Source of the DNA: Siphonodentalium dalli
Taxonomy: Eukaryota; Mollusca; Scaphopoda; Gadilida; Siphonodentaliidae
Length of the DNA stretch: 64,000 bases
Direction: 5' to 3'
NCBI GenBank assembly: GCA_032622095.1
Contig: CP136063.1
Location: 81,197,980 to 81,261,979 of the forward strand
Part shown: positions 1-64,000 of the stretch, piece by piece
How the letters are laid out: each line of letters opens with the position of its first letter
How positions within the stretch are numbered: position 1 is the stretch's first letter
Program-made: the position numbers and the translations under genes
Notes under the pieces: model-generated
Seen by the model: the letters and a program-made list of their open reading frames with translations, nothing else
The model's database searches: none
What the model was told of the DNA's origin: nothing

Positions 1-219
1 ACAATGAGAACACTGTGCATTCAAATGGATATTTTTTACACCATTTTCTGGTACAAATCTAAAATGTACCATAAATGAGAATTTCGAATTGTAAAATTGT
101 GGTATAATTAATCCAATGCTTTTAGCACCGATAACTTGCTGATCCCTCCTTATTCAAAGCTCAACTTCATGACATCCTACCATCAGTTTCTTTATAGTCA
201 AATCCTATATGTAGATGTA

Positions 220-503
220 CAGTAATGCCCTAAGTAATCGACTCTTTAACTACAGCAGAATTATGGGTAACTTTTCAGGATTTAGTCGGAAATATGGCTT
301 GTTGCCATTCATCGGAAAGCTCTCGGGAGAGCTTTCCGATGAATGGCAACAAGCCATATTTCCGACTAAATCCTGAAAATTTACCCAAAGTTCAGCTGGA
401 GAGCTTTCCGATGAATGGCAACAAGCCATATTTCCGATTAAATCCTGAAAAGTTACCCATAATTCAGCTGTAGTTAAAGAGTCGATTACTTAGGGCATTA
501 CTG
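220..503. mobile_element. Pal-A foldback MITE, enlarged copy
   Basis: This is the first copy of the commonest family in the window. It begins CAGTAATGCCCTAAGTAATC, ends with the reverse complement, and is flanked by TA (218-219 and 504-505). The two halves are reverse complements, so the whole unit can fold into one hairpin. TA duplication plus a CAGT...TTAA-type end is typical of pogo/Tigger-like (Tc1-mariner superfamily) elements; the assignment is by terminus only. This copy has its inner right-arm block twice. Both arms share private variants (TCTTTAACTACAG instead of the usual TCCTTAACCACAG). It is non-coding; short frames reading through it are artefacts. Confidence 0.85.
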
Positions 504-1090
504 TACATTGCGGATGTGCTACGTATTTTTTTTTAAATGTTTGTCATCCAAGAGCATCTCTCTCTCTCTCCTTTGTTGTATTGTGCTTATAACAGATTGC
601 GGAAACTTTCCGATGATGCATTGAGTATAAGATTTATTGAAAATTGTTCTAATGCAGCATTCCCATTAATAATTATATTATCGCACTTCTTTGTAGCCTT
701 ATTTAGTCGAGAAGCATTTGATAAGTGATGAATAGCTCGATGAGTCCCCAGCAACACACACAGGCACGTGCACTACCGCAGTGCAGACGCACTATATGCT
801 CCATATCCTGGACTGTTTCCATCTTGCATCCCTGGAAATTAGGTCACTGGGTATGACCTGCTTTAGTGACTCAGACTGGGACATAATGGTCTTGAATTGC
901 ATATTACACCAAGATCTGCTGCTGTGTAATTGTCATTTTATTCGTTCGAGTTTTTATTATTCCCCTCGGCAACAAAGTTGGGGAAGGGGGATATATATAC
1001 TGCATTCAGCATGTTCACCCATCCATAGACCCAACTTTGTTCAAGCTTTTTCTTCATTTTCGAGTCATTTTTTGGCACATGGCAGATATC
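504..1090. other. No recognised feature
   Basis: Sequence without a recognised repeat or gene. Two overlapping frames on opposite strands (537-728, 781-1128) show no domain, signal or codon pattern that I can support as coding. Confidence 0.4.
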
Positions 1091-1558
1091 CCAGTCTGAG
1101 TTTAGTGTGCCTGTCATTTGCAGAATGAGGTCCCCAGAGGGTGAATTTAGTGATGCTATCCCACATTGCGCACAATAATATAGCATCACTAAATTCACCC
1201 TCTGGGGACCTCATTCTGCTTAGGCCTCGTCTTCTCTGGAAAGATTATTTATTATCAAATTTCTGTAGAAACTTCTTCACATAGATTCTATTTCTTCTTT
1301 AGTTTAGTTTCTCTATATTCCAAAATTGGCAGACGACACATTGCATATTCGTGGTTCACCAATGGGTGTACATCACAATATTTCCCATTTGGGAACTTCA
1401 ATCTGAGTCTATATATATCTCCTATAGCATGTGGCCATGCAGAATAAGGTTCCCAGAGGGTGAATTTAGTGATGCTAGCCTGCTATGTGGGATAGTCTCT
1501 AAATTCAATAGCTGGGGACCTCATTCTGCAAATGACAGGCACACTAAACTCAGGCTTG
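1091..1558. mobile_element. hAT-B element with 8-bp target duplication
   Basis: Reference copy of the hAT-B family. Long terminal inverted repeats start CCAGTCTGAGTTTAGTGTGC and each contains its own hairpin (GCAGAATGAGGTCCCCAGAG... GTGATGCTA...), separated by a central AT-rich block. It is flanked by CAGATATC (1083-1090) and CAGATATT (1559-1566), 7 of 8 identical. An 8-bp duplication is characteristic of the hAT superfamily. There is no coding capacity, so it is a non-autonomous element. Confidence 0.8.
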
Positions 1559-1566
1559 CAGATATT

Positions 1567-2404
1567 TACCACTATTGGAGCCTGTATGCAGCCCTGTTTA
1601 TATTTAGCATAAATTTGCCTATGCTAAAGAATTGCCTTGACCAGATAATGTCCTAGGATCTGCATATTTGCATGCTCTACACCAATATCTTCAGTTTACA
1701 ATTTTAATTTGTCCGAGATTTTGTTTCTTAAATTTCTTTTCAATTGTTTACAAACTTGGCACAAATTCATTCAAATGAAAAAAGTTAAATTTTAGTCAAA
1801 TTGTCTAAAAACAATTCATTCAAATGAGGAATAAGTTGACTGAAATAACAGTGAGGTATCAACCAAATACCCATAATCAAAATTTCAATATTTTATAAGA
1901 ATCTCACACTTACTCTAACTAGAAATAGTTCACAATAAATTTCACTGAATTTCAGTGAAATTTCACTGTCTTTTTTGGTAGACTAAATTTTGGAGAACTT
2001 GTCAAATAATATATTTCAAAATGTTTGTGATTTCATAAATTTTTTGCTGTTATTAATTTTATTTGAAATATGACTCATATTTCAGTTTCATTTTCTCCAA
2101 GATTTACTTACTACCTATGTTATATTTAGCTCTTATCCAGACAGTGACATTTGATCATATCTGAAACCACATAAGAGCTAAAAGGCCAGACAGCAGATCT
2201 GAAGCCTCAACAATGCTGGGTCCCTTAGGCAGTATATAAAGATGCTTCATACATTACTAAGGGCATCATTACATTACTGTCCTGAAATTGGAGATTTCTG
2301 TGAGATCACATCAGTGGCATTCAGTGCCACATTAAAGGAACCAATTTGTAACTGTGGTTAACTGGTAACTGTGGTTTCGTGAAAGAGAATGTCTATCATT
2401 ATTT
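1567..2404. other. AT-rich sequence, nothing recognised
   Basis: Low-complexity AT-rich DNA without long open frames, hairpins or matches to the other repeats of the window. 'GACAGCAGATCT' occurs here and again near 3904 in array H, which may hint at an eroded extension of that array. Confidence 0.35.
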
Positions 2405-4231
2405 TTTAGCTCAACTTTACTTTGTAAAGTTTGAGCTATTGCCATGGCTTGATATCCGTCATCTGTGTGTGCATATGGAAGTGTATGCATGTGTGCGTGT
2501 GTGAGGCATCAACAATACAGGCTACAGGTCGTACCTTTGGTCATATCATTATGAAATTTGTCATTGCTGTTGACATTGATATGTAGATGGGAATGAGTCA
2601 TTTTGGGGTCATTCAGAAAAAAAACGTGGCGGCCATCTTGGATTTCAAAATTCAACCCATTAGCATGGGCCGCAGGTCGTTCTGTTCGTCGGATCATCAT
2701 GAAATTTGTCATGGCTTTTGACATTGACATGTAGATGGGAACGAGTCATTTTGAGGTCATTCAGCCATAAAACATGTCCACTGACAGCCATTTTGGATTT
2801 TACTATTTGCATAACTAAATCTTTTGGCACGGGCTTCAAGTCGTACCTTTGGTTGGATCATTATGAAATTTGTCATGGCTGTTGACATTGACATGTAGAT
2901 GGGAAACAAGTCATTTTGGGGTCATTTGACCATAAAACATGGCTGCTGGCAGCCATCTTGGATTTTACTCTTTGCATGACTATATAAATCCTTTGGCACA
3001 TCTTACAGTCCACTTCCCCAATCCGATCATCACCTATCTTCATACTGATCTTGATATTAATCTACTAGATGGGAGCTATCAAATATTTTTGAATCTCATT
3101 TGAAAACATAGCCGCCAGCGGCCATCTTGGATTTACTTTATATATATATCTCTTCATGTTGATAATCTAGTATTACTTAGACATTTAAACTTTCTGCATT
3201 CCTAATCGCTCCATTGGCCTTAACAAATGAAATTATTCCCTGTCTAAGTTGAGCTACAGTGTCATTGACACGTTCATTTATATGTCCTCTATACCACCAA
3301 GTTATGATAAAACTAGATGAAGCCTTGTTAAAGTATGAAAGTGTTTCCGTTTTAACATTGCTTTTTGGTAATCCTAACTTACCATGTGAGCTCAAGATTT
3401 CATATGAACTTCAGGAAGATTTGAAGTATATAAATGAATAAAATAATAAAAATATATATATTAATATAATTAATATAACATAATTAAATATATTAATATT
3501 TAATAATAAAAAAAAAAAAATAAAAAAATATCATTTGGGTCACCCTACAGGCCGCATCCCTTATCCGATCACCACCAATATTTATATGGATCTTCAGAGT
3601 GAACTCTAGATCGAAGCTATCAATTTTTCCAAAATTCTTTAAAAACTATTATGGTCACCAGGACCACACCACACCCTGCAGCTCGCAATTATTGGAGAAA
3701 TGTTTTGAAAATTTTCAGGCATGTTTAGGATCTAGATGGGAGCTATCAAATTTTAGCGACTTTCGATGAATAACAAATTCACTGGCTCAGTGCAGCTGTG
3801 GCATCTTGTATTTTACACTTTGCATGACTAAATCCTTTGGCACACCCTTCATACCACATCCCTCGTCCAATCATCACCAAACTCGATATGCATCTTCAGG
3901 TCAGACAGCAGATCTCTAGATTGGAGACAACATTTTTTTCCGAAATTCGTAAATAAAAACATGGCTGACAGTGGCCATCTTGGATTTTGCTTGACTAAAT
4001 CCTTTGGCATGACTTACAGGCCACATCCGATCGTCACCAAATTTCATAATGATCTTCAGGGTGACCTCTAGAAGGAGCCAACACTATTTTCTGAATTTCG
4101 TTTAGATTGAAGATGACCAATTGTTTCGAAATTTGTTTAAAAACAGGGCCACTTGCATGCAGCCATCTTGGATTTCACATTTCAATCCAATGCGGCACAC
4201 TCGATCGGCAGCCCACATTTATTGGAGAAAT
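2405..4231. repeat. Degenerate tandem array H (about 150-170 bp units)
   Basis: Starts with a small hairpin (AGCTCAACTTTACTTTGTAAAGTTTGAGCT). Then come roughly eight diverged units of the pattern 'CAGGTCGTACC..GGATCATCA..AAATTTGTCAT... AGATGGGA... GCGGCCATCTTGGATTT... AAATCCTTTGGCAC'. Unit starts are visible near 2525, 2671, 2836, 3007, 3549, 3850 and 4018. The block GCCATCTTGGAT recurs in each unit. Units differ enough that the array is old. It is not coding in any continuous frame. Confidence 0.75.
3176..3534. other. Non-array interruption within H
   Basis: This stretch lacks the H unit motifs and separates the upper and lower parts of the array. It has short frames on both strands (minus 3177-3395, plus 3259-3441) and ends in an A/T-only tract near 3440-3530. 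Neither frame is recognised. I treat it as inserted or eroded DNA, not as a gene. Confidence 0.35.
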
Positions 4232-4359
4232 GTTTGAAATGAAAATAATTTCATTGGCACAATACAATTCATTTACTGAAAGTTTTTTACTTTCCTTTCT
4301 CTTTATCATTCTATTCACTGCTCAGCATAAAATTATCAATGCTTATTATCTGTATTGCT

Positions 4360-4792
4360 AAAAACATGAAACGTGGTCTGCGTTGCTGCAGCATTAAAGA
4401 TCCTGTGAATAGGGAGCCTCGCATGTACATGTATAAGAAAAAGTTAACCCTTTCAGTGCCAAGTCCGATTTTTGTATCAACCCATATTTCCTTGATCATT
4501 TTTCAAATTTATTGATTATAATAATGTGATACATTGATGGAAAGAGCTCTTTATAGCCATCAATGTATCACATTATTATAATCAATAAATTTGAAAAATG
4601 ATCAAGGAAATATGGGTTGATACAAAAATCGGACTGGGCACTGAAAGGGTTAACGTCAATGTAAATATTGTTAGGCCAATATATTCTCTTAGATATGTGA
4701 GGCTCCCTTTTGGGAGACTCACATATATAAAAGAATGTATTGCATGGCACAGGGTTTTCGCAAAAGTTCAAGAAGCTTCAGTCTTGGAAGGG
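4360..4792. mobile_element. PB-D piggyBac-like MITE, split by PB-S
   Basis: PB-D copies run from TTAACCCTT(C/T)C.TGA to GAAGGGTTAA and carry one to three hairpins built from CCAATGCATTCTCTTATATA. Here the left end (diverged, near 4360) and the right end (GGAAGGG, then TTAA at 4793-4796) are both visible. The left hairpin arm stops at the TTAA where the next element is inserted and resumes after it. Confidence 0.7.
4448..4649. mobile_element. PB-S near-perfect palindromic MITE
   Basis: CCCTTTCAGTGCCAAGTCCG... to ...GGGCACTGAAAGGG, flanked by TTAA at 4444-4447 and 4650-4653, the piggyBac-type target duplication. Its arms of about 93 bp differ at only one position that I can see (CCAAGTC versus CCCAGTC). 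The centre contains AAAGAGCTCTTT, itself palindromic. This near-identity suggests a recent insertion or recent arm homogenisation. It lies inside a PB-D element. Confidence 0.88.
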
Positions 4793-4796
4793 TTAA

Positions 4797-5207
4797 AGCT
4801 GTTATAGATTTTGTTTCCTCTTGGCATGGGGGTGAGGGGGTGGAGTCAGAAATAGAATTCTGACAAACAGTTCAATTGGACCACGGACCATTCTATCATG
4901 TTATTTTTATCACCACTAAGTCTCATGACTCTTGTATGACTAAGAATAAAATTGTATTTTTCATCGTATGTTTGAGCCATCGATGATTTAACAATGATCT
5001 GTTTATCACAAAGTTGGAACAAATGCTTACTGAATGAATATTTAATCACTGAGATCACGCGTCGGCCATTGTTGTTGGGACTTTTGTTTGTGTCTTGGTG
5101 CATGCTAACTCCTGTTGAATAGACTAAGATCCATGCATGGTCTCAAACTGTGACAAGACAGAAAAGCTCTAACTTGAACGCCTCGGCTTCCCTGGAGGGG
5201 TGTGGGT
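4797..5207. other. No recognised feature
   Basis: No repeat end, hairpin or coding region that I can support. A minus frame (4846-5103) has no recognisable features. Confidence 0.35.
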
Positions 5208-5317
5208 CATGATTCCCGCTGCTGTTTGCCAAATGCAAAAATTATTCACATTTGGCAAATAATATTTTCATTTGGCAAAAGTTGTGACATGTCACTTTTA
5301 TCAGCCCATTTAAACAA

Positions 5318-5701
5318 AACGGGACATATATTATGTTATTTGTCTGTCTGTCTATCTGGTCCGTTCATTCACTTTTGGTTTCTGGATGATAACTTTAGAT
5401 AGTCTCAACTTAATGTAATGAAATTTGGTATGTGGGTTTACTAGCAAAAAATTCAAGTCAAGTTAAAATTTCGGTTCCACCCACCAATTTTCATCTAGAG
5501 TTATGGCCCTTTTTGCTGGAATTTGCCCTCAATTTTCTTTTCCTGATGAAAAATTAGTAAATCTCAACTGAATAGAATGAAATTTGTTATGTGAGTTTAC
5601 TGGGCCAAATACAGGTCAAGCCCCGCCAATTTTCACCATAGTTATGGCCTTTCGTTGGAATTACCACAGGCATATTTTGCCACGCCTTAGTGATGCTCTT
5701 G
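5318..5701. repeat. L repeat (GTCTGTCTGTC / ATGAAATTTGGTATG type)
   Basis: Starts near ACATATATTATGTTATTTGTCTGTCTGTC. It continues with two imperfect internal copies of 'GAATGAAATTTGGTATGTGAGTTTACTAG' and ends in TGATGCTCTTGT. A second copy is at 18128-18452. The element class is not known from the sequence. Confidence 0.55.
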
Positions 5702-5705
5702 TTAA

Positions 5706-6097
5706 CCCTTTACCCAACAAACCGGCCAAAACCGGCCAAATAAAGCTTTAACAGCCTAAAATATCTTCGGTCTGTCTCAATAGAACCATACAAATATGGA
5801 TATCATTGGAACCGGCTCATTGACCACATTGTGATGGTTACAGTTATGCCCTGTGCCAATGCATTCTCTTATATATGCGAGTCAACCATAGGTCGCCTCG
5901 CATATATAAGAGAATGCATTGGCCTAAAAAAAATCTTTTTTTAACACTTTTTACCATTTTTTCTTACATTCTTTAACAATTTTATAATTTGTAATGTGTT
6001 AAGCCAATGCATTCTCTTATATATGCGAGGCGACCTATGGTCGACTCGCATATATAAGAGAATGCATTGGCACAGGGCCCTTCTGTTGGGTAAAGGG
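5706..6097 (+). mobile_element. PB-C piggyBac-like MITE, reference orientation
   Basis: Reference copy of PB-C. TTAA at 5702-5705 and 6098-6101. The terminal inverted repeat CCCTTTACCCAACA is followed by a GGCCAAAACCGGCC block and 'AAATATGGATATCATTGGAACC'. Then come two hairpins, each CCAATGCATTCTCTTATATA...GCATTGG, with opposite loops (CGACCATAGGTCG versus CGACCTATGGTCG). The hairpins are separated by a T-rich linker. TTAA plus CCCTTT ends fit the piggyBac superfamily. There is no transposase. Confidence 0.85.
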
Positions 6098-6228
6098 TTA
6101 ATTCCATCAGAGAGTTGAACAATATTGGCCAACTTATGCCATTCATTTCAAGAAACTCTCGCAATTTTTTTTTAGAGTGCTGTTTTTTAGGTTAGAAAAT
6201 GTTGACAGGTCTATCAGAATACAGTTAA

Positions 6229-6477
6229 CACTTTCATGATGGTTAGCTGTATTGGCGCAGCATTAAAAATCATATGCTATTACATTCTCTTATACATGTG
6301 AGTCTTCCATATGGAGCCTCACATATATAAATAGAATGCACATGCAAGCTTACAAGGTCAAGATAAATATTGTTAGGCCAATGCATCATCTTATATATGG
6401 GAGACTTGTATTTATATAAGAGAATGCATTGGCACAGGTTTTTCGCAAAATTTCAGAAAGCTCCAGCCATGGAAGGG
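6229..6477. mobile_element. PB-D MITE inside hAT-K
   Basis: Flanked by TTAA at 6225-6228 and 6478-6481. Two hairpins are present, both decayed. The related hAT-K copy at 35939-36436 retains the uninterrupted site (GCAGTTAATCGG, near 36164), so the insertion is confirmed by an empty site. Confidence 0.75.
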
Positions 6478-6684
6478 TTAATGGTATACTAGTATGTTAT
6501 TGTGGTGGTGTTTACATAGATAATCCTCTTTGTTTCGATATGCTCTTCTGATGAAATAACCCTTCTACAATTTTATTGCTCAGTGATTGGTTTAATGTTA
6601 TATGATAAACCACAGTAGAAAAGAATTTGGCAAAACTTATTTTCATTTGGAAAAAGTAAATGTCGGGCCAGCAAGGTCCCTTGT

Positions 6685-7038
6685 CAAGCCTACACAGCGG
6701 GCTATCATCAACAAGTTCACCCTCTGGAGACTTTATTCTGCTTATGCGTCATCTTCTGGGAACTATCTATAGTCTCAAATTAACATTGTTTTTAGTTACA
6801 TTTCCCCTTCTGGGAAATTTCTATAGCCCCTAATTTGCAGAAGATAAAATGCATAATCGAGGTGCCCAATAAGTGAATATCACCAACTTCAATCTGATCC
6901 TAGGTCCACCATAGCAGTTGAGGGCCTAAGCAGAATGAGGTTCCCAGAGGGTGAATTTGGTGATGCTAGCATCACTAAATTCATCCTGTGGGAACCTCAT
7001 TCTGCAAATGACAGACATGCTATTTGCATGCAGGCTTG
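6685..7038. mobile_element. hAT-B element, left hairpin deleted
   Basis: CAAGCCT at the left, AGGCTTG at the right. Flanks TCCCTTGT and ACCCTTAT match at 6 of 8 positions. The left hairpin is reduced to its inner part, while the internal block and right hairpin are present. It sits directly at the right end of the hAT-K copy. Confidence 0.7.
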
Positions 7039-7082
7039 ACCCTTATGGGATGAAACAGTAACTTCAATCATGTTTATAACCC

Positions 7083-7272
7083 ATTCTGTACTGTGTGGTT
7101 TTTCCCATTCATGCAGTTATAGAAGTCTTCAATGGAATGGCCAATTATTCATTTGGAGGGATGTTCTGGAAATACAAGCAGGCAACAGTCAGAGGAACAG
7201 ATAACACAAGTGGTGACGGATTCCTATTTTTTGCTGGGAAATATTCAAATAATTGACTATTTTAGCATTTAT
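7083..7272. mobile_element. PB-E fragment
   Basis: Contains 'CCCATTCATGCAGTTATAGAAG..CAATGGAATGGCCAATTATTCATTTGGAGGGATGTTC', the conserved left half of PB-E elements. The right end is missing and the fragment abuts PB-D. Confidence 0.6.
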
Positions 7273-7823
7273 CAACCCATCCATGACTGTAGCTTCCTGA
7301 AATTTTGCTTAACCCTTTACCCAACAGAACGGCCCTGTGCCAATGCATTCTCTTATATATGCGAGTCGACCATAGGTCGCCTCGCATATATAAGAGAATG
7401 CATTGGCTTAACACATTAAAAATTATAAAATTGTTAAAGAATGTAAGAAAAAATGGTAAAAATTGTTTTTAAAAGATTTTTTTAGGCCAATGCATTCTCT
7501 TATATATGCGAGGCGACCTATGGTCGACTCGCATATATAAGAGAATGCATTGGCACAGGGCATAACTGTAACTATCACAATGTGGTCAAGGAGCCGGTTC
7601 CAATGATATCCATATTTGTATGGTTCTATTGAGACAGACCGAAGATATTTTAGGCTGTTGAAGCTTTATTTGGCCGGTTTTGGCCGGTTTGTTGGGTAAA
7701 GGGTTAAACCCTGTGCCAATGCATTTGCTTATATATGCTCCAATATGGAGCCTCACATATACAAGAGAATACATTGGCCTAACAATATGTACCTAGACAT
7801 TGTAAATTTCTGTAACCATTCTT
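7273..7823. mobile_element. PB-D MITE split by PB-C
   Basis: The left end CCATCCATGACTGTAGCTTCC..AAATTTTGC lies at 7275-7308. The continuation ACCCTGTGCCAATGCATTTGC starts after 7707. Uninterrupted PB-D copies (17465, 56628) read through this point. The right end has decayed. Confidence 0.7.
7313..7703 (-). mobile_element. PB-C MITE inside PB-D
   Basis: Complete copy in reverse orientation with respect to 5706-6097. TTAA at 7309-7312 and 7704-7707. Both hairpins are intact. Confidence 0.85.
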
Positions 7824-7920
7824 CGGAATAAATGTCCAATTGCTATGAATCACCAGGACTGTCCGCAGAACATATACGTTATTGTGGTGGATTGACAGTA
7901 ACATGGTGTGACAGTGACAG

Positions 7921-8220
7921 CTTGGAGCCTTTCTTTGTTCAACAGATATCATCAAATGTTTTAGCTTTTTTTAACTGTGTTACCAGTGCTTTACAGTCAC
8001 TATGTCAATCCTAAACCAGATGATAATGTGTCTCTTGAGAGTTTTTTTTATGGTATCATCGGTGCCTTATAAGGTCACTTAATACTGCTACATGTAGCTT
8101 GGAGCCAATGGCATCAAATTATTTAGCTTTTTTGAACTGTGTTACCAGTGCTTTTCAGTCACTGTGTCAATCCTAAATCGGATGATAATGTGTCTCTTGA
8201 GGCTGATTAAATACTGCTAC
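7921..8220. repeat. Direct duplication, period about 178 bp
   Basis: The block from CTTGGAGCC to TCTCTTGAG (7921-8039) recurs at about 8098-8201 with small changes. It includes 'AACTGTGTTACCAGTGCTTT.CAGTCACT'. It is a local tandem duplication with no recognised function. The flanks 7824-7920 and 8221-8283 hold nothing recognised. Confidence 0.7.
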
Positions 8221-8283
8221 TTCTATTAAGCGAGTGTGTTCATCACACTATGAGGGTTCCTTTGAATGCAGGAGTTTCCTGAC

Positions 8284-8434
8284 CAAGCCTTGAAATAGTG
8301 AGCCTGTCATTTGCAGAATGAGGTCCCCAAAGGGTGAATTTGGTGATGCTAGCCCGCTATTTGGGGTAGCATCACTAAATTCACCCTTTGGGAACCTCAT
8401 TCTGCAAATGACAGACACACTATTTCAAGGCTTG
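8284..8434. mobile_element. hAT-B short palindromic copy, exact 8-bp duplication
   Basis: CAAGCCTTGAAATAGTG... to ...CACTATTTCAAGGCTTG. It is a single hairpin without the usual internal block. Flanked on both sides by TTCCTGAC (8276-8283 and 8435-8442), an exact 8-bp target duplication. With 21484-21738 and 47887-48149 this is the best evidence that the family is hAT. Confidence 0.9.
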
Positions 8435-8624
8435 TTCCTGACCAGTGCGAGGAAGGCACTACACTTATATGGCCCTCGTTTTGTGTCTTGACATTTCTTT
8501 ATAAATCAGATGCGACCTCCCAGGCAAAGCCCAAGGTAATGCTTTGTATAGTGAAGGAATTAGATTTTCCATTCTTTTGAAAAATATTGATATCTTCAAG
8601 AAATTTAAGAGGATAGATAATTAA

Positions 8625-9017
8625 CCCTTTACCCAACAGAAGGGCCCTGTGCCAATGCATTCTCTTATATATGCGAGTCGACCATAGGTCGCCTCGCATA
8701 TATAAGAGAATGCATTGGCTTAACACATTAAAAATTATAAAATTGTTAAAGAATGTAAGAAAAAATGGTAAAAAGTGTTAAAAAAAAGATTGTTTTTAGG
8801 CCAATGCATTCTCTTATATATGCGAGGCGACCTATGGTCGACTCGCATATATAAGAGAATGCATTGGCACAGGGCATAACTGTAACTATCACAATGTGGT
8901 CAAGGAGCCGGTTCCAATGATATCCATATTTGTATGGTTCTATTGAGACAGACCGAAGATAATTTAGGCTGTTGAAGCTTTATTTGGTCGGTTTTGGCCG
9001 GTTTGTTGGGTAAAGGG
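8625..9017 (-). mobile_element. PB-C MITE
   Basis: Complete, reverse orientation. TTAA at 8621-8624 and 9018-9021, two intact hairpins. Confidence 0.85.
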
Positions 9018-9108
9018 TTAAGTGCACTCCGTTTATTGGTACATGAGAACAGTAACCGCTTTGCACTAAACATTGAATAAAAGCAGACGATCAATCCATG
9101 GAGGAGTA

Positions 9109-9321
9109 CAGTAATGCCCTAAGTAATCGACTCCTTAAACACAGCAGAATTATGGGTAACTTTTCAGGATTTAGTCGGAAATATGGCTTGTTGCCATTCA
9201 TCGGAAAGCTCTCCCCAAGAGCTTTCCGATGAATGTCAACAAGCCATATTTCCGACTAAATCCTGAAAAGTTACCCATAATTCTGCTGTGTTTAAGGAGT
9301 CGATTATTTAGGGCATTACTG
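9109..9321. mobile_element. Pal-A MITE
   Basis: Complete, TA-flanked (9107-9108, 9322-9323). Both arms carry the same departure from consensus (TTAAACACAG). Confidence 0.85.
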
Positions 9322-9329
9322 TACATTAA

Positions 9330-9572
9330 CCTTTCTATATGAAATTGATTCTCCCATTCAGTTATAAAAGTATAAATGGCAATAGTCTATTCTTCATTTG
9401 GAGGGGTGTTCAGGAAAAATAAGCAGACGTCAGATCAGAAAAATGCAGAAGGAGTCCTATTTATTGAAGTTGTTTAGACAATAAGTTAAAAAAATGGTCG
9501 TTTGATGAGATTATTATCTGAAAATCTCCCAAGCGATAACTATTCATCAATGAGTATTTAGTATAGAAAGAA
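9330..9572. mobile_element. PB-E piggyBac-like MITE
   Basis: Reference PB-E copy. TTAA at 9326-9329 and 9573-9576, ends CCTTTCTATAT... and ...AGTATAGAAAG. Internal blocks are 'CAGTTATAAAAGTATA..TGG', 'CATTTGGAGGGGTGTTCAGG', 'AAGCAGAC' and an inverted pair around TTATTATCTGAA. Non-coding. Confidence 0.75.
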
Positions 9573-9576
9573 TTAA

Positions 9577-9995
9577 ATTAAATTGCAGTCATTATGCGCG
9601 CCTCGTGTATACTAATATAGAGATTCTTGTTTCGCCTGGGTGCATGGGGGTTTTATTTATAGAACTGGGAGGATTAAAAGTCGAACTGCGAACCGGAGGC
9701 CGATCGAGTCCGGTAAAAGGTGTAAAGTTGGGAATTTCAATTTTGTTTATTGTCGTTAACATTATGTCAGTAAAGTTGATTTTTGGTTTGTGATAAGCTA
9801 TGCCAATTACAAATAAAAGAAATGAAAACGATAATTTGTAAGTCTTATATTTCAACTTTTATAGACATTTTTCGTTCTACAGCCCACTGGGTGTTGTGGT
9901 CGGAGACGGCCTTGTGCTAAATTTGTTTATGCATAGGTGTAAATATCACATAAATATTCACCATGATGGCTGACTGTTGTCTGATTGACTACTAA
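9577..9995. other. No recognised repeat; unassigned open frames
   Basis: Overlapping frames occur on both strands (plus 9605-9793, minus 9592-9855) over a locally more GC-rich stretch (CGAACTGCGAACCGGAGGCCGATCG). I do not recognise either. Without a start context, splice sites or a domain, I do not call a gene. Confidence 0.3.
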
Positions 9996-10210
9996 CCCTT
10001 TTTTTACTAAATGGATTTTCCTACCCAGTTATAAAAGTATACATTGGAATGGTCTATTATTCATCTGGAGGTATGTTCAGCAAATATTAGCAGATAACAG
10101 ATACAGAAGGAGTCTTATTTACTGCAGGAAATGTTCACATAATGATTGCCATTTGTTGAACTTATTATCTGAACATTTCCTAAGGGAACTGCTCATCAAA
10201 GAGTGTTTAC
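9996..10210. mobile_element. PB-E copy, right end decayed
   Basis: Left end CCCTTTTTTTACTAAATGG, followed by the standard PB-E blocks up to AAGGGAACTGCTCATCAAAGAG. The terminal GAAAGGGTTAA is not recognisable. It abuts repeat F. Confidence 0.65.
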
Positions 10211-10640
10211 GTTATCACAATCTTATCAAAATGGATCTATTTTACTCTATGGACAATGTTGTCGTTCTCATTCTGTTAAAGTGATGTGAAACACTGCGGT
10301 GTGATGATCAAATTGAAATGGAGAATAATAATGCTTAGAATTGTTATTTTTACAAATATTATATCCAAATCGACAATGCACACTGTCATTCTTATATATC
10401 AATTAAATGCAGTGACTCTCGATGGCAAAATCAATTTTGTTGGTTTATCGCCAATAGTTGCGTCCCGAATCGAGAAGTAAATATTTACAATTGAGCGTAG
10501 TTCAGATGATATTTTCTATGGAGTGTTATGGTCGATTTGCTTGAGATGTTAGGCGATGTTAGTAGAATGCTACATTCCTCCAGTTGGTATATTGCCTGAA
10601 TACTAACTTATCAGTTCCACTAACCCGAACAATTCCATAG
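10211..10640. repeat. F repeat, copy 1
   Basis: Reverse-complement partner of 19800-20215. Shared blocks include GTCGATTTGCTTGAGAT, GTAGAATGCTACAT.CCTCCAG and ATACTAACTTATCAGTT, plus GACTCTCGATGGC. The copies are diverged. Two shorter F pieces lie around 16794-16951 and 17160-17230. Class unknown. Confidence 0.6.
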
Positions 10641-10798
10641 TATGTCTTTAACATTATAGATTTTTCTTGCCAATGAAAGTTCAATTTCTGTTCTTCTCTG
10701 TCCAAAGTTCAATTTGTTCAAAGTATTTTTTATGACTTCAATGCGTCTTTCTGGGACACATATTGCTCATAGAAAGGTATAGTTTAGGTATATTTATC

Positions 10799-10945
10799 AA
10801 CCTGCAAGGTCAAGGTAAATATTGTAACACCAATGTATTCGCTTATATATGCGATGCTCCCTATGCCTATGGGAGACTCACATATATAAGAGAATGCATT
10901 GACACAGGGTTTTTGCAAAACTTCAGGAATGTCAAGTCTTGAGTT
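10799..10945. mobile_element. PB-D fragment, left-truncated
   Basis: Begins at the internal linker 'TGCAAGGTCAAGGTAAATATTGT', continues through one hairpin, and ends in the PB-D right side 'CACAGGGTTTTTGCAAAACTTC'. The terminal GGGTTAA is degraded to GAGTTAA. Confidence 0.6.
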
Positions 10946-11103
10946 AATAAACAACACTCTTTTTCAATTTTTTTGGGTATGTTTAAGCATGCTATAGCAA
11001 ATTTAAAAACAAACTGGATAAAACCTTAGGGGCATGTTATAACTCAAAACTATCACCAAGTATTCATAGTAATAATTTTGATGCCCATGAAAAATGTAAG
11101 ATT

Positions 11104-11325
11104 CCCTGGCACTAAACCTACAAAATAAGTCTATTAAGGAATATAAGAAAAAATTATTAAAATTGTAAAACATTATTAAAAATAATAACAAATGATGAAA
11201 AATTGTTAGGCCAATGCATTCTCTTATATATGCAAGGCGACCTATGGTCGACTCACATATATAAGAGAATGCATTGGCACAGGGTATATGGGTTGTTACA
11301 AAAATCAGCCCTGGCACTGAAAGGG
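11104..11325. mobile_element. PB-S-type element, left end degraded
   Basis: The right end GGCACTGAAAGGG with TTAA at 11326-11329 is clear. It carries one CCAATGCATTCTC hairpin and the 'GGTTGTTACAAAAATCAG' block shared with 4448-4649 and 30974-31253. The left TTAA end is not recognisable. Confidence 0.6.
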
Positions 11326-11389
11326 TTAAGTGAGAAGAAGCCATTTTCACTGATTTTCATGGAAAAAAGCTTGGTGTGAATTCATGTTT

Positions 11390-11509
11390 ATTAGCTCTCT
11401 ATGAGCGGTTAGCCAGAATAGCAATTCATGGCATGATCTACTGCCTTCACTGACCTACTAACTGATTTATTGAAGGTGCATTGACACTGCATATCTGTTT
11501 AGGGTCAAC
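11390..11509. repeat. Inverted-repeat arm (M end plus flank)
   Basis: 11390-11440 is the end of an M repeat (GGTTAGCCAGAATAGCAATT...GATCTA). 11441-11509 continues into 'CTGCCTTCACTGACCTACTA'. The whole is the reverse complement of 12417-12540, about 0.9 kb away. Confidence 0.75.
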
Positions 11510-11904
11510 TCAAGTCAAGCGCACCTGGAGACCCAGGGCTAGCATCTCCAAATTCACCCTCTGGAGACCTCATTCTGCTTTGGCCTCATATTCTGTGAAG
11601 TATCTATATTCACAAATTAACATTGTTTTTAGTATTTTTTCCCTTCTGTTCAGTTTCTATATCCCCTAATTTGCTGAAGATAAAATGCATAATTGAGGTG
11701 ACTATTAAATGGGTGAACATCACAAATTTCCACTGGGGAACTTCAATCTGATCCTAGGTCTCCCATAGCAGTTGAGGTCTAAGAAGGATGAGGTTCACAG
11801 AGGGTGAATTTGGTGATGCTAGCCCGCCATGTGGGATAGCATCACTAAATTCACCCTCTGGGAACCTCATTCTACAAATGACAGACACACTATTTGCAGG
11901 CTTG
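11510..11904. mobile_element. hAT-B element, left end truncated
   Basis: The inner part of the left hairpin, the internal block (AACATTGTTTTTAGT...CCCTTCTGTTCAGTTTCTATATCCCC) and the complete right hairpin ending CAGGCTTG are present. The left CAAGCC end is lost. Confidence 0.7.
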
Positions 11905-11906
11905 CA

Positions 11907-11974
11907 CAAGCCTGGAAATAAGGTGTCTGTCATTGGCAGAATGAGGTTCCCAGAGGGTGAATTTAGTGGTGCTA
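11907..11974. mobile_element. hAT-B left-end fragment
   Basis: CAAGCCTGGAAATAAGGTGTCTG... to GTGGTGCTAATG. It is an outer arm only, two bases after the preceding copy, so two hAT-B ends lie side by side. Confidence 0.65.
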
Positions 11975-12030
11975 ATGAATGAAGGAACGATGCAAATGTG
12001 GGAACTGGTTATTTCGTTATAAATGTTGTA

Positions 12031-12157
12031 CAGTAATGCTCTAAATAATGGACTCCTTAACCACAGCAGAATTATGGGTAACTTTTCAGGATTTAGTCAA
12101 TGAGAGCTTTCCGATGAATGGCAACAAGCCATATTTCCGACTAAATCCTGAAAAGTT
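12031..12157. mobile_element. Pal-A MITE, right end truncated
   Basis: TA-preceded CAGTAATGCT start, shortened hairpin, then loss of the outer right arm after CTGAAAAGTTA. Confidence 0.75.
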
Positions 12158-12226
12158 ATTTAATTTTCTAATTATCTCCATCTTCTTGCTGGTGATGTTT
12201 TTTACAGACTTTTATAATGTTTTGCA

Positions 12227-12415
12227 CAGTAATGCCCTAAATAATCAACTCCTTAACCACAGCAGAACTATGGGTAACTTTTCAGGATTTAGTCTGAAAT
12301 AGAGCTTTCCAATAAATGGCAACAAGCCATATTTCCGACTAAATCCTGAAAATTTACCCATAATTCTGATGTGGTTAAGGAGTCGATTATTTATTTAAGA
12401 GTACATGTATTACTG
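12227..12415. mobile_element. Pal-A MITE, decayed
   Basis: Both ends are recognisable (CAGTAATGCCC, ATTACTG). The hairpin centre is deleted and the right terminal region carries a short insertion (GAGTACATGT). Confidence 0.7.
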
Positions 12416-12416
12416 C

Positions 12417-12540
12417 TGACCCCAAACAGATATGCAGTGTCAATGAAACTTCAAATAAATCAGTTAGTAGGTCAGTGAAGGCAGTAGATCATGCCATGAA
12501 TTGCTATTCTGGCTAATGTTCATAGAGTTTATATTCCACT
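12417..12540. repeat. Inverted-repeat arm, partner of 11390-11509
   Basis: 12417-12484 is the reverse complement of 11441-11509, and 12485-12540 that of 11390-11440. The enclosed 0.9 kb carries hAT-B and two Pal-A copies. Confidence 0.75.
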
Positions 12541-12815
12541 AGTACAAAACCTTGGAACTTTTTGAAGTTTTGACAGGGAATTACCTTATAAAGTCAAAAT
12601 ATATTTAATGCAGGGAATATATTTATTACTTATTATCTGTTACTTAATAATGTACTTCACTGTAGGTGAATGTCCCAACTTATTATCTGTTACTTAATAA
12701 TGTACTTCACTGTAAGTGAATGACCCAACTTATTATCTGTTACTTGATAATGTACTTCACTGTAGGTGAATTTAATGTCCCAACTCCAAATTGCATGTTT
12801 TTCTCTGACTTTTGT
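12485..12815. repeat. M repeat copy with internal tandem expansion
   Basis: TAGATCATGCCATGAATTGC start, then 'ATTCCACTAGTACAAAACCTTGGAACTTTTTGAAGTTTTGACAGG', as in the complete M at 42078-42586. The segment holding the 50-bp units is single-copy in the 42078 element. Confidence 0.65.
12628..12777. repeat. Tandem repeat, 3 x 50 bp
   Basis: Three adjacent units starting ACTTATTATCTGTTACTT and ending near GGTGAATGTCCCA, at 12628, 12678 and 12728, with few differences. They expand one segment of the M repeat. Confidence 0.85.
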
Positions 12816-13555
12816 GAGCCAATATATTATTCAGGAAGAAATCAATATTCAATAGTTGGGAGAATCCATTTAGTACAGAATGGGTTTATATATGGAATAT
12901 ATCTTTGCAGGAAGCATTGAGGGGGGGGTGTATCCTTAGCCCGACTTTTTGTTAGACATACTTCTTGGTGGCAAATAGGCACCACATATTTATACTCCCT
13001 CATATTTAATTAATAAATATTCTTTTTCTAATTGCAGGGAGGAACATTATCTCACAGTATCAGTGCATGTTATTTCGTTAGAACCAGTTCTCTGCCCTAT
13101 ATGTAAGTACAACTCGTTATCGCCAATTTTATCAGGGAATTTAATAGAAAATGGTAGATAAAGATGTATATATGGGGGCAGGAACAGTTGGAATTATTAT
13201 ACCTCATATTAAAAGCCTATGTTAATTTCCCACAGGGTGTGATTTTACAATTTGCAATGTTTCCCGCCCATGAAACATTGCCAGTCACCATTTTTTGCAA
13301 TGTTACCGCTCCGACCGAAAGAGCCCGAACATGTTCACGGAAGCACCTGAATGAAATTTTATGATGTATTTTGACCGTGACATTCAAACCGGAGACCCAA
13401 AATCATCACGATTCAGACGACTTCCGCATTCTTCAAAGTAAACATCATGGATGCCGGTTAAATTTTCAGAACTGCTTTCGGGGAAACAATTCGCAATGTT
13501 GCCCTCGAGCCAGGTCACCATTTTTATAATGTTATACCTGCAAAGCCTTGAAATA
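12816..13555. other. No recognised repeat or gene
   Basis: Mixed sequence with a GGGGGGGG run near 12921. A loosely repeated motif (GCAATGTT.CC...GTCACCATTTTT) is seen near 13253-13303 and 13492-13525. The frame 13164-13364 is unsupported. Confidence 0.35.
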
Positions 13556-13762
13556 CAGTAATGCCCTAAGTAATCGACTTCTTAACCACAGCAGAATTAT
13601 GGATAACTTTTCAGAATTTTAGTCGGAAATATGGCTTGTTGCCATTCATCTCACTGAGAGCTTTTCCGATGAATGGCAACAAGCCATATTTACCGACTAA
13701 ATCCTGAAAAGTTACCCATAATTCTGCTGTGGTTAAGGAGTCGATTATTTAGAGCATTACTG
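13556..13762. mobile_element. Pal-A MITE
   Basis: Complete, TA-flanked. Small indels are seen in the arms (CTTTTCCGATG). Confidence 0.82.
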
Positions 13763-13836
13763 TAACTGGCCTCTCATTGACAGGTTGAGTCCCCTTGATA
13801 TTTTTAATATGACAGGCTGAAATGTTTTTGTACCTG

Positions 13837-13866
13837 TCATAGGGAGCCTCGTATATATAAGAGAAT
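13837..13866. mobile_element. PB-D hairpin-arm fragment
   Basis: CATAGGGAGCCTCGTATATA..GAGAATAC, one arm of a PB-D hairpin, immediately before hAT-B sequence. Confidence 0.45.
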
Positions 13867-13894
13867 ACCTAAACTAAAACGATGATAATTTAAG

Positions 13895-14048
13895 ACTGTA
13901 GATACTTCCCAGAAGATGAGGCCTAAGCAGAATGAGGTCCCCAGAGGGTGATTTTGGTGATGCTAGGTCACTGCATGGGATAGCATCACTAAATTCCCCC
14001 TCTGGGGACCTCATTCTGCAAATGTCAGACACACTAAATTCACGCTTG
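13895..14048. mobile_element. hAT-B right half
   Basis: A piece of the internal block (ACTTCCCAGAAGATGAGGCCTAAGC) followed by the complete right hairpin ending TTCACGCTTG. The left half is absent. Confidence 0.65.
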
Positions 14049-14413
14049 TTTTGATAGTTGAATTTCCAATGAATATTTTAATGCTATGAAGTACAGTAAT
14101 GCCCTAAGTAATCGACTTCTTAACCACAGCAGAATTATGGGTAACTTTTCAGGATTTAGTCGGAAATATGGCTTGTTGCCATTCATCGGAAAGCTCTATC
14201 ACTAAATTCCCCCCTCTGGGGACCTCATTCTGCAAATGTCAGACACACTAAATTCACGCTTGTTTCGATAGTTGAATTTTCCAATGAAAATTTTAATGCT
14301 GTGAAGTACAGTAATTGCCCTAAGTAATCGACTCCTTAACCACAGCAGAATTATGGATAACTTTTCAGGATTTAGTCGGAAATATGGCTTGTTGCCATTC
14401 ATCGGAAAGCTCT
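13985..14413. repeat. Tandem duplication of a hAT-B/Pal-A junction, period 213 bp
   Basis: From ATCACTAAATTCCCCC (13985) to GGAAAGCTCT (about 14197), and again from 14198 to about 14413. Each unit holds the hAT-B right arm, a short spacer and the left half of a Pal-A. The duplication joins the Pal-A hairpin centre to the hAT-B hairpin. Confidence 0.85.
14094..14197. mobile_element. Pal-A left half (duplicate)
   Basis: TA-preceded left arm only. It ends exactly at the hairpin centre where the tandem duplication starts again. Confidence 0.8.
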
Positions 14414-14524
14414 CATCACCGAGAGCTTTCCGATGAATGGCAACAGCCATATTTCCGACTAAATCCTGAAAAGGTACCCATAATTCTGTTGTGGTTAAGG
14501 AGTCGATTACTTAGGGCATTACTG
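14309..14524. mobile_element. Pal-A MITE
   Basis: Complete, TA-flanked. This is the full copy from which the half at 14094 was presumably duplicated. One A-to-AT insertion (CAGTAATTGCCC) is seen at the left end. Confidence 0.82.
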
Positions 14525-14587
14525 TATATTGAATGTTTTCTCATTTTCAGTCAAAATTTAATCTCAAATCACTCAGTTGCAAGAATA

Positions 14588-14697
14588 TTACATGTACAAT
14601 GGAATATTTTCCCAGCATATTTATAGGGGAGTTACATGTACATTGGAATATTTCCCAGCATATTAAGTGTGTTACATGTACATTGGAATATTTCAAC
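14588..14697. repeat. Short tandem repeat, 3 units of 40-44 bp
   Basis: Three units beginning TTACATGTACA.TGGAATATTT (14588, 14632, 14672), the first two followed by CCCAGCATAT. Confidence 0.75.
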
Positions 14698-14699
14698 AA

Positions 14700-15231
14700 T
14701 TGGAAAATTCTAATCCAAGGACAAGGGGCGGGGGGGTACTGATAGCATTTAAATATTTGGGAATTTCTACTGGCTGGGATGGGGTGGGGTAAAGTTGGAC
14801 ACAGCCCTCTCATACTAACATCCCTCTATTAAACCACGTCCCTGAATATTCTGAAAATGTGATTTGTCGAACAATAAGGTTATTTACGGATATAAATCGG
14901 GATGGTAGCTAATCGTGGACTGTTTGAGGAGATTTGTGCTCCAATATTTGCACGGCAGGGTCACATATAGTTCAGGCACTCTCGTTGTCCGTATTGATTG
15001 TTACCCTATATGTTTTATTGATCACTGGGACATCGCAATTATGTAGTACATGTAATTATCATGTGGTACATTTTGCCGATACCTTTAGAAAAGTCCCTAT
15101 TGAAAAATCTTTAAAAGCTTGGGCTATTCATTCTTACATTCGATTTGCCAGCTGAGCTTTTAATGTGGCAGGCAGCTTGTGTGAATGTCAGACTATCCTT
15201 CTTATGCGCATTGCACTCCTTTTAATATGTA
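14700..15231. other. No recognised feature
   Basis: Contains short G-rich runs (GGGGCGGGGGGG near 14725). No repeat family or gene is recognised. Confidence 0.35.
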
Positions 15232-15479
15232 CAGTAATGCTCCAAGTAATCGACCTCTTAACCACAGCAGAATTATGGGTAACTTTTCAGGATTTAGTCG
15301 GAAATATGGCTTGTTACCATTCATCGGAAAGCTCTCCCCGAGAGCTTTCCAATGAATGGCAACAAGCCATATTTCCGAGCTTTTCGATGAATGGCAACAA
15401 GCCATATTTCCGACTAAATCCTGAAAAGTTACCCATAATTCTGCTGTGGTTAAGAGGTCGATCACTTAGAGCATTACTG
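15232..15479. mobile_element. Pal-A MITE with extra arm segment
   Basis: Complete and TA-flanked. The inner right arm is partly duplicated (GAATGGCAACAAGCCATATTTCCGA occurs twice). Both arms share private variants (GACCTCTTAACC and a GCTC terminus). Confidence 0.83.
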
Positions 15480-15531
15480 TATCTATAACACTATTTAAAG
15501 TGAAGAAAAAATAATCGGATCGTTTTCAATC

Positions 15532-15564
15532 GGGGGGGGGGGGGGGGGGGGGGGGAGGGGGGGG
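15532..15564. repeat. Long G homopolymer
   Basis: 24 consecutive G, one A, then eight more G and a G-rich tail. It may form G-quadruplexes. Its true length is uncertain because such tracts are difficult to sequence. Confidence 0.85.
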
Positions 15565-15569
15565 TGGGG

Positions 15570-16035
15570 TGTCGGAAAACATTTTCAGACATGTAGTGAT
15601 ATCTGATTACCTTTGGCCATTTTTGGGACCCATCCACCCCTTGTCCATATTTGTTTCCATCTTACTAGTAGGTAGTTCTTTCTGACCATTTTTCGACACC
15701 CACTCCCCTAGCTGAATACTCAGCCTCCAGTTGGCCTGTTTATGATTTTTTATCTGGCGGTCTCCTGTCAGCTGATAGATTTTCCATCATAGGTGACGTG
15801 TAAATAATTCATATGAAATTGACAAAACTTGCATCGTATGTTGTTTGTATATACATTTTTATACCATTTGTTGATATAAATGTTATTAGATGTGACAATG
15901 ACCTCCAACTTCTAGCCAGTTTATATGAAACAGATATTTGGGTCCGTGGAGATTAGGTCATAGGAAGATTTGGTTCATTTTATCGCCGAATCTTCTTGGG
16001 TTTAGACCTATTTCGGGGAGGAATTACAATAGGTA
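15570..16035. other. No recognised feature
   Basis: No repeat ends, hairpins or coding signal recognised. Confidence 0.35.
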
Positions 16036-16241
16036 CAGTAATTATGGGTAACTTTTCAGGATTTAGTCGGAAATATGGCTTGTTGCCATTCATTGGAAAG
16101 CTCTCAGTGAGATATGGCTTGTTGCCATTCATTTGAAAGCTCTCAGTGAGAGCTTTCCGATGAATGGCAACAAGCCATATTTCCGACTAATTCCTGAAAA
16201 GTTTACCAATAATAAGGAGTCGATTATTTAGGGCATTACTG
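16036..16241. mobile_element. Pal-A MITE, outer left arm deleted
   Basis: The left end jumps from CAGTA directly to ATTATGGGTAAC. The hairpin centre has a duplicated segment (ATATGGCTTGTTGCCATTCAT twice). The right end is intact. Confidence 0.78.
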
Positions 16242-16344
16242 TATTAGAATGTCTTTCGGATGCTGATATAATATCAGTGAGAACAACTCGGCAGTTTGTT
16301 TCAGGTAAGTCTGCTGTGTGCATTTCAATTAGGATTGATCAGTT

Positions 16345-16787
16345 CAAGCCTGAATATATGGTGCCTGTCATTTGCAGAATGAGGTCCCCAGAGGTGAATT
16401 TAGCATAATGGGCTAGCATCACCAAATTCACCCTCTTGGGACCTCTTCTGCATGGCCTCATCTGCTATGGGAGACAGAGACTCAGATTGAATTTTATTCT
16501 CAAATAGTGAATATTGTGATGTACACCCATGGGGAACCGCGATTATGCAGTGTATCATCTGCAATTTGGGGATATTAGAGAAACTAAACTAAAAAAAAGA
16601 AATAGAATCTAAGTTTCAATGGAAATTTGTTAATAAAGAAAACTGTCCAAAGAATATGCGACTGAGCAGAATGAGGTCCTCAGAGGGCGAATTTAGTGAT
16701 GCTAGCGAGCTATGTGGGATAGCATCACTATATTCACCCTCTGGGGACCTCATTCTGCAAATGACAGACACCTTATACTCAGGCATG
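16345..16787. mobile_element. hAT-B element
   Basis: CAAGCCTGAATATATGGTGCC at the left, CTCAGGCATG at the right, both hairpins present. The internal block is reversed relative to the copy at 1091. No clear 8-bp duplication remains. Confidence 0.72.
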
Positions 16788-16793
16788 CTGCCA

Positions 16794-17230
16794 AATAGAG
16801 TCATTGCATATAATTCCGATATAAGAATGACGTTGTGTGCTGCCAAGTTCGATATAAAAATAATGAAAATATCTACTTTATTTTCTATTCCCATCCAAAA
16901 ACAGTAATGATTTTGCCAGATAGAATCGTTGCATATTAATTTGTATATAAGAATGGAATCAAGCCAAATTCACCCTCTGTGAACCTCATTCTGCTAAGGC
17001 CTCATCTGCTGTGGGAGACCTGGGATCAGATTGAAGTTCCCCAGTTGAAGTTGATGATGTTGATGGTAGCCCGCTTTGCGGGATAACATCACTTAATTTA
17101 ATCTCTGAGGACCTCATGCTGCAAATGACAGGCATTCTATTTCCAGGTTTAAATGACATTGTGTGCTGCCAAGTTTGATATAAAATTTATGAATATAATA
17201 ACTTTATTCTGTATTCCCATTCATCACCTC
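16794..17230. repeat. F repeat pieces flanking a hAT-B insertion
   Basis: 16794-16951 and 17160-17230 carry the F motifs 'ATATAAGAATGAC.TTGTGTGCTGCCAAGTT.GATATAAA'. The second piece continues where the first is broken by the element at 16960. Confidence 0.6.
16960..17151. mobile_element. hAT-B copy inserted in repeat F
   Basis: CAAGCCA... to ...CCAGGTTTA. The flanks are AATGGAAT (16952-16959) and AATGACAT (17152-17159). The F copy at 16824 reads ATAAGAATGACGTTGTG without interruption, which supplies the empty site. The left hairpin is truncated. Confidence 0.7.
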
Positions 17231-17244
17231 AGCAGAGTGTGCTA

Positions 17245-17451
17245 CAGTAATGCCCTAAATAATCGACTCCTTAACCACAAAAAGAATTATGGGTAAATTT
17301 TCAGGATTTAGTCGGAAATATGGCTTGTTGCCATTCATTGGAAAGCTGAGAGCTTTCCGATGAATGGCAACAAGCATATTTCCGACTGAATCCTAAAAAG
17401 TTACCAATAATTCTGCTGTGGTTAAGGAGTTGATTATTTAGGGCATTAATG
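17245..17451. mobile_element. Pal-A MITE
   Basis: Complete, TA-flanked, with moderate decay (ACAAAAAGAATT, GGCATTAATG). Confidence 0.8.
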
Positions 17452-17464
17452 TATGTCACTTTAA

Positions 17465-17800
17465 CCCTACCATGACTGAGCTTCCTGAAATTTTGCGAAA
17501 ACACTGTGCCAATGCATTCTCTTATATATGCGAGTCTCCCATAGGGAGCCTCACATCTATAAGATAATGCATTGGTTGTCCAACAATATTTACCTTGACC
17601 TTGTAAGCCAGTGCATTCATTCTCTTATATATGCGAGTCTCCCTATGGGCCCATAGGGTGCCTCGCATATATATAAGAGAATGCATTGGCCTAACAATGT
17701 GTACATTGATCTTGTAAAGCCAGTGCATTCTCTTATATATGCGAGTGCACTGGCACAGGATCTTTAATGCTGCAATAGGGCATCTCCCGTCGTGAAGGGG
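17465..17800. mobile_element. PB-D MITE with three hairpins
   Basis: Most complete PB-D copy. TTAA at 17461-17464 and 17801-17804. Ends CCCTACCATGACTGAGC and CGTCGTGAAGGGG. It has hairpins CCAATGCATTCTC.., CCAGTGCATTC.. and a third, incomplete one. The linkers are TATTTACCTTGACCTTGTAAG-like. Confidence 0.82.
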
Positions 17801-17837
17801 TTAATGTGAGCTTGCCCATGAGAATAATAGTACAGGG

Positions 17838-18061
17838 CTAAACACTCATTGACGAGTAGTTCCCTTATGAATAGGTCGTTCGGTTGAACTCATAATCTGA
17901 ACATTTCCCATCAATGAATATGAATCCTTCAGCAATTGTATCATCTTTTCGTCCCGACTGTCGGCTGCTAGTTTATCCTGAGCACCCCTCCGAATGAATA
18001 ATTGACCATTCCAATGTACACCTATATAACTGATGGGAGAATCCATTTAGTATAGAAAGGA
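17838..18061 (-). mobile_element. PB-E MITE
   Basis: Reverse orientation, from AACACTCATTGACGAGTAG to CATTTAGTATAGAAAGG. Right TTAA at 18062-18065; the left end is decayed (GGGCTAAACAC). Confidence 0.7.
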
Positions 18062-18127
18062 TTAAATAGTTCTTGAATTTGGTTAGCGAAAATATTAGTG
18101 GGAACCACTGTTCTATTTTTATGCTCC

Positions 18128-18452
18128 CATTTTGAAAAAAAAAACTTGATGTATTATGTTATTGGTCTGTCTGTCTGTCCATCCATCTGTTCGTCTGTCC
18201 ATTCGCTTATTTCATTTCTGGATTAAAAACTGTTTGCCAATTTTTGCCAGAGTTATACTGCCCTGTCTGTTGGAATTTGCAATTAATGTTCGTGTTCCGG
18301 ATGAAACTTTAGTAAGTCTGAACCGAATGGAATGAAATTTGGTATGCGAGTTTACTAGCCCAAAATACAGGTCAAGTTAGGAATTTGGTTTCACCCCCCC
18401 CCCCCCCCCCCCCCCCCCAATTTTCGCCATGCTCCAGCGATGCATGCTCTTG
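18128..18452. repeat. L repeat, second copy
   Basis: Shares TATTATGTTATTGGTCTGTC, ATGAAATTTGGTATGCGAG and the terminal GATGCATGCTCTTGT with 5318-5701. Confidence 0.55.
18394..18418. repeat. C homopolymer within L
   Basis: 25 consecutive C at the place where the other L copy reads CCACCCACCAATTTT, so the tract expanded from a short C-rich site. Confidence 0.85.
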
Positions 18453-18802
18453 TTTTTACTTGGATATAAACAGTACAGTTCCCACAATAATTTTAGACAT
18501 TCCAACTTCTGAACGCTCTGTTAGTGATCAGGAGTTTCCTTTTGAAATTTATTGAACTTACAAAATAAACAGACTCATACCATAATACAAGAGGCACTTG
18601 ATATCAAATTATGACCCAGAGTACAATGAAAACAGAAGCAAAGAAGAGTGGAACATTACCTACAGTAAAAGGTTGGCCTAGTGGGCATATGCCCTGACCA
18701 TTGTAAATCACTTTCATCTGTCACTTTTCATGAGGCATGTCTGTGTTTTTTTTTCTTTTATGTTCAGGCCATTGGATATTAAAGATTGTGTATGTTTATA
18801 AC
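18453..18802. other. No recognised feature
   Basis: Nothing recognised beyond ordinary AT-rich sequence. Confidence 0.35.
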
Positions 18803-19246
18803 CCTTTACCCAACAAACCGGCCAAAACCGGTCAAATAAAGCTTCAACAGCCTAAAATATCTTCGGTCTGTCTCAATAGAACCATACAAATATGGATATC
18901 ATTGGAACCGGCTCCTTGACCACATTGTGATAGTTACAGTTATGCCCTGTGCCAATGCATTCTCTTATATATGCGAGTCGACCATAGCTAGGTCACCTCG
19001 CATATATAAGAGAATGCATTGGCCTAAACACTTTTTACCATTTTTTCTTACATTCTTTAACAATTTTATAATTTTTTCTTACATTTTTTAACATTTTTTA
19101 TAATATTTTTCTACATTCTTTGACAATTTTATAATTTGTAATATGTGTTAAGCCAATGCATTCTCTTATATATGCAAGGCGACCTATGGTCGACTCGCAT
19201 ATATAAGAGAATGCATTGGCACAGGGCCGTTCTGTTGGGTAAAGGG
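18803..19246 (+). mobile_element. PB-C MITE, longer linker
   Basis: Right TTAA at 19247-19250; the left target copy is mutated (TATAACCC). The T-rich linker between hairpins has an extra repeat of 'TTTTTTCTTACATT.TTTAACA', the same expansion as in 41508-41966. Confidence 0.85.
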
Positions 19247-19290
19247 TTAACTGAACTTACGCTATTGATTCAGAAGTATAAAATTAATAT

Positions 19291-19690
19291 CAAGCATGGA
19301 AATTGTGTGTCTGACATTTGCCGAATGAGATCCCCTGATAGTGATGCTATACCCCTCACAGCTGGCTTGCATACCAAATTTGCACTCTGTGGACTTTATT
19401 CAATCTGGTTAGGCCTCATCTTCTTGGAAGTATTTATATATAATCTAAAATTAACATTGTTTTTAGTTACATTTTCCCTTCTGTTTATAATTTCTATATT
19501 CCCTATAATTTGCCGAAGATAAAGTGCACAATCGAGGTGACTAATAGGTGAACATCACTAACTTCAACTGGGGAACTTCAATCTGATCCAAGGTCTCTCA
19601 TAGTAGTTTAAGCCTGAGCAGAACAAAGTTCCCAGAGGGTGAATTTTGTGACGCTACCTCATTCTATCAGACACACTTTACCCATGCTTG
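19291..19690. mobile_element. hAT-B element, degraded
   Basis: CAAGCATGGAAATTGTGTG to CCCATGCTTG. The right hairpin is mostly deleted and the internal block well kept. The right flank (AAAATGATAAT.GTGAATCA) is shared with 25622 onward. Confidence 0.7.
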
Positions 19691-19799
19691 AAAATGATAA
19701 TAGTGAATCAGAGACCATGCAGTCATCAGTTCTTTTGTCACTGGAAAATATCATTTTCTGAATTTTTTACTTTTACACCTGATTTTGCGACCCATTGCC

Positions 19800-20215
19800 A
19801 ATATTTAAAGACATATTATGTATGGACTTGTTCGGGTGTGTGAAACTGATAAGTTAGTATTCCAGCGCTATGCCGACTGGAGGTATGTAGCATTCTACTA
19901 ACATCACTGGAAATCTCAAGCAAATCGACTATTCCACTCCAAACATCGTCTGAACAACGCTCACTTGTTTAAATATTTACTTTTCGATTCGGGACTCCGC
20001 TATCGGCGATAAACTAATGAAAATGGTTTCGCCATCGAGAGTCACTGCATTTAATTAATATATAAGAATGACAAAGTGTATTGTCAATTTGGATATACTC
20101 TTTGTAACAATAACTTCTTTGATCAAGATTATTCTCCAATCTCCATTGCTATAAGATCACCCTACCGGAGTGTTTCACATCACTTTAAGCAATAATTTCA
20201 TCTATTTTTGCATTG
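19800..20215. repeat. F repeat, copy 2 (inverted)
   Basis: Reverse-complement counterpart of 10211-10640, sharing AACTGATAAGTTAGTATTC, GTAGCATTCTACTAACATC, CTCAAGCAAATCGAC and CGCCATCGAGAGTCACTGCA. Confidence 0.62.
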
Positions 20216-20529
20216 AAAATGAACTCAGTGTCCTGCTGACGAGCATGTGCCAAGCATTCTGATCAGTGATTGGTTACCTAAGCAGTATGCTCATATTTTC
20301 TACTGCAAAATCACCACATATAGACCTAGAATTGTGTACCAGATTTGGAAAATATAGCTTTTACTTGAGCAATTGAGGTCGGAATTTTAGGAATCTGTTA
20401 TGGCCATTACAAGTAAGGATGAATTTGATATAGTGAACCACCTTCTAAAGTATTATACATACTCATTCATGAGTAGTTCCTATAGGAAATGTTCAGATAA
20501 TAATTTCAACAAATGACATAATAAAATAA

Positions 20530-20695
20530 AATAAATATTAATTGATAGAAGCGTTTCAGGGCAGGGGTCTTCAATTCATATTTATTATTCTATACCCACG
20601 AACTATTTCAAATTTGTTATTTAAAGAGATAATCCACCTTTAAAAGATATATTTTTAATAAATAAAGTTGTAAAATTTGCCAAAATAGAAAAAAT
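20530..20695. repeat. I repeat, copy 1
   Basis: Shares 'AATATTAATTGATAGAAGC', 'TTTATTATTCTATACCC' and 'AGAGATAATCCACCTTTAA' with 50291-50440. Both copies are diverged. Class unknown. Confidence 0.5.
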
Positions 20696-20739
20696 AAGTT
20701 CAACAAACTTATTATCTGAACATTATTTCAAGTGAAATA

Positions 20740-21012
20740 CAGTAATGCCCTAATTAATCGACTGCTTAACCACAGCAGAATTATGGGTAACTTTTCAGGA
20801 TTCAGTCGGAAATATGGCTTGTTGCCATTCATCGGAAAGCTCTCCCCGAGAGCTTTCCGATGAATGGCAACAAGCCATATTTCCGACTGAATCCTGAAAA
20901 GTTACCCGAGAGCTTTCCGATGAATGGCAACAAGCCATATTTCCGACTGAATCCTGAAAAGTTACCCATAATTCTGCTGTGGTTAAGCAGTCGATTAATT
21001 AGGGCATTACTG
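20740..21012. mobile_element. Pal-A MITE inside PB-E
   Basis: Complete, TA-flanked. The inner right arm is present twice. Both arms share TTAATTAATCGACTGCTTAACC-type and GGATTCAGTCGG variants that other copies lack. Confidence 0.85.
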
Positions 21013-21051
21013 TACTCACCAATGAATATTTTATTGTAAAGAAAGAGTTAA

Positions 21052-21483
21052 ACTTGTGAGGCCTGAATTTAACTGGTCTGCCCTGTCTGAACCCATCTCT
21101 TGGCACACTGAACTTGGTATGCAACCTTCCACACACATACCCAGTATATACCTCCCCCTGACCTGCCCTAGATATGGTCACTTAGCTTGTGGTCCCATCA
21201 GCAGGAAATTGATTTTTTCCCCAATGGTCAATCTAATGGCCAGCTCCCCTTGAGAAAATTTGGGCTGACTTGGTTTATTGGTTTGTTATTTCTTATTAAC
21301 TAGCTGCCTGTATTCACATGATGTTGGTGAAAGAGGCCTTGAATTGCTGAGAATCAATATTCCTAAGGCTACAGGACGTTGAGACATCTTTGTGAAATAT
21401 AATTTCGAGGTTGTTGGCTTATCTGTGTATGTACATGTTGCGCTACTATCTTTTATGCCGCCATTGATTGATATTTTGCTGAT
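21052..21483. other. No recognised repeat; unsupported frames
   Basis: Opposing frames at 20999-21181 and 21056-21253 show no recognisable domain. Confidence 0.35.
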
Positions 21484-21738
21484 CAAGCCTTGAAATAGCG
21501 TGTCTGTCATTTGCAGAATGAGGTTCCCAAAGGGTGAATTTAGTGATGCTACCCCGCATCGCGGGCTAGCATCACCAAATTTACCCTCTGGGGACATCAT
21601 TCTGCTTACACCTCAGCAGAATGAGGTTCCCAGATGGGTGAATTTGGTGATGTTAGCCCGCAATGTGGGGTAGCATCACTAAATTCACCCTCTGGGGACC
21701 TCATTCTGCAAATGACAGACACGCTATTTCAAGGCTTG
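21484..21738. mobile_element. hAT-B element, two hairpins, exact 8-bp duplication
   Basis: CAAGCCTTGAAATAGCGTG to ...CTATTTCAAGGCTTG with both hairpins but a very short middle. Flanked by TTGCTGAT at 21476-21483 and 21739-21746, identical over 8 bp. Confidence 0.9.
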
Positions 21739-21746
21739 TTGCTGAT

Positions 21747-22106
21747 GTCAGAACCAGACAGTCTACTGTGAAGGCTTTCTTCAGAGATCAAACTGAATTC
21801 CCAATCACAGTAGCAGATTCATTTCAGCATTACAAATCGGACTTTTTTCATTGAACCCAGCTGGACTGAGAAGAATTTAGGTGCACATGATATTAACACT
21901 GGTACACATGATACAGTTACACTTGATTTGAAAGTGATCTGTTCTGCAGGGGCACCACAGCAGGATGGGATAGGGGCAAAGAAGGGCAACTACTCTCCCT
22001 CAAGTGTTCACAGGGAGAGGGGCACAAAATGACATTTCATTCTTTATAGAATAGATGTAGCTAGATAACATTTATTTAAATTTTAATTAAGATTTTAATT
22101 GATATA
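21747..22106. other. No recognised feature
   Basis: No recognised repeat. The start overlaps a frame (21663-21854) that arises partly from the hAT-B arm. Confidence 0.35.
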
Positions 22107-22249
22107 ACAGAATGTATTGGCTTACAAGGTCAAGGCAAGTATTTTTAGGCCACTGTATTCTCTTATATGGGAGACTTGCATATATAAGAGAATGCATTGG
22201 CACAGGGTTTTCACAAAACTTCACGATGCTCCGGTCATGTATGAGAGTT
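22107..22249. mobile_element. PB-D fragment
   Basis: Starts at the linker 'GGCTTACAAGGTCAAGGCAAG', includes one hairpin and the right side CACAGGGTTTTCACAAAACTTC. The end is degraded to GAGAGTTAA. Confidence 0.6.
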
Positions 22250-22291
22250 AAAAAAGGATTGTGGTGCATTCAGAATAAGAACTAAAGTCTT

Positions 22292-22401
22292 CTCAGTGAG
22301 AGCTTTCCATGAATGGCAACAAGCCATATTTCCGACTAAATCCTGAAAAGTTACCCATAATTCTGCTGTGGTTAAGGAGTTGATTATTTAGGGCATTACT
22401 A
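22292..22401. mobile_element. Pal-A right half
   Basis: Starts at the hairpin centre (TCAGTGAGAGCTTTCC) and runs to the right end GGGCATTACTA. The left arm is absent. Confidence 0.75.
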
Positions 22402-22995
22402 TAGCACTTTATTGAAATGGGATAATTGTAACTCAGTGGTCATCATTTGGGCATGTGTGTATGACCGTTGGGCTAACCTGTCACACAGACTATTCTTTAA
22501 GGTTAAATATATATGGTTACTCCAGCATCTCCCCAGCTGATAACATCTGTTGGCTGGCCCCAAAGAACAGTGCATGTCAATATTCTGCAGAAAATCCATC
22601 CATCTGATTATTAGGATAAATCAGCTTCTCGGGGAATACAGACTGCATATACATGTAAAGGCTTCCAGGTCGACCTCTCTGCAGCCAGTTGGGAATTTTC
22701 TATTATAATTAATTGCTGCGATCTATTAGGGGCGATTTAGTGCGCTGGCAAATACCTGGATTCTACACCAGCATTCTTTAAGGTTTATACCAGCAGAAGG
22801 AACCATTTCCCATTTTTGCTTACTCAGTAAAAAATTTAATCGCAGTATAAAATGATGGAAAGAATACTATGGTAACTGGGCTTGTCCAGGAGATAGGTAA
22901 GAATAATTTTTTAATTACTCATTTTTAGCTATGTCTGATGTGCTACTGCCTCTTGTTTTGATTTCCAGGAATTAATTATTATGGTCAGGTATGTT
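22402..22995. other. No recognised feature
   Basis: About 0.6 kb with no recognised repeat or coding region. Confidence 0.35.
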
Positions 22996-23431
22996 CAAGT
23001 CTGGAAATAGTGTGTCTGACATTTGCAGAATGAGGTCCCCAGAGGGTGATTGTAGTGATGCTACCCTGCACAGCGGGCTAGTATAACCAAATTCACCCTC
23101 GGTGGACATTGTTCTGCTTAGGCCTTATCTTCTGGGAAGTATCTATAGTCTCAAATTAAATTGTTTCAGTTACTTTTTCCCTTCTGGGAAGTTTCTATAT
23201 CCCTTAATTTTCAGAAGATAGAATGCATAATTAAGGTGACCTATTGGCGAACATCACCAACTTCAACTGGAGAACTTCAATCTGATCCTAGGTAACCCAT
23301 AACAGTTGAGGCCTAATCAGAATTAGGTTCCCAGAGGATGAATTTGGTGATGCTAGCACGCTGTGCGTGATAGTCACACTAAAATTCATGATCTAATTCT
23401 GCAAATGACAGGCACACTATTTGCACGTTTG
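22996..23431. mobile_element. hAT-B element
   Basis: CAAGTCTGGAAATAGTGTG to TTTGCACGTTTG, both hairpins and the standard internal block. Target duplication not recognisable. Confidence 0.75.
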
Positions 23432-23510
23432 ATGCCTATTAGATTAGGGTGCATTCTAGTTGGCCTATTCGTTGTACTAGTTTCAAACCCCAAATATATA
23501 CAGCAAAAAT

Positions 23511-23656
23511 GTGAAATATGGCTTGTTGCCATTCACTGGAAAGCTCTCGGTGAGAGCTTTCCGATGAATGGCAACAAGCCATATTTCCGACTAAATCCTG
23601 AAATATTACCCATAATTCTGCTGTAGTTAAGGAGTCGATTATTTAGGGCATTACTG
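23511..23656. mobile_element. Pal-A, left arm truncated
   Basis: Starts within the left arm at GAAATATGGC; hairpin centre and right arm are intact, followed by TA. Confidence 0.78.
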
Positions 23657-24141
23657 TATGATGTAATTTCAGAATATCAGAAGTTGTGACATTAAAATCA
23701 TTGCAAAACAACGAATGTCAATCGGAAAAGCTCAGAATAATTTCTGCTTTGTGTTTGGGATATGTAATAATTTAGAGCCACACTCGTTTTGGACAAGAGT
23801 TATTGGTCTGGTATGATGCCTATTAGGTTACGGTTCATTTTATTTGGCCAGTTCAATGTAAATACATGTACTAGTTTCAAACCATAAATAGATATATATG
23901 TTAAACATATCCAAACATTTTCAGTTGTGTCTGATGCTACTGGCTCGGTTTTGATTTCCTTGGTCAGGAATGATAAAATGGTTAGGGCTAATTCTGGTGG
24001 GCTGGCCTACATCTTAATATTTTAATTAATTTATTATTTTAATATTTAATTGTCACTGCAATAAAATATTGAAATAATATTTCTAAAAGACATTGTAAGC
24101 TAAAAGTGTATCCTCAAACTTGCTTTGAGATTGAGTTATGT
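23657..24141. other. No recognised element
   Basis: 'ATGATGCCTATTAGGTTACGGTTCATTTTATTTGGCC' near 23814 resembles 'TGATGCCTATTAGATTAGGGTGCATTCTAGTTGGCC' at 23430-23465, and 'TACTAGTTTCAAACC' recurs after each. This suggests an old direct duplication interrupted by Pal-A. Confidence 0.45.
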
Positions 24142-24254
24142 TTTACCCTTTCTATACTAAATGGATTCTCTCATATATCCAAGGCTCCCTATGGGAGAAT
24201 GCATTGGCACAGGTTTTTGCAAAATTTCAAGGAAGTCAAGTCATGGAAGGGTTA
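24142..24254. mobile_element. Chimeric PB-E/PB-D element
   Basis: The left end is PB-E (ACCCTTTCTATACTAAATGGATTCTC). The rest is a PB-D hairpin remnant and PB-D right end (CACAGGTTTTTGCAAAATTTC...GGAAGGGTTAA). Confidence 0.6.
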
Positions 24255-24371
24255 AGCATTTTCTGGCAGTGTTTCTGAGGGGAAAACAATGCTTTTAGTT
24301 ATCATAATGGACATACTTTACTCTGATGACAATTAAACAGTAAACCATATAAGGGGCACCAAGTACTAGTA

Positions 24372-24672
24372 CAGTCAATTCCATTTAATTGCATATCGTT
24401 TAAATGCATATTTCGGCTATTTGCATAAAATATGCATGCACCAAACCATTTTCTCATAAAAAGACTATTTTTTAATCGTTTATTTGCATAAGGGTCGGAC
24501 TCTATTCCGTTTTTATGCATACGAAAATCGCCAAAAATGTTTATGAGAAGGGGTAAAAAGTCACCTCATGGTGCCGAAATTATAGCAATTTGTAAAACTA
24601 TTTACCTTGAAAAACATATTTTATGGGAAAACTTAATACAAAGTTGATGAAGATGATTGAAGAAATTGACTG
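24372..24672. mobile_element. R element, TA-flanked, pogo-like ends
   Basis: Ends CAGTCAATTCCATTTAATTGC and GAAATTGACTG form a short inverted repeat flanked by TA (24370-24371, 24673-24674). The subterminal TTAAATGCATATTTCGGCTATTTGCAT resembles pogo/Tigger-type termini. No coding. Confidence 0.6.
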
Positions 24673-24674
24673 TA

Positions 24675-24820
24675 CAGTAATGTCCGAAGTATATGAACCT
24701 TTAATATGGCTTGTTGCCATTCATCGGAAAGCTCTCACTGAGCCGTATTTCTGACTAAATCCTGAAAAATTTCCCATAATTCTTCTGTGGTTTAGGGGTT
24801 GATTACTCAGGACATTACTG
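24675..24820. mobile_element. Pal-A MITE, internally shortened
   Basis: CAGTAATGTCCGAAG to CAGGACATTACTG. The private G-to-A change (GTCC / GGAC) is present in both ends. It shares its left TA with element R. Confidence 0.8.
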
Positions 24821-25206
24821 TACAGTGGAGGGCATGCACCATTCATGCCCTCTATTCAACTTAATATGAGACCTAGTCATATGAAAACGATGTTATATTT
24901 CTGCAGAACCTCTCTATTATGTCAGTGCTCCTGAAGTTTTATAGATCTTTGAAATCGTCAAAAATCGTCAAAAGTTTGAAATCGTCTAACTTGATGAGTT
25001 AACTCCATTGACACATCGCCGGAGGAAATCAAATCTGAAAATAAAAAATATATATTTGTTTACTCAAGTTAACATTGCATACATAAATCAGATACAGGAG
25101 CCCTTGACTGACATATCAAAATTCAACATTCTTTCGGTAATCGTGCTTGTAATTTACTTTATTACTGATGTTGTACATTATGAATAAAACATGAGTTATC
25201 TCTGCA
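24821..25206. other. Small hairpin, otherwise nothing recognised
   Basis: 24829-24853 is an inverted repeat (GAGGGCATG...CATGCCCTC). The remainder has no recognised feature. Confidence 0.4.
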
Positions 25207-25621
25207 CAAGCCTGGATATAGTGTTTTGCATATTTGCAGAATTAGGGGCCCAGAGGGTGAATTTAGTGATGCTACCCTGCACGGTAGGCTAGCATAAAAA
25301 AATTCACCCTCTGGGGACCTCATTCTGCTTCAGCTCATCTTCTGGGAAGTATCTATAATCTCAAATGAACATTGTATTTTAATAGTTCTCTTTAAGAAAT
25401 ATAAAGGAGCATTAAGTTTCTTGTCCTTTGAAAGTTCAGTTTCTATATCACCTAATTTGCAGCAGATTAAAAATGCAAAACGAGGTGACTAATGGGTGAA
25501 CATCACCAACTTCAACTGGGGAACTTCATTCTGATTCTAGGTCTCCCATAGCAGTTGAAGATTAAGCAAAATGGGGACCTCATTCTGAATTGTCAGACAC
25601 ACTACAGTATATCCATGCTTG
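25207..25621. mobile_element. hAT-B element, right hairpin mostly lost
   Basis: CAAGCCTGGATATAGTG to ATCCATGCTTG, with the left hairpin and internal block. Its deletion and right flank match the copy at 19291-19690. Confidence 0.72.
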
Positions 25622-25675
25622 AAAATGATAATTGTGAATCATAGAGACCAGTCGTCAGTTCTTTTGTCACTGGAA

Positions 25676-25773
25676 GCAGAATGAGGTTCCCAGAAGGTGA
25701 ATTTAGTGATGTGGGCAGCGGGATAGTGTCACTAAATTCACCCTCTGTGGACCTCATTCTGCAAATGTCAGAC
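25676..25773. mobile_element. hAT-B hairpin piece between direct repeats
   Basis: GCAGAATGAGGTTCCC...GCAAATGTCAGAC without terminal CAAGCC. The sequence ACCAGTCGT(C/T)AGTTCTTTTG and the following TCACTGGAAGCAGA occur both before and after it. Confidence 0.6.
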
Positions 25774-25805
25774 ACCAGTCGTTAGTTCTTTTGTCACTGG
25801 AAGCA

Positions 25806-26065
25806 GAAAACCCTGGCCAATGCATTCTCTTAAATATGTGAGTCTTCCATAGGGAGCCTCGCTTATATAAGAGAATACATTGGCCTAACAATATTTAACT
25901 TGACCTTGTATTAAAGCCAGTGCATTCTTTTATATATGTTTATTTTTGTGAGTCTCCCTCCCATTCTGTTATATTCAAGGCTTCCTATGGGAGACTCGCA
26001 TATATAAGAGAATGCACTGGCGCACGATCTTTAATGTTACTCAGTTCCTCTCATGAAAGGGGCAT
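25806..26065. mobile_element. PB-D MITE, ends degraded
   Basis: Two hairpins (CCAATGCATTC... and CCAGTGCATTC...), linker TATTTAACTTGACCTTGTA, right side GATCTTTAATG...CATGAAAGGGG. The TTAA ends are lost. Confidence 0.65.
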
Positions 26066-26559
26066 CAATGCAGAAAATATTTAATTCCCACAGGCCTTGA
26101 AATAATGGAATAGCCTTGAATGACAGAATCTGAAAATTACCATTCAAGGAAAGTGCTTAAAGCGGCATAATCCGATTAAGTGCACCTCTATTACTATTTA
26201 TTTGGATTCGGGGGTAAAAAATATTTGATTTGAGTCGAGGATCCCACCTATCAAGGCTCAGAGTTATTGGATATCAATTTTTTAAATCTATTATTTTTCA
26301 CCATCGAGACTTATTAGTGGCCCAGTAAAAAGTTGACAAGCCGACGGTCTCAGACCAATTTGCAGATGAAGATGGATAACTCTGAAATCAAGAGGCTCTG
26401 TGTTGATAATAAGGCCAAATTTCGTTGAACAACATGTTGATAAATAACACATTTTGGGCAATTTTATGCTATAGTTGACAGTGGTTAGCATTATTTTGGG
26501 GCAATTAACTGATTCCGATAACTGAAACGGCATTTCTAAAAATGTTGTTGTTGGATTAT
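26066..26559. other. No recognised feature
   Basis: The minus frame 26291-26533 is not recognised as coding. No repeat is recognised. Confidence 0.35.
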
Positions 26560-26967
26560 ATGGGTGTATACATTGATACCCTGTCTGGCTGAGATTTTCT
26601 TGCCTGCCTCAATTTTTTTTTTTCAATTTTCTCCTGAAAGCAGTCTATATTGTTACCTGTTAAGAGTGTCAATGTGAATATTTATCGTTTTCCCAATCCC
26701 AAAAGCAATGGGTTATTAAGCTCAACGTTGGTTGAGATCTTTCTGCAGAGTGAATGAATTTAAGGGACAACATGCTTTTATCCAATGCTTGGCTTATTTT
26801 CAATACACATAGATCTACATGTACCATATTTCATGGCACCATGACTACACTATTATATCACTTTATATGGCTGAAAGGTTTGAACAAAAAACAAAAATAT
26901 ATATATCCCTGCCTGTCGGGGAAAATTTTCCCATTGTTATCGGAAACAGAGAATTATTTTTTTGGCC
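26560..26967 (-). repeat. P element, copy 2
   Basis: Colinear, in reverse orientation, with 37801-38219. Shared blocks are CTGGCTGAGATTTTCTTGCCTGCCTC, GAATATTTATCGTTT.CCCAATCCCAAAAGCAA, TCAACGTTGG and TTATCGGAAACAGAGAA..TTTTTTTGGCC. Ends are imperfect inverted repeats of GGCCAA....GTTTCCGAT. Confidence 0.65.
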
Positions 26968-27366
26968 TTAGGTATGTTTTGAGATACGCTTATGTTTGGG
27001 GGTTCGAATGAGCCATGTTCATTTAATTTGGAATTTCAAATAAGCCATGTCCCTGCATGTCCATTAGAAATTCGATAGTTGCATATATTCAACTTTATCC
27101 TTTCTTTATTGAACACGCAATGAATGGGTTACACAGTGAAGCCTTTAGTATGCTCTATCAATTCGTTTGGAAATTATCTACCAGACATGAACTCTATTTC
27201 AAAATCCTTTATATAATAGGTAGGAATATTGATCGGGGCAAATTGTTACAAGGGATTTAAGGTCAGGCTGGCGAGGATACCTTATCGATTGATCAAAACC
27301 AGGCCCCAACTAATTGTTCCAATTTTGCTAGACGAAGCTTAATCAATACATTGCACTGAGTGGGGT
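26968..27366. other. No recognised feature
   Basis: A plus frame (27057-27260) has no recognised domain. No repeat is recognised. Confidence 0.35.
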
Positions 27367-27369
27367 TAA

Positions 27370-27839
27370 CTCTTTCTTGTCTAAATATTCACTGACAGGT
27401 AGTTCCCTTAGGAAATGTTCAGATAATAAGTATTACAACCTGCCATTAGTTGAACATACTATGAACATTTCCCACCAATGAATATGGATCCTTCTGCACT
27501 TGTATTATCTGTTCATCTGTCTGTCGTCTGCAGCTGAAGAATTTTTTTATTAGGCTTTGAACTTTCATATTACAACAGCAAAATTTAGAAAATCTTATAC
27601 ATGTACATGTACTCATTGATGAGAAGTTCCCTTAGGAAATGTTCAGATAATAAGTTTGTTGAGCTTATATATTATCTGAACATTTCCCCAAATTAATAGA
27701 AATCTTTCTGCCCTTCTATTAACTTTCTATCTGTCTGTCGTCTGCTTTTATTACTTAAACATCCCTCTAAATGAATGATAGACCATCCCAATGTATACCT
27801 TTATAGATAAATGGGAAATCCCATTCAGGATAGGAAGGG
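27370..27839 (-). mobile_element. PB-E MITE with duplicated arm
   Basis: TTAA at 27366-27369 and 27840-27843. The 'GTTCCCTTAGGAAATGTTCAGATAATAAG' arm and the 'CTGTCTGTCGTCTGC' block each occur twice, so an internal tandem duplication lengthened it. Confidence 0.75.
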
Positions 27840-27843
27840 TTAA

Positions 27844-28381
27844 TCGACGCAAACTGCGTGTACCATAAATAGACACTTCCCATTCAACGGCGCTGCATTC
27901 ATGCATGTAGATACATACATGTCGAATAATTAGCGATCTATATAAGTCTGCGGTGCATTCAAGACTCTTTCTCCGCCACGTCTAGTAAAATGGATCAATT
28001 TGTGAGAGAACTATTTCTCGTATTGTTATGTGTTTTCACCCATTTCATCTTAAGTGTTGTTTGTAAAGCTTGGCTGAATCGGCAAGCTGGGGCAGGTTTT
28101 TCATTCATTTGACCATTTCCGTTTTCGAGTCCTACCGTTCTAATATCTTGACGAGCTTTTTGAACAAACGAGAACTTTTGTTCGCGTTTAAGCTGGTAAT
28201 CAGTTGTTGTGCTTTCTGACAGAGAAGCAATTTACACCTTTATTCAAATAGGATCTACTTCAAAGAAAATGAATAAATCAATAGTTTTGAAAAATAGCTA
28301 CTTTATTAAACATTTTGTTTAGTAATAAGATGACAAGCAAGTGGTAGAATAAACAATTTTATTTCTGCAATCATTTTCATT
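27844..28381. other. No recognised feature
   Basis: No repeat family or coding region that I can support. Confidence 0.35.
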
Positions 28382-28385
28382 TTAA

Positions 28386-28544
28386 CCCTTCCGTGACTGG
28401 AGCTTCCTGATTTTTTGTAAAAACCCTGTGCCAATACATTCTCTTGTATATGCGAGTCTCCCATAGGGAGATTCGCATATATAAGAGAATGCACTGGCAC
28501 AGGATCTTTAATGCTGCACCAGCGGAACTCTCGTCATGAAAATG
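28386..28544. mobile_element. PB-D MITE, one hairpin
   Basis: CCCTTCCGTGACTGGAGC to CTCGTCATGAAAATG with TTAA at 28382-28385 and 28545-28548. It is a shortened form with a single, mixed hairpin (CCAATACATTC...GAATGCACTGG) that joins the outer arms of the first and second hairpins. Confidence 0.75.
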
Positions 28545-28662
28545 TTAAAGGGAATTCATGAACCAAAATTATGATTTCATATATTTTATCATAAAAAATA
28601 TTTCCCATAACATGTTATATAGTGATGTTGAACATCTATATTTATTGTGGCCCACTATAGTA

Positions 28663-28875
28663 CAGTAATGCCCTAATTAATCGACTTCTTAACCACAGCA
28701 TAATTATGGGTAACTTTTCAGGATTTAGTTGGAAATATGGCTTGTTGCCATTCATCGGAAAGCTCTCACCGAGAGCTTTCCGATGAATGGCAACAAGCCA
28801 TATTTCCGACTAAATCCTGAAAAGTTACCCATAATTCTGCTGTGGTTAAGAGGTCGATTACTTAGGGCATTACTG
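28663..28875. mobile_element. Pal-A MITE
   Basis: Complete, TA-flanked. Its right TA is followed within a few bases by a hAT-B internal fragment. Confidence 0.83.
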
Positions 28876-28881
28876 TATATA

Positions 28882-29048
28882 TCCAGGATCAGATTGAAGT
28901 TCCCCAGTTGAAGTTGGTGATGTTCACCCATTAGTCACCTCGATTATGCTATTTATCTTCTGCAAATTAGGGAATATAGAAACTGAACAGAAGGGAAAAA
29001 GTAACTAAAAACAATGTTAATTTGAAACTATTAAGACACTTCCCAGAA
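28882..29048 (-). mobile_element. hAT-B internal block fragment
   Basis: Reverse complement of the hAT-B middle (GATCAGATTGAAGTTCCCC...GTTAATTTGA...CACTTCCCAGAA) without hairpins or ends. Confidence 0.65.
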
Positions 29049-29385
29049 TATAGATGTACTTGTAGCTTAATTTATGGTAGATTTAGATTTTTTAAATATT
29101 GCAATGACCACCAATGTATATAGAACTAAATCATCACTATCCAGGGACGTGGAGACATGGGGAGGAGGTGGTTGAGCAAAAATAATTTTGGTCAAAATAT
29201 TTAACTGAAATGGCAATCATTTGGAAATTTTAAACTTTAGGGCATGTGGTTAGGCTAGAAATTCCAACGGAATAGGATAGCTTTAAGTATAATTGTAAAA
29301 TTTTAACCCTCGGGTGGGGATGGTAGTGCAAAGGGGATTTCCCGGACTTGGACATTTCCGTCTGGTTTAATGCTCAGGGAGTGTA
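29049..29385. other. No recognised feature
   Basis: Nothing recognised. Confidence 0.35.
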
Positions 29386-30054
29386 AAGCTATGCTCTAAT
29401 TAATCAAGCCCTTTAACATGAATGTAGGGCGTTATAATGACAGCAGTTGTACTGCCATTCAACCTTGGTCAAGTGGTTGACATGCGGCATCCACGGGTAT
29501 TAAATCTTACTGCGGACTATATTATAGTAATAATTTTTGCGACCACCGTACTCCGCATTAATTTTTCACATGGCCGCCTTACACCCAGTCCAGTTTTTCG
29601 TGAGCACCATGCACTGCATCAACTACTAGTATGCACAAAACAATATTTCAATTAATACATTTTTTACAGTTTAATCTACATTGGAAGTTGGTCACTGACC
29701 GGCATTCACAATTACAGTAATGCCCTAATTAATCGACTCCTTTAACCACAGCAGAATTATGGGTAACTTTTCAGGATTTAGTCGGAAATATGGCTTTCGG
29801 GGAGAGCTTTCCGATGAATGGCAACAAGCCATATTTCCGACTAAATCCTGAAAAGTTACCCATAATTCTGCTGTGGTTAAAGAAGTCGATTAATTAGGGC
29901 ATTACTGTACATCATCAATGCAGCATCACGCCATGCCAGAAATATACACTGTGGTGGTGATAATTTTAATGCTGATCACATCAACTTTGTTGAGTAATGC
30001 AGTAATATCAGTGGTCAACGTCGTTAAGGAGGGCAGATTAATTAGAGCATAGCT
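29386..30054. mobile_element. S element, TA-flanked, pogo-like ends, hosts Pal-A
   Basis: The ends AAGCTATGCTCTAATTAATC and its reverse complement (GATTAATTAGAGCATAGCTG) are flanked by TA at 29384-29385 and 30055-30056. The subterminal CCCTTTAAC / GTTAAGGAGGGC pairing extends the repeat. The Pal-A copy at 29715 lies inside. A plus frame (29437-29655) is not recognised. Confidence 0.6.
29715..29907. mobile_element. Pal-A MITE inside S
   Basis: Complete ends and TA flanks. The inner left arm is deleted, so the hairpin is asymmetrical. Confidence 0.83.
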
Positions 30055-30201
30055 GTAGTTCGAATTCCAAGTGGGACCACCCGCCCCCACCACCTCAAAC
30101 AGGGACCCTCCAGCCACTTCCCTGTCACTACCCTAACGTTAATACATGAATCTGTCAGCTTTTGAAATGGGAAATGAAAGGTCTGTCAAAATTTCCAGCC
30201 A

Positions 30202-30417
30202 CAGTAATGTCCTAAATAATCGACTCCTTATAAACCACAGCAGAATTATGGGTAACTTTTCAGGATTTAGTCGGAAATATGGCTTGTTGACATTCATCGG
30301 AAAGCTCTCACCGAGAGCTTTCCGATGAATGGCAACAAGCCATATTTCCAACAAAATCCTGAAAAGTTACCCATAATTCTGCTGTGGTTAAGGAGTTGAT
30401 TATTTAGGACATTACTG
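30202..30417. mobile_element. Pal-A MITE, mutated flanks
   Basis: CAGTAATGTCC to GGACATTACTG, with the same GTCC variant in both arms. Flanks are CA and CT instead of TA. Confidence 0.8.
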
Positions 30418-30737
30418 CTATTAAATGCATGGTGGCTGTGTTTTGTTATGGTTTGTTGTTATCATATCTCTTACTTCCTATTGCTTCTAAAAACAATGCA
30501 ATCAAAGATAAAGAAGGTTGAACCTGGGTTTATCACTATATTCCTTTCATGCGCTGATAAGCTTGAAGTTAACCAGACATCATAGTGATAAGGTGTCTAT
30601 AGTATGTCAAGTTGTCCTATAAAGCTCTATCACCAACTCAATTGTTTGCATTTTATCACTATCACCATTGATAGTCTGAATCACCATTGGTAGTCTGTGC
30701 AAATGGAAATACAACTTGTGGCCCAGCCAAATTGCAG
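30418..30737. other. Weak internal repetition only
   Basis: Near 30635-30700 the motifs 'ATCAC(C)ATTG.TAGTCTG' and 'TATCAC' recur. No recognised element. Confidence 0.35.
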
Positions 30738-31275
30738 GCTTAACACAATCGATTTTCCCTTTCAGTTATAAAAATATACATTGGAATGGTGTATTCTTCG
30801 TCTGGAGGGATTTTCAGGAAATATAAGCAGACAACAGACAGATAAACAGTTATGAAATACAAGCGTAGAAAAATTACTATTCATTTAGGGGGAAATGTTC
30901 AGGTAATAAGCTCAACAAATGGCCTATGGCCTTATGGCCATTTATTGAATTTATTAAACTGAACATTTCTTAACCCTTTCAGTGCCAGGGGCCGATCTCA
31001 TCGGCCCTAATTTACAGTCTGTAAAATCGGCCCTAAAAAATAAAAAAAATAAAAATGTCTGTTACAGAATATAAGAAAAAATGATTAAAATTGTCAAAAA
31101 TTGTCAAAAATAATAAGAAATGATGAAAAATTGTTAGGCCAATGCATTCTCTTTTATATGCGAGGCGACCTATGGTCGACTCGCATATATAAGAGAATGC
31201 ATTGGCACAGGGTATATGGGTTGATACAAAAATCGGACTTGGCACTCAAAGGGTTAAGGGAACTACTCTCGTCGT
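30738..31275. mobile_element. PB-E copy split by PB-S
   Basis: Left part 'GGCTTAACACAATCGATTTTCCC..TTATAAAAATATACATTGG' up to GAACATTTC (30969), right part GGGAACTACTC (31258 on). The interruption is at a TTAA. Confidence 0.7.
30974..31253. mobile_element. PB-S-type MITE inside PB-E
   Basis: CCCTTTCAGTGCCAGGGGCC to GACTTGGCACTCAAAGGG, TTAA at 30970-30973 and 31254-31257. It carries a CCAATGCATTCTC hairpin of the PB-C type beside PB-S ends. Confidence 0.8.
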
Positions 31276-31508
31276 GAACTACACCCACCCCACTGGGTGC
31301 TATACCCACAAAGTCAATGGCAAGACATGTTCTATTTAATAAATAGGGAATAGTGCATGGACTCTATACCTGTGTTGTCAATGACAAGACATGCTCTATT
31401 TATTATATTTCTCTGATCAATTCAAACTTGCAGCATGCAAACTACACAACCGCGCACCCGACCAACACCAATTTCTGGACTGTTGAAATTCCCTTCATAA
31501 GACATTAA

Positions 31509-31888
31509 CCCTTTACCCAACAAACCGGCCAAAACCGGCCAAATAAAGCTTCAACAGCCTAAAATATCTTAGGTCTGTCTCAATAGAACCGTACAAATAT
31601 GGATATCACTGGAACCACATTGTGATAGTTACAGTTATGCCCTGTGCCAATGCATTCTCTTATATATGCGAGTCGACCATAGGTCGCCTCGCATATATAA
31701 GAGAATGCATTGGCCTAAAAAAAATCTTTTTTTAACACTTTTTACAATTTTTTCTTACATTCTTTAACAATTTTATAATTTTTAATGTGTTAAGCCAATG
31801 CATTCTCTTATATATGCGAGGCGACCTATGGTCGACTCGCATATATAAGAGAATGCATTGGCACAGGGCCGTTCTGTTGGGTAAAGGG
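31509..31888 (+). mobile_element. PB-C MITE
   Basis: Complete, TTAA at 31505-31508 and 31889-31892; a short deletion in the left unique part removes CCGGCTCCTTGA. Confidence 0.86.
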
Positions 31889-31892
31889 TTAA

Positions 31893-32203
31893 TAGAAATC
31901 ATGTACAACAATTTTTGCTGAGAACTAGTATGGTTATCCACTTTAATACCAATAAATAGTTTAAGAGAAACTTAATCGTCGCAAAAATGTGTTGAAATAT
32001 AGTTCAATAAACCAAATCGCACAATATTTACGTTTTGTTTTGAATGCATGAAAATCCAAAACTGTTCCACAAGGTGAATTCAACTGAATGTTGTCATTTC
32101 GCAAGTTGACGTCATTCCTTTGAAAAATATGTTCACAGTTATGTTTTAATTTCATTTGGACACCATGCATTAGTAAATTGGTGACCACATTTATGTATAT
32201 ATC
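31893..32203. other. No recognised feature
   Basis: Nothing recognised. Confidence 0.35.
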
Positions 32204-32374
32204 CAGTAATGCCCTAAGTAATCGACTCCATAACCACAGCAGAATTATGGGTAACTTTTCAGGATTTAGTCGGAAATATGGATTGTTACCATTCATCGGA
32301 AAGCTCTCCCCGAGAGCTTTCTGATGAATGGCAACAAGCCATATTTCCGGAGTGGATTACTTAGGGCATTGCTG
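32204..32374. mobile_element. Pal-A MITE, right arm internally deleted
   Basis: The left arm is full. The right arm jumps from CATATTTCCG to GAGTGGATTAC. Ends CAGTAATGC and GCATTGCTG. Confidence 0.8.
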
Positions 32375-33127
32375 TATCTGTTCTCGAGATAATTGCCTCT
32401 GATCATGGCTTTTTGGTGTATTAGTGTGCTAAATTGAGCACAAGACTATACCATATCAGAATCAATTAGAATGCACCATTTCTGGGTGAGGTGTAATATT
32501 AAATACAATACTACAAGCAGGTTGGTTTTGTATTTAAATATATTTTAGTCATAAAAAAACAACATGGAGTAATGAGTGAAATAGAAAAACGTACAGTACA
32601 ATAAAATACATGTGTGCAACAATTTCTAGTTCATCATAATTTCTCGCATATGCAGCTGGCCTATGTGGATAATTGAGTTTAAGTTGTATAATTCAAATTA
32701 TAAAGTTCATAATCAAATTACATCTTCTACCAGTAATGTCTAATGGCTCAGGCCAAAATAACATGAATGTGTGTTTCTGTTAACGGGTCCAAAAAATATA
32801 GGGACTCACAGGCGATTTTCCATTTTATTTTTTGTTTTCATTTTTCAAAAGTTAACTAACAACCGAACATAATTAGCCATTATGAAGTCAGACATCAGAA
32901 ATAGAGAAAATGAAATACTGCATATACATGCAATAATATCCGAAAGCAATATTCACAAATAAATCTGCTTAGAATTGCGAAGTTCCAAATATGTTGTATG
33001 ACCTTTCATGTGACAGAATGGCACCGGGGACCATAATGGAAATAAATGGGATCTGCATGGTCTGCATTTTATGTTATCTCCAATGAAATTCAGTTAGATT
33101 ATAGTACACCCAACTGGTTTTGTTTCT
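32375..33127. other. No recognised feature
   Basis: About 0.75 kb of AT-rich DNA without a recognised repeat or gene. Confidence 0.35.
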
Positions 33128-33730
33128 TCACTGTGCTTAGATCATGTCATGAATCTCTACTTAGGAGATAAACGTACCCTGTTTCGTTGTACATTCTGGG
33201 ATTCGAGCATGAAAACAGTTTGTGAACGAGCCGGCGAGTTCAAAAACTGTTTTCTTGCTCGAATCCCAGAATTTACAACGAAACAGGGTACGTTTATTTC
33301 CATTGTAATTCAATCTACCAAGGAATTTGCAAAAAAACTGTATAAAAAATAATAATTTAGTCATTTTCATGACACGAATCCAGACTTTTATTTTGCCGTT
33401 GTCACTGTGCACAAATCGTTGGGTTTGTTCATTGCGTTACTCGGAACACTGCTCCATAACAATTTTACAGTGCTACATTCAGATTTGATGCACGCTGAAG
33501 CGGCCGATATCGGTGAATCGAAAACTAAAGTTAGCCGCTCTCGGCCAATCAGAATGCTTGGTTTTAGTGACAAATACTCAATTGAATTACAAACTGGCTT
33601 ATAATGCCTGTAGAGATCATATTCCACCAGTACAAAACCTTGGAACTTTTTGAAGTTTTGACAGGGAACCTTATAAAGTCGAAAAAATAACACAAGGAAT
33701 ATATTTCTTAATTATTATCTACACTGTGCT
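33128..33730. repeat. M repeat split by T element
   Basis: The left end TTAGATCATGTCATGAATCTCTACT and the continuation AATGCCTGTAGAGATCATATTCCACCAGTAC match 42078-42180. Between them sits a TA-flanked insertion. Confidence 0.62.
33164..33601. mobile_element. T element with 63-bp-arm hairpin
   Basis: Insertion in M bounded by TA (33162-33163, 33602-33603). Its left 139 bp form a hairpin (33164-33302): arms GAGATAAACGTACCCTGTTT.../...AAACAGGGTACGTTTATTTC with few mismatches and loop GAGCCGGCGAGT. The right part contains CGGCCGATATCGG and GCCAATCAGAATG. Class unknown. The frame across the hairpin is an artefact of its symmetry. Confidence 0.55.
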
Positions 33731-33891
33731 CACACGTGACGTTTATATATCACAGCTTTAACCAGCCTTAATTACTAGTACATATAATTTAATTTAATTT
33801 ATTATATTATAAGATATAAATAATACATGGCTTATAGTTCACTATGCATGAGTAGAATACCACTAGAACGATAGGGTCAAGTGTACTGCTA

Positions 33892-34105
33892 CAGTAATGC
33901 CCTAAGTAATCGATTCCTTTACCACAGCAGAATTATGGGTAACTTTTCAGGATTTAGTCAGAAATATGGCTTGTTGCCATTCATCGGAAAGCTCTCGGTG
34001 AGAGCTTTCCAATGAATGGCAACAAGCCATATTTCCGACTAAATCCTGAAAAGTTACCCTTAATTCTGCTGTGGTAAAAGGTGTCCATTATCTAGAGCAT
34101 TACTG
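33892..34105. mobile_element. Pal-A MITE
   Basis: Complete, TA-flanked; shared arm variant CTTT(T)ACCACAG. Confidence 0.83.
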
Positions 34106-34143
34106 TACCTGCATATAGTATTCCAGTTTTGACATAATCTTAA

Positions 34144-34467
34144 GTTAAGACTCGATCTTAACAGGAAGACATGCATTACATATTAATATTATATTGAACA
34201 GTCCACTGAGTCCAGTCCAGTCCGATCTTCATGTACTTTTGTTAAGTTAAGACTCGATCTTAACAGGAAGACATGCATTACGTATTAATATTATATTGAA
34301 CAGTCCACTGAGTCCAGTCCAGTCCGATCTTCATGTACTTTTGTTAAGTTAGGACTCGATCTTAACAACAAGACATGCATGACATGCATTACGTATTAAT
34401 ATTATATCGAACAGTCCACTGAGTCCAGTCCAGTCCAGTCCAGTCCGATCTTCATGTACTTTTGTTA
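34144..34467. repeat. Minisatellite, 3 units of 102 bp
   Basis: Units start GTTAAGACTCGATCTTAACA at 34144, 34246 and 34348 (the last GTTAGGACTC). Each contains CATGCATTACGTATTAATATTATAT and ends CCGATCTTCATGTACTTTT. The third is enlarged by ATGACATGC and extra CAGTC units. Each unit begins with a small palindrome, TTAAGACTCGATCTTAA. Confidence 0.88.
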
Positions 34468-34501
34468 GCAGATGATCAACCAGTATTATAAACCCACGTA
34501 C

Positions 34502-34980
34502 CACCCCTTGCATAAGCTGTCCTGCTAATTTGTTATGATGCTAGTGGATCCTGCTGAATTGCTATGATGCTTGTAGATCAAACTGATGCTGTTGAGAAAA
34601 AGTAACATAATTATATTTTCTTAAAGATGTAAAATATGCAGTGTTTTGCTTATCCCAGTGTTTGAGGAAAAGCCAATTAAATGGCTGCACTGGTGTTTGC
34701 AAATCAACAGGAATAGATATCTCAATTATTGTTAGTTTGCAACAACAAACACAGTCATTATTAAAGCATTTTACAATATACATGTTTTTTTATACCTATT
34801 ATTAAACAGCTTTTCTTCGATTCTTTCAGATTATAGCCAAAAACCACAAACATATAACAACTTTAGAAAATGTATTTTTTCTTTTTCTTAACAGCAACAG
34901 TTTGCCCTACCAGCATCGTAGCAATTCAGCTGGACTCACCAACATCATAGCAAGTTGGCAGGGCCACTTAACCAGGGGTG
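34502..34980. mobile_element. N element, long terminal inverted repeats
   Basis: The left 100 bp (CACCCCTTGCATAAGCTGTCC...GATGCTGTTGAGAAAAA) are the reverse complement of the right 100 bp (TTTTTCTTAACAGCAACAG...ACCAGGGGTG). The middle is AT-rich and non-coding. A right-end fragment lies at 44864-44962. Target duplication unclear, so the superfamily is open. Confidence 0.65.
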
Positions 34981-35289
34981 CATGTTCATATCCTATACAT
35001 AACCGATTAATCCATGCTCAGGGTTGGGTAATGGGGCCGGTAGCTGCTAAGGGGAAAATCCATATTGTATGGGTATGGTAGCAGGGGAAATCTGGGCTGG
35101 GGGAATGGGACCCTAAAAAATTAAAACCAACTGGCGGTTCAACAGGGAAAAACTTATCTAGGGGAACGGGGCTGTTGAGGGGATCCCATGCCGGTATAGC
35201 GAAAACCCTGTCTTATATAAAGCAATGCCTTTGGTTAAAATATTTATATATTCTCCCTCATTTGATGCTGTTTTAATAGGTAGCTAGTA
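34981..35289. other. G-rich, otherwise nothing recognised
   Basis: Repeated short AGGGGAA/CGGGGC runs. No element recognised. Confidence 0.35.
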
Positions 35290-35512
35290 TAGTATTGCCC
35301 TAAATAATCGTCTCCTTAACCACATCAGAATTATGGGTAATTATAGGTAACTTTTCAGGATTTAATCGGAAATATGGCTTGTTGCCATTCATCGGAAAGC
35401 TCTCAGTAAGAACTTTCCGATGAATGGCAACAAGCCATATTTCCGACTAAATCCTGAAAAATTACCAATAATTCTGCTGCGGTTAAGGAGTCGATTATTT
35501 AGGGCTTTATTG
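35290..35512. mobile_element. Pal-A MITE, decayed
   Basis: TAGTATTGCCC to GGGCTTTATTG, with a short repeat GGGTAATTATAGGTAAC in the left arm. Confidence 0.76.
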
Positions 35513-35814
35513 TAGCTAATACATTGGACCCTAGTGATTGGAAAGTACACGTGGTCATAGTCACAGTTAAGTAGTATACGGTAGTACATACATTAACATT
35601 AAAGTAAACCTTATTATCTTAAGATACCACAACTTAAGATACCAGAGATAAGATCCAGGATTGTTTTACTGATGAGTGATTCGAGGCCAACTCAGTACGC
35701 GCGAACTTGCTCAAGGATCATAACTAGACCCTAGATTTGAACAGCGTATGACTCTCAGCAGTCCGTCCATGTCAGAGGAACATCAAACTCATGTCGCTGT
35801 CAACACAGCAACTG
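35513..35814. other. Contains a fragment of repeat O
   Basis: 'GATCCAGGATTGTTTTACTGATGAGTGA' near 35654 matches the duplicated unit at 37227-37545. The rest is unassigned. Confidence 0.4.
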
Positions 35815-36541
35815 CAGTAATGCCCTAAATAATCGACTCCTTAACCACAGAAGAATTATGGGTAATTTTTCAGGATTTAGTCGGAAATATGGCTTGTTGC
35901 CATTCATCGGAAGCTCTCAGTTAGAGTTAAATTGCCATCAGGGTTCGTGCTGCCACTTGCCAAATTTGCCAATGGCAAATATAATTCACATTGGCAACAA
36001 ATATTTTCATTTGGCAAAAGTTTTGGCAAGTCACTTTTTAATTACTCAAAAATGTTGAAAAATAATGGTCAATCAATACCATTCATTTCAGGAAACTCTC
36101 ACAATATAATTATATTAGTGGTATTATATAAGGTCTAGGAAAAGTTAACACCTTTATTAAGATGCAGTTAATCGGATAGCATTAGTATTGATGGGTGAGG
36201 GATTACCCTATCTAGTGTGGTGGTGGTGGTGTTTACATAGCTAATCCTCTAATCCCTTCTACAATTTAATTGTTCGGTGATTGGTTTATTGTTGTATAAT
36301 AAACCACAAAATAAGACTCAATGTTGCGGAAAATTATACTATCAGGGATGGTATTTGGCAAATTCTAAAAGAATTTGGCAATGTGAACAAATATTTTCAT
36401 TTGGCAAAGGTAAATTTTGGTCCAGCGCGGACCCTGGTTGCCATTTCCGTTGAATGGCAACAAGCCATATTTCCTACTAAATCCTGAAAAGTTACCCATA
36501 ATTCTGCTGTGGTTAAGGAGTTGATTATTTAGGGCATTACT
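35815..36541. mobile_element. Pal-A MITE split by hAT-K
   Basis: Left arm 35815-35930 and right arm 36445-36541 (GTTGAATGGCAACAAGCC...CATTACTG). The interruption is near the hairpin centre. Confidence 0.75.
35939..36436. mobile_element. hAT-K element, reference copy
   Basis: CAGGGTTCGTGCTGCC to GCGCGGACCCTG, an imperfect terminal inverted repeat starting CAGGG as in many hAT elements. Flanked by ATTGCCAT (35931-35938) and GTTGCCAT (36437-36444), 7 of 8 identical. TTTGGCAAA motifs occur near both ends in inverted orientation. Non-coding. Confidence 0.75.
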
Positions 36542-36561
36542 GTACAAGTCGAAAACTCAAA

Positions 36562-36979
36562 CAAGTCTTGAAATAGTGTTTCTGTCATTTGCAGAATGAG
36601 GTCCACAGTGGGGTTGCATCCCCATATTCACTCTCTTGGGACCTCATTCTGCTTAGGTCTCATCTTCTGCCTGGGAAGTATCCAAATAATCTCAAATTAA
36701 CATTGTTTTTAGTTGCCAGCTGTTTTCCTTCTGTTGATTTTCTATTTCCCATAAGTTACAGAAGATAAAATTCATAATCGAGTAGACTATTGAATGAACA
36801 TCCCCAACTGGGGTACTTAAATCTTATCCTAGGTCTCCCATAGCTTGTTGAGGCCTAAGCAGAATGAGGTCCCAGAGGTTGAATTTGGTGATGCTAGCCA
36901 GCCATGCGGGATAGCACCACTAAATTCACCCTCTGGGGACCTCATTCTACAAATGACACACGCACTATTTCAAGGCTTT
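36562..36979. mobile_element. hAT-B element
   Basis: CAAGTCTTGAAATAGTG to CTATTTCAAGGCTTT. The left hairpin is shortened, the right one intact. It starts 20 bases after a Pal-A end. Confidence 0.74.
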
Positions 36980-37009
36980 CACTTGAACTATTGAGCTATA
37001 TCCGAGAAA

Positions 37010-37224
37010 CAGTATAATGCCCTAAGTAATCGACTTCTTAAACACAGCAGAATTATGGGTAACTTTTCAGGATTTAGTCGGAAATATGGCTTGTTGCCAT
37101 TCATCGCAAAGCTCTCACTGCGAGCTTTGCGATGAATGGCAACAAGCCATATTTCCGACTAAATCCTGAAAAGTTACCCATAATTCTGCTGTGGTTAAGG
37201 AGTCGATTAATTAGGGCATTACTG
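37010..37224. mobile_element. Pal-A MITE
   Basis: Complete; the variant ATCGCAAAGCTC (usually ATCGGAAAGCTC) is present in both arms. The left end is CAGTATAATGCC. Confidence 0.83.
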
Positions 37225-37226
37225 TA

Positions 37227-37545
37227 GCATCCAGGATTGTCTTACTGATGAATAAGTACTAATGACCTTGTTGCATATTTTAGTAGTCAGGTTCAGACAC
37301 AATTAAGTAGCTGTGACTCTTCACACATGTTGCTATTGCCAATGATGTCCATGTGATAATTCACCCACAAATCCACTATCTTTTAATAATAAGTAAACAT
37401 TAGGATAATATAACAGGGATAGCATCCAGGATTGTCTTAACTGATGGAACGCTAATTTCCTAGTTGCATATTTTAATAGCCAGGTTCAGACACAGGTATG
37501 TGTGACTCCTCATGCATGTTACTATTGCCGATGATGCCCACATGA
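37227..37545. repeat. O repeat, direct duplication with 195-bp offset
   Basis: GCATCCAGGATTGTCTTA...GTTGCATATTTTA.TAG.CAGGTTCAGACACA...TGTGACTC at 37227 and again at 37422. A third partial copy is at 35650-35700. Confidence 0.7.
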
Positions 37546-37800
37546 TTATTGTTTTTACACATACATATGTTCATTTGGTTTTTCATCATTCAGATTTTTT
37601 TGTGTGATATAATATTTGAACCCTAGTTGCTTCAAAAGTACATTTCGCCTAAAGTACCTTATTAAATAAAAGTGCATGTGAGACACAATGGAGCATTCAA
37701 TTCATCAACAATGGATATACTGTACTCCATAATTGGACCCTAAATGAATCCATAAAGATTATAGTGTGTTCAATATGATATATTATTTGAACCATAGTTG

Positions 37801-38219
37801 GGCCAATACAAAAAACTTCTCTGTTTCCGATAACATTGGGATAATTTTCCAGACAGGCAGGCAGGGCTTTTTTTACAATATTTTTTTTAAACCTTTCAGC
37901 CATAAGCGTCACGGTCCCATATATATGGTAGATCAATGTATATTGAAAATGAGCCAAGCATTGGAAAAAACATGCTGTCCCTTGAATTCATTCACTCTGC
38001 AGTAAGATCTCTCCCAACGTTGAGCTATTATAACCAACTTATTTTTGCTTTTGGGATTGGGAGAAACGATAAATATTCACATTGACACTGATTGACACTC
38101 TAACAGTTAACTGTAGAATAGCCTTCAGGAGAAAATTGGAACATAAAATTTGAGGCAGGCAAGAAAATCTCAGCCAGGCAGGGTACGTATCCGAAACAAA
38201 GAGGTTTTATTTTTGGCCT
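37801..38219 (+). repeat. P element, copy 1, inserted in array U
   Basis: GGCCAATACAAAAAAC...GTTTCCGAT to GTATCCGAAACAAAG..TTTTTGGCC, an imperfect inverted repeat. It interrupts U between CATAGTTG and TTACTTCAAAAG, where sister units read AGTTGCTTCAGAAG. The target duplication may be only about 3 bp (TTG/TTA). Confidence 0.65.
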
Positions 38220-38548
38220 TACTTCAAAAGTACATTTCACCTGTGGTACCTTTATAATATTAAAAGGGCCTATGGCACACATTCACACAATAGAGCTTTC
38301 TATTCATGAACGCATCTGAGAATGAATGAATATATACTGATGATCAATAACTGCTAATACCTTGGGTTTTGTTGCAATATGTCCAAAGGGATGCCTAATC
38401 ATTTCTAACAGTGCAAGCTGCGGTCAACACTCAGAACCACTTTTGGCAGTTGTACTTTAATAATAATCATCTACCCCTCACCTGGATTGTCTGGCTGATG
38501 TGACCAGTCATGCAAAAATGGATATACTCCGTAATAATATACCCTTAA

Positions 38549-38930
38549 CCCTTTACCCAACAAACCGGCCAAAACCGGCCAAATAAAGCTTCAACAGCCT
38601 AAAATATCTTTTGTCTGTCTCAATAGAAACATACAAATATGGATATCATTGGAACCGGCTCCTTGACCGCATTGTGATAGTTACAGTTATGCCCTGTGCC
38701 AATGCATTCTCTTATATATGCGAGTCGACCATAGGTCGCCTCGCATATATAAGAGAATGCATTGGCCTAAAAAAAATCTTTTTTTACCATTTTTTCTTAC
38801 AATCTTTAACAATTTTATAATTTTTAATGTGTTAAGCCAATGCATTCTCTTATATATGAGAGGCGACCTATGGTCGACTCGCATATATAAGAGAATGCAT
38901 TGGCACAGGGCCCTTCTGTTGGGTAAAGGG
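38549..38930 (+). mobile_element. PB-C MITE inserted in array U
   Basis: Complete; TTAA at 38545-38548 and 38931-38934. The sister unit at 39716-39730 reads ACCCTTAATGAAACC uninterrupted, giving the empty target and confirming TTAA duplication. Confidence 0.9.
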
Positions 38931-39960
38931 TTAATGAAACCATAATAGATATAGAATGTTCTATATATAATATATTATTTGACTCCTAGCTGCTTCAGAA
39001 GTATATTTCACCTACAGTACGTACCCTATTAAAAGTGCCTATGGCAGTACACAATAGAGTTTTCTATTCATCAGCCATCTGAGAATGAATTTACCTTTGA
39101 TGATCAATAGCTGCTAATACCTTTGATTGATTACAGTTACCAAAGTGATGCGCCTAATCATTTCTGATGTTCACAGATGGACATTGCAAGCTGAGGTCGA
39201 TACTATAGTGACGACTCTTGGTAGTTGTACTTTACTAATAATCTGCCCCTCGCCTGGCTGATATAACCAATTGTGCAAAAATGGATATACTCCATAATTA
39301 TACCCTTAATTATACCCTTAATGAAACCATAATAAATATAGAATGTTCAATATAATGTATTGTTTGAACTCTAGTTGCTTCAGAAGTATATTTCACCTAC
39401 AGTAAGTACACTATTAAAAGTACATATGGCACACAATAGAGTTTTCTATTCACCAACCATCTGAGAATGAATATACCTTTGATTATCAATAACTGCTAAT
39501 ACCTTTGATTGATTACAATGTCCAAAGGGATGCGCCTGATCATTTCTGATGAAAGTACAACTGCCAAGAGTCGTCACTAGTATTGAACTCAGCGCAAGCT
39601 GAGGTCAATACTCTAGTGACCACTCTTGGTAGTAATCTACCCCTCGTCTGGCTAATGTAACCAATCGTCTGGCTAATGTAACCAATCGTGCAAAAATGGA
39701 TATTCTCTGTAATTATACCCTTAATGAAACCATAATAAATATAGAATGTTCTAGAAATATATTATTTGAACCCAAGTTGCTTCAGACGTATATTTCACCT
39801 ACAGTATAAGTACCCTATTAAAAGTGCCTATGGCACACAATAGAGTTTTCTATTCATCAACCATCTGAGAATGAATTTACCTTTGATGATCAAAAACTGC
39901 TAATACGTACCTTTGATTGATTACAATGTCCAACGTGATGCCTGATCATTTCTGGTGAAA

Positions 39961-40313
39961 ATTTCAATTGTTATTCTAACAGACCTATTTGAAAATTAGA
40001 ACAAAACTTTTTCAACCTCATGTTCTTGTTCTTTTTCCTGCACAGGAATGCAAACAAAGGGTTATTTGAAAAGTGAATCATATGATTGAATCAGCAGCCT
40101 GATTCGCTAATTGAATTGAATATAATCTCGAAGCTTCGCAGCAAGACCCTGTATACTAGCTAGGATTAGATGTGATTGCATTGCACTTACTAGTATGACA
40201 ATGGTTCTAATATTCTTTAGAGGTGGGATAAAAATAATCCTAGTATATTGCCCCCAATTGGCGAGTGCATATTAAATGGTCTCTCTGAAATCTGCAGTTC
40301 ATAGAAGGACAGT
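39961..40313. other. No recognised feature
   Basis: Nothing recognised. Confidence 0.35.
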
Positions 40314-40757
40314 GCACCCTGAGAATATGGTGGCAGACATTTGCAGAATGAGGTTCTCAGAGGATGAATTTAGTGATGCTACCCCGCATAGCAGGCTAGG
40401 ATCACTAAATTCCCCCTCTGGGGACCTCATTCTGCTCAGTCCTTATCTTCTCTTATCATCAAATTAACAAGCTTTTTAGTTTAGTTTCTTTAGAAATTTC
40501 TTCACAAAGATTCTTTTTTTGTTAGTTTAGTTTCTCTATATCCCCAAATTGGCAGACGACACATTGCATAATTGAGGTGCGCAATAGGTTCACATCACAA
40601 TATTCACCATCTGTGAACTTAAATCTGAGTTAAGGTCTCCCATAGCAGATGAGGCCATTCAGAATAAGGTTTCCAGAGGATGAATTTGGTGACGTCACTA
40701 AATTCACCCTCTGGGGACCTCATTCTGCAAATGTCTATCGCCACATTCTCAGGCCTT
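40314..40757. mobile_element. hAT-B element
   Basis: The left end is degraded (GCACCCTGAGAATATGGTGGC), the right end ATTCTCAGGCCTT. Both hairpins and the 'TAGTTTAGTTTCTCTATATCCCC' internal subtype (shared with 1091 and 45026) are present. Confidence 0.72.
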
Positions 40758-41048
40758 ACTGTAACGCGCCTCTTGGTTGTACTTTAATAGACGAAGTGGT
40801 GTACGTGGCTCGCCTAGAGTGCATGTAAATTATATAATTGAAAGGTTATGATCTATACGAGTGACAGGAACAAATAGTCTAATAGTAGATGAAATACTGG
40901 CCTTGAGTGCATAAAGATAATTCTGCTGTTCACATGACTGGCTGCTTCAGTGCAAGATTACTACTAGATCTTTATACTAGCTACATGTAGCTCAGATGTG
41001 ATTGCGTGGCGCTTCCGACATTAAAAGATCATGGACCAGCCTAGAGGT
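40758..41048. other. No recognised feature
   Basis: Nothing recognised. Confidence 0.3.
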
Positions 41049-41134
41049 TTCAAATTTGGAGAAGTGACCCAGGTTTTGTACTGGTGGAATATGATCTCTA
41101 AAGGTGTTAGCCAGAGTAGAGATTCATGGCATGA
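41049..41134. repeat. M repeat right-end fragment
   Basis: GTTTTGTACTGGTGGAATATGATCTCTAAAGG and GTTAGCCAGAGTAGAGATTC, ending GGCATGATCTA. Confidence 0.6.
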
Positions 41135-41507
41135 TCTATGTCATGTCCTGGCAGCTGAAACGAAGATAAACCCCAATAAACCAAACGAGCTAACTCAACA
41201 TTATACCAGGGTCACTTAACCTAGCTAAGTTGATGATGTTTGTCCCTCTAAAATTGCTGACAAATCTGTAGCCCTGTCACCTTTAGCATGAACTTCAGAC
41301 TTTTACGATCAGCAGCAAATATCTGTCTGTATAGTACTTTCGTGTGTCTGCATGTATTACATGGTCTGATGTTTGTGCTATTTATTTATCTATGTTTATT
41401 TATTTAGTCCATCCTCCTACCCTGTTATTTGACCTCTTGAACTATCACAATCAGTAGCGATCTATATGGGTGTCTATATATACAGTCCCAGTCATATGTA
41501 CTATTAA
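41135..41507. other. No recognised feature
   Basis: Nothing recognised; the frame 41031-41219 overlaps the M fragment and is not supported. Confidence 0.35.
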
Positions 41508-41966
41508 CTCTTTACCCAACAAAACGGCCAAAAACTCCCAAATAAAGCTTCAACAACCTAAAATATCTTCGGTCTGTCTCAATAACACCATACAAATATG
41601 GATATCATTGGAACCGGTTCATTGACCACATTGTGGTGGTTACAGTTATGCCCTGTGTCAATGCATTCTCTTATATATGCGAGTCGACCATAGGTCGCCT
41701 CGCATATATAAGAGAATGCATTGGCCTAAAAAAAAATCTTTTTTTTAACACTTTTTACCATTTTTTCTTACATTCTTTAACAATTTTATAATTTTTTCTT
41801 AAATTTTTTAACAATTTTTATAATATTTTTCTACATTCTTTGACAATTTTATTATTTTTAATATGTGTTAAGCCAATGCATTCTCTTATATATGCGAGGC
41901 GACCTATGGTCGACTCGCATATATAAGAGAATGCATTGGCACAGGGCCGTTCTGTTGGGTAAAGGG
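41508..41966 (+). mobile_element. PB-C MITE, longer linker
   Basis: TTAA at 41504-41507 and 41967-41970; the left end is mutated to CTCTTTACCC. It carries the same linker expansion as 18803-19246, which defines a subfamily. Confidence 0.86.
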
Positions 41967-42077
41967 TTAAAGGAATGAGGGTTCTTTTTCTCCTCCCATT
42001 AGATGATGATTGTCCAAATATAATTATTTTTTTAAATATTCCACCTTTTCATAACATTGATTTTGGAAGCCTGCATG

Positions 42078-42586
42078 TAGATCATGCCTTGAATATCTAC
42101 TCTCGCTAATGCCCGTAGAGATCATATTCCACCAGTACAAAACCTGGGAACTTTTTTGACAGGGGGGAACGTACCTTATAAAGTAGAAATCATAACCCGG
42201 GGAATATTTCTTAGTTGTTATCTTTTCCTTAATAACGTACTTCACTGTAGGTGAATGTCCCAACTCAAAATTGCATGTTTTTATCAGACTTTTGTGAGCC
42301 GATATCGCAATAAATATAAAATTAATTACCCAGGAAAAATGCCATAATTGTATTCCACGCGAAGCAAAATCGCTCACAAATTCACTTAAATCGTGACATT
42401 TTGAGTTGGGACCTTCACCTACATTATTAAGAAACAGATAATAACTATATAAAGAAATATATTCCCTGCATTATTTTTTAAACTTTATAAGGTTCCTGTC
42501 AAAACTTTAAAAGTTCCAAGGTTTTGTACTGGGGGAATATGATCTCTACGGGTGTTAGCCAGAGTAGAGATTCATGGCATGCTCTA
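42078..42586. mobile_element. M element, complete palindromic copy
   Basis: TAGATCATGCCTTGAATATC to GATTCATGGCATGCTCTA. Outer arms of about 170 bp are reverse complements (ATATTCCACCAGTACAAAACC / GGTTTTGTACTGGGGGAATAT). The flanks CCTGCATG and TCTGCATG are similar if the element includes one more G at the right, so an 8-bp duplication is possible. Non-coding. Confidence 0.65.
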
Positions 42587-42597
42587 GTCTGCATGTA

Positions 42598-42930
42598 GAT
42601 ATTTTAATACTTGATAAAGGTATGTTGTTATCCCTATAAAACCCAGTTAGCAGTCTATTCTATAGAAGACAGTGACTTTCATTAAATGTTTGGACTAAAT
42701 TGGCCGACAGGGGAGTGTCAGGTTGAATATTTCCAACAGTTGGAAAGCTTGAGGTACCATTTTCCCACCCAGGAAATGGAAATTTCTCAAAGTTAGGGAA
42801 TTGGTCTGATTCAAAGTGGAGATGCATACATCCACCCAGCCCCCCCTCCCAGCCCCCCCCCCCCTTAGCTGTAAGCATGGCTCAGTTGTCCCTGTATGTG
42901 TACTGCTCCTGTGAAGTTTACCCAACCACC
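42598..42930. other. C-rich stretch, otherwise nothing recognised
   Basis: 42838-42866 is C-rich (CCCCCCTCCCAGCCCCCCCC...). Overlapping minus frames through it are low-complexity. Confidence 0.4.
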
Positions 42931-43353
42931 CAGCCTCAAAATATGGTGCTGGACATTTGCTGAATGAGGTCCGCAGAGGGTGAATTTAGTGACTACCCCA
43001 CACAGCGGCACAGTGGGCTAGCATCACCAAATTCATCATCTGGGGACGTAATTCTGCATGGTCTCATCTGCTATGGGAGACCAAGACACAGATTTAAGTC
43101 CCCAGATGGTAATGTGCACCTATTGGGTACCTCGATTATGTATTGTTACATTTTGGTGATATAGAGAAACTAAAACTAAAAAAAGAAACTTTCTAAAGAA
43201 ATTTCTAAGAAAAAACTTGTTAATTTGATAAAAAAAAAGACGAGGCCTTACCAGAATGAGGTCCCCAGAGGGTAAATTTAGTGATTTAGCATCACTAAAT
43301 TCACCCTCCTGGGGACCTTATTCTGATATTGTCCAACTCCATACTTTGAGGCC
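42931..43353. mobile_element. hAT-B element
   Basis: CAGCCTCAAAATATGGTGC to ACTTTGAGGCCT. Both hairpins are present, with the internal block in reversed orientation as at 16345. Confidence 0.7.
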
Positions 43354-43601
43354 TATCAACCCACCACCCATAGATACAAAACACGACCTTTTTTTGTCTA
43401 TGTGTGGTGAGAAGTAAATTTATCACATAATTTGCACATAAAAGCAGTTTCATAATTATCGATAAGAGACACGTTTAATATCAGCGCGTGCGATGACGTC
43501 ACATCGTTCTTCAAATGACTTGCGATCGCTGCGGTTTTTATCGTTGTTTTCGATGGATATTTCGCATTGCTTCGCGTTTATTTGATCATGTGATAAAAAG
43601 T
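43354..43601. other. Contains a CpG-rich segment with TGACGTCA
   Basis: GCGCGTGCGATGACGTCACATCG at about 43483-43505 includes the palindrome TGACGTCA. In the absence of a promoter or gene I do not assign regulatory function. It leads directly into the hairpin at 43602. Confidence 0.4.
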
Positions 43602-43742
43602 ATCTCACACTCGTCCTATTTTATACGTAATTTATCAACCTCGTCCACTAAATTCTATTTGAGCCTCGGTAAACCTCGGCTCAAATCGAATTTAGTGAAC
43701 TCGGTTGATAAATTCCGTATAAAATAGAAACTCATGTGAGAT
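43602..43742. repeat. Hairpin with arms of about 63 bp
   Basis: ATCTCACACTCGTCCTATTTTATACG... to ...CGTATAAAATAGAAACTCATGTGAGAT, loop TCGGTAAACCTC. It resembles the core of a foldback MITE, but no target duplication or second copy is present in the window. Confidence 0.7.
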
Positions 43743-44146
43743 CCTCTATGTATTATAAATTTCTCAGATGCCTGTTGTATTCCACTATTATGTATATCAA
43801 TGCAACACCTTCCATGCACCCATTTCACCTTTGGTTCCAGTAAAGCATGACCCTTTAAATTGATCAATTTATAGAAGAAAGTAAGTATCTTGGCACTCTA
43901 TGATGTAACCCGAGTGCCTCGTGCTCATAGAGTGCCTCATAAAATTGTTTTGCATACTTGGCATATTTTACATAATATGCTGGACATATTATCTGGAATG
44001 AAGTATGTTAATAGTCATATGTACTATTAGGAGTTGTTCTACTTAGATGTTTAGATATCAATTTCATAGTCATCCATAAAATTTATGAGTGAAAATATAT
44101 TTGTGCTTGAGTTGAATGTGGACAGCTTTAAGATAATAAATTTACA
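43743..44146. other. No recognised feature
   Basis: Contains a short repeated phrase (ACTCTATGATG / CTCATAGAGTGCC) near 43898-43940 that could form a small hairpin. Confidence 0.35.
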
Positions 44147-44560
44147 CTATATCTATCTATATATATACATGTATATATATATATATATACATGTATATAT
44201 ATATATATGAGTAGGATCTGTCTGTCTGTTTGGATTTATCTCCAAGACCCCTAGACTGATTTCAGCCAAATTTAGTGTGGTGACTCAGGCACCTGGGTCG
44301 ACGTTATAATGGTGTTAGTTTTTCTAATTTTTATATGAAAAAATTTAATTAGAATGTTTTTTTATTTTAAACATTTAATTTAAAAAAAAATTATTATAAT
44401 TTTTAAATAATAAAATTGTGCGCAAAGCGCACAAAGGGGTCACCTCTGTCTAAGGTAAAAATCTGCGCGAAGCACACAGGAGTTGAAGGCCCCTTCGTGC
44501 AGGGGCTTCATGCTCCCAAAGGTAGCCTGTTTCAGCTAGTAGTATATAAGCCTGGTAAGA
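44147..44560. repeat. Q repeat, copy 1, with AT/ACATGT microsatellite
   Basis: (TA)n interspersed with ACATG at 44156-44210. Then 'GGATCTGTCTGTCTGTTTGGATTTATCTCCAAGACCC...ATTTCAGCCAAATTTAGTGTG'. The same phrase follows a short TA run at 49976. The downstream GCGCAAAGCGCAC and GCGCGAAGCACAC form a further local repeat. Confidence 0.55.
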
Positions 44561-44863
44561 AGAAAATTTCAGTATTCACCAATTCCTTACTCGAAAGTTG
44601 TGCTTCCTCGTCCTAAATTCAGTGCTTCTGTTTAGCCCTGCCTACACACACTTTATTAATACTATGGATGATCCAGCCTAGATATGCTCTCCAGAAAAAT
44701 CTTCTGTCGGTCTAATTCCATGTTTTTTAATAACCTCTACCAGGAAGTTTGCGAATATTTCGCCTTCAGTGTTTCATTGATGTTTCATACAGACATTGGC
44801 TTTTTCCTCAAATTACTCGGATTTGCCAAACACCGTGACGACCTTAGGAAACATTATGGTAAA
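44561..44863. other. No recognised feature
   Basis: The plus frame 44684-44872 has no recognised domain. Confidence 0.35.
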
Positions 44864-44962
44864 TTTTCTTAACAGCATCACTATGCCCTACCAGCATCAT
44901 AGCAATTCAGCAGGACCTACCAGCTTGATATCAAATTAGCAGGACCACTTAACCAGGGGTGT
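44864..44962. mobile_element. N element right-end fragment
   Basis: TTTTCTTAACAGCATCAC...CTACCAGCATCATAGCAATTCAGCAGG... to ACCAGGGGTG, matching 34880-34980. Confidence 0.65.
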
Positions 44963-45025
44963 CTATTTACTACTTCAGTACTTCTGCCAGCCATGCCTAT
45001 ATATGCCCTCTCTATTTCGTATGCT

Positions 45026-45495
45026 CCAGTCTGAGTTTAGTGTGCCTGTCATTTGTAGAATGAGGTCCCCAGAGGGTGAATTTAGTGACGCTCTCCCTGC
45101 ATAGTGGGCTAGCATAACTAAATTCACCCTCTGGGGACCTCATTCTGCTCAGGCCTCATCTTCTCTAGAAAGTTTCTCTATTATCAAATTTTCTGTAGAA
45201 ACTTCACTTCAATTTCACATAGATTCTATTTCTTTTTTAGTTCAGTTTCTCTATATCCCCAAATTAGCAGCCGACACATTGTATAATCGAGGTTCCCAAT
45301 GGGTGTACATCACAATATTCACCATTTGGGAACTTCAATCTGAGTCTATGTCTCCCATAGCAGATGAGACCATAGAGAATGAGGTCGCAAGAGGGTGAAT
45401 TTGGTTATGCTAGTCCACTATGCGGGATAGCGTCACTAAATTCACCCTCTGGGGACCTCATTCTGCAAATGACAGGCACACTAAACTCAGGCTTG
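45026..45495. mobile_element. hAT-B element with imperfect 8-bp duplication
   Basis: CCAGTCTGAGTTTAGTGTGC to CTAAACTCAGGCTTG, the same subtype as 1091-1558. Flanks are CGTATGCT (45018-45025) and CACATGCT (45496-45503), 6 of 8 identical. Confidence 0.8.
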
Positions 45496-45503
45496 CACAT
45501 GCT

Positions 45504-45842
45504 CCAGCGTACATATGCTCTCCAGAAATATGTTGAGTACTACTGAGTGCATGCCCACTTGGCCTAGTATGATGTTACAAAAAGAGCATCAGTAAAGGTT
45601 ACTTGAACACAAATTGTCCCAGTAATCATAGTATTAAAACTGTTGACATGATTCAGCTAACTGTAATGACTAATGTAGTACTACACAGCTGTCAGACCCA
45701 CTATAATTCTGTACAATAGTGTGGCCAAATCAAAACACTTTTATGTTTCCGATTTGTTGGTTACAAAAATCCAGGCAGGCAGGACCCGCATATTATTTTT
45801 AGGACAAGTTAATTATTTTTTTTTCAATTCTACCACCATATA
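45504..45842. other. Contains a P-element end
   Basis: GGCCAAATCAAAACAC...GTTTCCGATTT...GGCAGGCAGGAC at 45723-45783 matches the left end of P at 37801. The remainder is unassigned. Confidence 0.45.
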
Positions 45843-46020
45843 CAGTAATGCCCTAAATGATCGACTCCTTAACCACAGCAGAATTATGGGTAACTTTTCA
45901 GGATTTAGTCGGAAATATGGCTTTCCGATGAATGGCAGCAAGCCATATTTACGACTAACTCCTGAAAAATTACCCATAATTCCACTGTGGTTAAGGAGTC
46001 AATTATTTAGAGCATTACTG
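45843..46020. mobile_element. Pal-A MITE, centre deleted
   Basis: TA-flanked, ends intact; the left arm runs from AAATATGGC directly into TTTCCGATGAATGGC. Confidence 0.8.
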
Positions 46021-46090
46021 TAGCAGCATGTATCGATCAGAATGGCACATTGAGATGTCCCTCAACTGAGATCAAACTTGAAAATTTGTC

Positions 46091-46192
46091 TCGATTTTCG
46101 CCCCATGTCTTGGGGTTGAAACCCGCGCCATGCAATCTCGTCTAGCCCAGACTGCAATGTTCTTATCCATGACCCAACCTCCTTGTACTGCC
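46091..46192 (-). ncRNA. Possible tRNA-derived (SINE-like) promoter region
   Basis: On the minus strand, TGGGTCATGGATAAG resembles an A box and GCGGGTTTCAACCCC a B box, about 45 bases apart. I cannot fold a proper acceptor stem, and it stops at the PB-C insertion. It may be a decayed tRNA-derived SINE head or a tRNA pseudogene. Confidence 0.35.
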
Positions 46193-46196
46193 TTAA

Positions 46197-46578
46197 CCCT
46201 TTACCCAACAGAAGGGCCCTGTGCCAATGCATTCTCTTATATATGCGAGTCGACCATAGGTCGCCTCGCATATATAAGAGAATGCATTGGCTTAACACAT
46301 TAAAAATTATAAAATTGTTAAAGAATGTAAGAAAAAATGGTAAAAAGTGTTAAAAAAAGATTTTGTTTAGGCCAATGCATTCTCTTATATATGCGAGGCG
46401 ACCTATGGTCGACTCGCATATATAAGAGAATGCATTGGTACAGGGCATAACTGTAACTATCACAATGTGGCCAAGGAGCCGGTTCCAATGATATCCATAT
46501 TTGTATGGTTCTATTGAGACAGACCGAAGATATTTTAGGCTGTTGAAGCTTTATTTGGCCGGTTTGTTGGGTAAAGGG
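46197..46578 (-). mobile_element. PB-C MITE
   Basis: Complete, reverse orientation, TTAA at 46193-46196 and 46579-46582; one unit of the GGCCGGTTTT motif is lost. Confidence 0.86.
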
Positions 46579-46796
46579 TTAAAAGGAATCACTTTCACCG
46601 AGAGTTGGGAAGCATATCAGTCAGTTCGATTATTGACTCAGAATGGATCTACCATTATATTGGAACACCACAATGCACTTCCTCCAAAATTGTATCTGTG
46701 ACCATATGATTAACGGTACATGTATTGGCGTACATTGTATACATGTAGAAGATTTATGGAGGCACAGACTCAGTATGAGTGTTCATTGCTTCAAAT

Positions 46797-47083
46797 CTGC
46801 TTAGGCCTCATCTTCTGGGAAGTATCTATAGTCTCAACATTAACATTGTTATTAGTTACTTTTTCCCTTCTGTTCAGTTTCTATATCCCCTAATTTGCAG
46901 AAGATAAAATGTATAATCGAGGTGACTAATGGGTGAACATCACCAACTTCAACTTGGGAACTTCAATCTGATCATATGTCTCCCATAGCAGTTGAGGCCT
47001 AAGCAGAATGAGGCTCCCAGAGGTTGAAATTCACCCTCTGGAACCTAATTCTGCAAATGACAGACAAACTATTTGCAGGCTTG
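46797..47083. mobile_element. hAT-B right part
   Basis: Starts with TCTGCTTAGGCCTCATCTTC, has the full internal block, a shortened right hairpin, and the end TTTGCAGGCTTG. Confidence 0.68.
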
Positions 47084-47512
47084 TAACATAGGCAGATCAG
47101 AAACAAGTATTTTTTTATTTTGGCCTGATCATAGCATTATAGAGGATACTGTACCAGGACTATACATAATCGGATTGACCAATATATAGCTACTCATTGA
47201 AGAGGCTTCTATACTCGTTCTACATTGTGAGCAGCTCAATATACAGCCAATCTATGTCCATATTATAATGAAGCCAGGTATGCCTGAAAAGGGCGGCATA
47301 AGGGGGCAATTGCCCCCTTGCCCTTGCTCAGGGGAGTATAGTGCATGGGTACCCGAAAAGTGCCCTCCTGACTGCTTGCCGCTCCCTTGCCCTTTGATGC
47401 TTGAGGCGTCCCTGAATGAAGCTTCACAGAGGTACAACCACACTCAAATATGGTAATATCAGCACTGTCAATTCACCCTTGGAAATGTCAAGGAATAGGT
47501 TTTTTTTAACCA
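47084..47512. other. No recognised element; P remnant
   Basis: CAGAAACAAGTA..TTTTTTATTTTGGCC near 47098-47129 resembles the right end of P. The G/C-rich stretch 47275-47420 carries overlapping frames on both strands that I do not recognise. Confidence 0.4.
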
Positions 47513-48201
47513 CAAGCCTGGAAATAGTGTGTCTGACATTTGCAGAGTGGGCTAGCATCACCAAATTCACCATCTGGGGACCTCTTTCTGCTTAAGCCTC
47601 ATCTGCTATGGGAGTCTCAGATTGAAGTTCCCAAATGGTGAATATTGTGATGTACACCCATTGGGAACCTTGATTATGCAATGTGTTGTCTGCCAATTTG
47701 GGGATATATATAGAGAAACTAAACTAAAAAAGAAATAGAATCTATGTGAAGAAGTTTCTATAGAAATTTGATAATAAAGAAACTTTACAGAGAAGATGAG
47801 GCCTAAAGCAGAATGAGGTCCCCAGAGTGTGAATTTAGTGATGCTAGCCTGCTATGCGTGATAGCATCACTATTCACCCTCTGGGGCAAGCCTTGAAATA
47901 GTGTGTCTGTCTTTGCAGAATGAGATCCCCAGAGGGTGAATTTAGTGATGCTACCCCGCATAGCGGGCTAGCATCACCAAATTCACCCTCTGGGAACCTC
48001 ATTCTGCTGAGGTGCAAGCAGAATGAGGTCCAAAGAGGGTGAATTACACTGAATTTGGTGATGCTAGCCCGCTATGCAGGGTAGCATCACTAAATTCACC
48101 CTCTGGGGACCTCATTCTGCAAATAACAGACACACTATCTCAAGGCTTGCTCTGGGGACCTTAATATTCTGCCAATGACAGGCTCACTAAACACAGACTT
48201 G
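47513..48201. mobile_element. hAT-B element interrupted by another hAT-B
   Basis: CAAGCCTGGAAATAGTG at 47513, internal block in reversed orientation, right hairpin begun at 47811. It is cut at CTCTGGGG (47886) and resumes after 48157 with ACCTTAATATTCTGCC...CACAGACTTG. Confidence 0.78.
47887..48149. mobile_element. hAT-B inserted inside hAT-B, exact 8-bp duplication
   Basis: CAAGCCTTGAAATAGTG to CTATCTCAAGGCTTG, two hairpins, almost no middle. CTCTGGGG occurs at 47879-47886 and 48150-48157. This is part of the host's own hairpin arm (CACCCTCTGGGGACCTC), so the insertion point and duplication are unambiguous. Confidence 0.92.
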
Positions 48202-48205
48202 CACC

Positions 48206-48275
48206 AGTAGGCTTCGAACTCATCTCGGTGTATTGACAGCGAAGACAAGCCGGACATGCTAACCACGGAGCTTCC
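48206..48275 (-). ncRNA. tRNA-like sequence (pseudo-tRNA or SINE head)
   Basis: On the minus strand TGGTTAGCATG fits an A box and GAGTTCGAAGCC a B box (GGTTCGANNCC type), about 36 bases apart, a tRNA-like spacing. The terminal stem does not pair convincingly, so I do not call a functional tRNA. Confidence 0.4.
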
Positions 48276-48597
48276 AAAGTATTATCTTAATTATTAGATT
48301 CTTTTCTACTTTCAGGCAATGACTATATTTGGGGATGTGGCTTAGTTGGATCGAAGTGTGAAGGTTAGTCAGTATTTAAACATGTGGTTCATTTTCAAAC
48401 TTCCTAATATATGTCTACGAAAATAGCCATAAAGAATATTGAAACATATATACTGTGGAAATTCCTCCCCGATTTTATAGCTACTTTGCTGAAAACATAA
48501 TTTGTGTTTCCTGGTCAGCTGAAATTGTGGCAGTAACAGTTAAATGATCTTTATTGTCAACACCTATAATTACAAACACTAAATATTAGTGTGGATT
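48276..48597. other. No recognised feature
   Basis: Nothing recognised. Confidence 0.35.
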
Positions 48598-48765
48598 TGG
48601 CTAATGGGTGAACGGACATCACCAACTTCAACTGGGGAACTAATTCAATCTGATCATATAGGTCTCCCATAGCAGTTGAGGCCTAAGCAGAATGAGGTTC
48701 CCAGGGGGAGGGAAATTTGGTGATGCTAGCCCACTGTGCGGGGATAGCGTCACTAAATTCACCCT

Positions 48766-48804
<39 letters not shown>

Positions 48805-48843
48805 CTCATTCCGCAAAAGTCAGACACACTAAATTCAGGCTTG
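48598..48843. mobile_element. hAT-B right part with expanded G tract
   Basis: Starts in the internal block (GGGTGAACGGACATCACC), right hairpin and end CAGGCTTG. The hairpin's CTCTGGGGACC is replaced by CTC(G)36ACC. Confidence 0.7.
48767..48802. repeat. 36-G homopolymer
   Basis: It grew from the GGGG present in the same position of every other hAT-B arm. Confidence 0.88.
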
Positions 48844-49096
48844 CATTCAATTTGTTGACTTTGCTTCGTACATGTACATGTACCTTAGCTCCGAGCATAT
48901 TTTTTTCTTTGTACATGTATTCTCATCATTCATGTCAAGGCTGCCTCTCTGGTCATGAAATTCTTGTTATAATATTAAAACAGATTCACATTGTTTTCTA
49001 CAACAATGAGTCCCCAGGGAAAATAAGATATCTTTCACATGGGCACTCATGTGAAGAAAATTTGGGTTAAATGTTTCACTAGGTAAAGTTAGGCTA

Positions 49097-49309
49097 CAGC
49101 AATGCCCTAAGTAATGGACTCCTTAACCACAGCAGAATTATGGGTAGCTTTTCAGGATTTAGTCGGAAATATGGCTTGTTGCCATTCATCGCAAAGCTCT
49201 CAGTGAGAGCTTTGCGATGAATGGCAACAAGCCATATTTCCGACTAAATCCTGAAAAGTTACCCATAATTCTGCTGTGGTTAAGGAGTCCATTACTTAGG
49301 GCATTACTG
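49097..49309. mobile_element. Pal-A MITE
   Basis: Complete, TA-flanked; both arms share TAATGGACTCC (usually TAATCGACTCC) and ATCGCAAAGCTC. Confidence 0.85.
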
Positions 49310-49404
49310 TACTTTTATATTATACTGCTGGTACAGACATCTTCAGTTGTGTCTTGCATACAAATTAAATGTGTCAGTGATTGTATTAGGCCTTTGGGGG
49401 AAAT

Positions 49405-49552
49405 TATTAACATCTTTCATTCAACTGTAAAAGTACACATTGGAATGGTCCATTATATACATTTGGAGGGGCTTTTTGATAATACAATTAAGTCCAGAAG
49501 ACAGAATTCCTATTCAGACATTTCATGGGAATGTGCTGCAAGTACTACAGAA
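49405..49552. mobile_element. PB-E fragment
   Basis: 'TCATTCAACTGTAAAAGTACACATTGGAATGGTCCATTATATACATTTGGAGGGG' matches the PB-E left half; the right half has been lost or replaced by Pal-A. Confidence 0.6.
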
Positions 49553-49555
49553 CTA

Positions 49556-49795
49556 CAGTAATGCCCTAATTAATCGACCCCTTAACCACAGCAGAATTAT
49601 GGGTAACTTTTCAGGATTTAGTCGGAGATATGGCTTGTTGCCATTCATCGGAAAGTATGGCTTGTTGCCATTCATTGGAAAGCTCTCACTGAGAGCTTCC
49701 CGATGAATGGCGACAAGCCATATTTCCGACTAAATCCTGAAAAGTTACCCATAATTCTGCTGTGGTTAAGGAGTTGATTATTTAGGGCATTACTA
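49556..49795. mobile_element. Pal-A MITE with duplicated segment
   Basis: TA-flanked; the left inner arm has TATGGCTTGTTGCCATTCAT twice. Confidence 0.82.
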
Positions 49796-49969
49796 TATCT
49801 CTACTAGATGAATGTAACAATCAGCTAAGACCACATCGACTGTACCATACTACCATTCATAGAACACAATGGTTGAACAGTGCTCAAATGTAAATCTCAA
49901 ATGTAAATATTTACGACTGTATTTGGGACAAATTATTGGGTATAACCATTCTGCCAACAACAGTTATCT

Positions 49970-50440
49970 ATAAAATATATATATAAGAGTACAATCTGTC
50001 TGTCTATTTGGATTTTTTCCCCAGACCCTGGACCGATATCAACCAAATTTGGTGTGTGACTCGGTGTACCCTAGTGGAATTTATAACCGCGTTTTAGTTT
50101 TTCAAAATTATGATTAAAATAAATTTAACGTAAATTAAAAAAAAAATGTTTTGCCAAATTGAGCAAGGAGTTCAATCTAAAAAAAAATAAACTGGAAGAA
50201 AAAAATTATTATAAAAAAAAATCCATAAAAATATTATAAAAATAGTAACGAAAAAATGTCCCACTTGATTATTGCATTATGTAAGAAAATATCGATATAA
50301 AATCAATATTAGTTGATAGAAGCAATTTCGGACAGGTGTCTTTGACTCCAGATCTATTATTTTATACCCCGGAAACTATATAAAATTTGTTTAGGAAGAG
50401 ATAGACCATCTTTAAGAGCACAAATAAAAAAAAATTACAT
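49970..50440. repeat. Q repeat copy 2 followed by I repeat copy 2
   Basis: 49976-50110 matches Q (AATCTGTCTGTCTATTTGG...CCAAATTTGGTGTG). 50291-50440 matches I (AGTTGATAGAAGC...ATTATTTTATACCC...AAGAGATAGACCATCTTTAA). Between them lies A/T low-complexity sequence. Confidence 0.5.
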
Positions 50441-51554
50441 AAAAAAAAGTCAGTGTGCAGCTTTAACAGTATCCTGAAGCACAGAAAGTTGGGGTTAAAA
50501 CTTTCCCAGGATGAGATCTTATAGTACAGACATCTTCTATCATCTTGAAAAAAGTAATGATCACCACATCAGTTTTTTTCTATCCTGAAGTATAAGCATT
50601 TGGGCCTGCTGAGTAAAAGTCTGCCAAGGGGAACACATTGAAATTGTACTGCTATCTAAATTGGCTTAGTGCCAAGAAGCTGTCAGCCTGACCTACATTA
50701 CAGTGGATAAAACTCATTGCTATGTCTGGATGTAAAACCTCTTTTCATTGGCTGCTTACTGGAGCAGCTGTAAAGCCAATGGATTGCATAAGTGAATTTT
50801 ACTGGTTGTATGTCTACACTAGACTGTTCTGCTCTGTCTGAACTAGGTCAGCTTGGTGTTTTTAGAACATTTGCATTGTGTAACTGAATAGAAGTTGTGG
50901 TTTTTTCTCTCCTCCGTGGTTGTTGGTTTGGGATAATTTTCTATCAAAAGATTGTGAAAACTAACAGCTTTCTGTGTATATTTGTGACTTTACCTGCGGG
51001 GAATTTACACAACAAAACCACTAATGATAACTTCGAATGGATGCAGGTATATACTTATTATTCCTTTAGCTTTTCACTCTCTTTTTATATCATAATTTAC
51101 TTTCTCATAAGTTCTTACCTCACACCTGAGTAATCTTATAGCATGTGCATTGATGCACCAGTGTGTTACTCTGCAAACTGACACATGTTATGGGAGGTGG
51201 AAACTCATTCCACTAAATGTTTTAGCACATCTAAATTTTCTTCAATAATTTGGTATAAAATTATTTACCTGTTCTGTGTTTGCAAACCTTTGCCTTGACC
51301 GGTCTGACCCACGAGTGCAAGTAAGATTGCACATACATGTACCAGTATATGTATGGATGTGTAAGTCTTGAAGTAACTGGCTTGTCACAGTCATTGATAG
51401 GTTGAAAAATAGGGAAAATTTTAATGACAGGCTGAAATGCTTTTGTACTATTACCTGCCGTTTTGACAGACCCTAATTTAGAATTGAAATGTCAAAAACA
51501 ACCAGTAATCTACATGTATGAAAACATTTAAGACTAATCTAGTTAAGTAAGAAG
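50441..51554. other. No recognised element
   Basis: Over 1 kb without recognised repeats. The plus frame 50897-51133 is hydrophobic and aromatic-rich but has no recognised domain, so I do not call it a gene. Confidence 0.35.
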
Positions 51555-51556
51555 TA

Positions 51557-51831
51557 CCCCGCTGGACAAAACAAGTGTCCATTGGCACTGCGATGTATTT
51601 GCCGTTCGGCTGCGGTGTCAGAGTTTGTACACCGTGGTTAGATTTCTGGTTTGTATCGTCTTTTTTCAGTTTAATGAATGTACACCGTGGCAACTACACC
51701 ATGGCCGAACGGCAAGTACACCGCGGCCCAACTGTAGTTAGCCGGTGGAGCCGCGGTGTAGTTGCATTTCAGCCGCGGTGGCAACGCTAACTGCACCGCG
51801 GTTAGGTGGACACTTGTTTTGTCAAGCAGGG
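51557..51831 (+). mobile_element. CG-G element, TA-flanked, CCGCGG-rich
   Basis: CCCCGCTGGACAAAACAAGTG and CACTTGTTTTGTCAAGCAGGG form a terminal inverted repeat, flanked by TA (51555-51556, 51832-51833). Inside are many copies of (A/T)CACCGCGG and GTTCGGC(C/T)GC in both orientations. It is conspicuously CpG-rich in an AT-rich setting. TA duplication suggests a Tc1/mariner-type element; no transposase. Confidence 0.75.
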
Positions 51832-51978
51832 TATATATATATATATAAAGTCATACATGTATGAGACTAGGAATGTACAAGGTTCTAAAGGCTTTATTTA
51901 TGATTCTTATGGTAATTAAGTTCAGCAAGAAGCATGAAGTTCAGCATGAAGAAACATTTTAGAAAAAAAATAATTTAA

Positions 51979-52370
51979 CCCTTTACCCAACAGAACGGCC
52001 CTGTGCCAATGCATTCTCTTATATATGCGAGTCGACCATAGGTCGCCTCGCATATATAAGAGAATGCATTGGCTTAACAGATTAAAAATTATAAAATTGT
52101 TAAAGAATGTAAGAAAAAATGGTAAAAAGTGTTAAAAAAAGATTTTGTTTAGGCCAATGCATTCTCTTATATATGCGAGGCGACCTATGGTCGACTCGCA
52201 TATATAAGAGAATGCATTGGCACAGGGCATAACTGTAACTATCACAATGTGGTCAAGGAGCCGGTTCCAATGATATCCATATTTGTATGGTTCTATTGAG
52301 ACAGACCGAAGATATTTTAGGCTGTTGGAGCTTTATTTGGCCGGTTTTGGCCGGTTTGTTGGGTAAAGGG
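51979..52370 (-). mobile_element. PB-C MITE
   Basis: Complete, reverse orientation, TTAA at 51975-51978 and 52371-52374. Confidence 0.87.
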
Positions 52371-52374
52371 TTAA

Positions 52375-54360
52375 CAATAATGTATAATGTACATAGCAGT
52401 ATTGAAACAATATTTGAATTGTTTTGAGGCTGCAGAAAGGGGTTGGCTTGGAAAATTTGATTGAGGCAGTCACTGATGAGAATCAAAATTTATTCCACAT
52501 GCACAGGCTAGCCATCGGGGATGACACAAGAAAGCGCTATATAAAGCACGCTTATTTCTGTTGTGGTCTCAGGAGGCAGCCCGGCCATGAGAAAAAAATG
52601 AAATTGTTATTGAAATATTCTCTCTAAATTAAAGATTACTTACGTTTTGTAAATGTATAAATCAAGTAAAATATCTGGTTATATTAAAATCATTCTGAAC
52701 TTAAAAATGTATATGGTCTGGATTGGAATTATTGAATTTAAATACTACTAAATCAGGGGACTTCAATTTTTGCTGAGGAAATTTCCCCTTTATTTCCTTT
52801 TCTCTTCAAAATGAAGTTATTCACCACAAACTATTTAAATCAAGTCATAAAAATGCCTTATATTTTCAAAAATCAGGTATAAACAACTTTATACTGAATA
52901 GCCATATGTTCCAAAACCGGTTGCATTATTTTACATGAAAAGGTCTGAGTTCCATTACACTTCTTCTTCTCTACGCCCATATACATTAATCTTTGACAGA
53001 GCTTAATGATCCCCTTTAATAGTATAGCTAGCTTGTAATTTTCACAATCATCTACATGTACTTTATAAAATCATATAATTTTATAAACTGTTTGTTCCCA
53101 GTATCAATTTTTGTCAAAAAGACTAATAATAACATTTCTAAAAATTTCTAAAGGAATGTGATATGCTTTAAATATTTGTCAGAAAACCCTGCCAACATAC
53201 AAAATAATGTACATGTACATGGTGCATTATTTGTGCCTCGTTTGAGATATCCGTGCACAATCATTTTGCCGACCTTTCAATTAATTAGCAATTATGTCCT
53301 TACAAAATAGTTAAATCAACATGGTAGTCATTTTATATTTTAAAGGTGCTTTGCTATGTGACAACTCATAAACAATGGTGTACCCATGATTTTATTTCAA
53401 CCTTTATTTGCTTGGTTCATTCACATACATGGGGTGTTTAGCTCATAATTAGACACTTATTCCTAACAAGTTTAAATTGACAACATACAGCTGTGAGCAT
53501 TCTTACTACCATGTACATGTATGACTAATTGCCCTATTAAGGGGGAGGTCAAGTGACCAATTTTGAACAGACATTTTAATGCAAATCTCCAGTGCGAAAG
53601 TTGGAGTTGCAAATATTTATGGGTGTGACTTGATGTGGTATTGAAAATAATACATGTTTATCTGGCAGCTTGTCTTGGAAATTGTTCCATTTGTCTACAT
53701 ATTTTTAATTTTATATTAATTTTTCAACAGTAGGTCAAGTTATGTATGGTAATTCCAAAAACAAATTCTCAAAAAATATTTTTATAGCAAAAATTGTTAA
53801 TTTGCCTAGCCCACTTTCTATTAAATGATATGACTGTCTCTGTTCCCATTTAATTTCTTCATGTATAACTTTTGCTCCATTCAAAATTGACACTTCACCT
53901 CCCTCTTAAAGGGGTTTGTACACTAAATCTGGCAATTTATGGAACCATCTCCTTTTAAACTCAACAGAATATATGCAACAAATGAATGAATTTTAGCCAA
54001 GCATTAGTGCAAATTACACTCATGTGCTCCGATGCAAATAATGTGGTTGTTATAATGAAAATAAATTTATGACTCCAACTGTAAATTCATTTTCATTATA
54101 ATTACCATATTGTTCCAGGGGGCTAAGCACCCCCCCCCCCCCTCTCATCTGGATACCAGCTAGAAGAAATTTGCTTTAAAAAAAATGCTTCTTCCATTTT
54201 TATTCTTTTTTTTTTATGATTATTAATAAAGGCTAAAAATGAGGGGTTAGGAATGGCCCTTTTGAGAATCCCGGGGTTAGCCCCCCCCAAACACTCTCTA
54301 AATCATGGCCAGATTTAGTATACAGTACCCCTTTAAACTTTTCTATATTAAATTATATTA
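52375..54360. other. Longest stretch without recognised repeats
   Basis: About 2 kb, AT-rich. AAGCGCTATATAAAGCACGC near 52531 is a motif I have met in unrelated animal repeats. The frame 52424-52627 around it is unrecognised. C- and T-homopolymers occur near 54130 and 54204. It could be ordinary intergenic or intronic DNA. Confidence 0.4.
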
Positions 54361-54619
54361 AACTAACCCCCTTGGTTATAAAATAATACATTTGAATGTT
54401 ATATTTTTTCATCTGGAACGGTTTTCAGGAAATATAATATATTTCCTGAAAAAAGCAGAGACAGATAATAGAAAGTGCAAAAGGGTTCCTATTCAATATT
54501 AATTGATGTGTAATGAATGCTAAGATAATGATTTCAATTAACATTGTTGAACTTTAATACCGGTATTATCTGAACTCCAAAGGGGACTACTCATCAATGA
54601 GTATTTTGTAAAGAAAGGG
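54361..54619. mobile_element. PB-E MITE, left end decayed
   Basis: 'GGTTATAAAATAATACATTTGAATG' ... 'GGACTACTCATCAATGAGTATTTTGTAAAGAAAGGG', right TTAA at 54620-54623. It contains a local inverted repeat AGGAAATATAAT/ATATTTCCT. Confidence 0.65.
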
Positions 54620-54623
54620 TTAA

Positions 54624-55413
54624 AGATTGAAGAATATTTAATGAGTTTTGTCTAAAATCGTTAGAATTTTGCACATACATGTAACTTAAAAAAATTTGCG
54701 TGAATTTCATATCCCTGCAAAGTTCTGTGAGTAACAAAGGGTAGTTTATTTATCATTATAAGTTAGATCTCATTCCTCAGTCTCATGAGTTGGCTCATGC
54801 TCAATAATTTTAAGTGATTTCTATCTAAACCGAGAACTGATCGCACTCATTAAGAGATTGAGCCTTCCAAGAAACTCAGATTAAAGAAAGGGTTATATTT
54901 AGTTTAAAAAATGAAGTGCCAATGAGGCCGGGGGGGGGGGGGGGGGGGGGGTGCTCTACTTACATGTATTTACATTATTACACTGTTTATAGTACCTACA
55001 TGTATACACAGTAACATGATATTTATATACCATAGAACTACCAGTACCATAAACGATATACATGTACATGTATGGTACACATGTCATTCCACCCACCATC
55101 CGTCGTTCTACCATCCAAAGGGTTAAATAAAGTACCAGACTACTAACCTACACTCTTTATCAGATTTGTCTGCCCTCTCTTACAAAAGACCAACTAAAGT
55201 TAAATGTCACCAAAAAAAACCATTAAATGTTCAAAGATCCTCTCTGAACTACAGAAGCTAATACTCATACAAAGGCTCAGACAACGTCTGGTGATACATG
55301 GAATATTATTAAATGGAAAAATATTCTCCAAATATGGGCAGTCTACGGGTGTCCCATTGTGTCTCTAACGGCTGTCGTCTGCTAGTCCCCGAGAACGCAT
55401 GGATGATGACTCC
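54624..55413. other. Unassigned, with 22-G homopolymer
   Basis: 54930-54951 is 22 consecutive G. Several ACATGTACATGTA runs occur near 54960-55080. No element or gene recognised. Confidence 0.4.
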
Positions 55414-56239
55414 CAAGCCTTAATTTTAATAGTGTGTCTGATATTGCAGAATTAGGTCCCCATAGGGTGAATTTAGTGATGCTATCCCACACGGTGAGCT
55501 AGCATCACTAAATTCACCATCTGGGGATCTCATCCTGCTTAGGCCTCATCTTCTGGGAGGTACAGCTGTATGTATAGTCTCAAATTAACATTGTTTTAGT
55601 TACTTTTTCCCTTCTGTTGTGTTTCTATATCCCCTAATTTGCAGAAGATAAAATGCCTAATCGAGGTGACTAATAGGTGAATATCACCAACTTCAACTGG
55701 GGAACTTCAATCTGATCCTACCCTGCTGGACAAAACAAGTGTCCACTTAACTGCGGTGCAGTTAGCGTTGCCACCGCGGCCGAAATGCAACTACATCGCG
55801 GCTCCACCGGCTAACTACAGTTGGGCCGCTGTTTACTTGCCATTTGGCATGGTGTACCTGTAGTTGCCGCTGTGCACTTTCATTAAACTGAAAAAAGATG
55901 ATACAAACCAGAAATCTAACCACGGTGTACATGTCATTCGGCCGCAAGGGTAGTTGCTGTTCGGCCGCAGTGAACTTGCCGTTCGGCCGCAGTGTACTTG
56001 CCGTTCGACCGCGGTGCTCAACTGCAGTTTCAAACTCTTGACACCGCGGCCGAACGGCAAAAAACACTTGTTTTGGGGTATGTCTTCCATATCAGTTGAG
56101 GGCCTGAAGCCTATAAAGCAGAATGACGTTCCCAGAGGGTGAATTTTGTGACATTAGCCCACTGTGTAGGATAGCGTCACTAAATTCACCCTCTGGGGAC
56201 CTCATTCTGCAAATGTCAGACACACTAAATTCAGGCTTG
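55414..56239. mobile_element. hAT-B element hosting CG-G
   Basis: CAAGCCTTAATTTTAATAGTG to CTAAATTCAGGCTTG, flanked by ATGACTCC and ATGAATCC (7 of 8). Both hairpins are present. The internal block is interrupted at GATCCTA. Confidence 0.82.
55721..56078 (-). mobile_element. CG-G element inside hAT-B
   Basis: CCCTGCTGGACAAAACAAGTGTCC to AACACTTGTTTTGGGG, TA at 55719-55720 and 56079-56080, opposite orientation to 51557-51831. Uninterrupted hAT-B copies read GATCCTAGGTCTCCCATAG here, so the TA target is confirmed. The tandem-like block GTTCGGCCGCAGTG.ACTTGCC is repeated. Confidence 0.82.
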
Positions 56240-56375
56240 ATGAATCCCGTGTGAAATGGAAGTTTTATTGGAAACCTGCACAGGACGAGATATTACATGT
56301 AAATGTACATCAGTCATTTCATAGATAAAAACTTCTTGAAAAACATGAAAAAAAACTTTAGGGTAGTGGGATTAA

Positions 56376-56623
56376 CCCTTTCCATACGAAATACTCATTG
56401 ACGAGTAGTTATCACTTTCTAGAAGATGTTCGGTCGTTTGTTGAATTTATTATCTAAACATACATCTACATGTATACCACTAATGATTCAGAATGAATAG
56501 GAATTTATTTTCATTTTTATTGTCTGTTCTCTGTCCTGAACACTCCTCCAAATGAATATTAAATAGACCATTCTAATGTTTAGTTTTACATGTGAATGGG
56601 AGAATCCTTTCGGAATAGGGGAT
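56376..56623 (-). mobile_element. PB-E MITE sharing a TTAA with the next element
   Basis: CCCTTTCCATACGAAATACTC to CCTTTCGGAATAGGGGA; TTAA at 56372-56375 and 56624-56627. The second TTAA is also the left target of the PB-D copy that follows. Confidence 0.75.
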
Positions 56624-57919
56624 TTAACCCTTCCATGACTGGAGCTTCCCAAAATTTTGCGAAAACCCTGTGCCAATGCATTCTCTTATATATGCGAGTC
56701 TCCCATAGGGAGCATCACATATATACGAGAGTACATTGGCCTAACAATATTTACATTAACCTTATATGCCAGTAGTGCAGGTAGTTAGTGACAAAAAATG
56801 CTCGGATCGATACAAGTCGGATAAAAGCGCCATTTTTTAGTATCTTGTAGGACAGCATCTCTAGTCTAGGAATTTTCTCAAGAACCAACTTTTCGACCGA
56901 CGTAGAGCCGAAAATTCAACATGGCGTCCAAGATGGCCGCCGGTTTGACGGTGGCACACCTAATATATTTGCTTCTTGATTTGATATGGTAAACATAACG
57001 AATTCCTCAACACTATCTAATATTAGTGTTCATAGAATAACAACCGCGACTTTTAGTTGAAAAATGGCCACAATTATTCAAGATGGATGCCAAAATGGCG
57101 GCCAAAACATTAGAAATTGTTTTTTTTTCCTTATTTAAAAAAAAAATACTTTACAATTTTCGAGATAATATAAGAGAGATATCAACTATGTGTTCATCAT
57201 TCGATGGAATAACTTCTGTGGAAGAGTTATGCACATTAAAGGTGAAGTAGTATTGTTCGTTCTGGTATAAATGTGAGGTAGAATATGTGCTATATAAAAT
57301 AAATGAAATTATTCTCAGACTGTGTTTCATTCTGTAAATGCTTAATAACCAACCGTGAATGACCCTGATGTCATCAATTCTATTTGCGAAACTACTATAT
57401 GGTTGGATCATTTGAATAAAAATTTGTATGTCGAGATGTTTACAAATAAAAAATCAATTTAGTAGTGGATTTACCACGAAATTAGGAAACACTAAATGAC
57501 AGACCCCCATACCCATCAAACTCAATTTAGTTCTCAAAAACAAGAACATATGGAAGGTATTCTGCAACATATCTTCATCATCAGGCCTCGTATTCAAATT
57601 ACCAATACTTAAATTCAGTGTTTTATGTTCAATTATACACAAAATGATTGAAGCGTATACCCGAAAGTATAGTTGAGTTCGGAGTAATAAATAATATTAT
57701 TTCCTTGTATCATATAGTGTCCTCAATTATTTCAGCAACAGAACATGAAACACAATCATGCGAATTGCGCAGATTCAATAATATATATGCATATGTATAC
57801 TTTTGAGTGTTATATTGTTGCTGAGATATACTCCAGGGGGCATGTGGTGGGAAGATGGGATCAGTAAATTTGAAAATACACTTTGCTTTAATAAACTGAA
57901 TTGAACAATTCACTACTCA

Positions 57920-59890
57920 GTGAGTAGTACTCACAACCACATCTGCACAACTCCGTACATGGAAGTTTGCTTTTTGAACATTTACACCTGGAACAAACCG
58001 ATTTCAAACCAATTTAATCAATTCGGTGCACACTCTAGCCACTTCTGGGGTTGTCAACCATACAAGAACAAAAGAATCGTCACACTGGGGGGAAAACTGT
58101 TTCACCAGAATCGATTCTATCACCCTTCCGGTTTCGTCTCTATCAATTAAGTTCCGACTCTTTCGCGGTTTGTTAAAAAATATTCAAAGTTTTGATAGGC
58201 TGTTTATACACTGAATATCAATACAGAAAGTATTCTCTAATAACAACCGACAGATTAGGTCTATGTGCGTGCTTATTGTTGATAGCAATGCAATAGCTGC
58301 TTGTGGTGCACATTTAGAGACGTGCATTTGTGTGTATTTCCCACGAGAATTAAGCAACAGTTTGATGCTCAGCCTTTCAGCCTCATCACATTTAAATTGG
58401 GCTGGAACTTGTTAGGTTTTATGATCGAACATTATAGGTTATTATAATGTCCTGGTGTTCGATCACATAATGAGACATGTTCCAGCCAACGAAAAGTATC
58501 AAGGTCGATAAACTTATCATCAAATTGCTGCTTAATTTACATAGGAAATGCACAAAAACGCATTATGCATCAAAGTGTGCACAAAAATAGCTGATTTCGC
58601 ATTATTATCATCATCAATAAGTACGAGCAAAGACCTAATCTACGGATATTTGTTTAGAAAATAGTTCTGTTTTTATATTTAGTGTATAAATGGCGGTCAA
58701 AACTTTGAAAACAGTTGTGTTTAATCGCGAAAGAGTCGGGCCTTAGTTCGATAGAGACAAAACCGAAAAGGCGATAGAATCGATTCTTGTGAAACAGTTT
58801 CCCTCCAGTGAGTCTAGTGCTGGAAACTTTGCATCTATTATGGGGCTTACAGTCCATATACCAGCCTGATGTATACTAGTAGCACAATTTCTTTGGTGGT
58901 AACTGTTCATGTGCACAGCCTTTGCTGAACATTTCATTTCTATCTTCATTAACTGAGGTCAGGTTCGCAGATTTGTCATAAACAATCACGACGAAATGCT
59001 AAATACTCTCAAATAGTGGTGATGGAACATCAAGTACCACAAAAGGATTCCTCGTAATTGACATCAAGCATTCTGTTAGCTCTGGGTAAGCTTTTCAAGC
59101 ATCCCAAAATGTGCGCTTACCATTACCAAAGAAAAAGAAAGTTGAGTCGCATCCTGATATCACATGGAAATGATGAAATATTGGAAGCACAGTTGAATTT
59201 TCTGAGCCCAATTGAATTGTACATATCAACTATGTTGCGGATGGGACCTAGACTTGTCGAAAGACACAGTTCCAAATATTTGCATTGGAGTAGTAGCTTA
59301 GCATGCAGATGTCACACTAGAATCACGGTAATATCCTTGTAAAAATCCTTGAACAATAATCGATAAATAATGAGTTTGTAACATATGAGATATATGTCCA
59401 ACTAATCTACTGTCAGCATCTTCATATGTGCATCCAAAGAGAATAGGTTCCAAATTAGGACCGCATTATCATCCTCCGTTGTGAAGATGGTTTTCCTTGG
59501 TAGGGTTTCCAATTTAAAGAGACATTCATTGACCAATGCAAACAATACTTGCTTGTTGGTGGTGTTTCTTAGAAAGTCATTCCAATTCGGTGGAATTTTT
59601 GTGATAAGCCCCCACCTTCCTTACATCGAATGCCACAACCACGTTTCTCTCATATTCCTGTTTTGATACTAACCTATATTTACCTGTCCAAAAACCAAGT
59701 CAATTCTTCTACTATCTGGGAGCTGCATCATAACATATGGAATAAACGTTGTGCTGATATACATTGAGAAGGTATGCCCGACTTCAGGTCTCAGTAAGTT
59801 ATCAGAGCACCCCCATCGAACACCTTACACTCGACCTTTGGATTTGGCTCTGCAGTGTCTATGTAGTTTCAATCGGATGGGACCTTCATG
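57920..59890 (-). pseudogene. Decayed transposon gene, left-arm copy
   Basis: Read on the minus strand with several frameshifts and stops. Near 59690-59760: FIPYV...RRIDLVFGQ. Near 59470-59600: TKIPPNWNDFLRNTTNK followed by LFALVNE. At 59403-59426: YEDADSRL, an acidic EADTR-type motif. At 59140-59169: FHVISGCDST, then an F.GNGK...W segment and YPELTECLM. At 58946-58999: HFVVIVYDKSANLTSVNE. Near 58020-58070: VWLTTPEVARVCTELIK. At 57926-58000: the Cys-rich run SVCSRCKC..LPCTELCRCGC. This block order matches a protein type I recall as repeat-encoded in invertebrates (EADTR, TVDTD, GCDT, VNE and CXC blocks); its exact name is uncertain. A long palindrome (58087-58806) interrupts it. Not functional. 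Confidence 0.72.
58087..58806. repeat. Secondary palindrome in the left arm only
   Basis: AAACTGTTTCACCAGAATCGATTC... and its reverse complement GAATCGATTCTTGTGAAACAGTTT are the outer ends. Arms of roughly 300 bp meet at about 58450 (GATCGAACATTATAGG/...GTGTTCGATC). The right arm of the big element lacks it, so it is either a nested foldback element or a local inverted duplication. Confidence 0.65.
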
Positions 59891-59984
59891 CAGCTTAGGA
59901 TGTCACATTTATTACCGCCCCTGATTTCGCCCACTTTCGATATAGATGGGGGAACCACTGGTTTTCGTGTGAGAAGAACATATA

Positions 59985-60625
59985 TTTCATATGCTACAAA
60001 CCGATAATTCTTCGATTATTGTTCACACTGTTGACACATATATTATCGTGGTCATGTTAGGACATCTGTATGCTATGCTTTTTCAATGCAAACATTTGAA
60101 ACTATTTGTCTTTCGAGAAGTCTAAACCCCATGTTACATACAACATAGTTGATACGTGCAATTCAATGGGCTAAAACAAATTCAAATGTGCTTCCAATAT
60201 TCCACCCGATATCAGGATGCGACTCAACTCCCCTTTTCCATGGTAAGGGTAAGCGCAATTTTGGGATGCTTGGAAAGATTAGCTCACAGAATGCTTGATG
60301 CCAATACGAGGAATCCGTGTGTGGTTCTTGATGTTTCATCGCCACTGTTTGAGAGTATTTAGCATTTCGTTGTGATTGTTTATGACAAAGCTGTGACGCT
60401 GTCACGCTGACCTTAGTTAATGAATGTAAAGTTTCCAGCACCTGACGTCTTTGGGTGGAAATTGATTGGCGGTTCTTTTGTTACTGTTTGGATGACAACC
60501 CAGAAGCAGCTAGAGTGTGCACAGAGTTGATTAAATGTGTTTGCAAATCGGTTTGTTCCAGGTGCAAATGTTCAAGAAGCAAACTTCCATGTACGAAGTT
60601 GTGCAGATGTGGTTGTGAGAAGTGA
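59985..60625 (+). pseudogene. Decayed transposon gene, right-arm copy
   Basis: On the plus strand near 60021-60056 the frame reads VHTVDTYIIVV, then MLGHLYAM, matching the TVDTDVVVL-type acidic motif with D changed to Y. At 60200-60260: FHPISGCDSTPLFHGKGKRN. Further on come NPCVVLDVSSPLFESI and, after a stop, HFVVIVYDK (about 60364-60390). A deletion relative to the left arm removes the region after VNE. The final segment 60503-60625 is an open 40-codon stretch, EAARVCTELIKCVCKSVC then SRCKCSRSKLPCTKLCRCGC, ending at TGA. The Cys spacing resembles a CXC (tesmin/TSO1-like) motif. Not functional as a whole. Confidence 0.72.
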
Positions 60626-61613
60626 ATTGTTAAATACAGTTTATTAAAAACAAAGTGTATTTTCAAATTTCAAATTATTGGTAATTTGAATACGAGGCCC
60701 GATGATGAAGATGTGTTGCAGAATACCATACATATGTTCCTATTTTGAGAACCGAATTGAGTTTGACGATTATCGGTTTTGTCATTTGGTGTTTCCTAAT
60801 TTCGTGGTAAATCCACTACTAAATTGATTTTTTATTTGTTAAGATCTCGATATTCAAATTTGTATTCAATTAATCCAACCATGTAGTAGTGTCACAAATA
60901 GAATTGAAGACATCAGAACCATTCATGGTTCGTTTCTAAGCATTTACAGAATGAACCCCTGTCTTAGAATAATTTTGCTCATTTTACATAGCACATATTC
61001 TACCTCACATTTGTACCAGAACAAACTATACTACTTCGCATTTAGTGTGCATGACTCTTTCACAGAGGTTATTCCATCGAATAATCAACACATTGTTGAT
61101 ATCTTCTCTTATATTATCTCGAAAATTGTAAAGTATTTAAACAAAAATATGGACAAAACCAAACATTTCCATGTTTTGGCCGCCATTTTGGCATCCATCT
61201 TGAATAATTGTGGCCATTATTCAACTAAAAGTGTGGGCTGTTATTCGGTAACCACCATTCTTAGATAATAGGGTGGAATTCGTTATGTTTAACATATCTA
61301 ATTGAGAAGCAAAACTATTAGGTGTACCATCGTCAAACCGGCGGCCATCTTGGACGCCATCTTGAATGTTCGGCTCTACGTCGGTCAAAAAGTTGGTTCT
61401 TGAGAAAATTCCTAGGCTAGAGATGCTGTCCTACAAGATATGAAAAAATGGCGCTTTTATCCGACATGTATTGATCAAAACGCTAACTACCTACACTACA
61501 GTGCCTTCTCTTATATATGCGAGGCTCCCTCTGGGAGACTCATATATAAAAGCGTGCACTGGCACATGCAGGATATTTAATGCTGCACCAGCACAGCTCC
61601 CATCATGAAAGGG

Positions 61614-61872
61614 TAAATGGGGTCGGTAGGGAAACCCCGAACCAGAAATAGTTTTTTCTTTGGCCTTATGCAATGACCATAACAGCAAAGTGTCAGACTC
61701 AATACACAACATCATTTGTCTCAATTAGCAGGTGGGACAGGGTGGGAGGTAAATCTGCCAGTGCAGACTCTGTTTTAGGGCACCCATCCCCAAGTTATTT
61801 GGAAATAAGCCAAGGTACTAGTAACTCAATTTTATAGCCTGGTTTATGAACAAACGCCCCCTCCTGTAACTA
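61614..61872. other. Possible P remnant, otherwise unassigned
   Basis: AGAAATAGTTTTTTCTTTGGCC near 61646-61667 resembles the P right end. Nothing else recognised. Confidence 0.35.
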
Positions 61873-62246
61873 CAGTAATGCCCTAAATAATTGACTCCTT
61901 AACCACAGCAGAATTATGGGTAATTTTTCAGGATTTAGTTGGAAATATGGCTTGTTGCCATTCATCGGAAAATATGAAGCATATAAGAGCCAAATAAAAT
62001 ATTTGATGACAGACTCTTGTGGTTACATTTTTATGGGAAGAAATACCTCAATTTATTTTAACTATTTGAGTAAAACTTATCTTTTCAAATATCATGTGAA
62101 ATTTATAAACAATTCTGCTACAGTAATGCCCTAATTAATCGAGAGCTTTCCGATGAATGGCAACAAGCCATATTTCCGACTAAATCCTGAAAAGTTACCC
62201 ATAATTCTGCTGTGGTTAAAGGAGTCGATTAATTAGGGCATTACTG
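61873..62246. mobile_element. Two damaged Pal-A copies in tandem
   Basis: 61873 to about 61972 is a left arm (TA-flanked) ending at CATCGGAAAA. 62121-62246 is a second copy with its left arm cut after CCCTAATTAATCGAG and a complete right arm. About 150 bp of unassigned AT-rich DNA separates them. Confidence 0.75.
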
Positions 62247-63652
62247 TATTTGTCAACTGTTGTGATGGTGATGCTCATTATAATTTTTATTCCCTCCCGC
62301 ATCGACACCTACGTTTTTCAACAAAATGTTTGTAAACCAAGCTATTTTATAGTTGTGGCCAAACCATGATATACTGGTAGTAGGAATTACAGTTTGGACA
62401 GTTTGTTAATTATAAAGCAATATACTAGTATACATGTATGAATTGAATCAAGTCTACAGTATCACAATAGACAGGAATGAGTCTTGATATAGGGTATGGT
62501 ACATTAATGATCTCATTTTTAACAACAGGGATGTGGATAGAATGTCTTTATTGGGCATGCCCACCATGAATTCCAACAGCACACCCACCCAATTGAAAGC
62601 CAAAATTTCAAACTCGGGGACTCTTCAATCTGAAGTTTTTCAGGGAGTGAAATGCACTCCACAGTGCATATCTGAAAATCATAATCTAATACGATTTTTA
62701 AATATTATGAGATAGATGCGATCATCAAGTGAAGATTTATCGATTTCTCTGAGGTAATTTTGATATGGCTGAAGTAAATACGTTATACTAGTACTTCATG
62801 TCAAGTTATAAAATTTATCTGATTCTACCTTTTATGCAATTTTTTCACTTCAGCGCATTATTAAATTTAGATTAAAATCTTCTTGCAGTCCCATGACTAA
62901 TGCTTTTATAAAAACGTATAAATCTCTTTCGTGAAAATGCACTCTTAAAGCAGTCTCTGCAGAATCAGAGTTACATGTATTACCCTTTCATTTCATAATC
63001 CGCAGTTATCTAGCAAGACGGGACAAGCGTTATTTTGTGACAAATTAATTATTAAATAGAGGATCTCTAATGAGTTGCATTTCTATACAAGCTTTAGCAA
63101 GGCTCGATTCAAGTTTAGATGAGGTTAATATATTTTCTACAGAATTGCAAAATCACATTTTAGTAAGGATAAACAATCTCAAAATGGCTAGGGTTAAGAA
63201 AATTTAATATTGATTTCCTGATCACAACCAAAGAGGAAGTAAAGACACGTTCAAGAAAAAATATAGTTCCATTTTAAATGTGTCTTCATGTTGACAAAAT
63301 AATTGTTAGAATTGTTCAACCACCCGTATCACCCATGTGTATCTCACAGTCAACACTAAATATCCCAACACAAATTGAATATCATAATTATATTCTAATT
63401 AACCTAATACTAAATCAATATCATTGTGCTAAGCTTTTACCTCACTTGCGCGTGGCGATAATACACAGGTGTCTTACTAAAAAAATATTGACATGTAAAA
63501 CACATCTATATCGCTAAATATATACTACTAGTATATACTATATTTACATTAAGCAGCATTAGTTTTAGATGGAATTTTCAAAGACAATTTACTTCTATTA
63601 AAATACATGTCTATTTGTGGCTGAAGATGAATCCCAGGTGAAAATCATTTAG
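62247..63652. other. No recognised feature
   Basis: 1.4 kb of AT-rich DNA. Frames at 62533-62715 and 63278-63517 are not recognised. No repeat family of this window is visible. Confidence 0.4.
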
Positions 63653-64000
63653 CCCTTTACCCAACAAACCGGCCAAAACCAGCCAAATAAAGCTTCAACA
63701 GCCTAAAATATCTTCGGTCTGTCTCAATAAAACCATACAAATATGGATATCAGTGGAACCGGCTCCTTGACCACATTGTGATAGTTACTGTTATGCCCTG
63801 TGCCAATGCATTCTCTTACCATAGGTCGCCTCGCATATATAAGAGAATGCATTGGCCTTAAAAATATCTTTTTTTTAACACTTTTTACCATTTTTTCTTA
63901 CATTCTTTAACAATTTTATAATTTTTAATGTGTTAAGCCAATGCATTCTCTTATATATGCGAGGCGACCTATGGTCGACTCGCATACGGTATATAAGAGA
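63653..64000 (+). mobile_element. PB-C MITE, cut by the window end
   Basis: CCCTTTACCCAACAAACCGGCC start after a mutated target (TTAG). The first hairpin has a deletion in its left arm (CATTCTCTTACCATAGG). The second hairpin contains an inserted CGGTAT near the edge. The right end lies beyond the window. Confidence 0.85.

Follow-up and report, generated by a model that had tools for sequence, protein, structure and literature searches.

We consider it highly probable that the 4726-bp palindrome described here is a non-autonomous derivative of an AcademX-type transposon, that it originated from one end of its parent through a single inverted join at a microhomology, and that it has been mobilised in trans. 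The element lies in the window—by which we mean the whole stretch of 64,000 nucleotides of Siphonodentalium dalli DNA that was analysed—and its features are listed in Table 1, where P1 denotes a relative with an intact frame from the same genome. The origin of foldback transposons and hairpin MITEs is usually guessed at, the parent or the joint being lost. Here one genome records the joint, a parent-type element with the duplicated end, what the arms were like when first formed, and how the palindrome spread afterwards. The core of the first-pass annotation, which had read the locus as a foldback transposon that arose when one transposon end was duplicated, is borne out by the parent-type 3' terminus, by the junction common to the copies, and by arms that were identical or nearly so at the time of joining.

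Table 1. Features of the palindromic element and its immediate flanks, in window coordinates
Feature	Position	Strand	Description
Non-autonomous palindromic element, whole	56773..61498		4726 bp; from termini and flanks of 21 copies and 31 places scored genome-wide
Target-site duplication, left copy (CAG)	56770..56772		Flank comparison
Target-site duplication, right copy (CAG)	61499..61501		Flank comparison; element-free paralogous sites in the window
Left terminus TAGTGCAGGTAGTTAG	56773..56788	+	Reads TAGTGTAGGTAGTTAG in the 20 fetched copies
Right terminus CTAACTACCTACACTA	61483..61498	+	Identical to the 3' terminus of P1 (L059, ending at 6281)
Left side	56773..59977	-	3' part of the gene, P1 3788 to 3' terminus, reading leftward; 79-80% identical to P1
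Right side	59978..61498	+	3' part of the gene, P1 4374 to 3' terminus, reading rightward; 79-85% identical to P1
Inverted junction 59977/59978	59974..59981		ACAT at 59978-59981 is a 4-bp microhomology of both joined sides in P1
Unpaired centre	59398..59977	-	580 bp; gene sequence confined to the left copy
Decayed gene remnant, left copy	58811..59977	-	Stops and frameshifts
Decayed Cys-rich (CXC-like) tail, left copy	57930..58082	-	Translated remnants
Decayed gene remnant, right copy	59978..60622	+	GCDST block and Cys-rich tail
Nested palindromic insertion	58083..58810		728 bp; left side only; CACTGG...CCAGTG ends
Subterminal motif, two copies	61178..61367	+	61178-61205 and 61340-61367, 82% alike

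Termini, arms, and copies in the genome

The ends assigned by the first-pass annotation, 56773 and 61498, proved exact to the base, and they delimit a complete mobile element flanked by CAG. The same ends recurred in all 20 fetched copies, and flank comparison revealed a perfect 3-bp duplication in 17 of those 20 as well as around the window element; one copy (L009) carried a 5-bp direct repeat in place of the perfect duplication, and at the flanks of two others (L018 and L024) no target-site duplication was found. In addition, the window contains two element-free paralogues of the insertion site, at 6225–6481 and 17460–17806. The two copies of the subterminal motif are putative transposase binding sites.

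When the window was compared with itself, three pairs of blocks were found to be reverse complements: 56805–57615 with 60666–61476 (87% identity), 57866–58082 with 60467–60670 (84%), and 58945–59397 with 59978–60424 (78%), which confirms the inverted arms. The earlier description of reverse-complement arms of about 2–2.6 kb holds as to the inversion, the size being an approximation: the left side measures 3205 bp and the right side 1521 bp, with about 1.5 kb pairing, which discrepancy stems from the unpaired centre, from the nested insertion, and from stretches kept by P1 and the left side that are missing from the right side (e.g., about 250 bp of the 3' UTR). Both sides contain the same decayed gene with its 3' end outward, recognisable by a GCDST block, a YDK block, and a Cys-rich tail; the outward-pointing gene ends that had been annotated in each arm are thus present, together with their termini.

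A search of the genome (2.23 Gb) yielded 748 candidates, and at each of the 31 places that were scored among these both sides were present. The central piece of the gene served as query of a protein search, in which 150 of the 608 candidates were scored and whose fetched loci supplied 16 further places; the copy count that had been proposed earlier therefore returned not a single locus, but at least 47 places in the genome. Five older copies (L041, L045, L048, L049, and L052) have one side that ends prematurely, and these are consequently not full palindromes within the fetched stretches. The window copy belongs to a tight group of seven, whose members each differ from the group majority by 6–10 substitutions and in which five variant columns are shared, while the members of another group of three each depart from their majority by 4 substitutions. 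Two copies located about 120 kb apart differ at only 1 of 5618 positions, are bordered by different duplications, and have flanks without a match; which near-identity, along with the different duplications and the unmatched flanks, indicates very recent movement, though no intact gene is present. The palindrome was formed once, diversified, and then spread recently. By implication, a palindrome without a living gene is able to survive the divergence of its arms past 10% and to undergo a burst even then.

An intact relative and its affinities

Seven relatives among the 150 scored in the protein search lack stops in the matched stretch, and one that was fetched, P1 (L059; C1:256364400–256371299), contains a stop-free frame of 1507 codons with the Cys-rich tail at its end, plus a 3' UTR of 1.1 kb whose last bases, GCTAACTACCTACACTA, are those that terminate the window element. 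A second copy with a long frame lies at C1:226314885. The left side of that element aligns with P1 from position 3788 and the right side from position 4374, in each instance up to the 3' terminus of P1 (79–85%), which alignments identify each end of the palindrome as the 3' end of the parent. The earlier claim that both ends are copies of one 3' terminus is thereby upheld by an element of the same genome ending in the identical terminus, and P1, with its intact frame, is also of the parent type that the first-pass annotation had suggested looking for. A further implication is that, in this superfamily, an element needs no more than two 3' ends to be mobile.

Structure models of the P1 protein give a predicted DDE transposase, P-element/hAT/RAG-like, and a predicted nuclease, EXO1/FEN1/XPG-like; domain searches with the sequence alone returned neither a Pfam family nor a PDB chain. 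Four of the six homologues scanned (P0010, P0036, P0101, and P0054) matched DUF6589, above the cut-off in two instances. A protein search with P1 gave 366 matches, and one with the broken composite gene gave none; nor did a tblastn search of one piece against phages return any match. By eye, C2H2 zinc-finger-like repeats are seen at 6300–6900 of L059, adjoining the 3' end of P1. Twenty relatives with about 55–59% protein identity (e.g., C7:96497736 and C5:64452821) have identical stop counts (two TGA, two TAG, and one TAA) and probably constitute another non-autonomous family. At C3:121152046–121164508, four copies of a relative lie on one strand at a spacing of 4025–4026 bp, which makes a piece of the transposon part of a tandem array.

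The predicted DDE transposase and nuclease of P1, taken together with the 3-bp duplications, fit AcademX by its published description: both a nuclease region and a DDE core appear in the models, and the target duplications of AcademX are given as 3–4 bp (PMC10045372), which range includes those of the 17 fetched copies and of the window element. The latter nevertheless differs from AcademX in being a non-autonomous palindrome of one end. AcademH, described as having target duplications of 9–10 bp along with a helicase (PMC10045372), was rejected in view of the 3 bp found here. Among the literature compared, the nearest published parallel is Galileo, a member of the P superfamily in Drosophila; in its copies with extended terminal repeats the inverted arms are likewise long and take in the final stretch of the transposase ORF (PMC4168063, PMC3573991), and it also forms two-repeat elements (PMC3573991). 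Galileo differs, however, in its 7–8 bp target duplications (PMC4168063) and its P-superfamily transposase, and also in that its repeats are described as extended from existing ones, whereas in the window element one inverted join made both arms. On the basis of the duplication length, we rejected an assignment to Galileo or the P superfamily.

The 5' ends of CACTA (EnSpm) elements begin with CACTA. That sequence is given as a core sequence of the terminal repeats in PMC1636069. The 5' ends of the present element begin with TAGTG, CACTA being found instead at its 3' ends, and this candidate was likewise rejected. Hairpin MITEs have no working gene, possess an inverted structure, and are moved in trans. 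The window element is also inverted and devoid of a working gene, but differs in its size of 4.7 kb and its gene remnants; since MITEs usually measure less than 600 bp (PMC3573991), as against 4726 bp here, that class was not retained.

The junction and the founding step

At the joint, a left side that corresponds to P1 from 3788 in reverse complement meets, on the right, P1 from 4374; a microhomology of at least 4 bp would arise by chance in 1.6–1.8% of random inverted joins. A sequence check of 43 loci plus the window, in which six of the loci (L037, L038, L050, L054, L056, and L057) repeat places already counted and from which the repeats of the window group (L029–L035) were excluded, found the junction identical in all 38 distinct places. 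In a coding tree of 52 segments and a UTR tree of 32—comprising 51 of the 74 and 31 of the 57 arm segments, respectively, upon exclusion of near-identical copies and short pieces—the left arms formed one group and the right arms another, the branching order within the two groups being similar as judged by eye; these trees are unrooted and contain one parent, so that they do not fix how the two sets of arms and P1 branched relative to one another. One joint together with separate groups of left and right arms points to one founding event, with no wholesale exchange between the arms since then; because P1 is 15–21% diverged from the arms, the bases of the founder at the joint are deduced from one relative.

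Both sides derive from the 3' portion of an element resembling P1 and were joined once, in inverted orientation, at the equivalents of P1 3788 and 4374; we propose that P1-like elements provide, in trans, a transposase that would recognise the two identical 3' termini and move the element. The founding step, which is the least certain part, may have been a repair event in a copy that had broken: its resected 3' strand, with ACAT at the tip, would pair with the ATGT situated 586 nt back and prime synthesis up to its own terminus, and the product predicted from such a snap-back equals the observed structure. Alternatively, the repair might have switched to the sister or to a second copy as template. 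The foldback inversions described at broken chromosomes in yeast are similar in that an inverted duplication is formed via a single-strand hairpin, but the loops are of 4–44 nt in tel1 mutants, with a median of 35.5 nt in MRE11- and SAE2-proficient strains (PMC7467729), versus 586 nt here, and the product here is a transposon. The far larger loop would favour a template switch or a fusion over a simple snap-back, and we regard a switch to a sister as template, or a merger of two almost identical copies, as about as likely as the snap-back. A founder locus with inverted flanks, as a snap-back would predict, was not present among the 21 copies (the left flank of L012 being only 55 bp), as is to be expected if the sample contains transposed daughters only. 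In those parts of the literature on the origins of foldback elements, MITEs, and inverted duplications that were compared, we recognised no description of a one-end route, though one may exist.

For the founding step only, it is possible, if on balance unlikely, that two full copies, almost identical and arranged head to head in inverted orientation, underwent an internal deletion through microhomology end joining, whereupon the outer 3' ends would have behaved as one element. Such a fusion would also yield one junction, a 4-bp microhomology, and arms identical at birth, and would account for the asymmetry of 586 bp with no need of a large loop; it requires, however, two nearby insertions plus a deletion, and the 38 places checked, which admittedly are transposed daughters, include no head-to-head intermediate. 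Distinctly doubtful, in our judgement, is that AcademX elements make palindromic parasites of themselves, in that their own EXO1/FEN1-like nuclease would resect an internal break in the 5' to 3' direction, after which the strand would snap back at a tiny match and copy one end, which palindrome would be mobile at once because the transposase accepts two identical ends. If true, self-inflicted palindrome formation would be a general route to foldback elements and hairpin MITEs. We find it quite improbable that the element is an ordinary internal-deletion derivative of a parent whose very long terminal inverted repeats had spread to the gene in the manner of certain Galileo copies: D. willistoni Galileo is described as having copies with more than 500 bp of ORF inside the repeats (PMC4168063), but the 6.9 kb fetched for P1, which stop short of its 5' terminus and of which 621 bases lie before the ORF, hold no second copy of its 3' end, and the junction falls inside the ORF on both sides.

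Very improbable, finally, is a composite of one arm each from two different parent subfamilies, which the arms of the window, only 78–87% identical, might suggest and with which the unrooted trees alone would be compatible. Two living parents should nevertheless differ mainly at third codon positions. When sites were counted on which the three copy groups concur within an arm (a majority of 80%, with two or more groups readable in each arm), the fixed left-versus-right differences at codon positions 1, 2, and 3 numbered 7, 7, and 6 in the main segment and 2, 4, and 1 in the tail segment, versus 8, 4, and 18 and 0, 1, and 9, respectively, for the differences of P1 from both arms. The third-position share was thus 7/27 between the arms as against 27/40 for P1 (one-sided Fisher p 0.0009; main segment alone, p 0.036), and at the 27 fixed arm differences P1 agreed with the left arm in 14, with the right in 13, and with neither in 0. 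As a control, the differences between deep copy groups within one arm, which had arisen in sequence already dead, numbered 23, 20, and 30 and 3, 9, and 7 at the three positions (third, 37/92), which distribution leans weakly to third positions, the main segment not being significant (p 0.34). The lack of a third-position skew, along with the constant match of P1 to one side, shows that the sides were identical or nearly so when joined; since then the arms have drifted as non-coding DNA, and the parent line stayed under selection. The codon test therefore disfavours the two-parent composite. To a chance pair of old inverted insertions, for which nothing speaks beyond the single window, we give practically no credence, as it is refuted by the recurrence at 47 or more places, the common junction, the 3-bp duplications, and the near-identical recent copies.

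Nested and neighbouring repeats

The nested insertion is 72% self-complementary and has a probable flanking 4-bp duplication, AGTC. Since it is also present in the diverged copies L039, L040, L042–L047, and L053, this palindrome must be older than their common ancestor. In the sister copies L027 (at about 2127–2897) and L028 (at the matching place) a second foldback element of about 770 bp, with TAGTGTTCGG... ends and CGTCA duplicated, adjoins the nested palindrome.

A hairpin repeat of about 80 bp (CAATGCATTCTCTTATATATGCGAG...) occurs in many copies throughout the window (e.g., at 56666–56747, 61499–61566, 5849–5930, and 8645–8725), frequently as inverted pairs about 230 bp apart, into one of which the 4726-bp element is inserted. 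The first-pass annotation had seen in that element a large version of the hairpin MITEs of the window, which view did not stand: within the window, those repeats match the flanks of the element only, no sequence shared between them and the arms was detectable, and the arms match only each other, so that we dropped the small repeats as members of the element family. To the right of the element, at 61868–62251, lies a palindrome of about 380 bp with 73-bp arms of 97% identity. A TA microsatellite, at about 5152–5345 of L027, varies in length among the copies, and the copies of the window group have a right-side deletion there.
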